From an uncultured bacterium (GTDB lineage Bacteria; Patescibacteriota; Minisyncoccia; Phycocordibacterales; Phycocordibacteraceae), in the NCBI GenBank assembly GCA_903994795.1, contig CAJEYI010000004.1, forward strand, positions 1 to 50,022: DNA of 50,022 nucleotides. Reading direction: 5' to 3'. A program made the translations under genes and the position numbers. The notes below the pieces were generated by a model that was not told the DNA's origin, made no database searches, and saw nothing but the letters and a program-made list of their open reading frames with translations. Positions 1 to 50,022 of this stretch are shown here, piece after piece (positions within the stretch are counted from its first letter, which is position 1; each line of letters starts with the position of its first letter).

Positions 1-114
1 GGATACAGGACACCTTTAGAAATCTGGAGTGGTGCAATTGAGAGTTGAATGTACCCTTTCACAATTTTACATATATATAAATATTTGTCATAAATTAAGG
101 TTTATTTGTGCAGA

Positions 115-138
115 AAGTAAAGTATTATTTTACTTTGT
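115..138. promoter_or_regulatory. Inverted repeat AAAGTAAA-N-TTTACTTT upstream of the first ORF, possible operator
   Basis: gaaagtaaagtattattttactttg read directly, about 20 nt upstream of the ATG at 158. Confidence 0.35.
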
Positions 139-157
139 GTAGTATAATAAAGCCTAT

Positions 158-988
158 ATGGATATAATTTCTCCAAAAGAGTCTTCGGATTTTATTATCC
201 AATTTCTATCTACCGGCCCAAAAAGCACTTCCGAACTCCTTGCGTTACTCAGAACCAAAAAGCCACATCTGACCAAACAAGGATTCTATGCAGCACTCCG
301 ATCACTCAAGAAAGAAGAAGTAATTATCTTGTACAAAAAGACTGTCTCTCTGAACACTGCCTGGATTGGTCGTATGCAAGAAGCATTGTCACAAATCTCT
401 GCTACATATCTCGACTCTCCATATATGCCAGAGATGCTTTCACTTCATGAGAAAGAAAGTGTTTCGTTCACGTTTTCAAACTCGAAGACTCTCGACACAT
501 TTTGGGGACACGCACAAAGTCTTTTACTCACACGCATTCCGGTATCTGAACCACTCTATGCATATGATCCACACTACTGGTTCTACGTAGCTCGTCCAGA
601 CACAGAAGAACAGTTAATACGAAATATCGAAAAGTCTGGACGACAGTTTCTCATGATGGTCGGCGGGGATACTGAACTTGATAAGACTACACAAAAGAGA
701 TTTGCTGGTTCCCTGTTGCAATACTATAGAAAAGAACTGTTTTCCGACCGAGCATATTATATTTCAACAATTGGGGACTACTTAATCGAAGTTACTCTTG
801 ACCATCACATATCAGAACAAGTGGAATTACTCTATACAAACAATTCCAGAAATAATACGGAGACTCAAGAATCACTCCGTTCCCTCCTAGAAATAAAATC
901 CCGTAATAAAATCCGTATAACGAGAAACCACGCTCGCGCGCTTTCACTGAAGAAGAAATTTAATTCTTACTTTTACATAGCCTCATAG
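158..988 (+). CDS. Hypothetical protein with N-terminal winged-helix-like segment
   Basis: 276-aa ORF; N-terminus (STSELLALLRTKKPHLTKQGFYAALRSLKKEEVI) resembles an HTH/winged-helix. Confidence 0.6.
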   Translation: MDIISPKESSDFIIQFLSTGPKSTSELLALLRTKKPHLTKQGFYAALRSLKKEEVIILYKKTVSLNTAWIGRMQEALSQISATYLDSPYMPEMLSLHEKESVSFTFSNSKTLDTFWGHAQSLLLTRIPVSEPLYAYDPHYWFYVARPDTEEQLIRNIEKSGRQFLMMVGGDTELDKTTQKRFAGSLLQYYRKELFSDRAYYISTIGDYLIEVTLDHHISEQVELLYTNNSRNNTETQESLRSLLEIKSRNKIRITRNHARALSLKKKFNSYFYIAS

Positions 989-996
989 CAAAGAAA

Positions 997-1032
997 AGAG
1001 CCGCATCAGAAATAATTATCGAATACGGCTCT
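997..1032. terminator. Hairpin after the first ORF
   Basis: AGAGCCG...CGGCTCT arms flanking an A/T-rich loop just after the stop codon. Confidence 0.45.
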
Positions 1033-1039
1033 GTCAGAC

Positions 1040-1228
1040 CTATTGAATTTCGAAACCCTTTCTTTCAAGTTCTTCAAATAGCGCATCAAGCTTTTGCTTA
1101 ACTTCTTCTACATCGCAAATCCCAATCATTCCACAATTAAGTTCGAATATTGCTTGAATAGAAAATACTTTCTCCACGGACACTTCTTCAATTACAATCA
1201 AGATAATTCTTCTATTCCAAACAGCCAC
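1040..1228 (-). CDS. Small hypothetical protein, possibly the 3' part of a frameshifted or coupled pair with the next ORF
   Basis: 62-aa ORF overlapping the upstream minus-strand ORF by 31 nt in another frame. Confidence 0.35.
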   Translation of the reverse strand: MAVWNRRIILIVIEEVSVEKVFSIQAIFELNCGMIGICDVEEVKQKLDALFEELERKGFEIQ

Positions 1229-1485
1229 TGAACACTCTTTAAATCATTGCCTCGAGCTGTCTCTTCTCTGGGTAACACTTCGCTTCTTCTGTATTTTCCT
1301 TGAATAGCTATCTGAATACTTACTTGAGTGCATGCAGCAAGCGCGACCTTTCTTCTTTGAATTTCATGAATTACTGTGCTGATTTCATCAGTTCCGATCT
1401 TAACTTCGAAGCGAAGGATCCCAGATTTATGCACAACGATCATTTGAGCGATTCCTTTTCTTTCAAGTTTGACCACGACGGTCAA
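1198..1485 (-). CDS. Small hypothetical protein
   Basis: 95-aa ORF with TTG start inside a perfect inverted repeat. Confidence 0.35.
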   Translation of the reverse strand: MTVVVKLERKGIAQMIVVHKSGILRFEVKIGTDEISTVIHEIQRRKVALAACTQVSIQIAIQGKYRRSEVLPREETARGNDLKSVQWLFGIEELS

Positions 1486-1606
1486 ACCCCATCTAAATAC
1501 AGTAATTAATATTCGTGTATCTTAAATATCAAACATAAACAGATTTAGCATTTATTTACAATATATATTTATCTATGGTAATATCTTGTTCGTATAAAGT
1601 AACAAT

Positions 1607-2398
1607 ATGAATTTACCTCCTAAAATATTAAAAGGCCTCCAGCAGGCAGGTTTGGGTGAAAAAGCTACTGCGATTTATGCTTATTTGCTTGAAACTGGTG
1701 GCGCCTACCCTTCTGCCATCGCGACTGCCACAAAACTTAACAGAAGTACGACATACAAGATTCTCACCGACTTAGCCATAAAAGGGCTGGTAAATGAAGT
1801 CCAGAAAGGAAAGAAGCTCTACTACCAAATTGAGAGACCTGCGAAACTCCTTCGCTACACGCAATCGCAAGTTACGCTTGCAGAGGATCGGTTAGAAAAT
1901 TTAAAATCAATATATCCAGATATTGAGGGTGTCTTTGGCTTGTTGCCAACCAAAGCAAAAGTCTTCTATTTCGAAGGACTTGAAGGAGTTATGTCTGTCT
2001 ATAACGACCACATTTCTGTGAAGAAGGCATACGAAATGGTTGGATTTGCTGACACTGCACGAATTAAAGGATTTCTTCTAGACTCATATTTCAAGAAATA
2101 TAGACTTGCAAAGGAAAAGCTACGCATCACAACACGCGGCATTCTTCCAGAAGGTGAAGAATATGGCGACTATGCTTCCAGTACATATAGTGACATTAGT
2201 GACCCGTACAAGCCTGCCCTGAAATTCATTCCGAAGAAACAATTTCCGTTTCAGGGAGAAATTACCATATATGGCACAGACAAAGTCTCAATTATAAATC
2301 TAGAACATAACATACCAACTGCTTTCATCGTCGAAGATGAATCGTTTCATCGCATGCTGCGCAGTATCTTTGATTTGGTATGGACTAGCGTAGGGTAG
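1607..2398 (+). CDS. TrmB-family transcriptional regulator
   Basis: N-terminal wHTH (LNRSTTYKILTDLAIKGLVNEVQKGKKLYYQIERP) and TrmB-like C-terminal region (FEGLEGVMSVYNDH). Confidence 0.8.
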   Translation: MNLPPKILKGLQQAGLGEKATAIYAYLLETGGAYPSAIATATKLNRSTTYKILTDLAIKGLVNEVQKGKKLYYQIERPAKLLRYTQSQVTLAEDRLENLKSIYPDIEGVFGLLPTKAKVFYFEGLEGVMSVYNDHISVKKAYEMVGFADTARIKGFLLDSYFKKYRLAKEKLRITTRGILPEGEEYGDYASSTYSDISDPYKPALKFIPKKQFPFQGEITIYGTDKVSIINLEHNIPTAFIVEDESFHRMLRSIFDLVWTSVG

Positions 2399-2411
2399 CG
2401 ACTTAAAGGTA

Positions 2412-2978
2412 TTAATCCGTTCTTTTTTCTGCAACCACAAAGCTAGTGTAGTTGAACTTCAAGTCCTGCACGCTTTCACCGAGAATGTCGAGCCCATACA
2501 ATTCTGCAGCTCTCTTTGAAGCAATTACGGCAGTTGTGGGAGGAAGAATTCCGAACGAGAGATCTTTTGCTGCCTTTGCAGTGTCTTCGTATTCGGTAAT
2601 TGGCATGTGCGGAAATGTTCGTTTCAAATACATTCGCGACTGCTTTAATGCCTGATCGTGCGAAGTAATTTCAGTTATATCTCCCAGAGACACTCCTTTC
2701 ATAGCAATTAAGTTCTGATGCACGTCTATTTCGAAAAGTTCACGAACTTGGAATCGATGCTTTGCCATTGCATACACTGCTTCTATAACGATTCCTCCGT
2801 TTGAGTTCTCAATTGGGAATATTCCTAAATCGATACTTCCGTCCTCAATTGCGGTAAGTACAAGCTCGGCTTTTACTAAATATATAATCTCTGCGTCTTT
2901 TACATCCCTCTTTGCTATGTATTTCAATGCTGCTTCTTCAGAAAAACTTCCTTCTGCTCCCATTATTCCGATTTTCAT
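2412..2978 (-). CDS. Prephenate dehydratase-like protein, no ACT domain
   Basis: MKIGIMGAEGSFSEEAALKY, FPIENSNGG, SHDQALKQ, YEDTAKAAK, AVIASKRAAELYGLDILGESVQD; TRF motif replaced by TSF. Confidence 0.8.
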   Translation of the reverse strand: MKIGIMGAEGSFSEEAALKYIAKRDVKDAEIIYLVKAELVLTAIEDGSIDLGIFPIENSNGGIVIEAVYAMAKHRFQVRELFEIDVHQNLIAMKGVSLGDITEITSHDQALKQSRMYLKRTFPHMPITEYEDTAKAAKDLSFGILPPTTAVIASKRAAELYGLDILGESVQDLKFNYTSFVVAEKRTD

Positions 2979-3017
2979 ATCTGCCCAGCATAAACTATTC
3001 CCTTCATGATAACAAAC

Positions 3018-4259
3018 CTACTTGAAATACTTCTTCTTTTTAAGCTTTTCGGGCAAATAGCTCTCAGTGTCGTACATTTCATACGACTTTCCATACTCTA
3101 GGTCTTTCATGAGTTTAGTTGGTGCGTTTCGAATCTTCTTGGGTATTGGAAGGTTCCCGAGCGCTCGGATATCTGCTTGCGCAGAACGCAGTGCATCATA
3201 TGCTGAACGATCTTTCTGAGCTTTCGCTAGGTATGCAACACCATGTGCGAGAGTTATTGCACATTCTGGATACCCAATTGTTTCGCATGCTCGGAAGACT
3301 GCGTTTGCAACGACGAGCGCTGTCGGCTGCGCAAGTCCGATATCTTCGGACGCAAAGATAACCATGCGTCGCGCGATAAATAGAGGATCTTCTCCAGCCT
3401 CAACCATTCGCGCGAGATAGTAGACAGCGGCATCTGGCTGCGAGGCACGCATGCTTTTAATAAACGCGCTGATAGTGTCGTAGTGTTCTTCACCCTTCTT
3501 GTCGTACCGAAGGTGCGGAGACTCGAGTGCTTTTGTGAGATCCTCTACCGTTATCTTCTGTGGACCTTTCTTTGTCTTTCCCAATTTCTTTCCATCTTTT
3601 ATTGCCTTTTCTGATTCTTCACCATAGAGCGCTTGCGTACTCTCAATCATCCCCAGAATCTTTCGTGCATCACCATTGCCATAATTCACGAGCCACTCAA
3701 ATGCATCCTTTCCAAGCCTTACACCTGCCTCATCGATAATAGTTCGGACCGCATCCTCTGAAAGAGACTCAAGCACAAACACTCTGCATCGTGAGAGAAG
3801 CGCAGGAATAACTTCAAATGACGGGTTCTCAGTTGTGGCACCTATGAGCATAAGCTGACCGGACTCTACGTATGGCAACAAGAAGTCCTGCTGACTTTTA
3901 TTGAATCGGTGAATTTCGTCCAGAAAGAGAACTTTCGGTCGCCCGAGATTCAAGGTCGATCCGACTCCGTCAGCGCCCACAATCTTTCTTATGTCGTCCT
4001 TGCCTGCAGAAACAGCTGACAGCTCATAGAGATCAGCGTCGAGGGCGCGCGCATAAATGCGCGCGATTGTAGTCTTTCCAGTTCCCGGAGGTCCCCATAA
4101 TATAAATGAGAATAGATGCCTTTTTTCAATAGCCACACGAAGTGGACCTGCCTTCGTTGCCACAGTGCCAGGCACAGAATTAGCAGCACCAACCAAGTGC
4201 TCCTGCCCCACCACCTGATCAATGGTTGTAGGGCGTATGCGGGATGCAAGGGGTTCCAT
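3018..4259 (-). CDS. rarA: Replication-associated recombination protein A (AAA ATPase RarA/MgsA)
   Basis: [71 protein letters not shown]. Confidence 0.93.
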   Translation of the reverse strand: MEPLASRIRPTTIDQVVGQEHLVGAANSVPGTVATKAGPLRVAIEKRHLFSFILWGPPGTGKTTIARIYARALDADLYELSAVSAGKDDIRKIVGADGVGSTLNLGRPKVLFLDEIHRFNKSQQDFLLPYVESGQLMLIGATTENPSFEVIPALLSRCRVFVLESLSEDAVRTIIDEAGVRLGKDAFEWLVNYGNGDARKILGMIESTQALYGEESEKAIKDGKKLGKTKKGPQKITVEDLTKALESPHLRYDKKGEEHYDTISAFIKSMRASQPDAAVYYLARMVEAGEDPLFIARRMVIFASEDIGLAQPTALVVANAVFRACETIGYPECAITLAHGVAYLAKAQKDRSAYDALRSAQADIRALGNLPIPKKIRNAPTKLMKDLEYGKSYEMYDTESYLPEKLKKKKYFK

Positions 4260-4323
4260 ATCCCTATAATACGCCTGGTTCCAAAAACTGCTCGTTCATT
4301 AATTTTACGTATGTTAGTCATAT

Positions 4324-5160
4324 CTAGTCAGCTTTTGAAGAAGACCATAGTGACTCAAAGATCTGCTTAAAATTCATAGCCATATGTGCGTTACTAATCT
4401 TTATTCCTACGAGATTGTTTTTCTCCATGGACATGATGGCCGTTGTATCCCCGATAATATACATCGCAAATTGACTGACAGCATGTTTTGGTGAAAGAAA
4501 TCTATATGAGGAGGCCTTTTGCGTTCTATAAGGCTTTAGTCTCTCTTTTTCTTCTTTGGAGGAATTAACAAGCAGTTTTGTGGTCATTTTTTTCTCTGTC
4601 TTAAATCGTTCAACGTGGTCTTGCCAATCTTTCTCAAAATGAAACTCCCATTGTGGCTTCCAGACAAACTCATCACGGAGGAAGTAGCGCACTGCATTCA
4701 TTGGTGCTTGCCTCATCATTGAAGAATATATCTTCTTCAATCCTTCCTGACCTTCAAATAAAACTATTTCTGGTAACTGAACGTCCGTGCGTGAAAATGA
4801 AGCTACGTGTTTCCGCAATTCTTGTACCAGACTATCCTTTCTTTCTACAGCCTCTTTCTCCTTTCTAACCATTTGTTCTAGTGCAGAGAAATCTTGGGCA
4901 ATGAACTGCTTTACGTCATTTTTATATGTCGTACCAACTAGTCCTTTTGCAATTAGTGAGCTTAAGGTCGTGTATACACTACTACGAGACAACTCGCATT
5001 TTTTTGCAATATAAGTTGCATTTGCAGGTGAAGAAGCTAGTAGCGTGGCGTAGACCATTGCTTCATAGTCCCCGAGACCCAGTTCTTTTAGCTTTTCAGT
5101 CATTATATCCATGTTGTCGGTATTGTACGACATATTGAACAGTTTGGTAAACACGAGCAT
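4324..5160 (-). CDS. TrmB-family transcriptional regulator
   Basis: N-terminal wHTH (LGLGDYEAMVYATLLASSPANATYIAKKCELSRSSVYTTLSSL) and TrmB-like C-terminal region (FEGQEGLKKIYSSM). Confidence 0.8.
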   Translation of the reverse strand: MLVFTKLFNMSYNTDNMDIMTEKLKELGLGDYEAMVYATLLASSPANATYIAKKCELSRSSVYTTLSSLIAKGLVGTTYKNDVKQFIAQDFSALEQMVRKEKEAVERKDSLVQELRKHVASFSRTDVQLPEIVLFEGQEGLKKIYSSMMRQAPMNAVRYFLRDEFVWKPQWEFHFEKDWQDHVERFKTEKKMTTKLLVNSSKEEKERLKPYRTQKASSYRFLSPKHAVSQFAMYIIGDTTAIMSMEKNNLVGIKISNAHMAMNFKQIFESLWSSSKAD

Positions 5161-5215
5161 TGTTATCTACGGACGGGAGTATTCCTTCCGAACAACGTAC
5201 CTTGCAACCTAAGAA

Positions 5216-5864
5216 ATGGAGACTGTCATGGCGACACAACTGCAACAGCGCTGGTTTTCTCTCTGGGATCGGCTTAAGCAAAAGTTCCCGAACTACACCG
5301 CAGATCCTCAAGCGTTATATCGGGAGCTCGAAGAACACTACTCAAGAGTTCCCCGGACATACCACACCCTTGCCCACATCGAACAAGGACTGGCGGAATT
5401 CGATAATGTAAGGCACCTTGCTGAGTGGCCAGAAGCTGTTGAATTTGCCTTCTGGTATCACGACATGCTTGGCACAGAACTATTGAGTGCTGAAAAAGCA
5501 CATTCTGTTGCAATGTCTGCATCTCTTGGGGAATGGGTCTTTGCGGCGGTTGTGTCAATGCTCATTCGTGCGACCGATCATAAGACCAACTTTGTCATCC
5601 CTGATACGAAATTTATTGCCGATATTGATTTGACGATTTTTGGTCAGAACTCAGAACGAGGAACAATTTGATGAGTACGAGCGACAAGTTCGTTGTGAAT
5701 ACTCAAATGTGCCTGACAAAATCTTCCGGCGCGAGCGCATAAAGATCTTGAAACGTTTTTTGAGACGTAAGCATATCTATCGCACGTCTTATTTTCGGGA
5801 GAGATATGAAGATCAGGCTCGAAGTAACCTGTTGCGTTCAGTTGAAAGACTGCGCATCGAATAA
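5216..5864 (+). pseudogene. HD-superfamily predicted metal-dependent phosphohydrolase (COG4339-like), split by a frameshift
   Basis: ORF 5216-5671 ends in DIDLTIFGQNSE; ORF 5640-5864 continues the family C-terminus (EEQFDEYERQVRCEYSNVPDKIFRRERIKILKRFL...IYRTSYFRERYEDQARSNL) in the adjacent frame. Confidence 0.75.
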
Positions 5865-5877
5865 CATTCCCCTGCCT

Positions 5878-5903
5878 GCCTCGCGCCACACCCGGCGCGA
5901 GGC
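5878..5903. terminator. GC-rich terminator-like hairpin
   Basis: GCCTCGCGCC-loop-GGCGCGAGGC followed by ATTTCTTTG. Confidence 0.75.
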
Positions 5904-5957
5904 ATTTCTTTGTATGCTGATTATTATGTTAACTTCTATTTATATAAATAAATTCTT

Positions 5958-7274
5958 TTATTTAAAAAAATATGAAAGGTACTTTTGAACTTTATTAACA
6001 TCGACCATCCCGCCTGAACGGAGTCGTGATTCTGCATCCACTGATAACGGTAACTTGAAATAATCTTCGAGCTTTGTAAGCTCGGGAAGCTGTTCAGCAT
6101 CGTACCCGCCTGCTACCGAAATGTGACTCATGCCCTTCTTTATGACTGATAGTATCTTTGATTGTCTAATCTCTGCACTTTCTCTAGCACCTGTGCCGAA
6201 ACTATCATCGAGCAAAATATAGTGATTAGATTGTCGGAAATACTCCACAAACTTTTCGTCATCCAATAGCTCGTACTGAGAATTATTCATTTGAAAGATT
6301 ATATTCTCAGCTCCTAATGACTCAATAAGCTCAAGGTCAACCTTGGGTAATTTGCTATTTTCTCTGAGACGGAACTGAAGTGAATAATTGAATTTTAATT
6401 TCTTAAGAAAGACTTGTAGGTCTCGATAGGACTGGCGGCGCGCACTGTACGTCATGTGCAACACGATTGAAAGGCCCTTTGTTTCATTAAGCACTCTAGT
6501 CAACGCATTGAACTCTTCAACAAATGCTAAATCTTTCAAATTGCCATTTTCAGGAAATACAGCAACACCCAGAAAAAGCTTTCGTTCGTGATTTTTAGAA
6601 TCATATGAGCAAAGTAATTCACCCAATTGTTTATTTCCAATATCTGAACGATAAATTGTGACACCTACGTATGGTTTATGCCCGCCCGAATAATGCGAAA
6701 ACTTCTGTATCTTTGTTTGGATATATTCGGTGTTATAAATTGTTTCTCCGACAATGAGCGACTGCATCGAGACAGGATATCCCGCGCGCTCCAGGATTAA
6801 GCACTTGTAAGGATTATTGGAAAGAAGAAGCATTTTACTTCTGTGACTTTCAAGAAGAACATCGAGCATTTCGACTACAGTAGAATATTCACGAGCGTCA
6901 GGATTACCACTAAGAATCATGTTCGCATCAAAGGTGTCTGCCCCACTCTTCATAAGGTTATAAGCTTGAACCTTTTTGAAAAGTCCCATATTACGACCTT
7001 CCTGTCGGTGATAGATCAAAATACCATTTCCATGCTTTCCTATTTGTCTTAGCGCTTCATCTTTCTGAGGACCGCAGTCACAGGTAAGTGAACCAAACAC
7101 ATCCCCTGTGAGACACTCGGAATGAATGCGCAACATAACTTCCTTATTTGGGTCGAGATTTGGGGTGGTTAAAGCAACTGGCTCCTGACCACGTTCGCCT
7201 TCCCAAACCCACATGACAAAATCGCCATATTTCGTAGGCATTGGCATTGAGACGATGTTTTTTGCTGTTTTCAT
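5958..7274 (-). CDS. GTP cyclohydrolase II fused to a TrpF/phosphoribosylanthranilate isomerase-like TIM barrel
   Basis: GCH2 motifs RIHSECLTGD, LTCDCGPQ, ILIYHRQEGRNMGL, LLSNNPYK; C-terminal ILLDDSFGTG, ISVAGGYDAEQL, PLSVDAESRLRSGGMVDVNKVQKYL. Confidence 0.85.
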   Translation of the reverse strand: MKTAKNIVSMPMPTKYGDFVMWVWEGERGQEPVALTTPNLDPNKEVMLRIHSECLTGDVFGSLTCDCGPQKDEALRQIGKHGNGILIYHRQEGRNMGLFKKVQAYNLMKSGADTFDANMILSGNPDAREYSTVVEMLDVLLESHRSKMLLLSNNPYKCLILERAGYPVSMQSLIVGETIYNTEYIQTKIQKFSHYSGGHKPYVGVTIYRSDIGNKQLGELLCSYDSKNHERKLFLGVAVFPENGNLKDLAFVEEFNALTRVLNETKGLSIVLHMTYSARRQSYRDLQVFLKKLKFNYSLQFRLRENSKLPKVDLELIESLGAENIIFQMNNSQYELLDDEKFVEYFRQSNHYILLDDSFGTGARESAEIRQSKILSVIKKGMSHISVAGGYDAEQLPELTKLEDYFKLPLSVDAESRLRSGGMVDVNKVQKYLSYFFK

Positions 7275-7376
7275 AGTACGAATCTACATTCAGATTCATA
7301 TATATGCTTGAAAAACAGACATGTATATTAAAGTATCTAATATATAAAGCCTATATATAGATATAGCTGTATATAT

Positions 7377-7395
7377 GTGTCAGGATATTTGACAC
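7377..7395. promoter_or_regulatory. Operator-like inverted repeat GTGTCA-N7-TGACAC in a divergent promoter region
   Basis: gtgtcaggatatttgacac between the divergent GCH2 fusion and a TrmB gene. Confidence 0.5.
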
Positions 7396-7424
7396 ATTCT
7401 ACTAAGCCGACTAATCTGTGATCT

Positions 7425-8162
7425 ATGGAAACCGCATTTGTAAAGAGCCTTCAGCAAATTGGACTGAGTGAATCCGAAGCGACTATCTACACGACACTTA
7501 TTAAGTCACCTAAAATGACTGTTTCAGATATTGCACGAGCAACCGGCATTAAGCGTGCAACATGCTACCAATACCTCGACTTCCTTCTTGTGCGAGATTT
7601 TGTAATCCGAGTTCCAGTTGGTAAAAGAATGTTTTACTGCGCTGTAAGCCCCAAGAAAATACTCGCATCTGAGAAGAAACGTCATACGGCTTTCGAAACT
7701 TCGATTGAAGAAATGACGAGACAATATGATGAGTCAACACATAAGCCATGTGTCGCCTTCTATGAAGGTAAACGGGAAATCAAAAACATATACGAGGATT
7801 TATTTAAAACAGTCGGTGATGTGTACTCCATCTTCCCTCCAAAAGCCTTCTTTGAGAATTTTACCGAGGAAGAATATAACGAATTTGATAAATCTCTAAG
7901 CCAGCACGCTTTTAAAAGTCGAGATTTGATTGTGCATGACACTCACTTCCGTCAGGTAGAACAGATTCGTAAGAATAATGGTTACGAGAACAAAATCACA
8001 AAAAAGTTACCTAGTGATTTTAAGAGTAACGTTGATGTGCTTGTGTACAACAATACAGTTGCTCTTGTGAGCTTGCGCGATCTTTCCGCACTAGTAATCG
8101 AAAGTAAAGATATTGCTGAACTTTTCAAAAGCCTGCATTCATCAATTTGGAAATCTTCCTAA
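7425..8162 (+). CDS. TrmB-family transcriptional regulator
   Basis: IGLSESEATIYTTLIKSPKMTVSDIARATGIKRATCYQYLDFLLVRDFV wHTH and TrmB-like C-terminus (FYEGKREIKNIYEDL). Confidence 0.8.
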   Translation: METAFVKSLQQIGLSESEATIYTTLIKSPKMTVSDIARATGIKRATCYQYLDFLLVRDFVIRVPVGKRMFYCAVSPKKILASEKKRHTAFETSIEEMTRQYDESTHKPCVAFYEGKREIKNIYEDLFKTVGDVYSIFPPKAFFENFTEEEYNEFDKSLSQHAFKSRDLIVHDTHFRQVEQIRKNNGYENKITKKLPSDFKSNVDVLVYNNTVALVSLRDLSALVIESKDIAELFKSLHSSIWKSS

Positions 8163-8182
8163 CGTAATTTTCTGAGCGCTGT

Positions 8183-8252
8183 GCGGAATAGGAGAATCGA
8201 ACTCCTGCTAGAAGGTTGGAAACCTACTGTTCTACCATTAAACTAATTCCGC
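8183..8252 (-). tRNA. tRNA-Gly (anticodon TCC)
   Basis: Acceptor GCGGAAT/ATTCCGC, anticodon loop TTTCCAA, T-arm AGGAG-TTCGATT-CTCCT; no encoded CCA. Confidence 0.88.
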
Positions 8253-8918
8253 TTTTTTACGTATTACTTCATCAGTCCAAGATTGGATCTTTCTAGAGAA
8301 TACCACTCCGAATTCTTTTTTGCCAAGACTTCGAACTCCTAAATGTGCTGTGCCGTATGGTAACTTTCTCACATTTATAGCCTTCTTATTCTCTCGCCTA
8401 TCTATCTGAACCTTGCCGAACTGGCATATAGGGATGTTAGTGGTAGTTGACCAAAAATGCAAACATTCATCCACGTCCGAATCTGGATATAGATGTAGGG
8501 TAAGTAAAAAATTCTCCATAGTTAATCCTAGACTTAAGAACCAGGCGATGGAAATTTGAATTACTTTTGGGTCTGCGTTTACAATTCTCACCGTACTATT
8601 TGTTTTAGACCCCTCCCCTAAATACAATCCGAGACCAAACATAAAAAGATCCCTATCGCTGACATCTTTAATTTCAGTTCTTGCCTCATTCTCAATCCTA
8701 AGGAATTCTTCTTGTCGAAAAGCGACTTTCTTTTCTGCGGCAACTGACTTTGCTTTTCCGATATTACCTAACGTCTCTTGATTTGCGATGAACGGAATAT
8801 CTGCTAACCACCCGCTTAGTGTACTCCCCGAAACCTCTAACTCTTTGGAGATATGCTTGTACGTAAAGCCATCTTTGCGTAACTGGATCGCATTCTCTTT
8901 TATTGATTGATCGTGCAT
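8238..8918 (-). CDS. HTH plus LAGLIDADG-like protein overlapping tRNA-Gly
   Basis: N-terminal HTH (DGFTYKHISKELEVSGSTLSGWL) then LFMFGLGLYLGEGSKTNSTVRIVNADPKV; terminal AELV-stop encoded by tRNA nt 1-15. Confidence 0.6.
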   Translation of the reverse strand: MHDQSIKENAIQLRKDGFTYKHISKELEVSGSTLSGWLADIPFIANQETLGNIGKAKSVAAEKKVAFRQEEFLRIENEARTEIKDVSDRDLFMFGLGLYLGEGSKTNSTVRIVNADPKVIQISIAWFLSLGLTMENFLLTLHLYPDSDVDECLHFWSTTTNIPICQFGKVQIDRRENKKAINVRKLPYGTAHLGVRSLGKKEFGVVFSRKIQSWTDEVIRKKAELV

Positions 8919-9038
8919 ATGACACAGTATAGAAAATTCATGCTGAAGAAGTCTTAAAGAAATTCTAAAATATTTATGAATTCCTACCTCGTATCTTCTT
9001 CACTGTATTTTTGGGCGCTCTCAGCGTAGCATAGTGAT

Positions 9039-10187
9039 ATGAACATTCTTGGGTTTATAAAAGACATTCGGGTACGAGGAACACTTGCTGGCCTCGGACT
9101 TGTGTTGATCATTGTCCTATACACTACTCATGAACACGCTAAGGTGGCAGAAACATCCGCACCCATGCCAGCATCTGCACTTCTAGCTGCGCCTCAAGCC
9201 GTAGCTGGAGCGACCTCAACAAATCAAAATAATTCTGCACCAGAAACTGTATCGACCACAATCGCGACGTCATCAGTTGCTACAACTAAGGCAAAAGTAC
9301 TTCCTTCTCCTACACCAGTGCCCGCAGCAAACCCTGCACAAATAGCTTCGCAAGAACTTACTGCCTCCGGAGGAAAGCTTTTGCACTCACTTGTGAACAT
9401 TGTGTGTGTATCTAGTAACCCCTCTATTCCCTCTATTTCGGGCTCTGGCGTGATTATTGACTCACGAGGCATCATTCTTACCGTGGCACACGTTGCACAG
9501 CTCTTTACACTCCAAGACTACCTCGGTCCTGATGCTGTTTCCTGTCTCATTCGAACCGGTAGCCCAGCTCGTCGCGCATACCTTGCAGAACCAATTTACA
9601 TCTCTCCTTCATGGCTCAAGAACAACCCACACACGCTTACCACAACTGCACCCCAAGGTACTGGTGAAAACGACTTCGCACTACTAGGCATTACAGGGAC
9701 CGCAACATCAACACCTCTTCCCTCTTCATTCCCTGCGCTACCACTTGCACACACGGATCCAATAGGTGGGCAAAATTTTGCGATTGGTTCTTACGGTGCT
9801 CAGTACCTAACTTCTTCAGAATTAAATTACAGCCTCTATCCTATTCTGGTTTTTGGTACAGTGCAGGATAGGTATACATTCCATGCAAATACTGTTGACC
9901 TAGTTTCCATACTCGGTAGCGCAGCTTCTCAGGAAGGCTCGTCCGGTGGAGCGCTCGTAAGCAACAGCGGGGAAGTAAATGGAATTATAACGACAAGCTC
10001 TGTCGCTGGTACTCTGGCAACCCGCACCCTAAACGCAATCACGGTTTCACATATTCGTCGCAGCTTCACGGCAGACACTGGTGACAATTTAGACTCCATA
10101 CTCGCTGGAAATAGCTTAAGCGCACTTATTACGTCCTTTGCTCCCACCTCTAAAGTACTTGGCGCGTTTCTTGCAAAAAGCTTATAG
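9039..10187 (+). CDS. Membrane-anchored trypsin-like serine protease
   Basis: N-terminal TM; triad contexts GSGVIIDSRGIILTVAHVA, ENDFALLGI, SQEGSSGGALVSNSGEVNGI. Confidence 0.82.
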   Translation: MNILGFIKDIRVRGTLAGLGLVLIIVLYTTHEHAKVAETSAPMPASALLAAPQAVAGATSTNQNNSAPETVSTTIATSSVATTKAKVLPSPTPVPAANPAQIASQELTASGGKLLHSLVNIVCVSSNPSIPSISGSGVIIDSRGIILTVAHVAQLFTLQDYLGPDAVSCLIRTGSPARRAYLAEPIYISPSWLKNNPHTLTTTAPQGTGENDFALLGITGTATSTPLPSSFPALPLAHTDPIGGQNFAIGSYGAQYLTSSELNYSLYPILVFGTVQDRYTFHANTVDLVSILGSAASQEGSSGGALVSNSGEVNGIITTSSVAGTLATRTLNAITVSHIRRSFTADTGDNLDSILAGNSLSALITSFAPTSKVLGAFLAKSL

Positions 10188-10973
10188 AAGCTGAATTTCC
10201 GCACCCACTGGTCGGTGATCTGAGCCGTGTGAATCTTTTTCCACCCACGCCCTATGTACTTTGAAATCCTGTGAAACTAAGATGTGGTCGAGCTGAGAGT
10301 TAGAAAAGGCATGTGTTATTTGTGACTTATGTGGATTCAGTAGTTTATTCTCTGAAAAAATTCCTTCGAAAATTTCTCGCTCAGAATAAAACGGCGTTGC
10401 TTCATAAAACGAACTCCCGAGGAACCAATTCAGTATCTTTATAGGTCCCCACTCAAGCACATTGAAGTCTCCACAAATAATGACTGGGCTCGCTGGGGGC
10501 ACGTGCTCGAGCAGGTATTCAAACTCTTTAAATCTTGTCTTGGGATTCCATAATGCTAGGTGTACAGAAAACACTCGAACATTCTTCCCGTCTACCAAAA
10601 TATCTACATACACTGAACCCAAATTACTCATTGATTCCCACTTTTTTATAAGACTAAATCCGAATTCGAAAAGATTTGAATTGAATGTTCGCAAGAGTTC
10701 TGGAAATTCAATCTTGTGATGATTCGTGATTTCATGTCGTGAAACTATGACAGCGTAGTTTACTACCCCCTTACCACCACTCTTATTCCGAGACCTTTTA
10801 GAGACTCTTTCTACATGAAAAGCGACATGAAACGGCATCTGCTGTATTCCGCTTAGCATTACTTCTGTAACTTCTTGGAGACATAGCACGTCGAAGTCCA
10901 GGGTTCTTATATACTCAAGCATTTCTCGAACCCTCCTGTTCGATCGTAAGACGTTCCAGGAATACACTTTCAT
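10182..10973 (-). CDS. Endonuclease/exonuclease/phosphatase family protein
   Basis: MKVYSWNVLRSN, DFDVLCLQEV, ICGDFNVLEWG, LDHILVSQDF, GSDHRPVGAEI. Confidence 0.88.
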   Translation of the reverse strand: MKVYSWNVLRSNRRVREMLEYIRTLDFDVLCLQEVTEVMLSGIQQMPFHVAFHVERVSKRSRNKSGGKGVVNYAVIVSRHEITNHHKIEFPELLRTFNSNLFEFGFSLIKKWESMSNLGSVYVDILVDGKNVRVFSVHLALWNPKTRFKEFEYLLEHVPPASPVIICGDFNVLEWGPIKILNWFLGSSFYEATPFYSEREIFEGIFSENKLLNPHKSQITHAFSNSQLDHILVSQDFKVHRAWVEKDSHGSDHRPVGAEIQLL

Positions 10974-10974
10974 G

Positions 10975-11045
10975 TCGGGGTGCGGAGAATTGAACTCCGT
11001 CTATCTGCTCCCAAAGCAGACGTACTACCGGTATACGACACCCCG
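10975..11045 (-). tRNA. tRNA-Pro (anticodon TGG)
   Basis: Acceptor CGGGGTG/CACCCCG, anticodon loop TTTGGGA, T-arm CGGAG-TTCAATT-CTCCG; no CCA. Confidence 0.9.
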
Positions 11046-11117
11046 TTATTAGCGCATTCTACCAGCTTTTCAAATTAAGAAAACTCCCTCCTGTTTAGGG
11101 CACGCATATTTGGACTT

Positions 11118-11552
11118 TTATAGTATCTGCGGCAAGTACCTCACCTTCCCAATGCCATCAGATTTTCGTATCCACACGAGAGCACCATCTATCTGACACT
11201 CCCCTTCCCAGTGCTTCTCGGCCATATACCATTCACTTGTTCGTGCTACCTTCTGAATCTTATATGCATGCAAATTGGATGACGGATCATATGCACCAAC
11301 ACCACTACTACTTGTGCCGCCACGTACTGAGTCACTGTCTTTGGACTGACCACCAGGGAACTGATCGCACACTACGCTCTTAACCTCCACAAAATGTAAC
11401 GTATTCCCTTTTTTGGCGATTATGTCTATTTCACCTGTCTTTTTGGCATAATTTCTAGCCTCAATCGTAAAGCCATACCGTCGCAAATACTCAGTAACAA
11501 TCTTTTCCCCAAGCATTCCAATGTCCTTAGGTGTATAACTGTGAATATCCAT
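11118..11552 (-). CDS. YraN/UPF0102-family nuclease-fold protein
   Basis: MLGEKIVTEYLRRYGFTIEARNYAKKTGEIDIIAKKGNTLHFVEVKSV. Confidence 0.82.
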   Translation of the reverse strand: MDIHSYTPKDIGMLGEKIVTEYLRRYGFTIEARNYAKKTGEIDIIAKKGNTLHFVEVKSVVCDQFPGGQSKDSDSVRGGTSSSGVGAYDPSSNLHAYKIQKVARTSEWYMAEKHWEGECQIDGALVWIRKSDGIGKVRYLPQIL

Positions 11553-11696
11553 GGCTTTGTAAAATATAGCCTACTTACATAAAATTCTGATGAGTTTTTT
11601 CTAAAATATTTATGAATTCCTGTCCTTTATCCCCAATGTGAACATGTTTATCCCCAACTCCACACAAGGACATTTGTGGAAACATTCTACAAAACA

Positions 11697-11724
11697 CAAA
11701 GGCACCCAGTCGTTGGGTGCCTTT
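11697..11724 (-). terminator. Terminator-like hairpin downstream of tRNA-Gly(GCC)
   Basis: AAAGGCACCCA-loop-TGGGTGCCTTT. Confidence 0.75.
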
Positions 11725-11735
11725 GTGTCACTTGG

Positions 11736-11806
11736 TGCGGATAGGGAGAATCGAACTCCCGACTCGTCCTTGGCAAGGACGCGTTTTACCACTAAACCAT
11801 ATCCGC
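11736..11806 (-). tRNA. tRNA-Gly (anticodon GCC)
   Basis: Acceptor GCGGATA/TATCCGC, anticodon loop TTGCCAA, T-arm CGGGAG-TTCGATT-CTCCC; no CCA. Confidence 0.92.
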
Positions 11807-11857
11807 TACGCGAAGAATAATAGCACAAGAACCTTGCGCTTCGCCACTATTTCGCTG

Positions 11858-11929
11858 TGCCCCCGCCAGGACTCGAACCTGGAACGACAGTTCCGAAGAC
11901 TGTTGTGATATCCGTTTCACTACAAGGGC
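11858..11929 (-). tRNA. tRNA-Arg (anticodon TCG)
   Basis: Acceptor GCCCTTG/CGGGGGC, anticodon stem-loop ACAGT-CTTCGGA-ACTGT, T-arm CCAGG-TTCGAGT-CCTGG. Confidence 0.92.
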
Positions 11930-12009
11930 ATGTATCGTACAACACTTACGATACCACAATAATGCTTCAGTGCTAGGAGAAAGACTATTGCCGTACTAGT
12001 ATTTTACAT

Positions 12010-13479
12010 ATGGATCTTCCCTACCAAATCCCGAGCGAGGTGAGCTTTGTGTCAGAAAGCCTACGTAAAGCTGGATTCGAAGCATATTTAGTTGGAGGCT
12101 GTGTTCGTGACATCTTCCTTAATCGTCAGCCAAAAGACTGGGACATCACAACAAACGCAACACCTGAAGAAATCCAAGCAGTACTTCCTGACTCATACTA
12201 CACAAACGACTTTGGTACTGTTGGGATAAAAACTGAATCAGAAAATGAATCCCTTCGCATTATTGAAGTAACCCCATACCGCACAGAGTCAGGATATTCA
12301 AACAAGCGCCACCCTGATGCCGTTGAATTTGGGAAAAGTTTGGTTGACGATCTTGCACGCCGTGACTTCACCATAAACGCCATCGCACTAAATGAATCTA
12401 AAGGACATATTATTGATCCGTATAAAGGACAGGAAGACATCAAGCTCCGTGTCCTTAGGACTGTTGGCGATCCCCTTGAGCGTTTCGAGGAAGACGCGTT
12501 GCGACTTATGCGCGCAGTTAGACTAGTTGCTGAGCTAAATTTTGCACTTGATTCTGATACTGCTGAGGCAATCAGTAAAAAGGCTAGTAATTTAAAGCAT
12601 ATTTCAAAGGAGCGTATTCGAGATGAATTTGTGAGAATTATAAATTCTGACCAACCAATGATGGCAATAGTTCTTTCACAACAACTCGGTATCCTTGAAT
12701 ATATAGCCCCTGACCTTACTCGAGGAATTGGAATAGACCAAAACCAAGCACACAGTTACGACGTTTTCGGACACTTGCTCAGGGCCGTACAACACGCAGC
12801 TGATAAAGGTTGGGACTTTGATATACGTATCGCTGCCCTATTCCACGACATATCTAAGCCAGAGACCCGCAGGTGGTCTGACGAAAAGAAAGACTGGACC
12901 TTTTATGGACATGATGTTGTCGGAGCCAGAACCGCAAGAAAGGCACTTGAGGACCTTAAATTTTCACGTGAAACCATAGAAAAAGTTACAAAACTCATTC
13001 GTTGGCACATGTTCTTTTCCGATCCTGACCAAATTACCCTTTCAGCAGTACGTAGAATGATTAGAAACGTTGGGGAGGAAAATATATGGGATCTTCTAAA
13101 TCTACGTATCTGTGACCGAATAGGAACAGGTAGACCAAAGGAACAGCCATTCCGCTTTAGAAAGTACAGAGCCATGGTAGAGGAAGCACTAAGAGATCCA
13201 ATTTCAGTAAAAATGCTTGAAATTGATGGAAAAATGATAATGGACACATTTCACGTGGAACCTGGCCCGAAGCTAGGCTGGACCCTTAACGCGCTCCTAG
13301 AGGACGTTTTGAATGATTCATCATTGAATAACATAGAATACTTAAACAAAAGGACTATTGAATTACTAGCTTTACCTGATAACGAACTAATAAGGCTAGG
13401 AGAATCAGGCAAGAAAAAGAAAGAAATTGAAGAAAACAAGGAAATTCAAAAGATACTGGAAGATAACCACGTATCCTAA
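12010..13479 (+). CDS. cca: CCA tRNA nucleotidyltransferase / poly(A) polymerase family with HD domain
   Basis: AYLVGGCVRDIFLNRQPKDWDITTNATPEEI, RRDFTINAIAL, LFHDISKPETR. Confidence 0.93.
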   Translation: MDLPYQIPSEVSFVSESLRKAGFEAYLVGGCVRDIFLNRQPKDWDITTNATPEEIQAVLPDSYYTNDFGTVGIKTESENESLRIIEVTPYRTESGYSNKRHPDAVEFGKSLVDDLARRDFTINAIALNESKGHIIDPYKGQEDIKLRVLRTVGDPLERFEEDALRLMRAVRLVAELNFALDSDTAEAISKKASNLKHISKERIRDEFVRIINSDQPMMAIVLSQQLGILEYIAPDLTRGIGIDQNQAHSYDVFGHLLRAVQHAADKGWDFDIRIAALFHDISKPETRRWSDEKKDWTFYGHDVVGARTARKALEDLKFSRETIEKVTKLIRWHMFFSDPDQITLSAVRRMIRNVGEENIWDLLNLRICDRIGTGRPKEQPFRFRKYRAMVEEALRDPISVKMLEIDGKMIMDTFHVEPGPKLGWTLNALLEDVLNDSSLNNIEYLNKRTIELLALPDNELIRLGESGKKKKEIEENKEIQKILEDNHVS

Positions 13480-13549
13480 TAACTCAGATATTTCACGTGG
13501 AACCCTTATTTATTCGGCTTTTTAAGTTTCACATGAAACATTCCATACC

Positions 13550-13585
13550 GAAAACACCTCATTTCACGTGAAATGAGGTGTTTTC
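13550..13585. repeat. 36-bp perfect palindrome centred on a parS-like core; may also serve as a terminator
   Basis: gaaaacacctcatttcac|gtgaaatgaggtgttttc. Confidence 0.85.
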
Positions 13586-13644
13586 TATGTTTGTTATAAA
13601 AAGCCTAGCTATTGTTTCAGGACTATATTCAAAAGACATAAAAC

Positions 13645-13705
13645 AAGAAGAGGCCGCAAGAAGAAGATTCCATCAAGTGAAATGCTCTTCTTGCGACCTC
13701 TTTTA
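13645..13705. terminator. Long imperfect hairpin
   Basis: AAGAGGCCGCAAGAAGAAG ... CTCTTCTTGCGACCTCTT with an 18-nt loop. Confidence 0.5.
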
Positions 13706-14063
13706 AGACAGCTCAAGCCCTTTGGAAGGTCTAAATTGGGGAAGGGGCATAAATAGTGACCCTCCTGTAGAATTTGGCTCTCGCTGCTTACTTCTAGCAA
13801 AATGATATCTTTCACACATGCTTTCACGTGAAATGTGGTACGCGGCGAAATCTATCGGGGAATACGTCCCGAACACGTTACCGGACCCTTTTCCGTTACT
13901 TGCGCTTTTATTTTCTTTTTGCACAAAGAACGAAAAGATCAATCAATATTGTGAGCGTACCCACTTCGCAGCTTGCCGCTCACCTCTACCCATACTAGTC
14001 TTATTAAGGACAATGTAAAGGACATGCTGTGCATAACTTTGTCCTTTATATAAAAACCTTGTT

Positions 14064-14828
14064 TTACAACGTTATGGAGATGGGGCAGTGATCTGACCCA
14101 AAAATGTCCGCGTGGATTTCCGCTTTCTTTATCTTTTTTAAAAGTTCTTGCGAAACAAAAAAATAATCAATTCTCCAGCCAACATTTCGCTCTCGTGCGT
14201 GTGTAAAGTTATCCCAGTAACTATATGCCTCCCTCTTGTGTGGATTAAGATATCGATACATGTCTATATATCCTGCATTTATGACTTCATCTATCCATGC
14301 GCGCTCCACCTCAAGAAAACCTGTGTTCTGTGCGTTTTCTTTAGGTCTGGCAAGGTCTATTTCCTCATGAGCTGTATTTATGTCACCACAAAATATTATC
14401 GGCTTTGATTTTCGTAAATTTTCGCAAAATGCCAGGAAAGAATCATAAAAGCGCAGCTTATAATCTAGTCTTTCTGGTCCTCGGCCTCCATTAGGAAAGT
14501 ACGCATTTAAAAGCCAGAAATCCTCATATTCTGCGCCAATAATTCTTCCTTCTAGATCAAATTCGGGTATGCCCATGCCATATATCACAGCTAGTGGCTC
14601 AATCTTTGAGTAAATCGCCACACCGCTATAGCCTTTTTTCAGTTGTGATGAAGAGAAGAATGAGGTAAATCCTGCAGAATCTCGTAGATCATCAGCAAGT
14701 TGTTCTGGGCTTGCTTTTGTTTCTTGAAGTCCAAAAATATCAGGCTTAACGTTCTTTAAGAAATCCTGCCAATGACCGTTTCTATGCACTGCCCTTAAGC
14801 CATTAACATTCCACGAGACAATTTTCAT
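14064..14828 (-). CDS. xth: Exodeoxyribonuclease III
   Basis: MKIVSWNVNGLRAV, DIFGLQETKA, LLNAYFPNG, ICGDINTAHEEIDLARPKEN, GSDHCPISI. Confidence 0.93.
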   Translation of the reverse strand: MKIVSWNVNGLRAVHRNGHWQDFLKNVKPDIFGLQETKASPEQLADDLRDSAGFTSFFSSSQLKKGYSGVAIYSKIEPLAVIYGMGIPEFDLEGRIIGAEYEDFWLLNAYFPNGGRGPERLDYKLRFYDSFLAFCENLRKSKPIIFCGDINTAHEEIDLARPKENAQNTGFLEVERAWIDEVINAGYIDMYRYLNPHKREAYSYWDNFTHARERNVGWRIDYFFVSQELLKKIKKAEIHADIFGSDHCPISITL

Positions 14829-14913
14829 ATTTATTTAGTATACGACGAATTCCTTAATTTTCTTGCCGAAGAAGCGGGTATTTGGAATCTAAATTTGATA
14901 GAATGGAGTAAGT

Positions 14914-15774
14914 ATGGCAACCCCGCAACCTTCTCGTGATAAATATTCAGCTGTGTGGGTTTCACACTCTTCTATGGGAGACTTCATTCGTTGCCCGAGA
15001 GCGTATTACTTACATAACGTATACAAAGATCCTAAGACAAAAAATAAAATAAGCATCGTGAATGGAGCGCTCTCACTTGGAGTTTCAGTTCATAACACCC
15101 TTGAGGCACTTAAAGACATGCCACTCGAGGAGCGAATGAAAGAAAACCTGCTCGAGAACTTTGAAGTTGAGTGGTCAAAAGTTACGGGAAAGAAGGGTGG
15201 GTTTAAGGATATAGACGAGGAAACCGCAGCGAAAGAGCGGGGGATTGAGATGATAAAAAGAGTTGTTGCGGCTCCTGGACCTATCGCGAAGAAAACAGTA
15301 CGTCTTGTAGCAGGAAAGAATAATATGCCTCCAAACTTTTTACTTTCAGAAGAAGACAACATCATCCTGTGTGGACTTATCGACTGGCTCGAATATGTCC
15401 CCGAAGACGACAGTGTTGTGGTTATAGACTTTAAGACAGGGAAGAATGATGAGAGTGATGACTCACTTCAGCTCCCAATATACCTACTCCTACTTTCAGA
15501 GCTACAGAAGAGGAAGGTAAGTGGTGCTGCATATTGGTATTTAGATAGGGAAGATGGGTACGTAGAAAAAACCCTCCCAAGTATTGAGAACGCAAGGACG
15601 CGGGTTCTTGAAGTTGCACTACAAGTCAAGGCGGCTCGCGAAAAGAAAGTGTTTGAGTGTCCTCGTGGAGCTGATGGGTGCTTTACATGCAGACCTTTTG
15701 AGATGATTTTGAGAGGGGAGGCAGAGGCCTTGGGAGTAGGGGGGTACGGCCAAGACATTTACTTTCTACCGTGA
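14914..15774 (+). CDS. PD-(D/E)XK nuclease superfamily protein (RecB/Cas4-like)
   Basis: VSHSSMGDFIRCPRAYYLHNV, VVVIDFKTGKN, SLQLPIYLLLL, CPRGADGCFTC. Confidence 0.82.
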   Translation: MATPQPSRDKYSAVWVSHSSMGDFIRCPRAYYLHNVYKDPKTKNKISIVNGALSLGVSVHNTLEALKDMPLEERMKENLLENFEVEWSKVTGKKGGFKDIDEETAAKERGIEMIKRVVAAPGPIAKKTVRLVAGKNNMPPNFLLSEEDNIILCGLIDWLEYVPEDDSVVVIDFKTGKNDESDDSLQLPIYLLLLSELQKRKVSGAAYWYLDREDGYVEKTLPSIENARTRVLEVALQVKAAREKKVFECPRGADGCFTCRPFEMILRGEAEALGVGGYGQDIYFLP

Positions 15775-16676
15775 AACTTTTTATGCACTTCTCGTAGATG
15801 AGTATCGGTTACGTGTGTATAAATTTGAGTGGTGTTAATGCTGGCATGCCCAAGCAACTGCTGAACTGAGCGAATATCAGCACCATTTGAGAGCAAGTCT
15901 GTTGCGAAAGAGTGTCGCAATACGTGAGGAGTTACTTTTTTTGTGATACCTGCTTTCGCAGCATAAACCTTTATCATTCTTTCGATTGAGCGCGGAGTGA
16001 GCCGAGTAGGAATACGCCCTTTTGGTGCACTCTTTGATTGTGGTGGGATATTTACGAACAATGCCTCTCCCATGTCCTTCCGTGCCTTCAAATACGCACG
16101 AACTGCGTTTTTTGCAGTATCAGAAAGAAAGACAACGCGTACCTTATCACCCTTTCCTCGCACCGACATTTCGTCGCGAGTAAGGTCTATGTCTGCATCT
16201 AGTGCGCAGAGCTCTGAAACACGAAGCCCTGTTGAGAAAAAGAGTTCAAGTATTGCCCTGTCTCGTAAAGATTTTTCGTCGGAACCATCTGCGGAATTAA
16301 TTAAACGATCAAGTTCAACTGGAGTAATGAGGTCGAGTGAGCGGTCGGGAACCTTCGCGAGTTCAATTTTTTCGGGTGAAAGACCTTGAACATCCCGCTT
16401 TCGGAGAAACTTAAGGAATGCTCGAAGCGCAATAAGGTAATAATTTTGCGTCTTACGTTTCATTGAGTCCTTTGCCGTTCCAGGTTGACGATTGAGCCAG
16501 AGTCTAAATTCGCGTATTTTTTCTTCAGTGATGTCAGATGTGTCTTGGATTCCTGCATGAGTGAAGAATCTGGTGAGGTAATGGTCGTAATTTTCAATAG
16601 TTTTCACTGCACGACCTCTTTCAATCTCGGTGTACTCGAGAAATTGACGCTTCATTACCTCAACATTCATAGACAT
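15759..16676 (-). CDS. Tyrosine recombinase, XerC/XerD type
   Basis: LFFSTGLRVSELCAL, TPHVLRHSFATDLLSNGADIRSVQQLLGHASINTTQIYTHV. Confidence 0.93.
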   Translation of the reverse strand: MSMNVEVMKRQFLEYTEIERGRAVKTIENYDHYLTRFFTHAGIQDTSDITEEKIREFRLWLNRQPGTAKDSMKRKTQNYYLIALRAFLKFLRKRDVQGLSPEKIELAKVPDRSLDLITPVELDRLINSADGSDEKSLRDRAILELFFSTGLRVSELCALDADIDLTRDEMSVRGKGDKVRVVFLSDTAKNAVRAYLKARKDMGEALFVNIPPQSKSAPKGRIPTRLTPRSIERMIKVYAAKAGITKKVTPHVLRHSFATDLLSNGADIRSVQQLLGHASINTTQIYTHVTDTHLREVHKKFHGRK

Positions 16677-16734
16677 TCAGTATAACAGGGATTAAGGGTC
16701 ACATTTGCGATAAAATGAGCATTTTACATAGGAA

Positions 16735-16770
16735 ACCACACCACCCTTGCAATAATAATCAAGGTGTGGT
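16735..16770 (+). promoter_or_regulatory. rpsO leader hairpin, possible S15 autoregulatory site
   Basis: ACCACACC...GGTGTGGT arms plus a nested/competing CCTTG...CAAGG, 12 nt upstream of the rpsO ATG. Confidence 0.5.
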
Positions 16771-16782
16771 ATTGTAGCTCTA

Positions 16783-17049
16783 ATGCTAACAAAACGAGTA
16801 AAAGCAAGCGTTATTAAGAACGCAGCAATGCACGACACTGACACCGGTTCAGCTCGTGTTCAGATTTCTATACTTAGCCGTAAGATTGAGGAATTAACTT
16901 CCCACCTGAAGAAGAATCAAAAGGATTTTCACTCACGACGTGGACTTTTGCAGATGGTTGCCGATCGACGCGCACATCTCCGATACCTAGAGAAAAATGA
17001 CAAGCGAACATATAGCTCACTTATCAAAGAACTAGGACTTAAGAAGTAG
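16783..17049 (+). CDS. rpsO: 30S ribosomal protein S15
   Basis: DTDTGSARVQISILSRKIEELTSHLKKNQKDFHSRRGLLQMVADRRAHLRYL. Confidence 0.97.
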   Translation: MLTKRVKASVIKNAAMHDTDTGSARVQISILSRKIEELTSHLKKNQKDFHSRRGLLQMVADRRAHLRYLEKNDKRTYSSLIKELGLKK

Positions 17050-17054
17050 TCCCA

Positions 17055-17080
17055 AGAAGCGGCGCCTCGGCGCCGCTTCT
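17055..17080 (+). terminator. Rho-independent-like terminator after rpsO
   Basis: AGAAGCGGCGCC-TC-GGCGCCGCTTCT followed by GTCGTTTTAT. Confidence 0.8.
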
Positions 17081-17168
17081 GTCGTTTTATTCCAAACTTC
17101 GTTTTTCCACACATAAAGAGTGTTAGAATACGTAAGGTTAGCATTTTATACAATTAAATATATTTTAT

Positions 17169-17687
17169 ATGGCAGTAATTAAACACGCAGCACAACGAGT
17201 TGGAGTTTTCATAGATACTCAGAATTTATACCACAGTGCAAAACATCTCTATAAGACACGAGTGAACTTTGCAAAAGTGCTTGAAGAGGCAGTGGGTGGA
17301 CGAACGCTCGTTCGTGCTATTGCATACGTTATCAGCACTGAAAGCGGAGATGAAGACGCATTTTTTGATGCTCTTACCAAAATCGGCATTGAAACGAAAG
17401 TAAAAGGTCTACAGATATTTGCTGATGGTGCGAAGAAAGCTGACTGGGATGTAGGCCTTGCGATTGACGCAGTTAAGATTGCACCTAAACTAGACACAGT
17501 AATCATTGCATCTGGAGACGGTGACTACGTACCACTTATTGAATACTTAGATATGAATGAGGGGTGCCAGGTGGAAGTTATTTCATTTGGAAAGTCTTCT
17601 TCTGCGAAAATTAAAGAGGCAGCTCACGCCTTCACCGACATGTGTGATGACCCGAAGAAGTTTTTGATTGGATACAGGGGCCAGTAG
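17169..17687 (+). CDS. NYN-domain (LabA/DUF88-like) putative ribonuclease
   Basis: VGVFIDTQNLYHSAKH, DWDVGLAIDAVKIAPKLDTVIIASGDGDYVPLIEYL. Confidence 0.87.
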   Translation: MAVIKHAAQRVGVFIDTQNLYHSAKHLYKTRVNFAKVLEEAVGGRTLVRAIAYVISTESGDEDAFFDALTKIGIETKVKGLQIFADGAKKADWDVGLAIDAVKIAPKLDTVIIASGDGDYVPLIEYLDMNEGCQVEVISFGKSSSAKIKEAAHAFTDMCDDPKKFLIGYRGQ

Positions 17688-17774
17688 TAATCTTACAAAA
17701 TTTCATTTTGTTGAAAGTGCTCCCGTCATGGGCGAGTACCGGTTATACTCTAAGTAGTATGACTCTTCTTTTGT

Positions 17775-19373
17775 ATGACCACCAAAATTGAACCAAATGA
17801 TACAAATACGGATTCATCTCCTTACATTCGAACATTTGCGAAGGATTTTGCTGTGCTTGCTGCGAAAGATCCTGAAGGTGCAGCTCACGCTAAAGATAAA
17901 CGTCCACGCCCGAAACCTGCACCATTAAGTAACGAGCAACTTCCATCAAAAAAACCAGTGAAGGGCAGAATAGATGATCAGCCAATCAAGGAGTTTGATC
18001 CTGGAGATTTGTCTAAGATAAACATCGACACGGGTGAAATTTCAAATGAGCACCCTCAAGATATTCCAAATGAGGCCTATGAAAAGGAGCCTGCTGCTGA
18101 AGTCTTGGAACTTCCTAAACTTAAAGATGGGGACATTATAGAAAGCATTAACAGCATTAAAGGTCTCGTGAAGACCCCGAAAGCGGCAACTTCAGGTGAG
18201 CCGACTGATGCAGAGAGGGCAGCTATCTTGGCGAGACTAAAAGCACGTGCTTCATCAGTCACATCGACACCCGCAGAGACACCAGCACCAACCATAACTC
18301 CAGCCACGAAACAAGTTCAGAAATTCGAAGTCGTTACTCCTGAATCAGTTCCAGTAGCTACAACAATACCCGTACCCGTAGAGACCCCCAAACTCCCAGA
18401 GCAACATTCAGAAAAGCCAGCCCCAGACATAGCGTCTCCAATTCATACATATACAAGTGATTTCGCTGACCAAATTGATTCTAAAGGAGCAAGCACTTTT
18501 TCTGTACTTGCAGCAGAGAAAGATGCTCCCGTCCGCAGACCTGCGCAACAACCAAAGAGAAAAGCATTTCCAATACTTCCAATATTTGCTGCTGTTACAC
18601 TTATTCTAATCGGCGCCGGAGGTGTTTACTTTGCATATACATTTATGCAAAAAACTGCACCCATTGCAATTATTAGTGCGCCCAACACACTTATTCCCTA
18701 CGATAGCAAGATACAATTAGCAGGCACTCGTGACACACTACTTTCAAACCTTGCTGAAGTCGCATCAAGACCTCTAGCGTTAAATTCAATACTCTATATC
18801 TACGCAAACTCAACGGCAACAAGTACTCAGAATATGGGAAATGATACAGTTAGCCAACTAAATTTACGCGCCCCAACAATCTTGCTCAGAAACATCGATC
18901 CTTCAAGTATGGTTGGCGCACTGAATACGAATGGGCAAACACGAGCGTTCTTTATTTTTAGAGTTACTTCCTATGAAAGAACTTTTGCAGGAATGCTTCA
19001 ATGGGAACCCTCACTACAACAAAATCTATCTATTCTTTTCCCGCTATACCCAAAGCCAAAAGTACAATTGCCCCAGCTCTCAACATTGATATCGACATCA
19101 ACTCCTACAGCAAGCACAACAAACAAGACCTCTCCATTGCACACGGCGACCAGCACGGTTAATATGCCTATAGCTCCAACAATCGACACCTCCGTTCCAC
19201 AGTCTCAGTTTACTGATGAGATAGTGGCAAATCGAAGTGTACGTGCACTAAAGGACATTTCTGGAAGAACGATTGTCCTATATGGATATGCCGATAAAGC
19301 AACCTTGATCTTAGTGCGAGATGAAGATGCCTTTACCTTTATTGTGAACAGACTCTCTGTTGGTGCTAGCTAA
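17775..19373 (+). CDS. Hypothetical single-pass membrane protein with Pro/Thr-rich cytoplasmic region
   Basis: 532-aa ORF; TM segment FPILPIFAAVTLILIGAGGVYFAYTF. Confidence 0.7.
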   Translation: MTTKIEPNDTNTDSSPYIRTFAKDFAVLAAKDPEGAAHAKDKRPRPKPAPLSNEQLPSKKPVKGRIDDQPIKEFDPGDLSKINIDTGEISNEHPQDIPNEAYEKEPAAEVLELPKLKDGDIIESINSIKGLVKTPKAATSGEPTDAERAAILARLKARASSVTSTPAETPAPTITPATKQVQKFEVVTPESVPVATTIPVPVETPKLPEQHSEKPAPDIASPIHTYTSDFADQIDSKGASTFSVLAAEKDAPVRRPAQQPKRKAFPILPIFAAVTLILIGAGGVYFAYTFMQKTAPIAIISAPNTLIPYDSKIQLAGTRDTLLSNLAEVASRPLALNSILYIYANSTATSTQNMGNDTVSQLNLRAPTILLRNIDPSSMVGALNTNGQTRAFFIFRVTSYERTFAGMLQWEPSLQQNLSILFPLYPKPKVQLPQLSTLISTSTPTASTTNKTSPLHTATSTVNMPIAPTIDTSVPQSQFTDEIVANRSVRALKDISGRTIVLYGYADKATLILVRDEDAFTFIVNRLSVGAS

Positions 19374-19396
19374 TTCAGACGTGTTAGAATTTACGT

Positions 19397-19759
19397 ATGA
19401 CTGACACAAACACATACAAGGCCCGCCTTATTGAAGAAAAGACAAAACTAGAATCCGAGTTAGCCCCAATAGCAAGACCTTCATCAGAAAACCAAAATGA
19501 GTGGGAAGCCACCGAGTCAGACACGGTGCAGGAGGCTGATATTCATGATCAGGCAGATCATCAAGATGAATATCAGGAGAATCGAGCTATTGTGGACGTG
19601 CTAAACGGCAGATACCAAGAAGTACTATCCTCACTGAAACAAATAGAAGATGGTACGTATGGAGCATGTGAAGTGTGTGGTGCAGAAATCGAGGAAGAAC
19701 GACTCGATGCTGACCCTTCAGCAAAAACCTGCAGAACGCACTTAGGAGCAGGGGATTAG
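19397..19759 (+). CDS. DksA/TraR-like zinc-finger protein
   Basis: ADIHDQADHQDEYQENRAIVDVL...ALxQIEDGTYGACEVCGAEIEEERLDADPSAKTCRTH. Confidence 0.85.
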   Translation: MTDTNTYKARLIEEKTKLESELAPIARPSSENQNEWEATESDTVQEADIHDQADHQDEYQENRAIVDVLNGRYQEVLSSLKQIEDGTYGACEVCGAEIEEERLDADPSAKTCRTHLGAGD

Positions 19760-19788
19760 ACTTCAGAAAAACTTCATACTTTCCTCAG

Positions 19789-19818
19789 AAAAAATACTGA
19801 CTGGCTTCAGTATTTTTT
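19789..19818 (+). terminator. Rho-independent-like terminator
   Basis: AAAAAATACTGA-loop-TCAGTATTTTTT. Confidence 0.75.
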
Positions 19819-19846
19819 CATATCATTTCCGTACAATAAATAGAGT

Positions 19847-21391
19847 ATGACGGAGAAGAAACACACAAAGCCAGAAACAATTCGCGGGTACGCTCGTGTT
19901 ATTGCTGCGCAACCGATTGGTGCGAGTGCCTCTCTCGTCACCATTGAAGCAGACATAACCCTTGGTCTTCATTCATTTTCAATCGTTGGACTCCCTGATA
20001 AGGCAATGGAGGAGTCTAGGGATAGGATCTCTGCCGCAATACGCCATGCTGGTTTTAAATCACCAAAATCTACAAATCGAAAAATTGTATTATCTCTTTC
20101 TCCAGCAAACTTACGCAAGGAAGGTTCTCACTATGACATTCCACTTGCACTTTGTTACTTAGCTGCTGCTGGTGAGATTATCCTTCCAGATACACCGATA
20201 TTATTCTTAGGGGAACTGTCTCTTAATGGGGAAATACGGCCGGCTCGTGGAGTCCTCTCGCAAATTATTGCTGCAGAATTAGCAGGAATTAAAACAGTCT
20301 TTGTCCCGCCGGGGAATGTTCAGGAAACTCTTTTGTGTGATAGTGTTGCGGTATACGCGCCACAAACCCTTGCAGAATTAGTATCACACATACAAGGGAA
20401 AAGGATATTGCTGCCGCAAACCACAAAGACACCCTTTCACAAGAAACCATTTGCAATAAATTTATCTGACATAAAAGGGCAGGAGACGGCGAAACGCGCG
20501 CTTGAGATTGCTGCGGCTGGCAGACACAACATTGTTCTATACGGACCACCCGGCACAGGCAAAACCATGCTTGCACGTGCTTTATCTGGGATCTTGCCCC
20601 CACTTACACCCGCAGAAATTCTAGCAGTGACTGCGATACACTCGACCGCTGGCATCTTGCAAGAAGGAGAGATTGTATCTTATCCACCATTTAGGTCACC
20701 TCACCACACCGTGTCACATACAGCTATGATTGGTGGCGGCGCAGTTCCTCGAGCAGGTGAAGTTACTTTGGCCCATAAAGGAGTGTTGTTCTTAGATGAA
20801 TTCCCAGAATTTGATACGCGCGCACTTGAGGCACTGCGGCAACCTCTTGAAGATAAGGTGATTACGATTTCAAGAAATAAAGCCACATTTGTGTTTCCGG
20901 CAGATTGCATGATTGTCGCAGCTCTGAACCCGGCAGAAACTCTTACAACGTCATCTCGAACGGCAATCCGCGCCGCTGAAAAACAAGCACGCAAGATTTC
21001 GCGACCAATCGCAGACCGCCTTGATCTATGGGTCGAGGTTGCGCATGTTTCGCAAGAAGAAATGCGTGATGAAACCACTGGCGAGACTTCAGAAGCAGTA
21101 CGCCAACGTGTTGCAGATGCTCGAGATCGCATGTATGCCAGGAACAATCTCTCTATTACTAATTCCCAGCTACCGCCTCACATGATCGAAACCGTGACCC
21201 ACCTTACCTCTGAAGCAAAAGAGGTTCTAATAAAGGCTTCCGGGAAATTGAATTTATCTCCACGAGCATATCACCGCACCATACGTGTTGCTCGGACCAT
21301 TGCAGATTTACGCAATGGGGAAGACATAACGAAAGAAGACGCCCTCGAAGCACTTCAATACCGTCCGCGAGGCATGTTTGGTTTTGAATAA
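19847..21391 (+). CDS. YifB/ComM-family Mg-chelatase-like AAA ATPase
   Basis: [68 protein letters not shown]. Confidence 0.95.
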
Positions 21392-21408
21392 ATTGGACAT
21401 ACAATGGA

Positions 21409-22203
21409 TTGATGCGTATTAACTTTTTTGAGGAATGTATTGGGGACCCCGAAATAGATTTACAAAATGCAGCACTGATAACGTGGCCTTCTACTGTATA
21501 TATTGCTGCGACCTCGCTTGCTGAATTTATTGAGCGCCGTCGTGTTCTTTCAACCATAAACCCGACCGTCACGGCTGCATATTGGCCAGTACTTCCTAAC
21601 TCATACTGGATCTCTCCGTTTGCAGATCCGGGTGAATTAGAAATATTGAGGAATGAACTAATTTCTTATGACGGTGAGCATTTAACAGTGCTGCTTGATT
21701 TAGAACTCCCAATCCTAAAACCGTCTCAATTCAAAAGAAACTTTGTATCTTTTTTCACGAACCGAAGACGAATTACTCGACTTCTTCATATTCAGAAAGA
21801 AAATATATCATTTGCAACAGCTGAATACTGGTATGCAATTGGCTGGGCACATTTCTTAACTGTGCTTTTTGGAGTTACTTTCCCAAATAAAAAGAGCGGC
21901 CATTCGAGACTTATTATGTATTACAGTTCCACATTGCGACAAAATGGTGTCGTAAAGTACTCAGAAGCAATGGATTATATGAAAATCGCTCTAACAAAAG
22001 AAGCAGCAAAGGATAGGGGGGTGCAGGCAGCTCTGGGTACGACTGATGTTGGTATTTTTGGTAACGAAATCCAAATGCAACCTGAAGAACTTGCATATGA
22101 CTTAAGCCTGCTAAAATCTGCAGGATTTAAAGAAGCCACAATTTTTCGACTAGCTGGAATTCGACCTTATTTGTCAGTCTTATCTGAATTTATTGATTCC
22201 TAA
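21409..22203 (+). CDS. Hypothetical protein
   Basis: 264-aa ORF tightly following yifB; no family recognised. Confidence 0.65.
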   Translation: MMRINFFEECIGDPEIDLQNAALITWPSTVYIAATSLAEFIERRRVLSTINPTVTAAYWPVLPNSYWISPFADPGELEILRNELISYDGEHLTVLLDLELPILKPSQFKRNFVSFFTNRRRITRLLHIQKENISFATAEYWYAIGWAHFLTVLFGVTFPNKKSGHSRLIMYYSSTLRQNGVVKYSEAMDYMKIALTKEAAKDRGVQAALGTTDVGIFGNEIQMQPEELAYDLSLLKSAGFKEATIFRLAGIRPYLSVLSEFIDS

Positions 22204-23336
22204 ATACTGCAAACCTTATTTTCTTTGCAGTATGAAAATGGGTTCTGAGCACCTCGGACTTCGAAGTGTAGATGGGGGCCTGTTGCATCGCCAGTTGTTC
22301 CGACATACCCAATAACCTCTCCCACTGAGACAGAGTCACCATCCTGCGCCTTGACCACGCTCATGTGAGAGTAAAGTGTCTTAATTCCTTTACCATTATC
22401 AAGAATTACATAACTACCATATCCACCATTCCATCCGCCAGATCTAGAAAGAATAACTGTACCTGATGCTGCCGCATGAATAGGCGTTCCTGTTGGAGCA
22501 CCCAAATCGACAGCGTCCCACCCATGAAGTCCTTGAGTTAGAAGCGCTCCAGGAAGGGGATTACTAAAGAATCCTGGGAGGGCAGCCCCACTTCCTCCTC
22601 GATACGGATTACCTGTCGCATCACTAAAGTTCATTTTGGCTCCTGTGTGAGTAGCAGAAGCTGAGGATCCCGAGGTACCTGAAGTAGGCTTCGTTGAAAC
22701 GTCTGGTGATGATTTTGTGGACTTAGCTTGAGTGCTCGATAATTCGCCCCCGGGAATAATGATTGTTGACCCTGCAACTAGTGCTGTGTCCGCTGAAATA
22801 CCATTAAATTGTGCGATATCTGTGGCATCTGCTCCAAACTTCTTGGCAATTGTAGAAAGTGTTTCTCCCTTCTTTACCGTGTGCTGGATACCGGACACTG
22901 GAAGAATAACGAGCTTAGTGCCTTGTTTTATGGTGCTTGGATTAGTAATGTTGTTTGCCCAAAGAATTGTATTTACAGATACGCCGTATGTTTGTGCGAT
23001 TCCTGAAAGTGAGTCTCCAGACTTGACCACATAAGTAGAAATACTTCCTTTTGAACCCGGGTCGGAAGGTGAGTTTATGGTTGTGTCGCCCGCATCACGT
23101 GTGGCTGCTGGATTTATGGGAGACGTATCAAAATCTACACCCGACACGAGAGCGGTGCCGTCAGGTGTCGTCAGAGCCGTAGGGGTCACGACCTCATCTA
23201 TATTCGTACTAATTGGAGCAACCATAAGGCCTAAGCTTGGATTATGGAGCACGGGGGTTGGTTCTGTCTGAGCACTCGTGGTTGCGAAAGGCCAAGAGGC
23301 ACCTGCGTGGTTCGGCGATTCGATTGCAAACAACAC
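22200..23336 (-). CDS. M23-family peptidase with two LysM domains; true N-terminus lies upstream
   Basis: YVVKSGDSLSGIAQTYGVSVNTILWANN, HTVKKGETLSTIAKKFGADATDIAQFN, HGWDAVDLGAPTGTPIHAAASGTV, GDATGPHLHFEVR. Confidence 0.9.
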   Translation of the reverse strand: MLFAIESPNHAGASWPFATTSAQTEPTPVLHNPSLGLMVAPISTNIDEVVTPTALTTPDGTALVSGVDFDTSPINPAATRDAGDTTINSPSDPGSKGSISTYVVKSGDSLSGIAQTYGVSVNTILWANNITNPSTIKQGTKLVILPVSGIQHTVKKGETLSTIAKKFGADATDIAQFNGISADTALVAGSTIIIPGGELSSTQAKSTKSSPDVSTKPTSGTSGSSASATHTGAKMNFSDATGNPYRGGSGAALPGFFSNPLPGALLTQGLHGWDAVDLGAPTGTPIHAAASGTVILSRSGGWNGGYGSYVILDNGKGIKTLYSHMSVVKAQDGDSVSVGEVIGYVGTTGDATGPHLHFEVRGAQNPFSYCKENKVCSI

Positions 23337-23650
23337 TCCACCTGATATAAGAAGGAGGAAAAATAGGCGTAATCCTACCTTAAAAGAATGCCTTGAGTCA
23401 TTCTTGCCATATGCATATTCTGGATTATATTCTGATGAAGAATATTTGCTGTTTTGTGAAGGTAAAATAGTGAAATTGGGGGGAGATGGGAGTATCTGCT
23501 ACGTACAAAAACAGCTTATATAAGCCGTTTCTTGAGTTCTGCCGTGTCTGTCAACTTACACAGTATACCCTCCTGAAATATGAGGTCAACGCAGTAAAAC
23601 TTATCCTGTGCACAACATTTTTTGACCTATTTTGTTAATTTGTGAAGGGT

Positions 23651-23704
23651 GCACATAACCCACAATAAAGAATTTCGAGAAATCTTTTGTTGTGGGTTAT
23701 GTGC
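23651..23704 (+). repeat. Long hairpin with 15-bp perfect outer arms upstream of the UvrD-family helicase gene
   Basis: GCACATAACCCACAA ... TTGTGGGTTATGTGC, with an inner ATTTC/GAAAT stem. Confidence 0.8.
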
Positions 23705-23732
23705 TGACTATGTCTACTGATATAGTAGTACA

Positions 23733-25652
23733 ATGACGTACCTTGATGGATTAAATGATCGACAAAAAGAAGCTGTTTTGGCAACTGAAGGACCGATTTC
23801 GGTACTTGCCGGTGCTGGCTCAGGCAAAACACGAGTCCTTACGACGCGCATCTATCACTTAATCCGCAAAGGAGTTGCTCCTGAATCAATTCTTGCAGTT
23901 ACGTTTACCAACAAGGCCGCCCGCGAGATGAGAGAAAGGCTTGTGGCTCGACTAGAAACTGGTGGTGCACTACCATTTGTCGCGACCTTCCATGGACTAG
24001 GTCGAGAAATTCTCCAAAACTACGGTACTCCGCTCGGTATTCCTCGCTTTTTTACAATCTTTGACCGTGATGATTCTGAACGTGCAATAAAAGAGGGCCT
24101 TAAAGCGCTCGATGTAGACCCGAAGGAAATCGCACCACGCTTTGTTATGTCCCGAATAAGTAAGGCAAAAGGTGACGGCATGAGTCAGCAAATGTTTGCC
24201 GATCGACACGGAAGAGAGAGTTTCCGAAATAGAATCGTTGCTGATGTATGGAAAAGGTATGACGAATCTTTGAAAAAAGAAAAGGCTCTGGATTTCGATG
24301 ATTTAATTGTGCTTCCGGTAAAACTTTTAGAGAAGCACGAAGATGTTCGAGAACTTATTCAGAAACGATTTAAGTATGTGCACGTAGACGAATACCAAGA
24401 TACGAACCCTTTGCAAGCAAAATTTGTAGACTTGCTTTTGACTCCTCACAAGAATCTATTTGTTGTAGGCGATCTTGATCAGGCAATTTATTCATGGAGA
24501 AATGCGACTATTGAAAATTTACTTGAGTTTGAAAAAACATATCCAGGTGCACAAACAATAATTCTCGAACACAACTACCGCTCAACAAAGACAATTGTTG
24601 ATGCTGCAAATGGAATAATTGAATTAAATCGAAATAGAAAAGAGAAGCGGTCAGTCACTGACAACCCTAGCGGGGAACGCATCACAATTCATCCTGAAAA
24701 TTCAGCGGAAGGTGAGGGGAGATTTATCGCACGACAATGTAAAAAGCTTATGCGAGAAGGAGAGACTCCCGAGACTATGGCAGTGCTTTTTAGAACGAAT
24801 TTCCAATCACGAATTCTAGAGGAAGCATTTCTTGCTGAAGGAATCCCGTATAAGCTCTTAGGTACCCGCTTTTTTGATCGGAAAGAAGTCAAAGATGTTT
24901 TAGCATGGGTGCGTCTTTCACTAGAACCTACTCGGGAAAGTGACCGGGCCCGAGCAGTTCAGACTCCACCACGTGGAATAGGGAAGGTGACACTTGGAAA
25001 AATTATCGCGGGGAAGGCAGAAGATTTTAAACCGAGCGAGCGAGCGAAAGTTGCTGCATTTGATGAAATTGTTACCGCTCTAAATATTGCATCAGAGACT
25101 GAGCTTCCTTCTATATTTGTCCGCATGGTGATTGAGAAAAGCGGAATACAAGCACTACTTGAAAAGGGTGGGGAGGACGATCAGGAACGACTTGAGAATA
25201 TTAAGGAGCTCGCAACTCTTGCGACACGATACGATGCGCTCCCAGGAAAAGAGGGTATCGCACTTTTCCTCACCGACGCAGCACTTGCATCTGACCAAGA
25301 CGAGCTCGATCGAAAGGAAAATTCAAATGGTGTAACACTCATGACTGTTCATGCTGCAAAGGGGCTGGAATTCGATACAGTTTTTGTTACAGGCCTTGAG
25401 GAAGGACTATTCCCACACGAAGGAATGAATAAAGATGAAAAACGTGATGAGGAAGAAGAGCGTCGACTTTTCTATGTAGCAGTGACACGTGCAAAGAAAA
25501 GACTGTATTTAACATTCGCTCGGATTCGTCGTATCTATGGAACAGACTTTATGTCTGAACCATCATCTTTCCTACGAGATATTGACCCATCCCTTACGAA
25601 CTACCAAGAAGGTGCTGGTGATGACGATTTTGAGGATATAATTGAACTGTAG
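23733..25652 (+). CDS. UvrD/PcrA/Rep-type superfamily 1 helicase
   Basis: LNDRQKEAVLATEGPISVLAGAGSGKTRVLTTRI, VDEYQDTNPLQ, NYRSTKTI, TVHAAKGLEFDTVFVTGLEEGLFPH. Confidence 0.95.
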   Translation: MTYLDGLNDRQKEAVLATEGPISVLAGAGSGKTRVLTTRIYHLIRKGVAPESILAVTFTNKAAREMRERLVARLETGGALPFVATFHGLGREILQNYGTPLGIPRFFTIFDRDDSERAIKEGLKALDVDPKEIAPRFVMSRISKAKGDGMSQQMFADRHGRESFRNRIVADVWKRYDESLKKEKALDFDDLIVLPVKLLEKHEDVRELIQKRFKYVHVDEYQDTNPLQAKFVDLLLTPHKNLFVVGDLDQAIYSWRNATIENLLEFEKTYPGAQTIILEHNYRSTKTIVDAANGIIELNRNRKEKRSVTDNPSGERITIHPENSAEGEGRFIARQCKKLMREGETPETMAVLFRTNFQSRILEEAFLAEGIPYKLLGTRFFDRKEVKDVLAWVRLSLEPTRESDRARAVQTPPRGIGKVTLGKIIAGKAEDFKPSERAKVAAFDEIVTALNIASETELPSIFVRMVIEKSGIQALLEKGGEDDQERLENIKELATLATRYDALPGKEGIALFLTDAALASDQDELDRKENSNGVTLMTVHAAKGLEFDTVFVTGLEEGLFPHEGMNKDEKRDEEEERRLFYVAVTRAKKRLYLTFARIRRIYGTDFMSEPSSFLRDIDPSLTNYQEGAGDDDFEDIIEL

Positions 25653-25660
25653 ATTTCCTC

Positions 25661-26437
25661 ATGCTTCCAAAACAGTCACTTGGTCAGAATTTCCTTATGC
25701 ATCGGCAAACTGCCGAGCGGATTGTGTCTGCAGCTGACATAACTTCCGAAGATACCGTGCTAGAAATTGGTCCTGGCACAGGAATGCTTACAAAAGCACT
25801 TCTGGCGGTCGCCCAAAAGGTAATTGCTGTAGAAACCGACCATGAATTATTTCAGAAACTAGAGACAGATTTTACTAATGAAATTCAAGAGGGGAAGCTT
25901 ACGCTTATTTCAGCTGACGCACGTTCATTTGATCCGAGCACTATTCTCGAGGAATACAAACTGGTAGCAAATATTCCGTACTACATCACGGGTGAGTTGA
26001 TTAGAAAATTCCTCTCAACTTCCCACAAGCCGAAATTACTAACATTTCTTGTGCAAAAAGAGGTCGCTGTTCGTATAGCACGGAGCAAGAAGGAAAGTCT
26101 CCTATCACTCTCAGTAAAGGTGTACGGCACGCCTTCCTACAAGCTCACCGTCCCGAAAGGTGCCTTTTATCCAGCTCCCGCAGTGGACTCGGCAGTACTC
26201 TCGGTCAGTGACATAACTTCACCATTCGCATCAGACATTGAAGAATCTCGTTTTTTTGAGATTCTTCACGCTGCGTTTGCACATAAACGAAAGCAACTGG
26301 CAAAAAACCTTGAGGAGCTGTGTCCGTCAGAAATGGTTCGAGAAGCACTGGAAGAAGTGGGTATCTCTCCTAAAATTCGCGCAGAAGATGTTGAGTTATC
26401 TGACTGGCACAAACTGGCAAAGATTCTTGTAATTTAA
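25661..26437 (+). CDS. rsmA: 16S rRNA (adenine(1518)-N6/adenine(1519)-N6)-dimethyltransferase
   Basis: PKQSLGQNFLMH, VLEIGPGTGMLTKALL, VANIPYYITGELI. Confidence 0.93.
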   Translation: MLPKQSLGQNFLMHRQTAERIVSAADITSEDTVLEIGPGTGMLTKALLAVAQKVIAVETDHELFQKLETDFTNEIQEGKLTLISADARSFDPSTILEEYKLVANIPYYITGELIRKFLSTSHKPKLLTFLVQKEVAVRIARSKKESLLSLSVKVYGTPSYKLTVPKGAFYPAPAVDSAVLSVSDITSPFASDIEESRFFEILHAAFAHKRKQLAKNLEELCPSEMVREALEEVGISPKIRAEDVELSDWHKLAKILVI

Positions 26438-26502
26438 TACACATACACCTATATAGATAGCAGAAATTGCGTGAGATATTGTGATATTCTGTAGGTAGTA
26501 GT

Positions 26503-27540
26503 ATGGCATCATTCTCTCGAAAAACCCGTATTGTGGGTGCGCTTGTCATAGCAGGCGTACTTGTTGTGGGTTCGGTAGTGGTTTCTGGTTCAGGTCTCTC
26601 ATTTTTAAATCCACTAACAGTAAACGCTGCTTCCTCACAAGAACTTTTGCAGTCATTTGCAACTCGCGACAGTGACAACGATGGACTTCCTGACTGGGAA
26701 GAACAGCTGTATGGCCTTGACCCAAACAATGCACACTCATTTAGTCCGACAATGACTGACGGAGAAGCTGTGTCAAAAGGACTTGTGAAAGCTAAGTTTA
26801 TGACGCAGGAACTTGCTTCATCGACTGACGCAACAACAACTGATCCATACCCAGACGCACCAACCGCAGCTCCCGGATCTCTAACCGAGCAATTCTCTCA
26901 AGCCCTCCTTACGCAATATCTTAGTCAAAATCCAGACGGTAGTGCTCCAAGCGAAGCTGACATAACAAGCTTAGCTGAGCAAACAATGCAAACACTTGCT
27001 CAAAACAACGAGCACCAAGACCCGTACTCACTTGCTCAAATTCAAGGAACTGGAACAGGTCCGCTTGCACTTGAAACATGTGCGGTAAACATTGAAGAAG
27101 TATTTGGGAAGCATAATAGTCACGCACCTGAAGGTGAGCTCGCATATTTCTCTGATGCTGTAAATCTGCATGACAAGGCAGCACTTAGCAAGGTTGCTCA
27201 AATAGCCGGTGACTATACAAACATTGCTCCAGCACTTATACAGTTAAAGGTTCCTGTGGAGGCAGAGAATGCACACCTAGAAATCGCAAATGCAACATCT
27301 CGCCTTGGTGCTGATATTACTGACTTGAGCATGATGGATTCTGATCCACTTCGAGCATATTTAGGCTTGGCTCAATACAAAATTGACACAGCATCACTTT
27401 CGAAAGGAATTGCTGATTTAGGATCAGTGTTTTTGGCAGAGAAAGTAAGTATCCAGTCTGGTGATCCAGGCTATTCAATCTATACATTCGCAACAACGCT
27501 GGCGCAGACACCAGCGACTCCTGCGAGTACCCAAAACTAG
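26503..27540 (+). CDS. Hypothetical membrane-anchored protein with a thrombospondin type-3-like Ca-binding motif
   Basis: N-terminal TM and DSDNDGLPDWEEQLYGLDPNNA. Confidence 0.75.
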   Translation: MASFSRKTRIVGALVIAGVLVVGSVVVSGSGLSFLNPLTVNAASSQELLQSFATRDSDNDGLPDWEEQLYGLDPNNAHSFSPTMTDGEAVSKGLVKAKFMTQELASSTDATTTDPYPDAPTAAPGSLTEQFSQALLTQYLSQNPDGSAPSEADITSLAEQTMQTLAQNNEHQDPYSLAQIQGTGTGPLALETCAVNIEEVFGKHNSHAPEGELAYFSDAVNLHDKAALSKVAQIAGDYTNIAPALIQLKVPVEAENAHLEIANATSRLGADITDLSMMDSDPLRAYLGLAQYKIDTASLSKGIADLGSVFLAEKVSIQSGDPGYSIYTFATTLAQTPATPASTQN

Positions 27541-27541
27541 T

Positions 27542-29035
27542 ATGAGAAACACTTTTTTTTCTACCACATATAAGCGAGTAAGCGCTCTGTTTTTTGCACT
27601 CCTCCTACTTGTATCCTTGTCTGTGAGCACATTTCCAGAAAGAACAAATGCTCAGTTTGGAGGTGTTGTGTTCGATTTTCTAACTGAACTTGAGACAACA
27701 CTTAACATTACTCAACTTGCAGTTTTAAACCCAGTTGCATGGGCCGTTGCGAAATCCCTACTTCAGTCAGTTGTTAAGAGCACAATAAGCTCTATAAACA
27801 AAAACTCAAACGGAACACCGTCATACGTTACTAACCTCGCCTCAACACTTAAGAGTGTTGGTGATACTCAAGCAAACAGCTTTCTTTCTCAACTCCAAAC
27901 AAACGGCTCAATTAAATCACCCTTTCAGACCGCAGTTGCGTCCTATACCAAAAATAGCTACCTCCAGTCAACCGGCAACTCGGGATTCTTTTCCCAAAAC
28001 GCATATACCCTTGCCAAAGTTAGCCCAAATCCAACTATGGCATATAACGGTGGCATCTTTACTCAACAGGGCGGGGGAATGAGTGCGTTTATGAATGCTT
28101 GGTCGTACCAAGCAAATAATCCCTTGGGTGCAGCCACACTTGCGCAGGGCGCACTAGGCTCTCAAGTTGCAGCCGCACAAGACCAAGTAAAGACTGAGGC
28201 GAGCTGGGGACAAGGGTATCTTTCACAGCGACCAGCGAGCTCTGTTACCACCACAGGTGGAAGCTCATCAAAGACCACGGCTAGTAACCCGCTCTCTCTT
28301 TCAAGTCTAGCAACAGACTTAACAAAATCAATCCAAACACCAGGATCAACACTTAAATCATCGCTTGATAAAGCGGCAGGGTCAGGAATTGATACGCTCG
28401 TTAACGCGCACACATTTACGGAGGTCATCACTTCAATTCTTAGCCAACTAATAAATCAAGTCGTCGGCTCTGGAGGTCTCGCAGGAACCTCTCAGCCATC
28501 TACTGCAAGCGCATCAACATACTTCAATCAAACAGATCCTTCTCAAGCTACAATTAATAGCAACCTCACCAATTCATTCTCTACGACTATTTCAAATCAA
28601 ATTATTGGTGTCTTACAATTCCAACAAAACTGGACCACAATCAATTCAGCAGCACTTGCGGCAAACACCGCACTTTCAAGTACAACATGCTACCCAAATG
28701 CTCAAGCCACCATCACAAATATTGTGCAGCCAGTGCTTACGCAAGCATCTTCTGCGTTAGCGCAAGCAAGTGGGGCTGTTGTTGCTCTACGGAATATTCA
28801 AAATACACTGCCTAGTCCAAACAGCACAACAGATCAAACTGCGGCAATTTCCGCCGCATCCACAGCATACACATCTCTACTTAGTTCCACTTCAAGTCCT
28901 TCACTTCCAACAGCGACTGCGCTCGCGTATGCCCAAGCACAGAGCCAGGACACAGGTTCTAGCACCTCCTCACCACCATCGTTATATACTCAAATGAGAC
29001 AGCTCACTACTGCTGTGCAGAAATGCTCCCCATAA
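27542..29035 (+). CDS. Hypothetical secreted protein of the T4SS-like cluster
   Basis: Signal peptide MRNTFFSTTYKRVSALFFALLLLVSLSVS; ORF track starts at 27461 but the ATG at 27542 gives the signal peptide. Confidence 0.7.
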   Translation: MRNTFFSTTYKRVSALFFALLLLVSLSVSTFPERTNAQFGGVVFDFLTELETTLNITQLAVLNPVAWAVAKSLLQSVVKSTISSINKNSNGTPSYVTNLASTLKSVGDTQANSFLSQLQTNGSIKSPFQTAVASYTKNSYLQSTGNSGFFSQNAYTLAKVSPNPTMAYNGGIFTQQGGGMSAFMNAWSYQANNPLGAATLAQGALGSQVAAAQDQVKTEASWGQGYLSQRPASSVTTTGGSSSKTTASNPLSLSSLATDLTKSIQTPGSTLKSSLDKAAGSGIDTLVNAHTFTEVITSILSQLINQVVGSGGLAGTSQPSTASASTYFNQTDPSQATINSNLTNSFSTTISNQIIGVLQFQQNWTTINSAALAANTALSSTTCYPNAQATITNIVQPVLTQASSALAQASGAVVALRNIQNTLPSPNSTTDQTAAISAASTAYTSLLSSTSSPSLPTATALAYAQAQSQDTGSSTSSPPSLYTQMRQLTTAVQKCSP

Positions 29036-29038
29036 TTT

Positions 29039-31645
29039 ATGAACGTACATACCACAAAAAACAAAAATATCTCAAGGTGGAGCTTTTGTTTTTTTGCCAC
29101 ACTACTATTGGTGAGCAGTACTTCTTTTTTTCTCCCTAGTCATGTTTTAGCTCAAACTACACCAGCAGCCACACCCGTACTTCAAAGCAACCTCACTGCA
29201 GCTAACGGGTGGACAAGCGCAACTTGCCCCGCTTCACGCTACTTAAGCCCAGTGTGCTTTACTAATGCTCAAACAAAAGCAACTGCACTTTGCCAAAAAG
29301 ATTTGACTGGCCTTACGGGGGACACTTGTACGATAGTTAATTCTGATAATTCTCAAGTAATTACAGATGTAAGTGCTTCCGGAAAACCATCGACAGTTGC
29401 TGTTTCTGCTAACGGCAACATGACAGGTGATGGCTCATGTCAGCTTTTGCCAATGAGTAGTTGGGGGAATTGTGTAACGGGAGCACTTGCTACGGTTGCC
29501 GCTGGAATGGCCTCACTTGCCGGTTTCTTGCTGGGATTTGTGGGCGCATTCTTCAACTGGGTCGTGGTTATTACCGTATTCCAATTCGGTGCCTATTTTG
29601 GAAACTCTGCCGGACTTCTGGCTGCTTGGGGAATACTCCGTGATATTGGAAATATTGCTTTACTATTTGGATTTATTCTAATGGGTGTGCTGATGATTTT
29701 AGACCTGCACTCAGTCGACACACGGAAGGCAATTCCCCAATTGATTATTGTAGCTGTGCTGTTGAATTTTAGTTTGTTTGCCGCAGAGGCTGTTATAGAT
29801 GTTTCAAATGTGTTAAGTGCAGCTCTCTATAACCAAGCGGGTGGCGCTGTTGCGTGTGGTGTTGGGCAAAATACTGCAAAATGCGCTAGTGCAACAAACC
29901 AGGGAATAGCTGGTCAGATTTTAAATGCCGCAGGATTAAATGACGTATTTAGGGTTAATGGTGACACAGGAAATGGTGGCGCGTTATTAGCAATGAGCTC
30001 GAACGACAATGTACACAAGTTAATTGTATATATTGGCCTCACTATATTTATGTCTGTGACCATGGTTGTATTGCTGGCAGCAAGTATCATGCTGCTCATC
30101 AGGGGAATAACACTAACTATTGTAATGGTGCTCTCACCACTTGGTTTTGCAGCAATGGCACTTCCGCTTCCTGTTTTTAAAAGCCTTAGTGGTCAGTGGC
30201 AAAAAGCTTTATTTAGTCAGGCCTTTTTTGCTCCAGTGTATTTGTTGCTGGTATTGGTGAGCTTAAAGATTATGGATGCAGTTAAAACATCTCTAAGTCC
30301 TGCAGGAAGCACGCAAGGAACGTTGCTCCAGTCCCTACTCCAACCAAACACGTCACTCTCTGGCATCGTGCTTGTGTTTGCTTTGGTCATAGGGTTTATG
30401 ATTGCGGCACTCATGACTGCAAAGGGTATGGGCGCAATCGGTGCTGACTTTGCAACAAGTGTTGCAAGAAAAGGTGTTCAGAGCACAATGACAGCCCCAC
30501 TAAGACTTGGCGCGTATGGTGCAGGTGTCGGCTATCGAATGGGAATTGCGCCTCGATTTGATAGTGCAATAAATAAATATAACGCGAAGATTGGAGCTGC
30601 GAGAAAGCAGGGAGGGGCGGTGGGGGCACTCGCTAAAGTGTTTGATAATACTGCAGGTGGAGCAATAACGAACACTCTAGCAAAAGGCCGTGACGTTAAA
30701 ATAGGGGGGGCAATGTCTCTTGAGGAAAAGCGTAAGTCTGACAAGGCACGCCTCACAACAACGGTACGGGCAGCAGATAAAGCCAAAGCGAAATCTGACA
30801 TACTTGCAGGTCTTGGTGTGAAAGTTGATGCAAGTGGTAACCCGGTAAATGCGGCTGACCTGGACAAGCTTCAGGCAATGGAAAAATCTCTCCAAACAAT
30901 ACCCGTTGATGATGCTATCTCGATATTTAATGACCTTAAGGCAACGGATGCTCAGAGGGTTGGACAAATGCTTGGTACAAATAAATTTAAGACAATTATT
31001 GAGAACCATGATCTTGATCACACCGTACAGCATGAGCTTATTCATGGACGAAATGCGCCTATTCATGACGCTGTGGGTGACGCTGCAAGAATGGAAGCTG
31101 TATTGAAAGATAAGTCTGCAAAAGAAATGGAGCTTATACTCCTCCATGATCCCGAACTACTCACTCAAATTTATGATGAGGTAAATCCTAACACTCTTGG
31201 CAGTGTTGTGGACGAGGGCGTATCCACAAAGCTTCTTGAAGGAGATGCTGCAACACCTTCACAACGTGCACTTATACGTAGTAGAGGTATTAAGTATGAG
31301 AAAATGAATAATGAACTTGCAACATTAAACGATGATGGGCTAAAGAAATTAACGACAAAAATGAAAAACTTTGGAAAAGCCAAGGCTGATGTAATTAAAG
31401 CAGCAGCAGATAGAGTACAGCTAACAAAAGATCATGTCGCTTCAGTCATTGCCGAGGGTAAAATGACTGGGGCAGATCCCGACATCCTGCTTAATAAAAT
31501 CATTGCTTTTCACCGTGCTCACACCGGCACGGCAGGATATGATGATGCTGAATATGCACGTGTAAAAACACTAATAACAACGAAGAGAGCGGGTATTGAT
31601 TTCTTTGACATGAATAGAGGGGCAGCCGCACCGATAATGCCATAG
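29039..31645 (+). CDS. VirB6/TrbL-like polytopic membrane protein with long C-terminal soluble region
   Basis: Signal peptide, multiple TM helices (FLLGFVGAFFNWVVVITVFQFG, IALLFGFILMGVLMI, GIVLVFALVIGFMIAALMTAKGMG) inside the T4SS-like cluster. Confidence 0.7.
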   Translation: MNVHTTKNKNISRWSFCFFATLLLVSSTSFFLPSHVLAQTTPAATPVLQSNLTAANGWTSATCPASRYLSPVCFTNAQTKATALCQKDLTGLTGDTCTIVNSDNSQVITDVSASGKPSTVAVSANGNMTGDGSCQLLPMSSWGNCVTGALATVAAGMASLAGFLLGFVGAFFNWVVVITVFQFGAYFGNSAGLLAAWGILRDIGNIALLFGFILMGVLMILDLHSVDTRKAIPQLIIVAVLLNFSLFAAEAVIDVSNVLSAALYNQAGGAVACGVGQNTAKCASATNQGIAGQILNAAGLNDVFRVNGDTGNGGALLAMSSNDNVHKLIVYIGLTIFMSVTMVVLLAASIMLLIRGITLTIVMVLSPLGFAAMALPLPVFKSLSGQWQKALFSQAFFAPVYLLLVLVSLKIMDAVKTSLSPAGSTQGTLLQSLLQPNTSLSGIVLVFALVIGFMIAALMTAKGMGAIGADFATSVARKGVQSTMTAPLRLGAYGAGVGYRMGIAPRFDSAINKYNAKIGAARKQGGAVGALAKVFDNTAGGAITNTLAKGRDVKIGGAMSLEEKRKSDKARLTTTVRAADKAKAKSDILAGLGVKVDASGNPVNAADLDKLQAMEKSLQTIPVDDAISIFNDLKATDAQRVGQMLGTNKFKTIIENHDLDHTVQHELIHGRNAPIHDAVGDAARMEAVLKDKSAKEMELILLHDPELLTQIYDEVNPNTLGSVVDEGVSTKLLEGDAATPSQRALIRSRGIKYEKMNNELATLNDDGLKKLTTKMKNFGKAKADVIKAAADRVQLTKDHVASVIAEGKMTGADPDILLNKIIAFHRAHTGTAGYDDAEYARVKTLITTKRAGIDFFDMNRGAAAPIMP

Positions 31646-31647
31646 CC

Positions 31648-32727
31648 ATGATTATTACTGATGAACAATTTAGAAGTGCATATAGAGCTTTGCCGTTCGA
31701 GCTACGAGAATTTCTTGTTAGTGATGACTTGACCAATATCACACAAAGCATTGGAAAATCCTTTGGTTTACATGTAGACACAGTCGGTGCTCTTGAAAGG
31801 GAGGTTACAAATATGCTACTCGGACTTATTAACCCTCAGCAATTTGTTGGAGAATTGAAATCTGTTGGCATTCCTGCGGATGTAATTGGTCCAATTGTTG
31901 AAGAATTGAATGCAAAGATATTCATGCCACTTCGTGAAAAGATGCAAAATCCTGACCAGGATACCGATGATGAAGACGAGGATGACGACACACCTAGAGC
32001 ACCGCAACCCACCGCAAACGCCATGCCTACTTCAGTACCAGTTTCAGCTCCCACACCAGCACCAATGCCACCGGTAGCTCCACAACAATTCCCAGCACCT
32101 CCCAATCCTACTCTTACATACACTCAACCCGCGCCAACACCAACAGCTGCTCCGGCACCCATCGTACCAGCCCCTACATACGCACCGCCACAAGCACCCA
32201 TATCTGCTCCTCAACCATCTATCTCACAATTCGCTGAGCCATTTGGACGTGTAGTTGCGCCAGTTGTACCTCCAGCTCCTGCAACTCCACCAATGCCAAC
32301 TGTTTCAAGACCATTTCCGCAACCAATATCTACTCCAGCACCTCTTCCGTCAGCTCCTTCACCACTACCGCCTGCACTAACCCCTTCAGTACCAACTGGT
32401 CCAATTCCTGGCGCGCGGACTATGAAGCAGGATATGCAACGTGCCGAAGAAATCCAAAAAAGTGCACACACCTCTACTGCTTCTCGTTCTTCTGCAGTAA
32501 CTGCCAATCCATACACGTATGTGCCCCCGACTGTTGAACGCCCACCAGTAGCTATGAAGATCCAGCAGCCTGATGATGGAGTTATTTCAGGAGAGGGAAG
32601 TACACCAACACAAAAACCAACACCTGCGGCTGCCACCGCTACTGCTCCACGCACAGAAAACAAAGAAAGTTTATATTCTGCTCTTAAACAATACGGTATA
32701 GATCCGTATCGGGAACCACCAGAATAA
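31648..32727 (+). CDS. Hypothetical protein with extended Pro/Ala-rich region
   Basis: 359-aa ORF; APTPAPMPPVAPQQFPAPP low complexity. Confidence 0.7.
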   Translation: MIITDEQFRSAYRALPFELREFLVSDDLTNITQSIGKSFGLHVDTVGALEREVTNMLLGLINPQQFVGELKSVGIPADVIGPIVEELNAKIFMPLREKMQNPDQDTDDEDEDDDTPRAPQPTANAMPTSVPVSAPTPAPMPPVAPQQFPAPPNPTLTYTQPAPTPTAAPAPIVPAPTYAPPQAPISAPQPSISQFAEPFGRVVAPVVPPAPATPPMPTVSRPFPQPISTPAPLPSAPSPLPPALTPSVPTGPIPGARTMKQDMQRAEEIQKSAHTSTASRSSAVTANPYTYVPPTVERPPVAMKIQQPDDGVISGEGSTPTQKPTPAAATATAPRTENKESLYSALKQYGIDPYREPPE

Positions 32728-32749
32728 TTTTGTCTGATATACTTTAGTA

Positions 32750-33160
32750 ATGGAGTATCAGGTACCGCAGTTTATTGAAGTTGAAGATAAGATCTTTGGC
32801 CCATTAACACTTAAACAGTTCATATATTTGGCTGGTGGTGCTGGGTTGTGTGCCGTACTTATTCTAAATCTTCATGCGATTGGATTTGTGCTCGCTGTTC
32901 CAATAGCAGCATTCTCTGCCGCACTAGCGTTTTATAAAATAAACAGTAAGTCATTTACTGACATAGTAGAGGCTGGTTTTAATTTCTACACTAGCGGCAG
33001 ACTCTATTTATGGAAGAAGGACTCAGTTCCAACTAAGAAAGCTCAAGTTGCACCCGCGACTAACGTCACTCGTCAGAAACTAAGCCTTTCGAAAGGGAAG
33101 TTGCGTGATCTTGCGTGGTCTCTCGATATAAAGGATAGCCCGACAAATAATCCTTCCTAA
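32750..33160 (+). CDS. PrgI-family (VirB3-like) protein
   Basis: MEYQVPQFIEVEDKIFGPLTLKQFIYLAGGAGLCAVL. Confidence 0.82.
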   Translation: MEYQVPQFIEVEDKIFGPLTLKQFIYLAGGAGLCAVLILNLHAIGFVLAVPIAAFSAALAFYKINSKSFTDIVEAGFNFYTSGRLYLWKKDSVPTKKAQVAPATNVTRQKLSLSKGKLRDLAWSLDIKDSPTNNPS

Positions 33161-33161
33161 T

Positions 33162-33797
33162 ATGGCTACAACCAAAGCAACCCAGTCATTTGTTCCCGTT
33201 CAAGAAGTCAGAAATGGCGTCATTCTTTTGAAGGATGGAGGGTACCGTGGCATTCTTATGTGTTCATCAGTGAACTTCTCACTCAAATCAGAAGATGAAC
33301 AGCGAGGAATTATTGGAGGATTTCAGTCTTTTTTAAATACCCTTGATTTCACGGTACAAATTGTTGTGCACTCTCGAAAAATGGATATACGACCATATCT
33401 CGAACTTCTCCAATCGAGAGCAGACGCGCAAACAACAGAACTCATGCGCCTTCAGCTTCGAGAATATATATCTTTTATTGAAAACTTCATTGTTGGTGCT
33501 GACATTATGACTAAAACTTTCTACGTAATTGTTCCGTATTCACCAGGTGGTTCTACTGAGATAGCGCGTACATTTGGGTTTGGAAGTAAAAAAACCGGCA
33601 CAGACGACGCTTCTAAAGATCAAGCATTTGAAGAAGAGCGTGTGCAACTTGAACAGCGCATGTCTCTCGTTGCAAATGGCCTGTCTTCTTCAGGACTGCG
33701 CGCAATACCACTTGGCACAGAGGAAATTATTGAACTTTTGTATCGCTCCTTTAACTTAGGCGATATGGAAAACCCTATTCGCTACGCAAACGCATAA
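33162..33797 (+). CDS. TraC/VirB4 N-terminal-domain-like protein, separately encoded
   Basis: SFVPVQEVRNGVILLKDGGYRGILMCSSVNF...; sits directly before the VirB4 ATPase gene. Confidence 0.65.
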   Translation: MATTKATQSFVPVQEVRNGVILLKDGGYRGILMCSSVNFSLKSEDEQRGIIGGFQSFLNTLDFTVQIVVHSRKMDIRPYLELLQSRADAQTTELMRLQLREYISFIENFIVGADIMTKTFYVIVPYSPGGSTEIARTFGFGSKKTGTDDASKDQAFEEERVQLEQRMSLVANGLSSSGLRAIPLGTEEIIELLYRSFNLGDMENPIRYANA

Positions 33798-33801
33798 CTG
33801 T

Positions 33802-35625
33802 ATGGCACTACTAGACTTCTTTAATAAAAAGAATGCGGACGAAACACCTGAAATAACACCGGTACTTCCGGGTGATATATACGCACAAGGCGAGCTCGAT
33901 CTCGCTGATACTATTGCACCAGCAGCCCTGAAGGTGGGTTCGAAGGATTTGGAAATTGGCGAGAAATTCTCGCGATCTTTCTACACAATTTCATACCCTC
34001 GTTTCCTTGCTGATAGTTGGTTCATGCCAATTATAAATCTTGATAAGGTGTTTGATGTTGGAATTTTCATTCACCCTATCGATACAGGCCTCGCCCTACG
34101 GGGATTCCAGAGAAAAGTTGCAGAAGTACAAAGCCAAATCTCTGACAGGGAAGAGAAGGGTCTTGTGCGCGACCCAATGCTTGATACTGCATATCAAGAT
34201 CTTGAAAACCTTCGTGATCAGCTGCAGCAGGCTCAGGAGCACCTATTCGATGTGGGGCTCTATCTCACCATATATGGCTCATCTGCTGAAGAATTAGACA
34301 AGATCGAGGGCGACGTCCGTGGAATCCTTGACTCGAAACTTATCTATACGAAGCCTGCACTCTTTCAGCAGGAGCAAGGATTTCGCTCAACTCTGCCCCT
34401 TGCAAATGACGAACTTGAAGTTAACTCAAAACTGAACTCGGCACCCCTATCCTCAATATTCCCGTTTGTGTCATTTGACCTCACAAGTGATCGTGGAATT
34501 CTGTATGGAATTAATCGTCATAACTCTTCACTCATCCTTTTCGATCGTTTCTCCCTTGAGAACTATAACTCTGTGACCTTTGCAAAATCTGGATCTGGAA
34601 AATCATATGCAGTGAAGCTCGAAATTCTTCGATCGTTGATGTTTGATGTTGATGTGATTGTTATTGACCCCGAGAAAGAATATGAATACCTCGCTCAGGC
34701 GACCGGGGGTCGCCTGTTCAACATTTCTCTTTCTTCAGAAAACCACATTAATCCGTTCGACCTACCACCAGTGAAAGAAGATGAGGAGCCGGCAGATATT
34801 CTACGCTCAAACATTATTAATCTTGTTGGTTTGTTTAGAATTATGCTCGGTGGTCTGTCTCCCGAAGAAGACGCAATTATTGATCGTGCCATTTCTGAAA
34901 CGTATGCACTAAAAGATATCACTGGCGAGGCAGATTTTACTGGTATTGAAGCTCCACTCCTTTCTGACTTCGAGAGCGTGCTTGCGGGTATGGAGGGAAG
35001 TGAGTCACTCGTCCAACGTCTTTCGAAATATACCCATGGTACCTGGGCTGGCTTCCTTAATCAGCCAACGAATGTCGACATAAATAAGCAGTTTATAGTG
35101 TTCTCAGTCCGCGACATGGAAGACGAGCTAAAGCCGATCGCTATGTATATTGTGACGCACTTTATTTGGAATGCTATACGCCATGAACTCAAAAAACGTC
35201 TCCTTATAATTGATGAGGCGTGGTGGATGATGAAAGCTGAAGACACAGCTTCTTTCCTCTACAGTCTTGCAAAGCGTGGTCGAAAGTACTATTTGGGTGT
35301 ATCCACAATCACTCAAGATGTTGAGGACTTCTTGCGCTCTCCTTATGGAAAACCGATTCTCACAAACTCATCCATTCAGCTCCTACTCAAACAGTCACCA
35401 ACAACAATAGGTGTCCTTCAAGAAACCTTTAACCTCACCGATGAGGAAAAATATTTACTCCTAGAGTCTGGGGTAGGGGAGGGGTTATTCTTTGCCGGCC
35501 TTAAACACGTAGCTATCAAGGTTGTAGCCTCATATACTGAGGACCAGATCATCACTTCAGACCCTTCTCAACTCCTCGCTATTAAACAAGAAAAGACTCG
35601 ACACGACGGACTTGAGCAGGAATAA
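33802..35625 (+). CDS. VirB4/TraC-family T4SS ATPase
   Basis: GILYGINRHNSSLILFDRFSLENYNSVTFAKSGSGKSYAVKLE, RLLIIDEAWWMMK, TITQDVEDFL. Confidence 0.92.
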   Translation: MALLDFFNKKNADETPEITPVLPGDIYAQGELDLADTIAPAALKVGSKDLEIGEKFSRSFYTISYPRFLADSWFMPIINLDKVFDVGIFIHPIDTGLALRGFQRKVAEVQSQISDREEKGLVRDPMLDTAYQDLENLRDQLQQAQEHLFDVGLYLTIYGSSAEELDKIEGDVRGILDSKLIYTKPALFQQEQGFRSTLPLANDELEVNSKLNSAPLSSIFPFVSFDLTSDRGILYGINRHNSSLILFDRFSLENYNSVTFAKSGSGKSYAVKLEILRSLMFDVDVIVIDPEKEYEYLAQATGGRLFNISLSSENHINPFDLPPVKEDEEPADILRSNIINLVGLFRIMLGGLSPEEDAIIDRAISETYALKDITGEADFTGIEAPLLSDFESVLAGMEGSESLVQRLSKYTHGTWAGFLNQPTNVDINKQFIVFSVRDMEDELKPIAMYIVTHFIWNAIRHELKKRLLIIDEAWWMMKAEDTASFLYSLAKRGRKYYLGVSTITQDVEDFLRSPYGKPILTNSSIQLLLKQSPTTIGVLQETFNLTDEEKYLLLESGVGEGLFFAGLKHVAIKVVASYTEDQIITSDPSQLLAIKQEKTRHDGLEQE

Positions 35626-35633
35626 TCTTTTGT

Positions 35634-36110
35634 ATGAGTACGCCAGAAGCAAAAAATTACACAATAAGCACGTTGCTTGCGATATTCTTTATTGGAATAG
35701 CCGTCTTCTTCGATGCCACTAAACTCCTACTCTTGCTTGTTTCTGCAGTTCCGCTTGTAGGAGCACCTATCGGACTCCTTGCTTCTTGGGTTGATTCTAT
35801 GTTTGAGTTCATACTTATTACGGTGGGCTTATATCTTGCGGGAGCATATAAAGGTCGAAATGCTATGTCCAACGGCTTAGTAACAATGGGTATGGGAATG
35901 ATAGACCTTATTCCACTTATCAACGATTTTCCGACAACGACTGGTGCCGTCATTTTCATAATTATCACATCTCGCATAGGAGATAAGGCAGAACAGTTAA
36001 AAAACACTAAACGAAATATTGTGGCTGCGCAAAAAAGGCAAGAGCAGCTGCGAAGAGAGAAACTTCAAAAAGAAGCTGCTCAACGTGCACTTCAAAGCAG
36101 ACAAGCATAG
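35634..36110 (+). CDS. Hypothetical membrane protein
   Basis: 158-aa ORF with several hydrophobic segments and a charged C-terminus. Confidence 0.65.
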   Translation: MSTPEAKNYTISTLLAIFFIGIAVFFDATKLLLLLVSAVPLVGAPIGLLASWVDSMFEFILITVGLYLAGAYKGRNAMSNGLVTMGMGMIDLIPLINDFPTTTGAVIFIIITSRIGDKAEQLKNTKRNIVAAQKRQEQLRREKLQKEAAQRALQSRQA

Positions 36111-36143
36111 AGTCTTGCATAACAACACACAAGGCTCTATGCT
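36104..36143 (+). terminator. Intra-operon hairpin, possible attenuator
   Basis: AGCATAGAG-TCTTG...CAAGG-CTCTATGCT overlapping the upstream stop codon. Confidence 0.6.
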
Positions 36144-36174
36144 CCCTGTTGTGTGAGGCGTGTATACTAATAGT

Positions 36175-37167
36175 ATGAGGCGTATTTTTGTACTTATTTT
36201 CGCACTAGTCTTTCTTGTTGCTGTGCCTGCATATGCTCAGACTGATTTAACTGCAACCGGCGGACCTGACCCATTAACTTTAAGTGTGAGTCCTGATTTC
36301 CCAACACCATACCAAACAATTACTGTAACCCCATCCAGTACTGTGTTTGATATCACAAGTGCTGTTGTGACCGCAGCAGTAAATGGGAAGCAGGTATATA
36401 AAGGTACAGGAAGTACTGGTATAAATATTCAACTCGGAGGACCTGGCACCATAACGAACATTACCGTTACGGCATCTGGTGGGGGAAAGACGTACACAAA
36501 GAAGCTCACTCTTGAGCCCGCAACTGTGGCACTTGTGGTTGAGCCAGTTACCACCACACACCCTTTCTATAAAGGCGGAAGTCTTGTCGCGTCAGAAGGT
36601 CCGGTGCACATAGTCGCAATTCCTGATTTTCGTACAAGTAGTGGGACAGAAATTGATCCCTCCACACTTACGTACGACTGGTCTCTTGGGGACCAAGCAC
36701 TTGATAGTGCTTCAGGGATAGGACAAGCCGTTCTTGAGGCTACAGCTCCACAAAAATACCGAGACGCAACGCTTTCAGTTACCGTTACTAATCCCGCTAA
36801 TACAATGGTGGCGAAAGCAGAAACCACAATCTCTCCTGTTGACCCAATCACCCAAATATATAGAGATGATCCTTTATTAGGTCCTTTATATGACATCGCC
36901 CTTACTGACTCGTATACCATGTCTGGTACTGAGGACACCTACCTTGGTGTACCATATTATTTCTCAGGTTCACCTACTTTAGATTGGACGGTAAATGGCT
37001 CAGATAGTGGAACCGACCCAAATATTACTGTACGCGCAACAGGGAGTGGAGCAGGAACTGCTCAAATAGCATTCACAGCCACTAATTCTGCATTGTCACT
37101 CACAGCAAATAGTATTCTCTCAGTATTGTTTGGTCAAAATAAACCCTTGGGCATCTTAGGGCTATAA
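36175..37167 (+). CDS. Hypothetical secreted protein with Ig/PKD-like repeats
   Basis: Signal peptide MRRIFVLIFALVFLVAVPAYA; beta-rich TYDWSLGD, LDWTVNGSD. Confidence 0.65.
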   Translation: MRRIFVLIFALVFLVAVPAYAQTDLTATGGPDPLTLSVSPDFPTPYQTITVTPSSTVFDITSAVVTAAVNGKQVYKGTGSTGINIQLGGPGTITNITVTASGGGKTYTKKLTLEPATVALVVEPVTTTHPFYKGGSLVASEGPVHIVAIPDFRTSSGTEIDPSTLTYDWSLGDQALDSASGIGQAVLEATAPQKYRDATLSVTVTNPANTMVAKAETTISPVDPITQIYRDDPLLGPLYDIALTDSYTMSGTEDTYLGVPYYFSGSPTLDWTVNGSDSGTDPNITVRATGSGAGTAQIAFTATNSALSLTANSILSVLFGQNKPLGILGL

Positions 37168-37175
37168 TAATAACC

Positions 37176-38507
37176 ATGAAGCAGTTTCTCTACTTACTTT
37201 TTTTTATAACTATATTTTCACTAACTGCTTTCCATGGCAGTGCGTCAGCGGCTGCTCTTGATCCAAGCAGCGCAGCGTATAAAAATCAGACCGCTGGAAT
37301 AGATGCTGCCATAGCTCAACGTGCAACCGATGAAAATGCGCTCCTAACCTATCAAGCAAGTCTTGCAAAGGCACAGGCAGCAGGAGACACAACAACAGCA
37401 ACACTGGTGCAAACTGAAATAACCGTAGACCAAGAAGACATAGCCCTTCAAACCGATCTAATAGCGCTAGATAACGCCACAATCCAAGGCGTGCCAGCAG
37501 CTCAAGCAGCTGCTCTACAAGCGACAATAAACACCGACGCAGCAAAGAAGAATACCGACCTTGCGACCCTAAACACACTCCGCGGGAATGCAACTGCTGC
37601 TGCTCAAGCTACGGCAAATGCGACAGCACAAACAAACGCCGTCGCAGCACAATCAACGGGAACGGGAAATTTCGTTCCACTCACAAACCTTCCTGTATTT
37701 CAAACAAATCTCACTACAGCACCTACCTTTCCTGTCTTCTTTAATGATTTGTACAAATACGCCATAGGGATTGCAGCAACGCTTGCTGTGCTTCAAATAA
37801 TGTATGCAGGGGTGCTTTATATGGGAGGGGATAGTGTCACAGAAACAAAACAAGCTAAAGATAAAATCGCTACATCAATTTTAGGACTCGTATTAGTGCT
37901 TTCACCAGTAATTATTTTCAGCATTATCAATCCGAAGATTTTAAATTTGAATGTTGGACTTAGTAGCCTTAACTCCACAACAGCAACGACAGCAACAGTG
38001 ACCCCTAGCACTCCCATAACACCCGGATCAGACACTCTCGGAACACTAGCAAACGGTGCAGCACCTACATGTACCGTTCCCATAGCCGATAAACAAGTAC
38101 TAAATTCACAAAATGATCAGGCGTGTTGTTCAAAACAAGCAGGGTGCGTGTTGACTGCGGGATTAAATCCAAACTCAGCAACTGGGGTAGGACTCCAAGA
38201 TGTTTGCTCGTGTAACGTAGTGACCACTGGGAGCGTAGGAGCAGGTCTTCAATCTACGTACTATGTAATGCACAGCGCATTAACTGGAGATGTGTTGCAA
38301 CACCCAACACCATCTTCCGTATCTGCAGTAAATAATTTTTACGCTGCATGTAAGAGTGGATCAACGAGTGTTACTGTCAAAGAAAGTGGTTCTCCTGCAG
38401 CATGTAGTTCGTATGACTTGAGTCAGTACGTAGCAGCGGGCGGAAAATATATGACTGCGGACGGTGATGGTGTTATGTGCGTTACCACTCAATTAACCTG
38501 TAGTTAA
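37176..38507 (+). CDS. TrbC/VirB2-like pilin-domain protein, extended
   Basis: Signal peptide; FFNDLYKYAIGIAATLAVLQIMYAGVLYMGGDSVTETKQAKDKIATSILGLVLVLSPVIIFSIINP. Confidence 0.75.
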   Translation: MKQFLYLLFFITIFSLTAFHGSASAAALDPSSAAYKNQTAGIDAAIAQRATDENALLTYQASLAKAQAAGDTTTATLVQTEITVDQEDIALQTDLIALDNATIQGVPAAQAAALQATINTDAAKKNTDLATLNTLRGNATAAAQATANATAQTNAVAAQSTGTGNFVPLTNLPVFQTNLTTAPTFPVFFNDLYKYAIGIAATLAVLQIMYAGVLYMGGDSVTETKQAKDKIATSILGLVLVLSPVIIFSIINPKILNLNVGLSSLNSTTATTATVTPSTPITPGSDTLGTLANGAAPTCTVPIADKQVLNSQNDQACCSKQAGCVLTAGLNPNSATGVGLQDVCSCNVVTTGSVGAGLQSTYYVMHSALTGDVLQHPTPSSVSAVNNFYAACKSGSTSVTVKESGSPAACSSYDLSQYVAAGGKYMTADGDGVMCVTTQLTCS

Positions 38508-38509
38508 TT

Positions 38510-39763
38510 ATGAAAAATCGCGCACAAATCATTCTGTCTGTTCTAGCAATACTTATCCTTCTGGGAATTGCTGCGTACTTTATATTTAAACCCTCTGCTC
38601 ATCTAACAGTGTCGACTGGAGTTGGTTTTGGTGATACGGGCTCAGGCACTGTTACGCCCGGAAGTGTTGTTGAGCCTGGAACTGGTTCGAATAGGGCAGG
38701 GGTTGTGGTTGCGCCCAACCTCATAAAAATTACTGACGGTCCTGTTTCAGCAGGAGAAGCAGTATTTGATATTGCTCCAGCACTCATACCTTCTGCAGCA
38801 GCAACCTCCACAGCGACGTCATCTACTGCTTTTATCCCTGCTAACTACACACCTGGCGATGTGGGGGTACATTATATTGATCGCGAGAGTGGAAATGTAT
38901 ACGAATATCTCGCGCTTTCAAGAAAACTTTCTCGGATATCTAACAGAACACTTCCGGGTATCCAGGAAGCGTCGTGGCTTGCTGATGGGTCAATGGCAAT
39001 TGTGCGCTACGTTTCACAAGCAAGTGGTTCATCACACATCACAACCTATGCACTGCCTGCTACTGGCACAGGAGGGTACTTTTTCCAACAAGATTTGGAT
39101 CAAGCTACTATAATTGGCTCGAGTACCGTTTTTATTCTCGCCTCAAATTCAACCGGGTCCACAGGAAGCACTGCAAAGTCAGACGGCACAAATCCAAAAT
39201 CATTATTTGCTTCTGCGCTTTCATCAATTTTTGTGAAAGCCGGTGGAAGTAACTTCTTAGCGGTGACAAAGGCAGCGTCGGAACTTGATGGATATGCTTT
39301 CCTACTATCCAACAATGGCAACATGACTCCAATTCTAGGGCCGCTGAAAGGTCTTACAATACTGCCCAGCCCTTCAGGCAAAACAATTTTGTATAGCTAC
39401 ACAGACGGCACGGCACTCCACATGTCTGCGTTTAATATCAGTGACGGTATAGTAATAAATCTTCCTCTCGCAACCCTAGCAGAGAAGTGTGTGTGGGCAA
39501 GCAATAGCACTTCACTATATTGTGGTATTCCATCATCTTTAAATGATGCAAACATCCCTGACGACTGGTACCAAGGAACTACTTCCTTTACAGATAAAAT
39601 ATGGCGCATTGACTTGTCCACACGACTAGCCACACTTATTGTTGACCCATCACAAGGTGGAAAGGTAGATATTGATGCGGTGGATTTATCTATCGATCCA
39701 ACCTCGCAAGTGCTTGTATTTAGAAACAAAAAAGATAGCTCGCTTTGGGCGTACAGTCTTTAG
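38510..39763 (+). CDS. Hypothetical membrane-anchored protein, possible beta-propeller-like periplasmic domain
   Basis: N-terminal TM; last gene of the T4SS-like operon. Confidence 0.65.
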   Translation: MKNRAQIILSVLAILILLGIAAYFIFKPSAHLTVSTGVGFGDTGSGTVTPGSVVEPGTGSNRAGVVVAPNLIKITDGPVSAGEAVFDIAPALIPSAAATSTATSSTAFIPANYTPGDVGVHYIDRESGNVYEYLALSRKLSRISNRTLPGIQEASWLADGSMAIVRYVSQASGSSHITTYALPATGTGGYFFQQDLDQATIIGSSTVFILASNSTGSTGSTAKSDGTNPKSLFASALSSIFVKAGGSNFLAVTKAASELDGYAFLLSNNGNMTPILGPLKGLTILPSPSGKTILYSYTDGTALHMSAFNISDGIVINLPLATLAEKCVWASNSTSLYCGIPSSLNDANIPDDWYQGTTSFTDKIWRIDLSTRLATLIVDPSQGGKVDIDAVDLSIDPTSQVLVFRNKKDSSLWAYSL

Positions 39764-40530
39764 TTTGTATCTATCGAGAACGGTTTTCGTATAATGTGCG
39801 CGAGTCCAAATTGGAAGAGCATGAAGATATTACTTGTGATGAAGTAGAGGGCGATCGCTCCAGAAGAATATCCAAGAAATGCAATAAATACAGGCAGAAT
39901 GTAGCGCATTTGCATTGTCATTGCTCGACCAAATTCTTCTTGCATAGATGCTGGTGTTCCGGGCTTTGCATTTGTCTTTACCGTTTCTTTTGATGGTACT
40001 GAGGCCGCTGGAACTGGAATACCCCAATATCCATACGCGAACTGGCTAAGTCCAGCAAGCGCTGCAAGAATTATGTTTGGACTTGAAATAACAAAGAACC
40101 CAAGAAAAAGAGGGGAGAGTACTGGTGGTACGTGTACGAACGAGTACAAAATACCTGTATTGACTACGTACAGCGCTTTGTTTCGTACAATTAGGTAGAG
40201 CGTGAAGATGACTGGAAGCTGTATGAAAAGTGTGAGAATGCTCGCAAATGGATTTACTTTGTATTCTTTGTACAGTGCAAAGGTTTCTTTTGCGAGTGTC
40301 TCACGATCGTTCTTGTATTTTTCCTGAATAGCTTTAATCTTTGGATTCAATACTTGCATTGCTTTCTGTGTATGCACCATTGAAATACTGAGAGGTAGAA
40401 TGATGAATCGCACGAGAAGCACAACTCCAACAAGCGCCAGGCCGACATCTCCATGCGGAGCAATGCCAACCAAAAAGATGAGAATGTTATAAATAGGTAC
40501 GTAGAGAATTGTGTGGAAGAAAGAAAGCAT
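39760..40530 (-). CDS. yidC: YidC/Oxa1-family membrane protein insertase
   Basis: GDVGLALVGVVLLVRFIILPLSI, MQVLNPKIKAIQEKYKNDRETLAKETFALYKEYKVNPFASILTLFIQLPVIFTLY. Confidence 0.95.
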   Translation of the reverse strand: MLSFFHTILYVPIYNILIFLVGIAPHGDVGLALVGVVLLVRFIILPLSISMVHTQKAMQVLNPKIKAIQEKYKNDRETLAKETFALYKEYKVNPFASILTLFIQLPVIFTLYLIVRNKALYVVNTGILYSFVHVPPVLSPLFLGFFVISSPNIILAALAGLSQFAYGYWGIPVPAASVPSKETVKTNAKPGTPASMQEEFGRAMTMQMRYILPVFIAFLGYSSGAIALYFITSNIFMLFQFGLAHIIRKPFSIDTN

Positions 40531-40544
40531 GTATAGAGAATACC

Positions 40545-40865
40545 TTAAATCTGACTTGGTTGTAAGAGTGCGTGAATTTCAGTAGTGATTTCGGAGAAGG
40601 GGAGCGCAGCTGCCCCAGGGCGTGCATATACAATTAGTGCTCTTTTATCAGTTGAAAAAGGTGCCACCACCTCACGTACGCGGCGTTTAAGTAAGTGCCG
40701 CGAGACCGAGCTTTTGGCAACTTTCTTGGACACAACGACAGCTACGCCAATACCCTTAGATGAAATAGTTATTGAAAAGTGGCTTGAAGTAAGGCGTTGT
40801 GCGGCCCGATCACTAGAAACTGCCGTAAAATCTGGCCGGGAGAGATGTATCCGGCGATTTGGCAT
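40545..40865 (-). CDS. rnpA: Ribonuclease P protein component
   Basis: VVVSKKVAKSSVSRHLLKRRVREVV between yidC and rpmH. Confidence 0.92.
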   Translation of the reverse strand: MPNRRIHLSRPDFTAVSSDRAAQRLTSSHFSITISSKGIGVAVVVSKKVAKSSVSRHLLKRRVREVVAPFSTDKRALIVYARPGAAALPFSEITTEIHALLQPSQI

Positions 40866-40874
40866 GGTAAATGC

Positions 40875-41012
40875 TTAGACAGCAAGCTCTGCTCGACCCT
40901 TTCGGCGACGTCGGAGAAGCACCTTTCTTCCTGCTGGAGTAGCGCTACGAACCAAGAAACCGTGTGTGGTTGCTCGTTTTCGCTTCTTTGGTTGATATGT
41001 TCGCTTTGGCAT
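40875..41012 (-). CDS. rpmH: 50S ribosomal protein L34 (not in the ORF track)
   Basis: Direct translation: [45 protein letters not shown]. Confidence 0.96.
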
Positions 41013-41129
41013 AAAATATATAAACTCTTGTCCACAGGATAATAACAGGTTGCGCGAATATGTGCAAGAAATACGTGGTTTATGAAAATCCTATGCGTGT
41101 CTCAAAAAGACCGGTATACTATCCCCACT

Positions 41130-42479
41130 ATGGATAGGATTGATCCGCATGAACTTTGGGAACGAACGCTGACACAGGTAGAGTTATCTGTTTCGCCTGC
41201 AAATTTCAATACGTGGTTTAAGGACAGTGCGATCATAAAAATTGAGGATGGGATTGTGTACATAGGAGTACCAAGTCAGTTCTTCCGTGATTGGTATATA
41301 AAGAAATTCAACACACTTCTCCTCAAGATTATTCGAGATATTTCATATGAGTACCGGAATATCGAATACATGATCGTAAAGGATGTGGCGCGTAAGTCGA
41401 AAGAGGTGAAGAAAGTTGCGCGCCCAACAGTAGAACTCCCGCTTGATGATTTCTATATAAATAAAAGTGACAATCTAAACCCTCGCTACACCTTTGACAC
41501 GTTTGTCGTTGGATCGTTCAATGAGATGGCATTCACCGCAGCAAAAGCGGCCATTGAGCGTCCAGGGATCACATACAACCCACTTTTCATCTACGGAGAT
41601 ACTGGGAGAGGGAAGACGCACCTTATACAGGCCATAGGAAATCAGTTTAAGAAGTTGTATCCAAATAGAAAGGTCTTTTATCTAACATCTGAGAAGTTCT
41701 CCGTGGATTATCTCGACTCCCTCCAAAACGGCACAGCGAATAGATTTAAAGACAAGTATCGCCAATATGACCTGCTCATAATGGATGATGTGCAGTTTTT
41801 AGCAAAAAAAGACAAAAGTGCTGAGGAACTCTTCCATTTGTTTAATTCTCTATATGATAACAATAAACAGATAATCTTCTCGTCTGATCGTGCACCTGTG
41901 GCAATTGCTGATATTGCTGACCGACTTAAAGGGCGCCTCTCAAGCGGAATGACTATCGATATTGGTGAGCCTGACGCAGAGTCACGAATCGCAATCGTTA
42001 GAAAAAAGGTAGCCCTTCATGGAATCACACTCACTGATGAGGTAACTGAATACATCGCAACAGCTGTTGCTGGGAGCATTCGTGAACTTGAGGGAGTAAT
42101 AAACTCAGTGGTATGCCACACCCAAATGAAAGGCATCCCGCCCGATCTTCTTGAAATAAAAGCCTCACTTCGTTCTTTCTCTCGTCCACAAAAGACCGTA
42201 TCTGTTAAACATGTCGTTTCTAAGGTTGCTGAATTTTATGGAATTGACGAAGAGAGCATATATGAAAAGACTCGCCGACGTGAAGTTGTGCGTCCTCGAC
42301 AGGTAATTATGTACATACTTCGTGAAGATTTCTCAGTATCGTACCCAACCATCGGAACGAAACTTGGTGGGCGTGATCACACAACTGTTATTCACTCATG
42401 TGAGAAAGTTAAGAGGGAGGTGGGTTCAGATACAGAACTCGCGAAAGAAATTCAAGATATTCGAAGCCTGCTTGTATAA
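41130..42479 (+). CDS. dnaA: Chromosomal replication initiator protein DnaA
   Basis: PLFIYGDTGRGKTHLIQAIGN, LLIMDDVQFLAKKDKSAEELFHLFNSLYDNNKQIIFSSDR, GGRDHTTVIHSCEKV; ATG at 41130 chosen over the track start at 41082. Confidence 0.97.
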   Translation: MDRIDPHELWERTLTQVELSVSPANFNTWFKDSAIIKIEDGIVYIGVPSQFFRDWYIKKFNTLLLKIIRDISYEYRNIEYMIVKDVARKSKEVKKVARPTVELPLDDFYINKSDNLNPRYTFDTFVVGSFNEMAFTAAKAAIERPGITYNPLFIYGDTGRGKTHLIQAIGNQFKKLYPNRKVFYLTSEKFSVDYLDSLQNGTANRFKDKYRQYDLLIMDDVQFLAKKDKSAEELFHLFNSLYDNNKQIIFSSDRAPVAIADIADRLKGRLSSGMTIDIGEPDAESRIAIVRKKVALHGITLTDEVTEYIATAVAGSIRELEGVINSVVCHTQMKGIPPDLLEIKASLRSFSRPQKTVSVKHVVSKVAEFYGIDEESIYEKTRRREVVRPRQVIMYILREDFSVSYPTIGTKLGGRDHTTVIHSCEKVKREVGSDTELAKEIQDIRSLLV

Positions 42480-42762
42480 CGAAATTACTAAGTCTTGTTT
42501 TGGGTCTTTTAAAACGCAAGTGGAAAAGGTCTGTATAAGCATGTGGATAAATTGGGGGTAGTAGTGGGGAAAAAAGAATAAGCGAGGTGGACAAATCGGG
42601 GATAAAAAGTAAGTCGAAAAAGTAATCCCCAGATACCCGTCCACAAGTGGCTATTTATAAAGGGTTTTCAACAGGTTACGTAAAAGTACACAAGCTGTTA
42701 AATAACGTATATACTGTCCTTATTGAGGTTTTCCACCTATCCACACCCCTAATAATAAGCGT
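42480..42762. promoter_or_regulatory. Probable oriC with DnaA boxes
   Basis: TGTGGATAA (42542-42550, exact DnaA box), GGTGGACAA (42586), CCGTCCACA (42637), CTATCCACA (42737), AT-rich stretch 42651-42720; a further TTGTCCACA at 41028. Confidence 0.8.
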
Positions 42763-43863
42763 ATGATCATTTCTATAGATAAAAAAGAACTAGCAGAAGC
42801 GGTGAGTAGCGTCTCTCGCTTTGCTGAAAGGAGATCAACCACACTACCGGTTCTCGCAGGTATAGTTATTGTCGCTGGTGACGATGGAATTAAACTTCGA
42901 GCAACAAATCTTGAGACAGGAATTGATAGAAAAATAAATGGAACCATAAAAGATCCTGGGGTTGTGGCACTTTCAGCGAACACACTTCGAGAGATTACAT
43001 CTTCATTCACTGGAAGTGGTCAGCTCACACTCGAGCATGGTGGTGACACCGTCGTTATTACCACAGGAACGGGTCGTAGCACGCTTAAAACTCTTCCGTA
43101 CGAGGATTTCCCTATTCTACCTTTTCCAGAAGCAACAGCAGCCAATTTTTCAATTAGCGGAAGTCTTTTAAAAAACCTTATTGGGACTGTTGCTGGGTGT
43201 GCTTCGCCCTCGAGTGTACGTCCTGAGCTCGGTAGCGTACTTATTTCAGCGGAGGGAGGTGTTATTAAAGCCGTTGCGACGGACTCATTCAGATTGGCTG
43301 AGAAAAAAATAACTATTCCTGGGTTAAATTCACAATTTTCATTCTTAATTCCTGCAAAAAATGCACTCGACATAATGCAGACACTTCCCGATGAAATGAT
43401 TGAGGTACGGAGCGATGATCATCAGTGCGCATTTTCTTGTCCTTCAATGATGCTTACAACCCGTCTAGTTACAATTGCGTACCCGGACTACGCTCAAATA
43501 ATCCCAAAATCATTTGTGACGGATGCGACTGTCTTACGAAAAGACTTCGAATCAGTACTTAAACAATCAGCAGTTTTTTCTGACTCATTCCAAAAAGTTC
43601 GACTAGGTTTTACAGTTGGAGATAAAAAAGTAACAATTCAGGCCCAGAATAATGATGTTGGTGACTCTTCTGATTCAATTTCTGCAGTTGTGAAGGGTGA
43701 TGAAATTGAGCTCTCTTTTAACTTTAGATACCTTACAGCACCACTTTCATTAATTACATCTGAAAGTATTACACTTTCAGCAAGTGGAATAGGACGACCA
43801 TTGGTAATTAAGGGGGTTGGAGACGCATCATTTTTGTATCTCGTGATGCCAATGAATCAGTAG
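42763..43863 (+). CDS. dnaN: DNA polymerase III beta subunit (sliding clamp)
   Basis: RRSTTLPVLAGIVIVAGDDGIKLRATNLETGI, YLVMPMNQ C-terminus; position after dnaA. Confidence 0.95.
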   Translation: MIISIDKKELAEAVSSVSRFAERRSTTLPVLAGIVIVAGDDGIKLRATNLETGIDRKINGTIKDPGVVALSANTLREITSSFTGSGQLTLEHGGDTVVITTGTGRSTLKTLPYEDFPILPFPEATAANFSISGSLLKNLIGTVAGCASPSSVRPELGSVLISAEGGVIKAVATDSFRLAEKKITIPGLNSQFSFLIPAKNALDIMQTLPDEMIEVRSDDHQCAFSCPSMMLTTRLVTIAYPDYAQIIPKSFVTDATVLRKDFESVLKQSAVFSDSFQKVRLGFTVGDKKVTIQAQNNDVGDSSDSISAVVKGDEIELSFNFRYLTAPLSLITSESITLSASGIGRPLVIKGVGDASFLYLVMPMNQ

Positions 43864-43876
43864 GTAGCATAATTTT

Positions 43877-44128
43877 ATGCAGGCATTAAGCGCGCTACTT
43901 CTAAATTATAAAATTCCTGGAGTTCGTGAATCTGAAATTCGAAAGATATGTGCAGAAGAAGTCTTTAATATGACAGGGTGTGCACTAAAACCAACACAGG
44001 TTAGTTATAAGAGCGAGAAACTAAGGATAAATGTGCCGCCAGTATTAAAATCAGCAATACTGCTTCGTCAAAAAGAGCTTCTCGAGAGAATTTCCAACAG
44101 ACAAGTTAAAATCCAAAAGATTAATTAG
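43877..44128 (+). CDS. Small DciA/DUF721-like protein
   Basis: IRKICAEEVFNMTGCALKPTQVSYKSEKLRINVPPVLKSAILLRQKELLERI resembles the DUF721 core; follows dnaN. Confidence 0.5.
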   Translation: MQALSALLLNYKIPGVRESEIRKICAEEVFNMTGCALKPTQVSYKSEKLRINVPPVLKSAILLRQKELLERISNRQVKIQKIN

Positions 44129-46358
44129 TTACAGTTGTTTGCACGGTTGTGCCACCGTCTGGATTCGTTGTTGTTGTAGTTGTGGTATTGCCAGTCGTTG
44201 ATGTTGTTGAGCCACCAGAACCTGCACCAGAAAGCCATTGTTGTAGCGGGTATTCCCAATATGCGTACTGGGGATCATTTCCTGGATTTGAAGGTTGTCC
44301 TCCAAGAGGGTTTCCCTTACTCATCCAGTAGAGTAGTTCGTGAATAGCTACTGAACCATCTGGAAGGTGTACTTGATATACACCATGAAGTGCTGGAGGC
44401 GCGCTATCTGGAATAGTGCGTGGCTCACTAAAGTATTCAACAGGGTATTTAGCAATTGCCACTTGCATAAACGCATTCCACATAGGAGCAACAATATAAC
44501 CAGCAATTTCCTTCACCATCGGTGAGTTGTCATTGTTTCCTGCCCAGACACCCACTGCAATTGAGGGAGTGTATCCAACAGTCCACGCATCGCGAGAATC
44601 ATTCGTGGTACCAGTCTTTGCGGCAACGTCATATCCCGGGAATGTAAATGGGTTTACAGGAGGGTATTCTGGCTGGCGCGCAGCATTATTTGAAAGCATT
44701 GAAGAAATATCATGCGCAACTCCTGCGTCGAGTACTTGTTGAGGGTTAGGTTTGTCTTCCTCGAGAACATTTCCATTTGCGTCAGTTATTTTTAAGATAC
44801 TCGAAGGAGCATTATAAATACCATTATTTGCAAAAGTCGCATAGGCATTAGTAATATCGAGAAGGCGTACTTCCGCGGCACCAAGAGCAAAAGAAAGCCC
44901 ATAGTTCTTTGCACTTCCTAGTGTTGTAATCCCCATACTTTTTGCGAGATCAATTACATTTTGAATCCCTGCAAGATAAAGAACCTTTACTGCTGGTACG
45001 TTAATTGATTGTGCGAGAGCTGTTGTAAATGTCATTGGTCCACGGAACTGGCCGTCATAGTTTTGAGGCGAATAGCATGGAGGAGTGTCATTATGATTAT
45101 CACTCGCTGCACAGTTCGTAGAGAACTGAGTTGGAAGATCGAAGATTGCAGTTTGAGGTGTGTAACCCTCATTCAGCGCTGCCGCGTACACAAATGGCTT
45201 AAATGACGATCCTGGTTGTCGCTGAGCAAGTGCCGCGTTGAAGTTTCCATCAATTTGAGTGTCGAAGTAATTTCTAGAACCAACCATCGCGAGGATCTGA
45301 CCTGTTTTCGGGTCTATCGCCACAAGCGAAGCATTGCTTGCGTTGAATTTAGTAACATTTGCAAGTGCATATTGATTAACAATTGACTCAGCAGAGGATT
45401 GAAGTCCTGTGTCGAGTGTTGATGTAACGGTGAGTCCTTGATTGACCACATCTACACCGTATTTGTTTTCCAAGTATTGTCGTATGTAGAAAACAAAGTG
45501 TGGCGCAAGGATTGAGCTATTTTGAAGCTGATTAAACGTAACGGCCTCGTTCTTTGCTTGATCGTATTGCGCTTGAGTTATGTATTTAAGTTGGAACATT
45601 CGAGCGAGTACGGTATTTTTTCGAGCATCTAAATCTGCACGATTATTTCCGAATGGGGAATAATATGTGGGGGACTGGGGAAGTGCTGCAAGATATGCCG
45701 ACTGTGCAAGGTCTAGCGCAGAAGCATCTATACCGAAATACGAACGGCTCGCAGACTCAACACCATACAAATTTCCACCATACGGAGCACTGTTCAAGTA
45801 CAGCTCCAGAATCTGATCTTTTGTATAGTGTTGACCAAGTTTCCATGCGAGAACCCACTCCTGGAGTTTTCTCAAAATACTTTTTCGTTGAGTGAGGAGG
45901 CTATTTTTTACAACCTGCTGTGTAAGTGTTGAGCCACCCTGCACAAATGATCTATGAATAATATCGGTAATTAGGGAACGAACGATTGCTGTAATAGAAA
46001 TTGCGCCTTCGTGATAGAAGTTTGAGTCTTCAATTGAAATAGTTGCCTGTTGTACAAAAGGGGAAGTGCTGGCCAGGGGCACGTTTTCACGGCGCACGTC
46101 AGTGTTTAGGTCATAGAGAAGTGTTTGGCCGGTTCTGTCATATATCTTTGTAGATGCTGTAGATTTTTGCTGAATAAAGGTGTTTACATCAGGAAGCGGT
46201 GTAAATGCAACCCACAAAAAGAGGCCACCAAAAGCAAGTAGTCCAAGACCAATAAGCACAAATAAGACTTTTAAAATTGGGTGGGGATTATGAAAAAACT
46301 CACGAATTGAAAACTTCTTACCTTTTTTCTTTTCTTTATGTGTCTTTTTTACCTTCAT
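44121..46358 (-). CDS. Class A penicillin-binding protein (transglycosylase/transpeptidase)
   Basis: ISIEDSNFYHEGAISITAIVRSL, GGSTLTQQVVKN, RQPGSSFKPFVYAAAL, AAKTGTTNDSRDAWTVGYTP. Confidence 0.95.
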   Translation of the reverse strand: MKVKKTHKEKKKGKKFSIREFFHNPHPILKVLFVLIGLGLLAFGGLFLWVAFTPLPDVNTFIQQKSTASTKIYDRTGQTLLYDLNTDVRRENVPLASTSPFVQQATISIEDSNFYHEGAISITAIVRSLITDIIHRSFVQGGSTLTQQVVKNSLLTQRKSILRKLQEWVLAWKLGQHYTKDQILELYLNSAPYGGNLYGVESASRSYFGIDASALDLAQSAYLAALPQSPTYYSPFGNNRADLDARKNTVLARMFQLKYITQAQYDQAKNEAVTFNQLQNSSILAPHFVFYIRQYLENKYGVDVVNQGLTVTSTLDTGLQSSAESIVNQYALANVTKFNASNASLVAIDPKTGQILAMVGSRNYFDTQIDGNFNAALAQRQPGSSFKPFVYAAALNEGYTPQTAIFDLPTQFSTNCAASDNHNDTPPCYSPQNYDGQFRGPMTFTTALAQSINVPAVKVLYLAGIQNVIDLAKSMGITTLGSAKNYGLSFALGAAEVRLLDITNAYATFANNGIYNAPSSILKITDANGNVLEEDKPNPQQVLDAGVAHDISSMLSNNAARQPEYPPVNPFTFPGYDVAAKTGTTNDSRDAWTVGYTPSIAVGVWAGNNDNSPMVKEIAGYIVAPMWNAFMQVAIAKYPVEYFSEPRTIPDSAPPALHGVYQVHLPDGSVAIHELLYWMSKGNPLGGQPSNPGNDPQYAYWEYPLQQWLSGAGSGGSTTSTTGNTTTTTTTNPDGGTTVQTTVTN

Positions 46359-46375
46359 ATCTAAATCCTAGCATA

Positions 46376-46408
46376 AAAATAGCTCTTTCAACTGAAAGAG
46401 CTATTTTT
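46376..46408. terminator. Bidirectional terminator-like hairpin
   Basis: AAAAATAGCTCTTTCA-AC-TGAAAGAGCTATTTTT. Confidence 0.8.
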
Positions 46409-46439
46409 AACATGAGAGTTTTTCTCAACCTTTTTAAAC

Positions 46440-46622
46440 TTAAAATGTTTCGTCTTCTTCTTCGATCCCAAAACCAAGCTTTCCCAGGTTGTTTGGGTCG
46501 AGGTCATCATCATCTTCAATATCATCGTCCTCCTCAGGAAGATCTAAATCATCATCCTCTAGCTCGTCATCAACGAGAGCGGGATCAAATTCCTCATCAT
46601 CTTTTAGTGTGTCATCATCCAT
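46440..46622 (-). CDS. Highly acidic small protein
   Basis: 60-aa Asp/Glu-rich ORF MDDDTLKDDEEFDPALVDDELEDDDLDLPEEDDD... Confidence 0.6.
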   Translation of the reverse strand: MDDDTLKDDEEFDPALVDDELEDDDLDLPEEDDDIEDDDDLDPNNLGKLGFGIEEEDETF

Positions 46623-46731
46623 GTCTAGGTAATTCTATATTCGTAAATAAATTCCGCATATGAGCGGGAACCTCTTATATATACTAGACCAGAAAAAAAT
46701 TGCAAAGGTGTGTGGAAATAAACTGTGGATA

Positions 46732-47202
46732 CTATGTATTTCGATTGCTGAGCGCTGCAATTCCGAGGGCGATCGCGTCTAGTTCGTCATCCAATCTTTT
46801 CTTTTCTGGAAGCGAGATAAGGTGGGGAATCATCAAGGCTACAGCTTTTTTGTCAGCGGCACCATAACCAGTGACGGCCAACTTAACTGCTTGTGGTGAA
46901 TACTCATGCACTTCGAGTGAGCATTTTCCTGCGGCGGCAAGCACTGCGCCACGAGCTTCGGCAACCCGCATCGCTGTTTTGACATTTGTACTGAAGAAAA
47001 GCGACTCTATAGCTAATCTGTCAGGAGAATATGTTTGAATTGCTTCAAACACTGACTCAAAAACGATTCCCAGGCGCGCCGACGGCGCGCCTTTCGCAGG
47101 CTTCACACACTCACTCCACACGTGAGTGGGTTTGCTTGGATCACCCTCAATTACCGCCATTCCTAAACGATCAAAGCCGGGGTCTATGGCCAGTATGCGC
47201 AT
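46732..47202 (-). CDS. ruvC: Crossover junction endodeoxyribonuclease RuvC
   Basis: MRILAIDPGFDRLGMAVIEG, LAIESLFFSTNVKTAMRVAEARGAVL, DDELDAIALGIA. Confidence 0.95.
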   Translation of the reverse strand: MRILAIDPGFDRLGMAVIEGDPSKPTHVWSECVKPAKGAPSARLGIVFESVFEAIQTYSPDRLAIESLFFSTNVKTAMRVAEARGAVLAAAGKCSLEVHEYSPQAVKLAVTGYGAADKKAVALMIPHLISLPEKKRLDDELDAIALGIAALSNRNT

Positions 47203-47222
47203 GTACCTAGACTACCATGGTA

Positions 47223-47289
47223 GGAGAGAAGCATATTCCTGCGATTTGCCTGCCGCGCCAAACCCAAATCTCGAAACATGCTTCTCTCC
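47223..47289 (-). ncRNA. Nested hairpin between yebC and ruvC, possible leader RNA element
   Basis: GGAGAGAAGCAT...ATGCTTCTCTCC (12-bp arms) with inner GATTTG...CAAATC. Confidence 0.45.
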
Positions 47290-47301
47290 CGCCTCAAAAT
47301 T

Positions 47302-47862
47302 CTATTCGTCATTAGTTCGTTCGTACCCGCGTGCGTTTGTATAGACTTCTTGTACGTCTCCGTGCTCATCAAAGAGTGAAAGTAGGGAGCCAAGAGATTC
47401 TTCATCGGCTCCAGAAACTTCAGTGAGTGGTTCGTTTGGAATGAGTACACCACCACCCATTTTTGTAAACGCCCATTGGGCACTGCCTTGTGCGCCGAGC
47501 TCGAAGCCATTCTTGGTAATCAAATGCTTCATTTCCTGAGTTGTGCGGTTCTTGTTGTCGGTGAGTGCGTCAATGATAATTGCCACTCCTCCTGGACCAT
47601 AGAATTCGTACACAACCTGCTCAAGGTCACCTGCATCTTTAGATGTTCCTTTCGCAACTGCTCGCTCAATAGTGTCTTTAGGCATATTCGCTGCTTTCGC
47701 TCGCGCTATGGCCGTGACTAATCCTGGCGATGATAAGTTTCCGGCTGCTTTTTTTGATTCGAGTGCAATAAGCTGGCCAAATTTTGCAAACACGCGACTC
47801 TTGGCAGCGTCAGTCGCCCCTTTTTGGTGTTTTATTTGTGACCATTTGCTATGTCCTGACAT
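47302..47862 (-). CDS. YebC/PmpR-family protein
   Basis: MSGHSKWSQIKHQKGATDAAKSRVFAKFGQLIALESKKA, YEFYGPGGVAIIIDALTDNKNRT. Confidence 0.96.
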   Translation of the reverse strand: MSGHSKWSQIKHQKGATDAAKSRVFAKFGQLIALESKKAAGNLSSPGLVTAIARAKAANMPKDTIERAVAKGTSKDAGDLEQVVYEFYGPGGVAIIIDALTDNKNRTTQEMKHLITKNGFELGAQGSAQWAFTKMGGGVLIPNEPLTEVSGADEESLGSLLSLFDEHGDVQEVYTNARGYERTNDE

Positions 47863-47902
47863 GTGCCTAGTATACCAAAAACAAAACCAGTATTAAATCT
47901 TT

Positions 47903-48925
47903 TTAAATATGTAAGTATTCTCGGCCACTTTGGGTGAGACGGCGGCCTTGTGCTGAGCGCTCAATAAAGCCAAGACGTAGAAGGTACGGCTCATATACAT
48001 TCTCAACAGTATCTGGGTCTTCGTGAAGCGCGGATGCAAGTGCGCGTATGCCGGCAGGACCACCCTTAAATCCTTTGAGAAGGGTCTCAAGGTATCGTCG
48101 GTCATCTTTTGTGAGTCCAAGCGGGTCAATACCAAAAAGCTCGCACGCGAGATCGCACGCTTCAGCTGTAAGTTCTCGTTCATGAACTTCGGCGTAGTCA
48201 CGCACACGCTTGAGGAGCGCATTTGCGACGCGTGGGGTAGCGCGACTTCGGCTCGCAATCTTCTCAACAACACTTGCAGGTGCGCTCAGGCCAAGTACTC
48301 CTGCAGATCGAGCAATAATCGCCCGAAGATCTTCATCGGAATAAAAATCAAGCTGGTATACACCCCCACCGAAACGAGAACGGAGAGGGCTTGAAAGTTG
48401 GGCGACGCGAGTAGTTGCCCCAACAAGCATAAATGGAGGTAGTGCAAGCTCCACAGTGCGTGCCGAAGGGCCTTTGCCAAGCACTATGTCGAGTGACCCT
48501 GATTCGAGGGCTGGGTAGAGGAGTTCTTCGATTTTGTGTGAGAGTTGGTGGATTTCGTCTATAAAAAGGATGGAGCCTGGCTCGAGGTTTGTGAGAATTG
48601 CAGCAAGGTCTCCAGCACGTTCAATCGCAACACCAGAGGTGCTCTTTAGTGGTGCTTCCATTGCTGCTGCTACGAGGTGTGCAAGCGTAGTCTTTCCAAC
48701 CCCCGGAGGACCATAAAAGAGTATGTGCTCGGGCATGTCGCCACGTTTTTTTGCAGCAGAAAGAAGTACCTGAACGTTGTTTTTAACGTGGGATTGCCCC
48801 ACATAATCGTCCCAGACTGAAGGACGGAGGGTCGCGTCTAGTTGGTGGTCACCACGAATCATTGCAACCGCACCATCGCTAGAGGAACGGAGGTTTTCCG
48901 GGGTGACATCAGGGGTACTTGACAT
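47903..48925 (-). CDS. ruvB: Holliday junction branch migration helicase RuvB
   Basis: LRPSVWDDYVGQSHVKNNVQVLLSAAKKR, LFYGPPGVGKTTLAHLVA, ILFIDEIHQLSHKIEELLYPALE, GATTRVAQLSSPLRSRFG. Confidence 0.97.
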   Translation of the reverse strand: MSSTPDVTPENLRSSSDGAVAMIRGDHQLDATLRPSVWDDYVGQSHVKNNVQVLLSAAKKRGDMPEHILFYGPPGVGKTTLAHLVAAAMEAPLKSTSGVAIERAGDLAAILTNLEPGSILFIDEIHQLSHKIEELLYPALESGSLDIVLGKGPSARTVELALPPFMLVGATTRVAQLSSPLRSRFGGGVYQLDFYSDEDLRAIIARSAGVLGLSAPASVVEKIASRSRATPRVANALLKRVRDYAEVHERELTAEACDLACELFGIDPLGLTKDDRRYLETLLKGFKGGPAGIRALASALHEDPDTVENVYEPYLLRLGFIERSAQGRRLTQSGREYLHI

Positions 48926-48954
48926 AAAATTCAGCTATGCTAGTATTATAGCAC

Positions 48955-48977
48955 GTTCAAGAAGTTTGGTCTTGAAC
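48955..48977. promoter_or_regulatory. Inverted repeat GTTCAAGA-N7-TCTTGAAC immediately upstream of ruvB, operator candidate
   Basis: gttcaagaagtttggtcttgaac next to a TATAAT-like -10 (gctataat on the minus strand). Confidence 0.45.
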
Positions 48978-49071
48978 TTTGTACTTTCTCTCGGCAACGG
49001 GAGTTTTCTTTTTTAGCTTGCTAAAAAAGAAACAAAGAAAGGACTGTTTTATTTATTTTTCAAATCGTGTT

Positions 49072-49215
49072 CACCACCCTCTAGGCAAGGCTTGACGGCT
49101 TGCGAGCGTTTCCCCAAGGATTCTCTGGTACCACTCTTGTTAGTCGGACCACTGGGGACCTCCTCAGGCGACTCACTCACTTTCCTACCCAGGAAAGAGT
49201 GCCTGGAGGGTAGTG
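49072..49215. ncRNA. Candidate structured non-coding RNA, strand uncertain
   Basis: 16-nt terminal arms CACCACCCTCTAGGCA / TGCCTGGAGGGTAGTG pair with one wobble and one mismatch; several internal inverted repeats. Confidence 0.55.
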
Positions 49216-49228
49216 TACGGGATTTAAA

Positions 49229-49261
49229 CAAAAGACCCGCGCCAAAGGCGCGGGTCTTTTG
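49229..49261. terminator. Strong bidirectional terminator-like hairpin
   Basis: CAAAAGACCCGCGCC-AAA-GGCGCGGGTCTTTTG. Confidence 0.88.
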
Positions 49262-49278
49262 TTTTACATAACCACTTC

Positions 49279-50022
49279 CTAATCGCGGGGCAGGTCCACA
49301 ACCGAGAACACCTCTTCGAGTGTTGTTTCTCCTGACAATGCTTTTAGGACTCCGTCTTGAGCCATAGTTACATACCCTTGTCGTGCGACTTCTTTTGCAA
49401 CCTCACTCTCACTTGGGTTGTCTCGCAAGAAAGTTCCAAGCTGTTCGTCCATAAATATTGCCTCAAAAAGTCCCACGCGACCTTTGTACCCAGAGTCTTC
49501 ACCGGACACCGTCGCAACGCCAACTTGGTCAAATGACGCTGGTCGAAGTGACTCATCAGTAAGTGTTGAGAAGATCTTTTCCATCACGTGCTTTTCTTCA
49601 TCAGTCGTTGCGCGCATTGTGCGAGTCTCAGGATTTAGAGCACGAACAAGTCGCTGTGCCATTGCCACAGTCACTGCAGAAGCAAATGACTTTGGGTCAG
49701 CACCAAGGTCCACAAGGCGAGGGAACGTACCGGCGGCATTATTTGTATGGAGTGTGGAAAGCACAAAGTGCCCTGTGAGCGCAGCTTGAATTGCCGTCTC
49801 TGCAACCTCACCATCTCGAATTTCTCCCACCATAATAATGTCCGGGTCTTGTCGGAGAATGGAACGAAGGCCAGAGGCAAATGTGTAGTCTTCCTGATTT
49901 GTTTGAGTCTGCACAATACCTTGAAGGTGGTACTCGATAGGATCTTCAAGAGTAATAATCTTAATGCCTGGAGAGTAGAGTTCATTTAAGAATGCATACA
50001 GAGTTGTGGTTTTTCCTGAGCC
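49279..50022 (-). CDS. GspE/PilB-type secretion or pilus assembly ATPase, truncated by the window edge
   Basis: Reading from 50022: GSGKTTTLYAFLNELYSPGIKIITLEDPIEYHLQGIVQTQTNQ...LRQDPDIIMVGEIRDGEVAETAIQAALTGHFVLSTLHTNNA. Confidence 0.95.
   Translation of the reverse strand, partial: GSGKTTTLYAFLNELYSPGIKIITLEDPIEYHLQGIVQTQTNQEDYTFASGLRSILRQDPDIIMVGEIRDGEVAETAIQAALTGHFVLSTLHTNNAAGTFPRLVDLGADPKSFASAVTVAMAQRLVRALNPETRTMRATTDEEKHVMEKIFSTLTDESLRPASFDQVGVATVSGEDSGYKGRVGLFEAIFMDEQLGTFLRDNPSESEVAKEVARQGYVTMAQDGVLKALSGETTLEEVFSVVDLPRD

Follow-up and report, generated by a model that had tools for sequence, protein, structure and literature searches.

A GTP cyclohydrolase II fused to a TrpF-like barrel in Patescibacteria genomes without RibH or FolE

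The gene at positions 5958-7274 of the window, by which we mean the whole stretch of 50,022 nucleotides analyzed here, encodes a GTP cyclohydrolase II (GCH2) domain and, in the same chain, a predicted TrpF-like barrel. The fusion recurs in other genomes, keeps its active-site and phosphate-site residues, and is found in genomes without the riboflavin and folate genes RibH, FolE, HPPK, and folate-type DHPS. We regard as evenly balanced the proposal that the protein is a bifunctional enzyme, in which the GCH2 step would be followed by an Amadori-type isomerization on the barrel, yielding a product used for neither vitamin. A search of a limited literature collection found no description of such a GCH2-barrel fusion.

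Domain anatomy and active-site residues

The gene is a single ORF on the minus strand, intact and without interruption, and its N-terminal half has the following features.

5958..7274, minus strand: GCH2-barrel fusion ORF, 438 amino acids and a stop codon; two-domain orthologues in L074 and L075 are 55% identical
6690..7253, minus strand: GTP cyclohydrolase II domain, amino acids 8-195 (PF00925, 2bz0, Foldseek)
7113..7115, minus strand: zinc ligand Cys54 (HSEC), by alignment to E. coli RibA; invariant in fusions
7074..7082, minus strand: zinc ligands Cys65 and Cys67 (CDC), by alignment to E. coli RibA; invariant in fusions
6891..6962, minus strand: GCH2 catalytic residues Tyr105, Asp126 and Arg128 (amino acids 105-128), by alignment to 2bz0; invariant in fusions

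The GCH2 half matches Pfam PF00925 (E 6.5e-42, 143.3 bits against a cut-off of 23.3) and NCBIfam NF001591 (192 bits, cut-off 148), E. coli RibA (2bz0) matches amino acids 5-195 with E 2e-40, and Foldseek with this half of the AlphaFold2 (AF2) model returned 2bz0 and 4rl4 at about 1e-13. The motifs HSECLTGD, CDCG, and YHRQEGRNMGL, on which the first-pass annotation had based its assignment, are all present and agree with these matches. The three zinc-binding cysteines, together with Tyr105, Asp126, and Arg128, which correspond to catalytic residues of E. coli GCH2, are unchanged in all fusion relatives compared. The protein thus has the whole RibA domain with its zinc cysteines and catalytic residues; it differs from RibA in being joined to a barrel, in belonging to a genome that lacks RibH, and in its score of 177.5 bits, under the TIGR00505 (equivalog-domain) cut-off of 205.85, which a related protein (L055) passes with 222.1 bits.

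No Pfam or NCBIfam family matched the C-terminal half, and a PHROGs search with the barrel gave no match. AF2 modeling of the window protein from eight sequences predicted eight strands alternating with helices at a moderate pLDDT of about 68-70, and Foldseek with the barrel half returned mixed TIM barrels that did not resolve the family; a stand-alone relative was therefore modeled instead. The resulting model of a phage barrel (16 sequences, including the window barrel) reached a pLDDT of 92.7 and a pTM of 0.92; its best PDB match was TrpF 5lhf (E 4.9e-7, TMt 0.74), followed by MfnB, ribulose-phosphate epimerase, and TrpC-TrpF 7etx, while the HisA-type 2cff matched more weakly (E 6.8e-4). 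The viral structure library contained only unrelated TIM barrels among its matches. A combined barrel profile searched against the PDB also placed a TrpF first (4aaj, E 0.0012), with the LLD aspartate and the GG motif aligned. Since the structure route and the profile route both lead to TrpF, we describe the barrel as TrpF-like, the confident model being that of the phage relative rather than of the window domain.

Fusion and stand-alone barrels are homologous, as found by hhalign (96.5%, E 8.6e-10; 95.2%, E 2.7e-8 in a second comparison). The stand-alone family, of about 250 amino acids, has the blocks PYIGIT..., LH, LLDxSxGxG, AGG, and SIDAxxxLR and occurs in scattered Patescibacteria and large phages; the wide barrel alignment is too diverse to serve as a pattern scan. 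PF00697 matches stand-alone members weakly and always over strands 6-7 (E 0.0019, 0.014, and 0.026), the best of them with 18.4 bits against a cut-off of 22.7, and does not match the window barrel. The blocks that the first-pass annotation had singled out in the C-terminal half (ILLDDSFGTG, VAGGYDAEQL, and SVDAESRLRSGG) are real and coincide with conserved blocks of this family. Its TrpF/HisA-like barrel holds for the fold, which the structure prediction it had proposed returned as eight-stranded, and for the kinship of the family model, but not for membership in TrpF: the family is uncurated and predicted to be structurally nearest to TrpF, and the window barrel lacks both the PF00697 match and the TrpF cysteine.

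Stand-alone TrpF-like barrels outside any curated family are encoded in large phages and phage-like contigs at L059 (6001-6747), L060 (2094-2837), L103/L090, L104, and L105-L109; the barrel of L059 adjoins a T4-type RNA ligase gene, and that of L090 has a macro domain nearby, as well as a calcineurin-like phosphatase.

The residues of interest in the window barrel are as follows.

5961..6680, minus strand: TrpF-like (beta/alpha)8 barrel, amino acids 199-438 (AF2, hhalign to stand-alone barrels, family model nearest to TrpF 5lhf)
6456..6458, minus strand: His273, beta3 (VLH), candidate general base; invariant in fusion and stand-alone barrels
6375..6377, minus strand: Gln300, beta4; invariant in fusion and stand-alone barrels
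6207..6209, minus strand: Asp356, beta6 (LLD), corresponding to the aspartate of TrpF LLDTGAGSGK
6105..6110, minus strand: Gly389-Gly390, beta7, of phosphate-site type (alignment, profile to TrpF)
6033..6038, minus strand: Asp413-Ala414, beta8 (SVDAESRLRSGG), by alignment

His273, Gln300, Asp356, the GxG motif, GG of strand 7, and DA of strand 8 are invariant in stand-alone and fusion barrels alike, and Asp356, GG, and DA align with TrpF 4aaj through the profile. Asp356 sits on the TrpF aspartate that acts as the general acid. The position of the strand-1 TrpF cysteine (KICG), whose absence had been noticed at first pass, is occupied in KPYVGVT by Val203, as it is by valine in both two-domain orthologues, and strand 1 has diverged further in the methyltransferase-bearing clade described below. 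His273 and Gln300 are candidate replacements for this cysteine, with His273 as the candidate base. The window barrel therefore shares with TrpF (PF00697) the predicted (beta/alpha)8 fold, the beta6 aspartate, the beta7 GG, and the beta8 motifs, whereas it is about 40 amino acids longer and has the additional invariant histidine and glutamine. With the phosphoribosyl isomerases HisA and PriA it has in common the superfamily and, presumably, Amadori chemistry; in contrast to them, KPYVGVT contains no counterpart of the strand-1 aspartate that serves HisA as general base.

Because the phosphate site and the acid are retained, the barrel appears well placed for isomerization. Counting against the isomerase reading are Val203 in place of cysteine, the moderate confidence of the window barrel model, and the fact that the TrpF match was obtained through a phage relative. 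A further point against it is that the fusion barrels, in their first half, no longer have certain motifs that are conserved among the stand-alone barrels; a changed substrate would agree with this loss. It is conceivable, though we lean against it, that the barrel uses the GCH2 product differently, by phosphoribosyl removal, retro-aldol cleavage, or 2'-epimerization, and so frees a pyrimidine or another base. The missing cysteine with an invariant strand-3 histidine instead, the second-best fold match to MfnB, with epimerases among the others, and a gene in L120 (3303-4574, G1016) that fuses a LOG-like domain (PF03641) to a small methyltransferase domain related to that of some fusions, next to a divergent TrmB-type regulator, would be in keeping with such a reaction; LOG enzymes are phosphoribohydrolases. 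TrpF is nevertheless nearest both by structure and by profile, and there is no conserved lysine of the MfnB or aldolase type.

Recurrence of the fusion and its regulator

An initial scan of the genome collection with a single-protein query gave no matches. In the sample of the order, a barrel match was found in 12 of 397 genomes, half of which (6/12) encode the full-length fusion, the window's genome with two copies. The two-domain form also occurs in G909 and G893, which belong to other families of the same order, at 55% identity. The second copy in the window's own genome (G000, contig C30) is 33% identical over its whole length and reaches 659 amino acids because a class I methyltransferase (PF05175) comes after the barrel; this GCH2-barrel-methyltransferase form is encoded in G018, G080, G1016, and G1106 as well, and in named Patescibacteria MAGs of Nomurabacteria, Adlerbacteria, and the Parcubacteria group. 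G018, from the window's genus, has a locus identical to L057, which makes the window's organism closely related to 'Patescibacteria group bacterium MGR_bin410'. The survey suggested at first pass thus recovered the fusion both in the two-domain form and in a methyltransferase-bearing clade. A tree of the fusions separates these two clades, and trees built separately from the GCH2 and barrel domains give an identical split, so the domains have traveled together.

That two genes were joined by misassembly, or run on into each other by chance, might be suspected in a draft genome of 66 contigs, but many independent genomes carry the fusion at 31-56% identity and with a conserved partner gene. The same two-domain protein in two other genomes refutes the artefact that the first-pass annotation had named as a risk, and we give this explanation practically no credence.

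The C30 paralogue (L002/L078, 5106-7082) directly follows a small nucleoside deoxyribosyltransferase-like gene (PF05014). Some relatives of the methyltransferase adjoin TrmB genes together with ABC-type binding proteins, NMT1-like in L010 and LivK-type in L119. In the latter locus (G909 contig C7, 20000-34000), TrmB-type regulators alternate with LivK-type binding proteins, accompanied by a branched-chain-type ABC transporter, a stand-alone methyltransferase, and one exact TGTCA-N7-TGACA site. The settings of these methyltransferase relatives, the LOG-like fusion in L120 included, hint at a modified nucleotide-derived small molecule, which we take as a reasonable lead and no more.

Upstream of the fusion gene, the window contains the following.

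7425..8162, plus strand: TrmB-type HTH regulator of 245 amino acids, the divergent partner (PF01978, E 7.8e-16)
7275..7424, no strand: divergent intergenic region common to the fusion and regulator genes, aligned in three genomes
7375..7397, no strand: perfect palindrome ATGTGTCA-N7-TGACACAT, putative TrmB-type operator (intergenic alignment, pattern search)

Divergent pairing with a TrmB-type regulator is found in all three two-domain genomes, and the regulators in G909 and G893, at the same place, are 73-76% identical to that of the window, more alike than the enzymes (55%). The TGTCA-N7-TGACA pattern occurs once in the window against 0.04 expected, and the site within 7375..7397 is its sole exact occurrence in the 902-kb genome; the control pattern is also rare, with two occurrences, and genome-wide uniqueness alone is therefore weak evidence. 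In G306, the stretch that separates a TrmB gene from a stand-alone methyltransferase relative holds the same palindrome twice, and in G909 the palindrome lies upstream of other TrmB-type genes. Because of these other sites in G909, we rejected the idea that it is private to this regulator and gene, and we read it as a putative TrmB-family operator.

Within a span of 8.2 kb, the window encodes three TrmB-type regulators (PF01978), at 1607-2398, 4324-5160, and 7425-8162. Also nearby are a 151-amino-acid ORF (5216-5671) resembling the start of an HD-type hydrolase, with an early end, possibly frameshifted and without a Pfam match, and a lone prephenate-dehydratase-like gene (2412-2978) in a genome expected to have little amino-acid synthesis.

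Regulatory features also bear on the idea of a protein whose main task is to sense or report GTP or the product made from it, with the barrel serving, without catalysis, as a ligand-binding or allosteric module. In addition to the divergent TrmB partner of the window's clade, an XRE-HTH domain (HTH_3, E 2e-11) precedes GCH2 and the barrel in L053, a form placed at the base of the methyltransferase-type clade, and L054 has a version with an N-terminal winged HTH. A pure sensor would not need the GCH2 catalytic set or the barrel histidine, glutamine, aspartate, and phosphate-site residues, all of which are invariant, and we consider this role improbable. The contig of the XRE-HTH fusion (L053, 10982-12502) also has a three-domain copy; next to the fusion comes a short ORF, truncated at the end of the locus, that resembles a methyltransferase.

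Riboflavin and folate genes in fusion-bearing genomes

Pathway genes were searched for in seven fusion genomes, drafts that are 92-99% complete, and positive controls were found each time. Lumazine synthase (RibH), FolE (PF01227), and HPPK were absent from all seven. None had a folate-type DHPS; a DHPS-family match in G080 was rejected as such, being partial and MetH-like in appearance. FolB was found in two of the seven, as it was in a genome of the same genus that lacks the fusion; in G000 and G018 (L080, L081), where FolE, HPPK, and DHPS are all absent, it immediately follows a pheT-like gene on its downstream side.

Riboflavin synthesis was rejected as the destination because RibH is absent, and folate synthesis because HPPK is absent and no folate-type DHPS was found; with FolE missing as well, neither pathway explains the fusion. 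The absence of RibH from every fusion genome bears out the role outside canonical riboflavin synthesis proposed at first pass. The accompanying remark that no other riboflavin genes are present stands for RibH, the sole gene tested for it, and extends in this case to the genome. That the protein is an ordinary RibA of the riboflavin pathway whose C-terminal extension is incidental would agree with the strong RibA similarity of the GCH2 half, but the extension is conserved and has a family of its own, and the lack of RibH where controls were found makes this very unlikely.

Other GCH2 arrangements in Patescibacteria, at L009 (790-2745), L007 (742-1845), L005 (1258-1977), L012 (1480-2094), and L013 (1495-2151), place the domain between kinase-like and CYTH-like domains, in fusion with a HAD hydrolase, or beside a cytidylate-kinase-like or dipeptidase-like gene. 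This variety suggests a wide non-riboflavin use of GCH2 in the group.

Proposed reaction and its significance

In the bifunctional scheme, the GCH2 domain would convert GTP into 2,5-diamino-6-(5-phosphoribosylamino)-pyrimidin-4-one, formate, and pyrophosphate. The TrpF-like barrel would then grip the 5'-phosphate and turn the ribosylamine into its 1-deoxyribulosylamino form by an Amadori-type rearrangement; spontaneous ring closure of this form, through its free 5-amino group, may give a 7,8-dihydroneopterin-type monophosphate. We infer both reactions, and channeling between the two sites, from the domain content and conserved residues. The fused methyltransferase of the sister clade probably modifies the product, and the divergent TrmB-type regulator would control expression by binding the palindrome. 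It counts against the scheme that nothing which would use a pterin or a deoxyribulosyl-pyrimidine further downstream was identified, FolB being present in only two of the seven fusion genomes.

A precedent for the pairing comes from Chlamydia, in which RibA and TrpF, as two separate proteins, reportedly replace FolE. The likeness lies in a GCH2 product passed to a TrpF-type isomerase, which for the window protein is a proposal, in an organism without FolE. Chlamydia is said to have a nearly complete folate pathway and, in TrpF, a genuine PRA isomerase, whereas the window has one fused chain and a barrel without the cysteine, with neither HPPK nor a folate-type DHPS in the genome. A Chlamydia-type bypass would combine the absence of FolE, found in all seven fusion genomes, with a downstream set of FolB, HPPK, and DHPS, of which two of the seven have FolB and none has HPPK or a folate-type DHPS.

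Few biosynthetic products are known from Patescibacteria, whose genomes are minimal, and a conserved, specifically regulated GTP-using enzyme that feeds neither riboflavin nor folate points to an unrecognized metabolite. As a tentative suggestion, less probable to us than the bifunctional enzyme itself, this may be a GTP-derived small molecule new to science, the phosphate of a pterin or of a deoxyribulosyl-pyrimidine and in one clade a methylated one, that acts in signaling or host-cell interaction rather than as a vitamin. One multidomain protein with a regulator of its own would make it, and the barrel would then represent a new TrpF-like isomerase family, with histidine in place of cysteine, also present in large phages. 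The analysis adds an uncurated family of predicted TrpF-like barrels, which large phages also carry and in which the classical cysteine base is missing. The pairing of RibA and TrpF in one chain would open the Amadori shortcut to pterins to study in a single protein.
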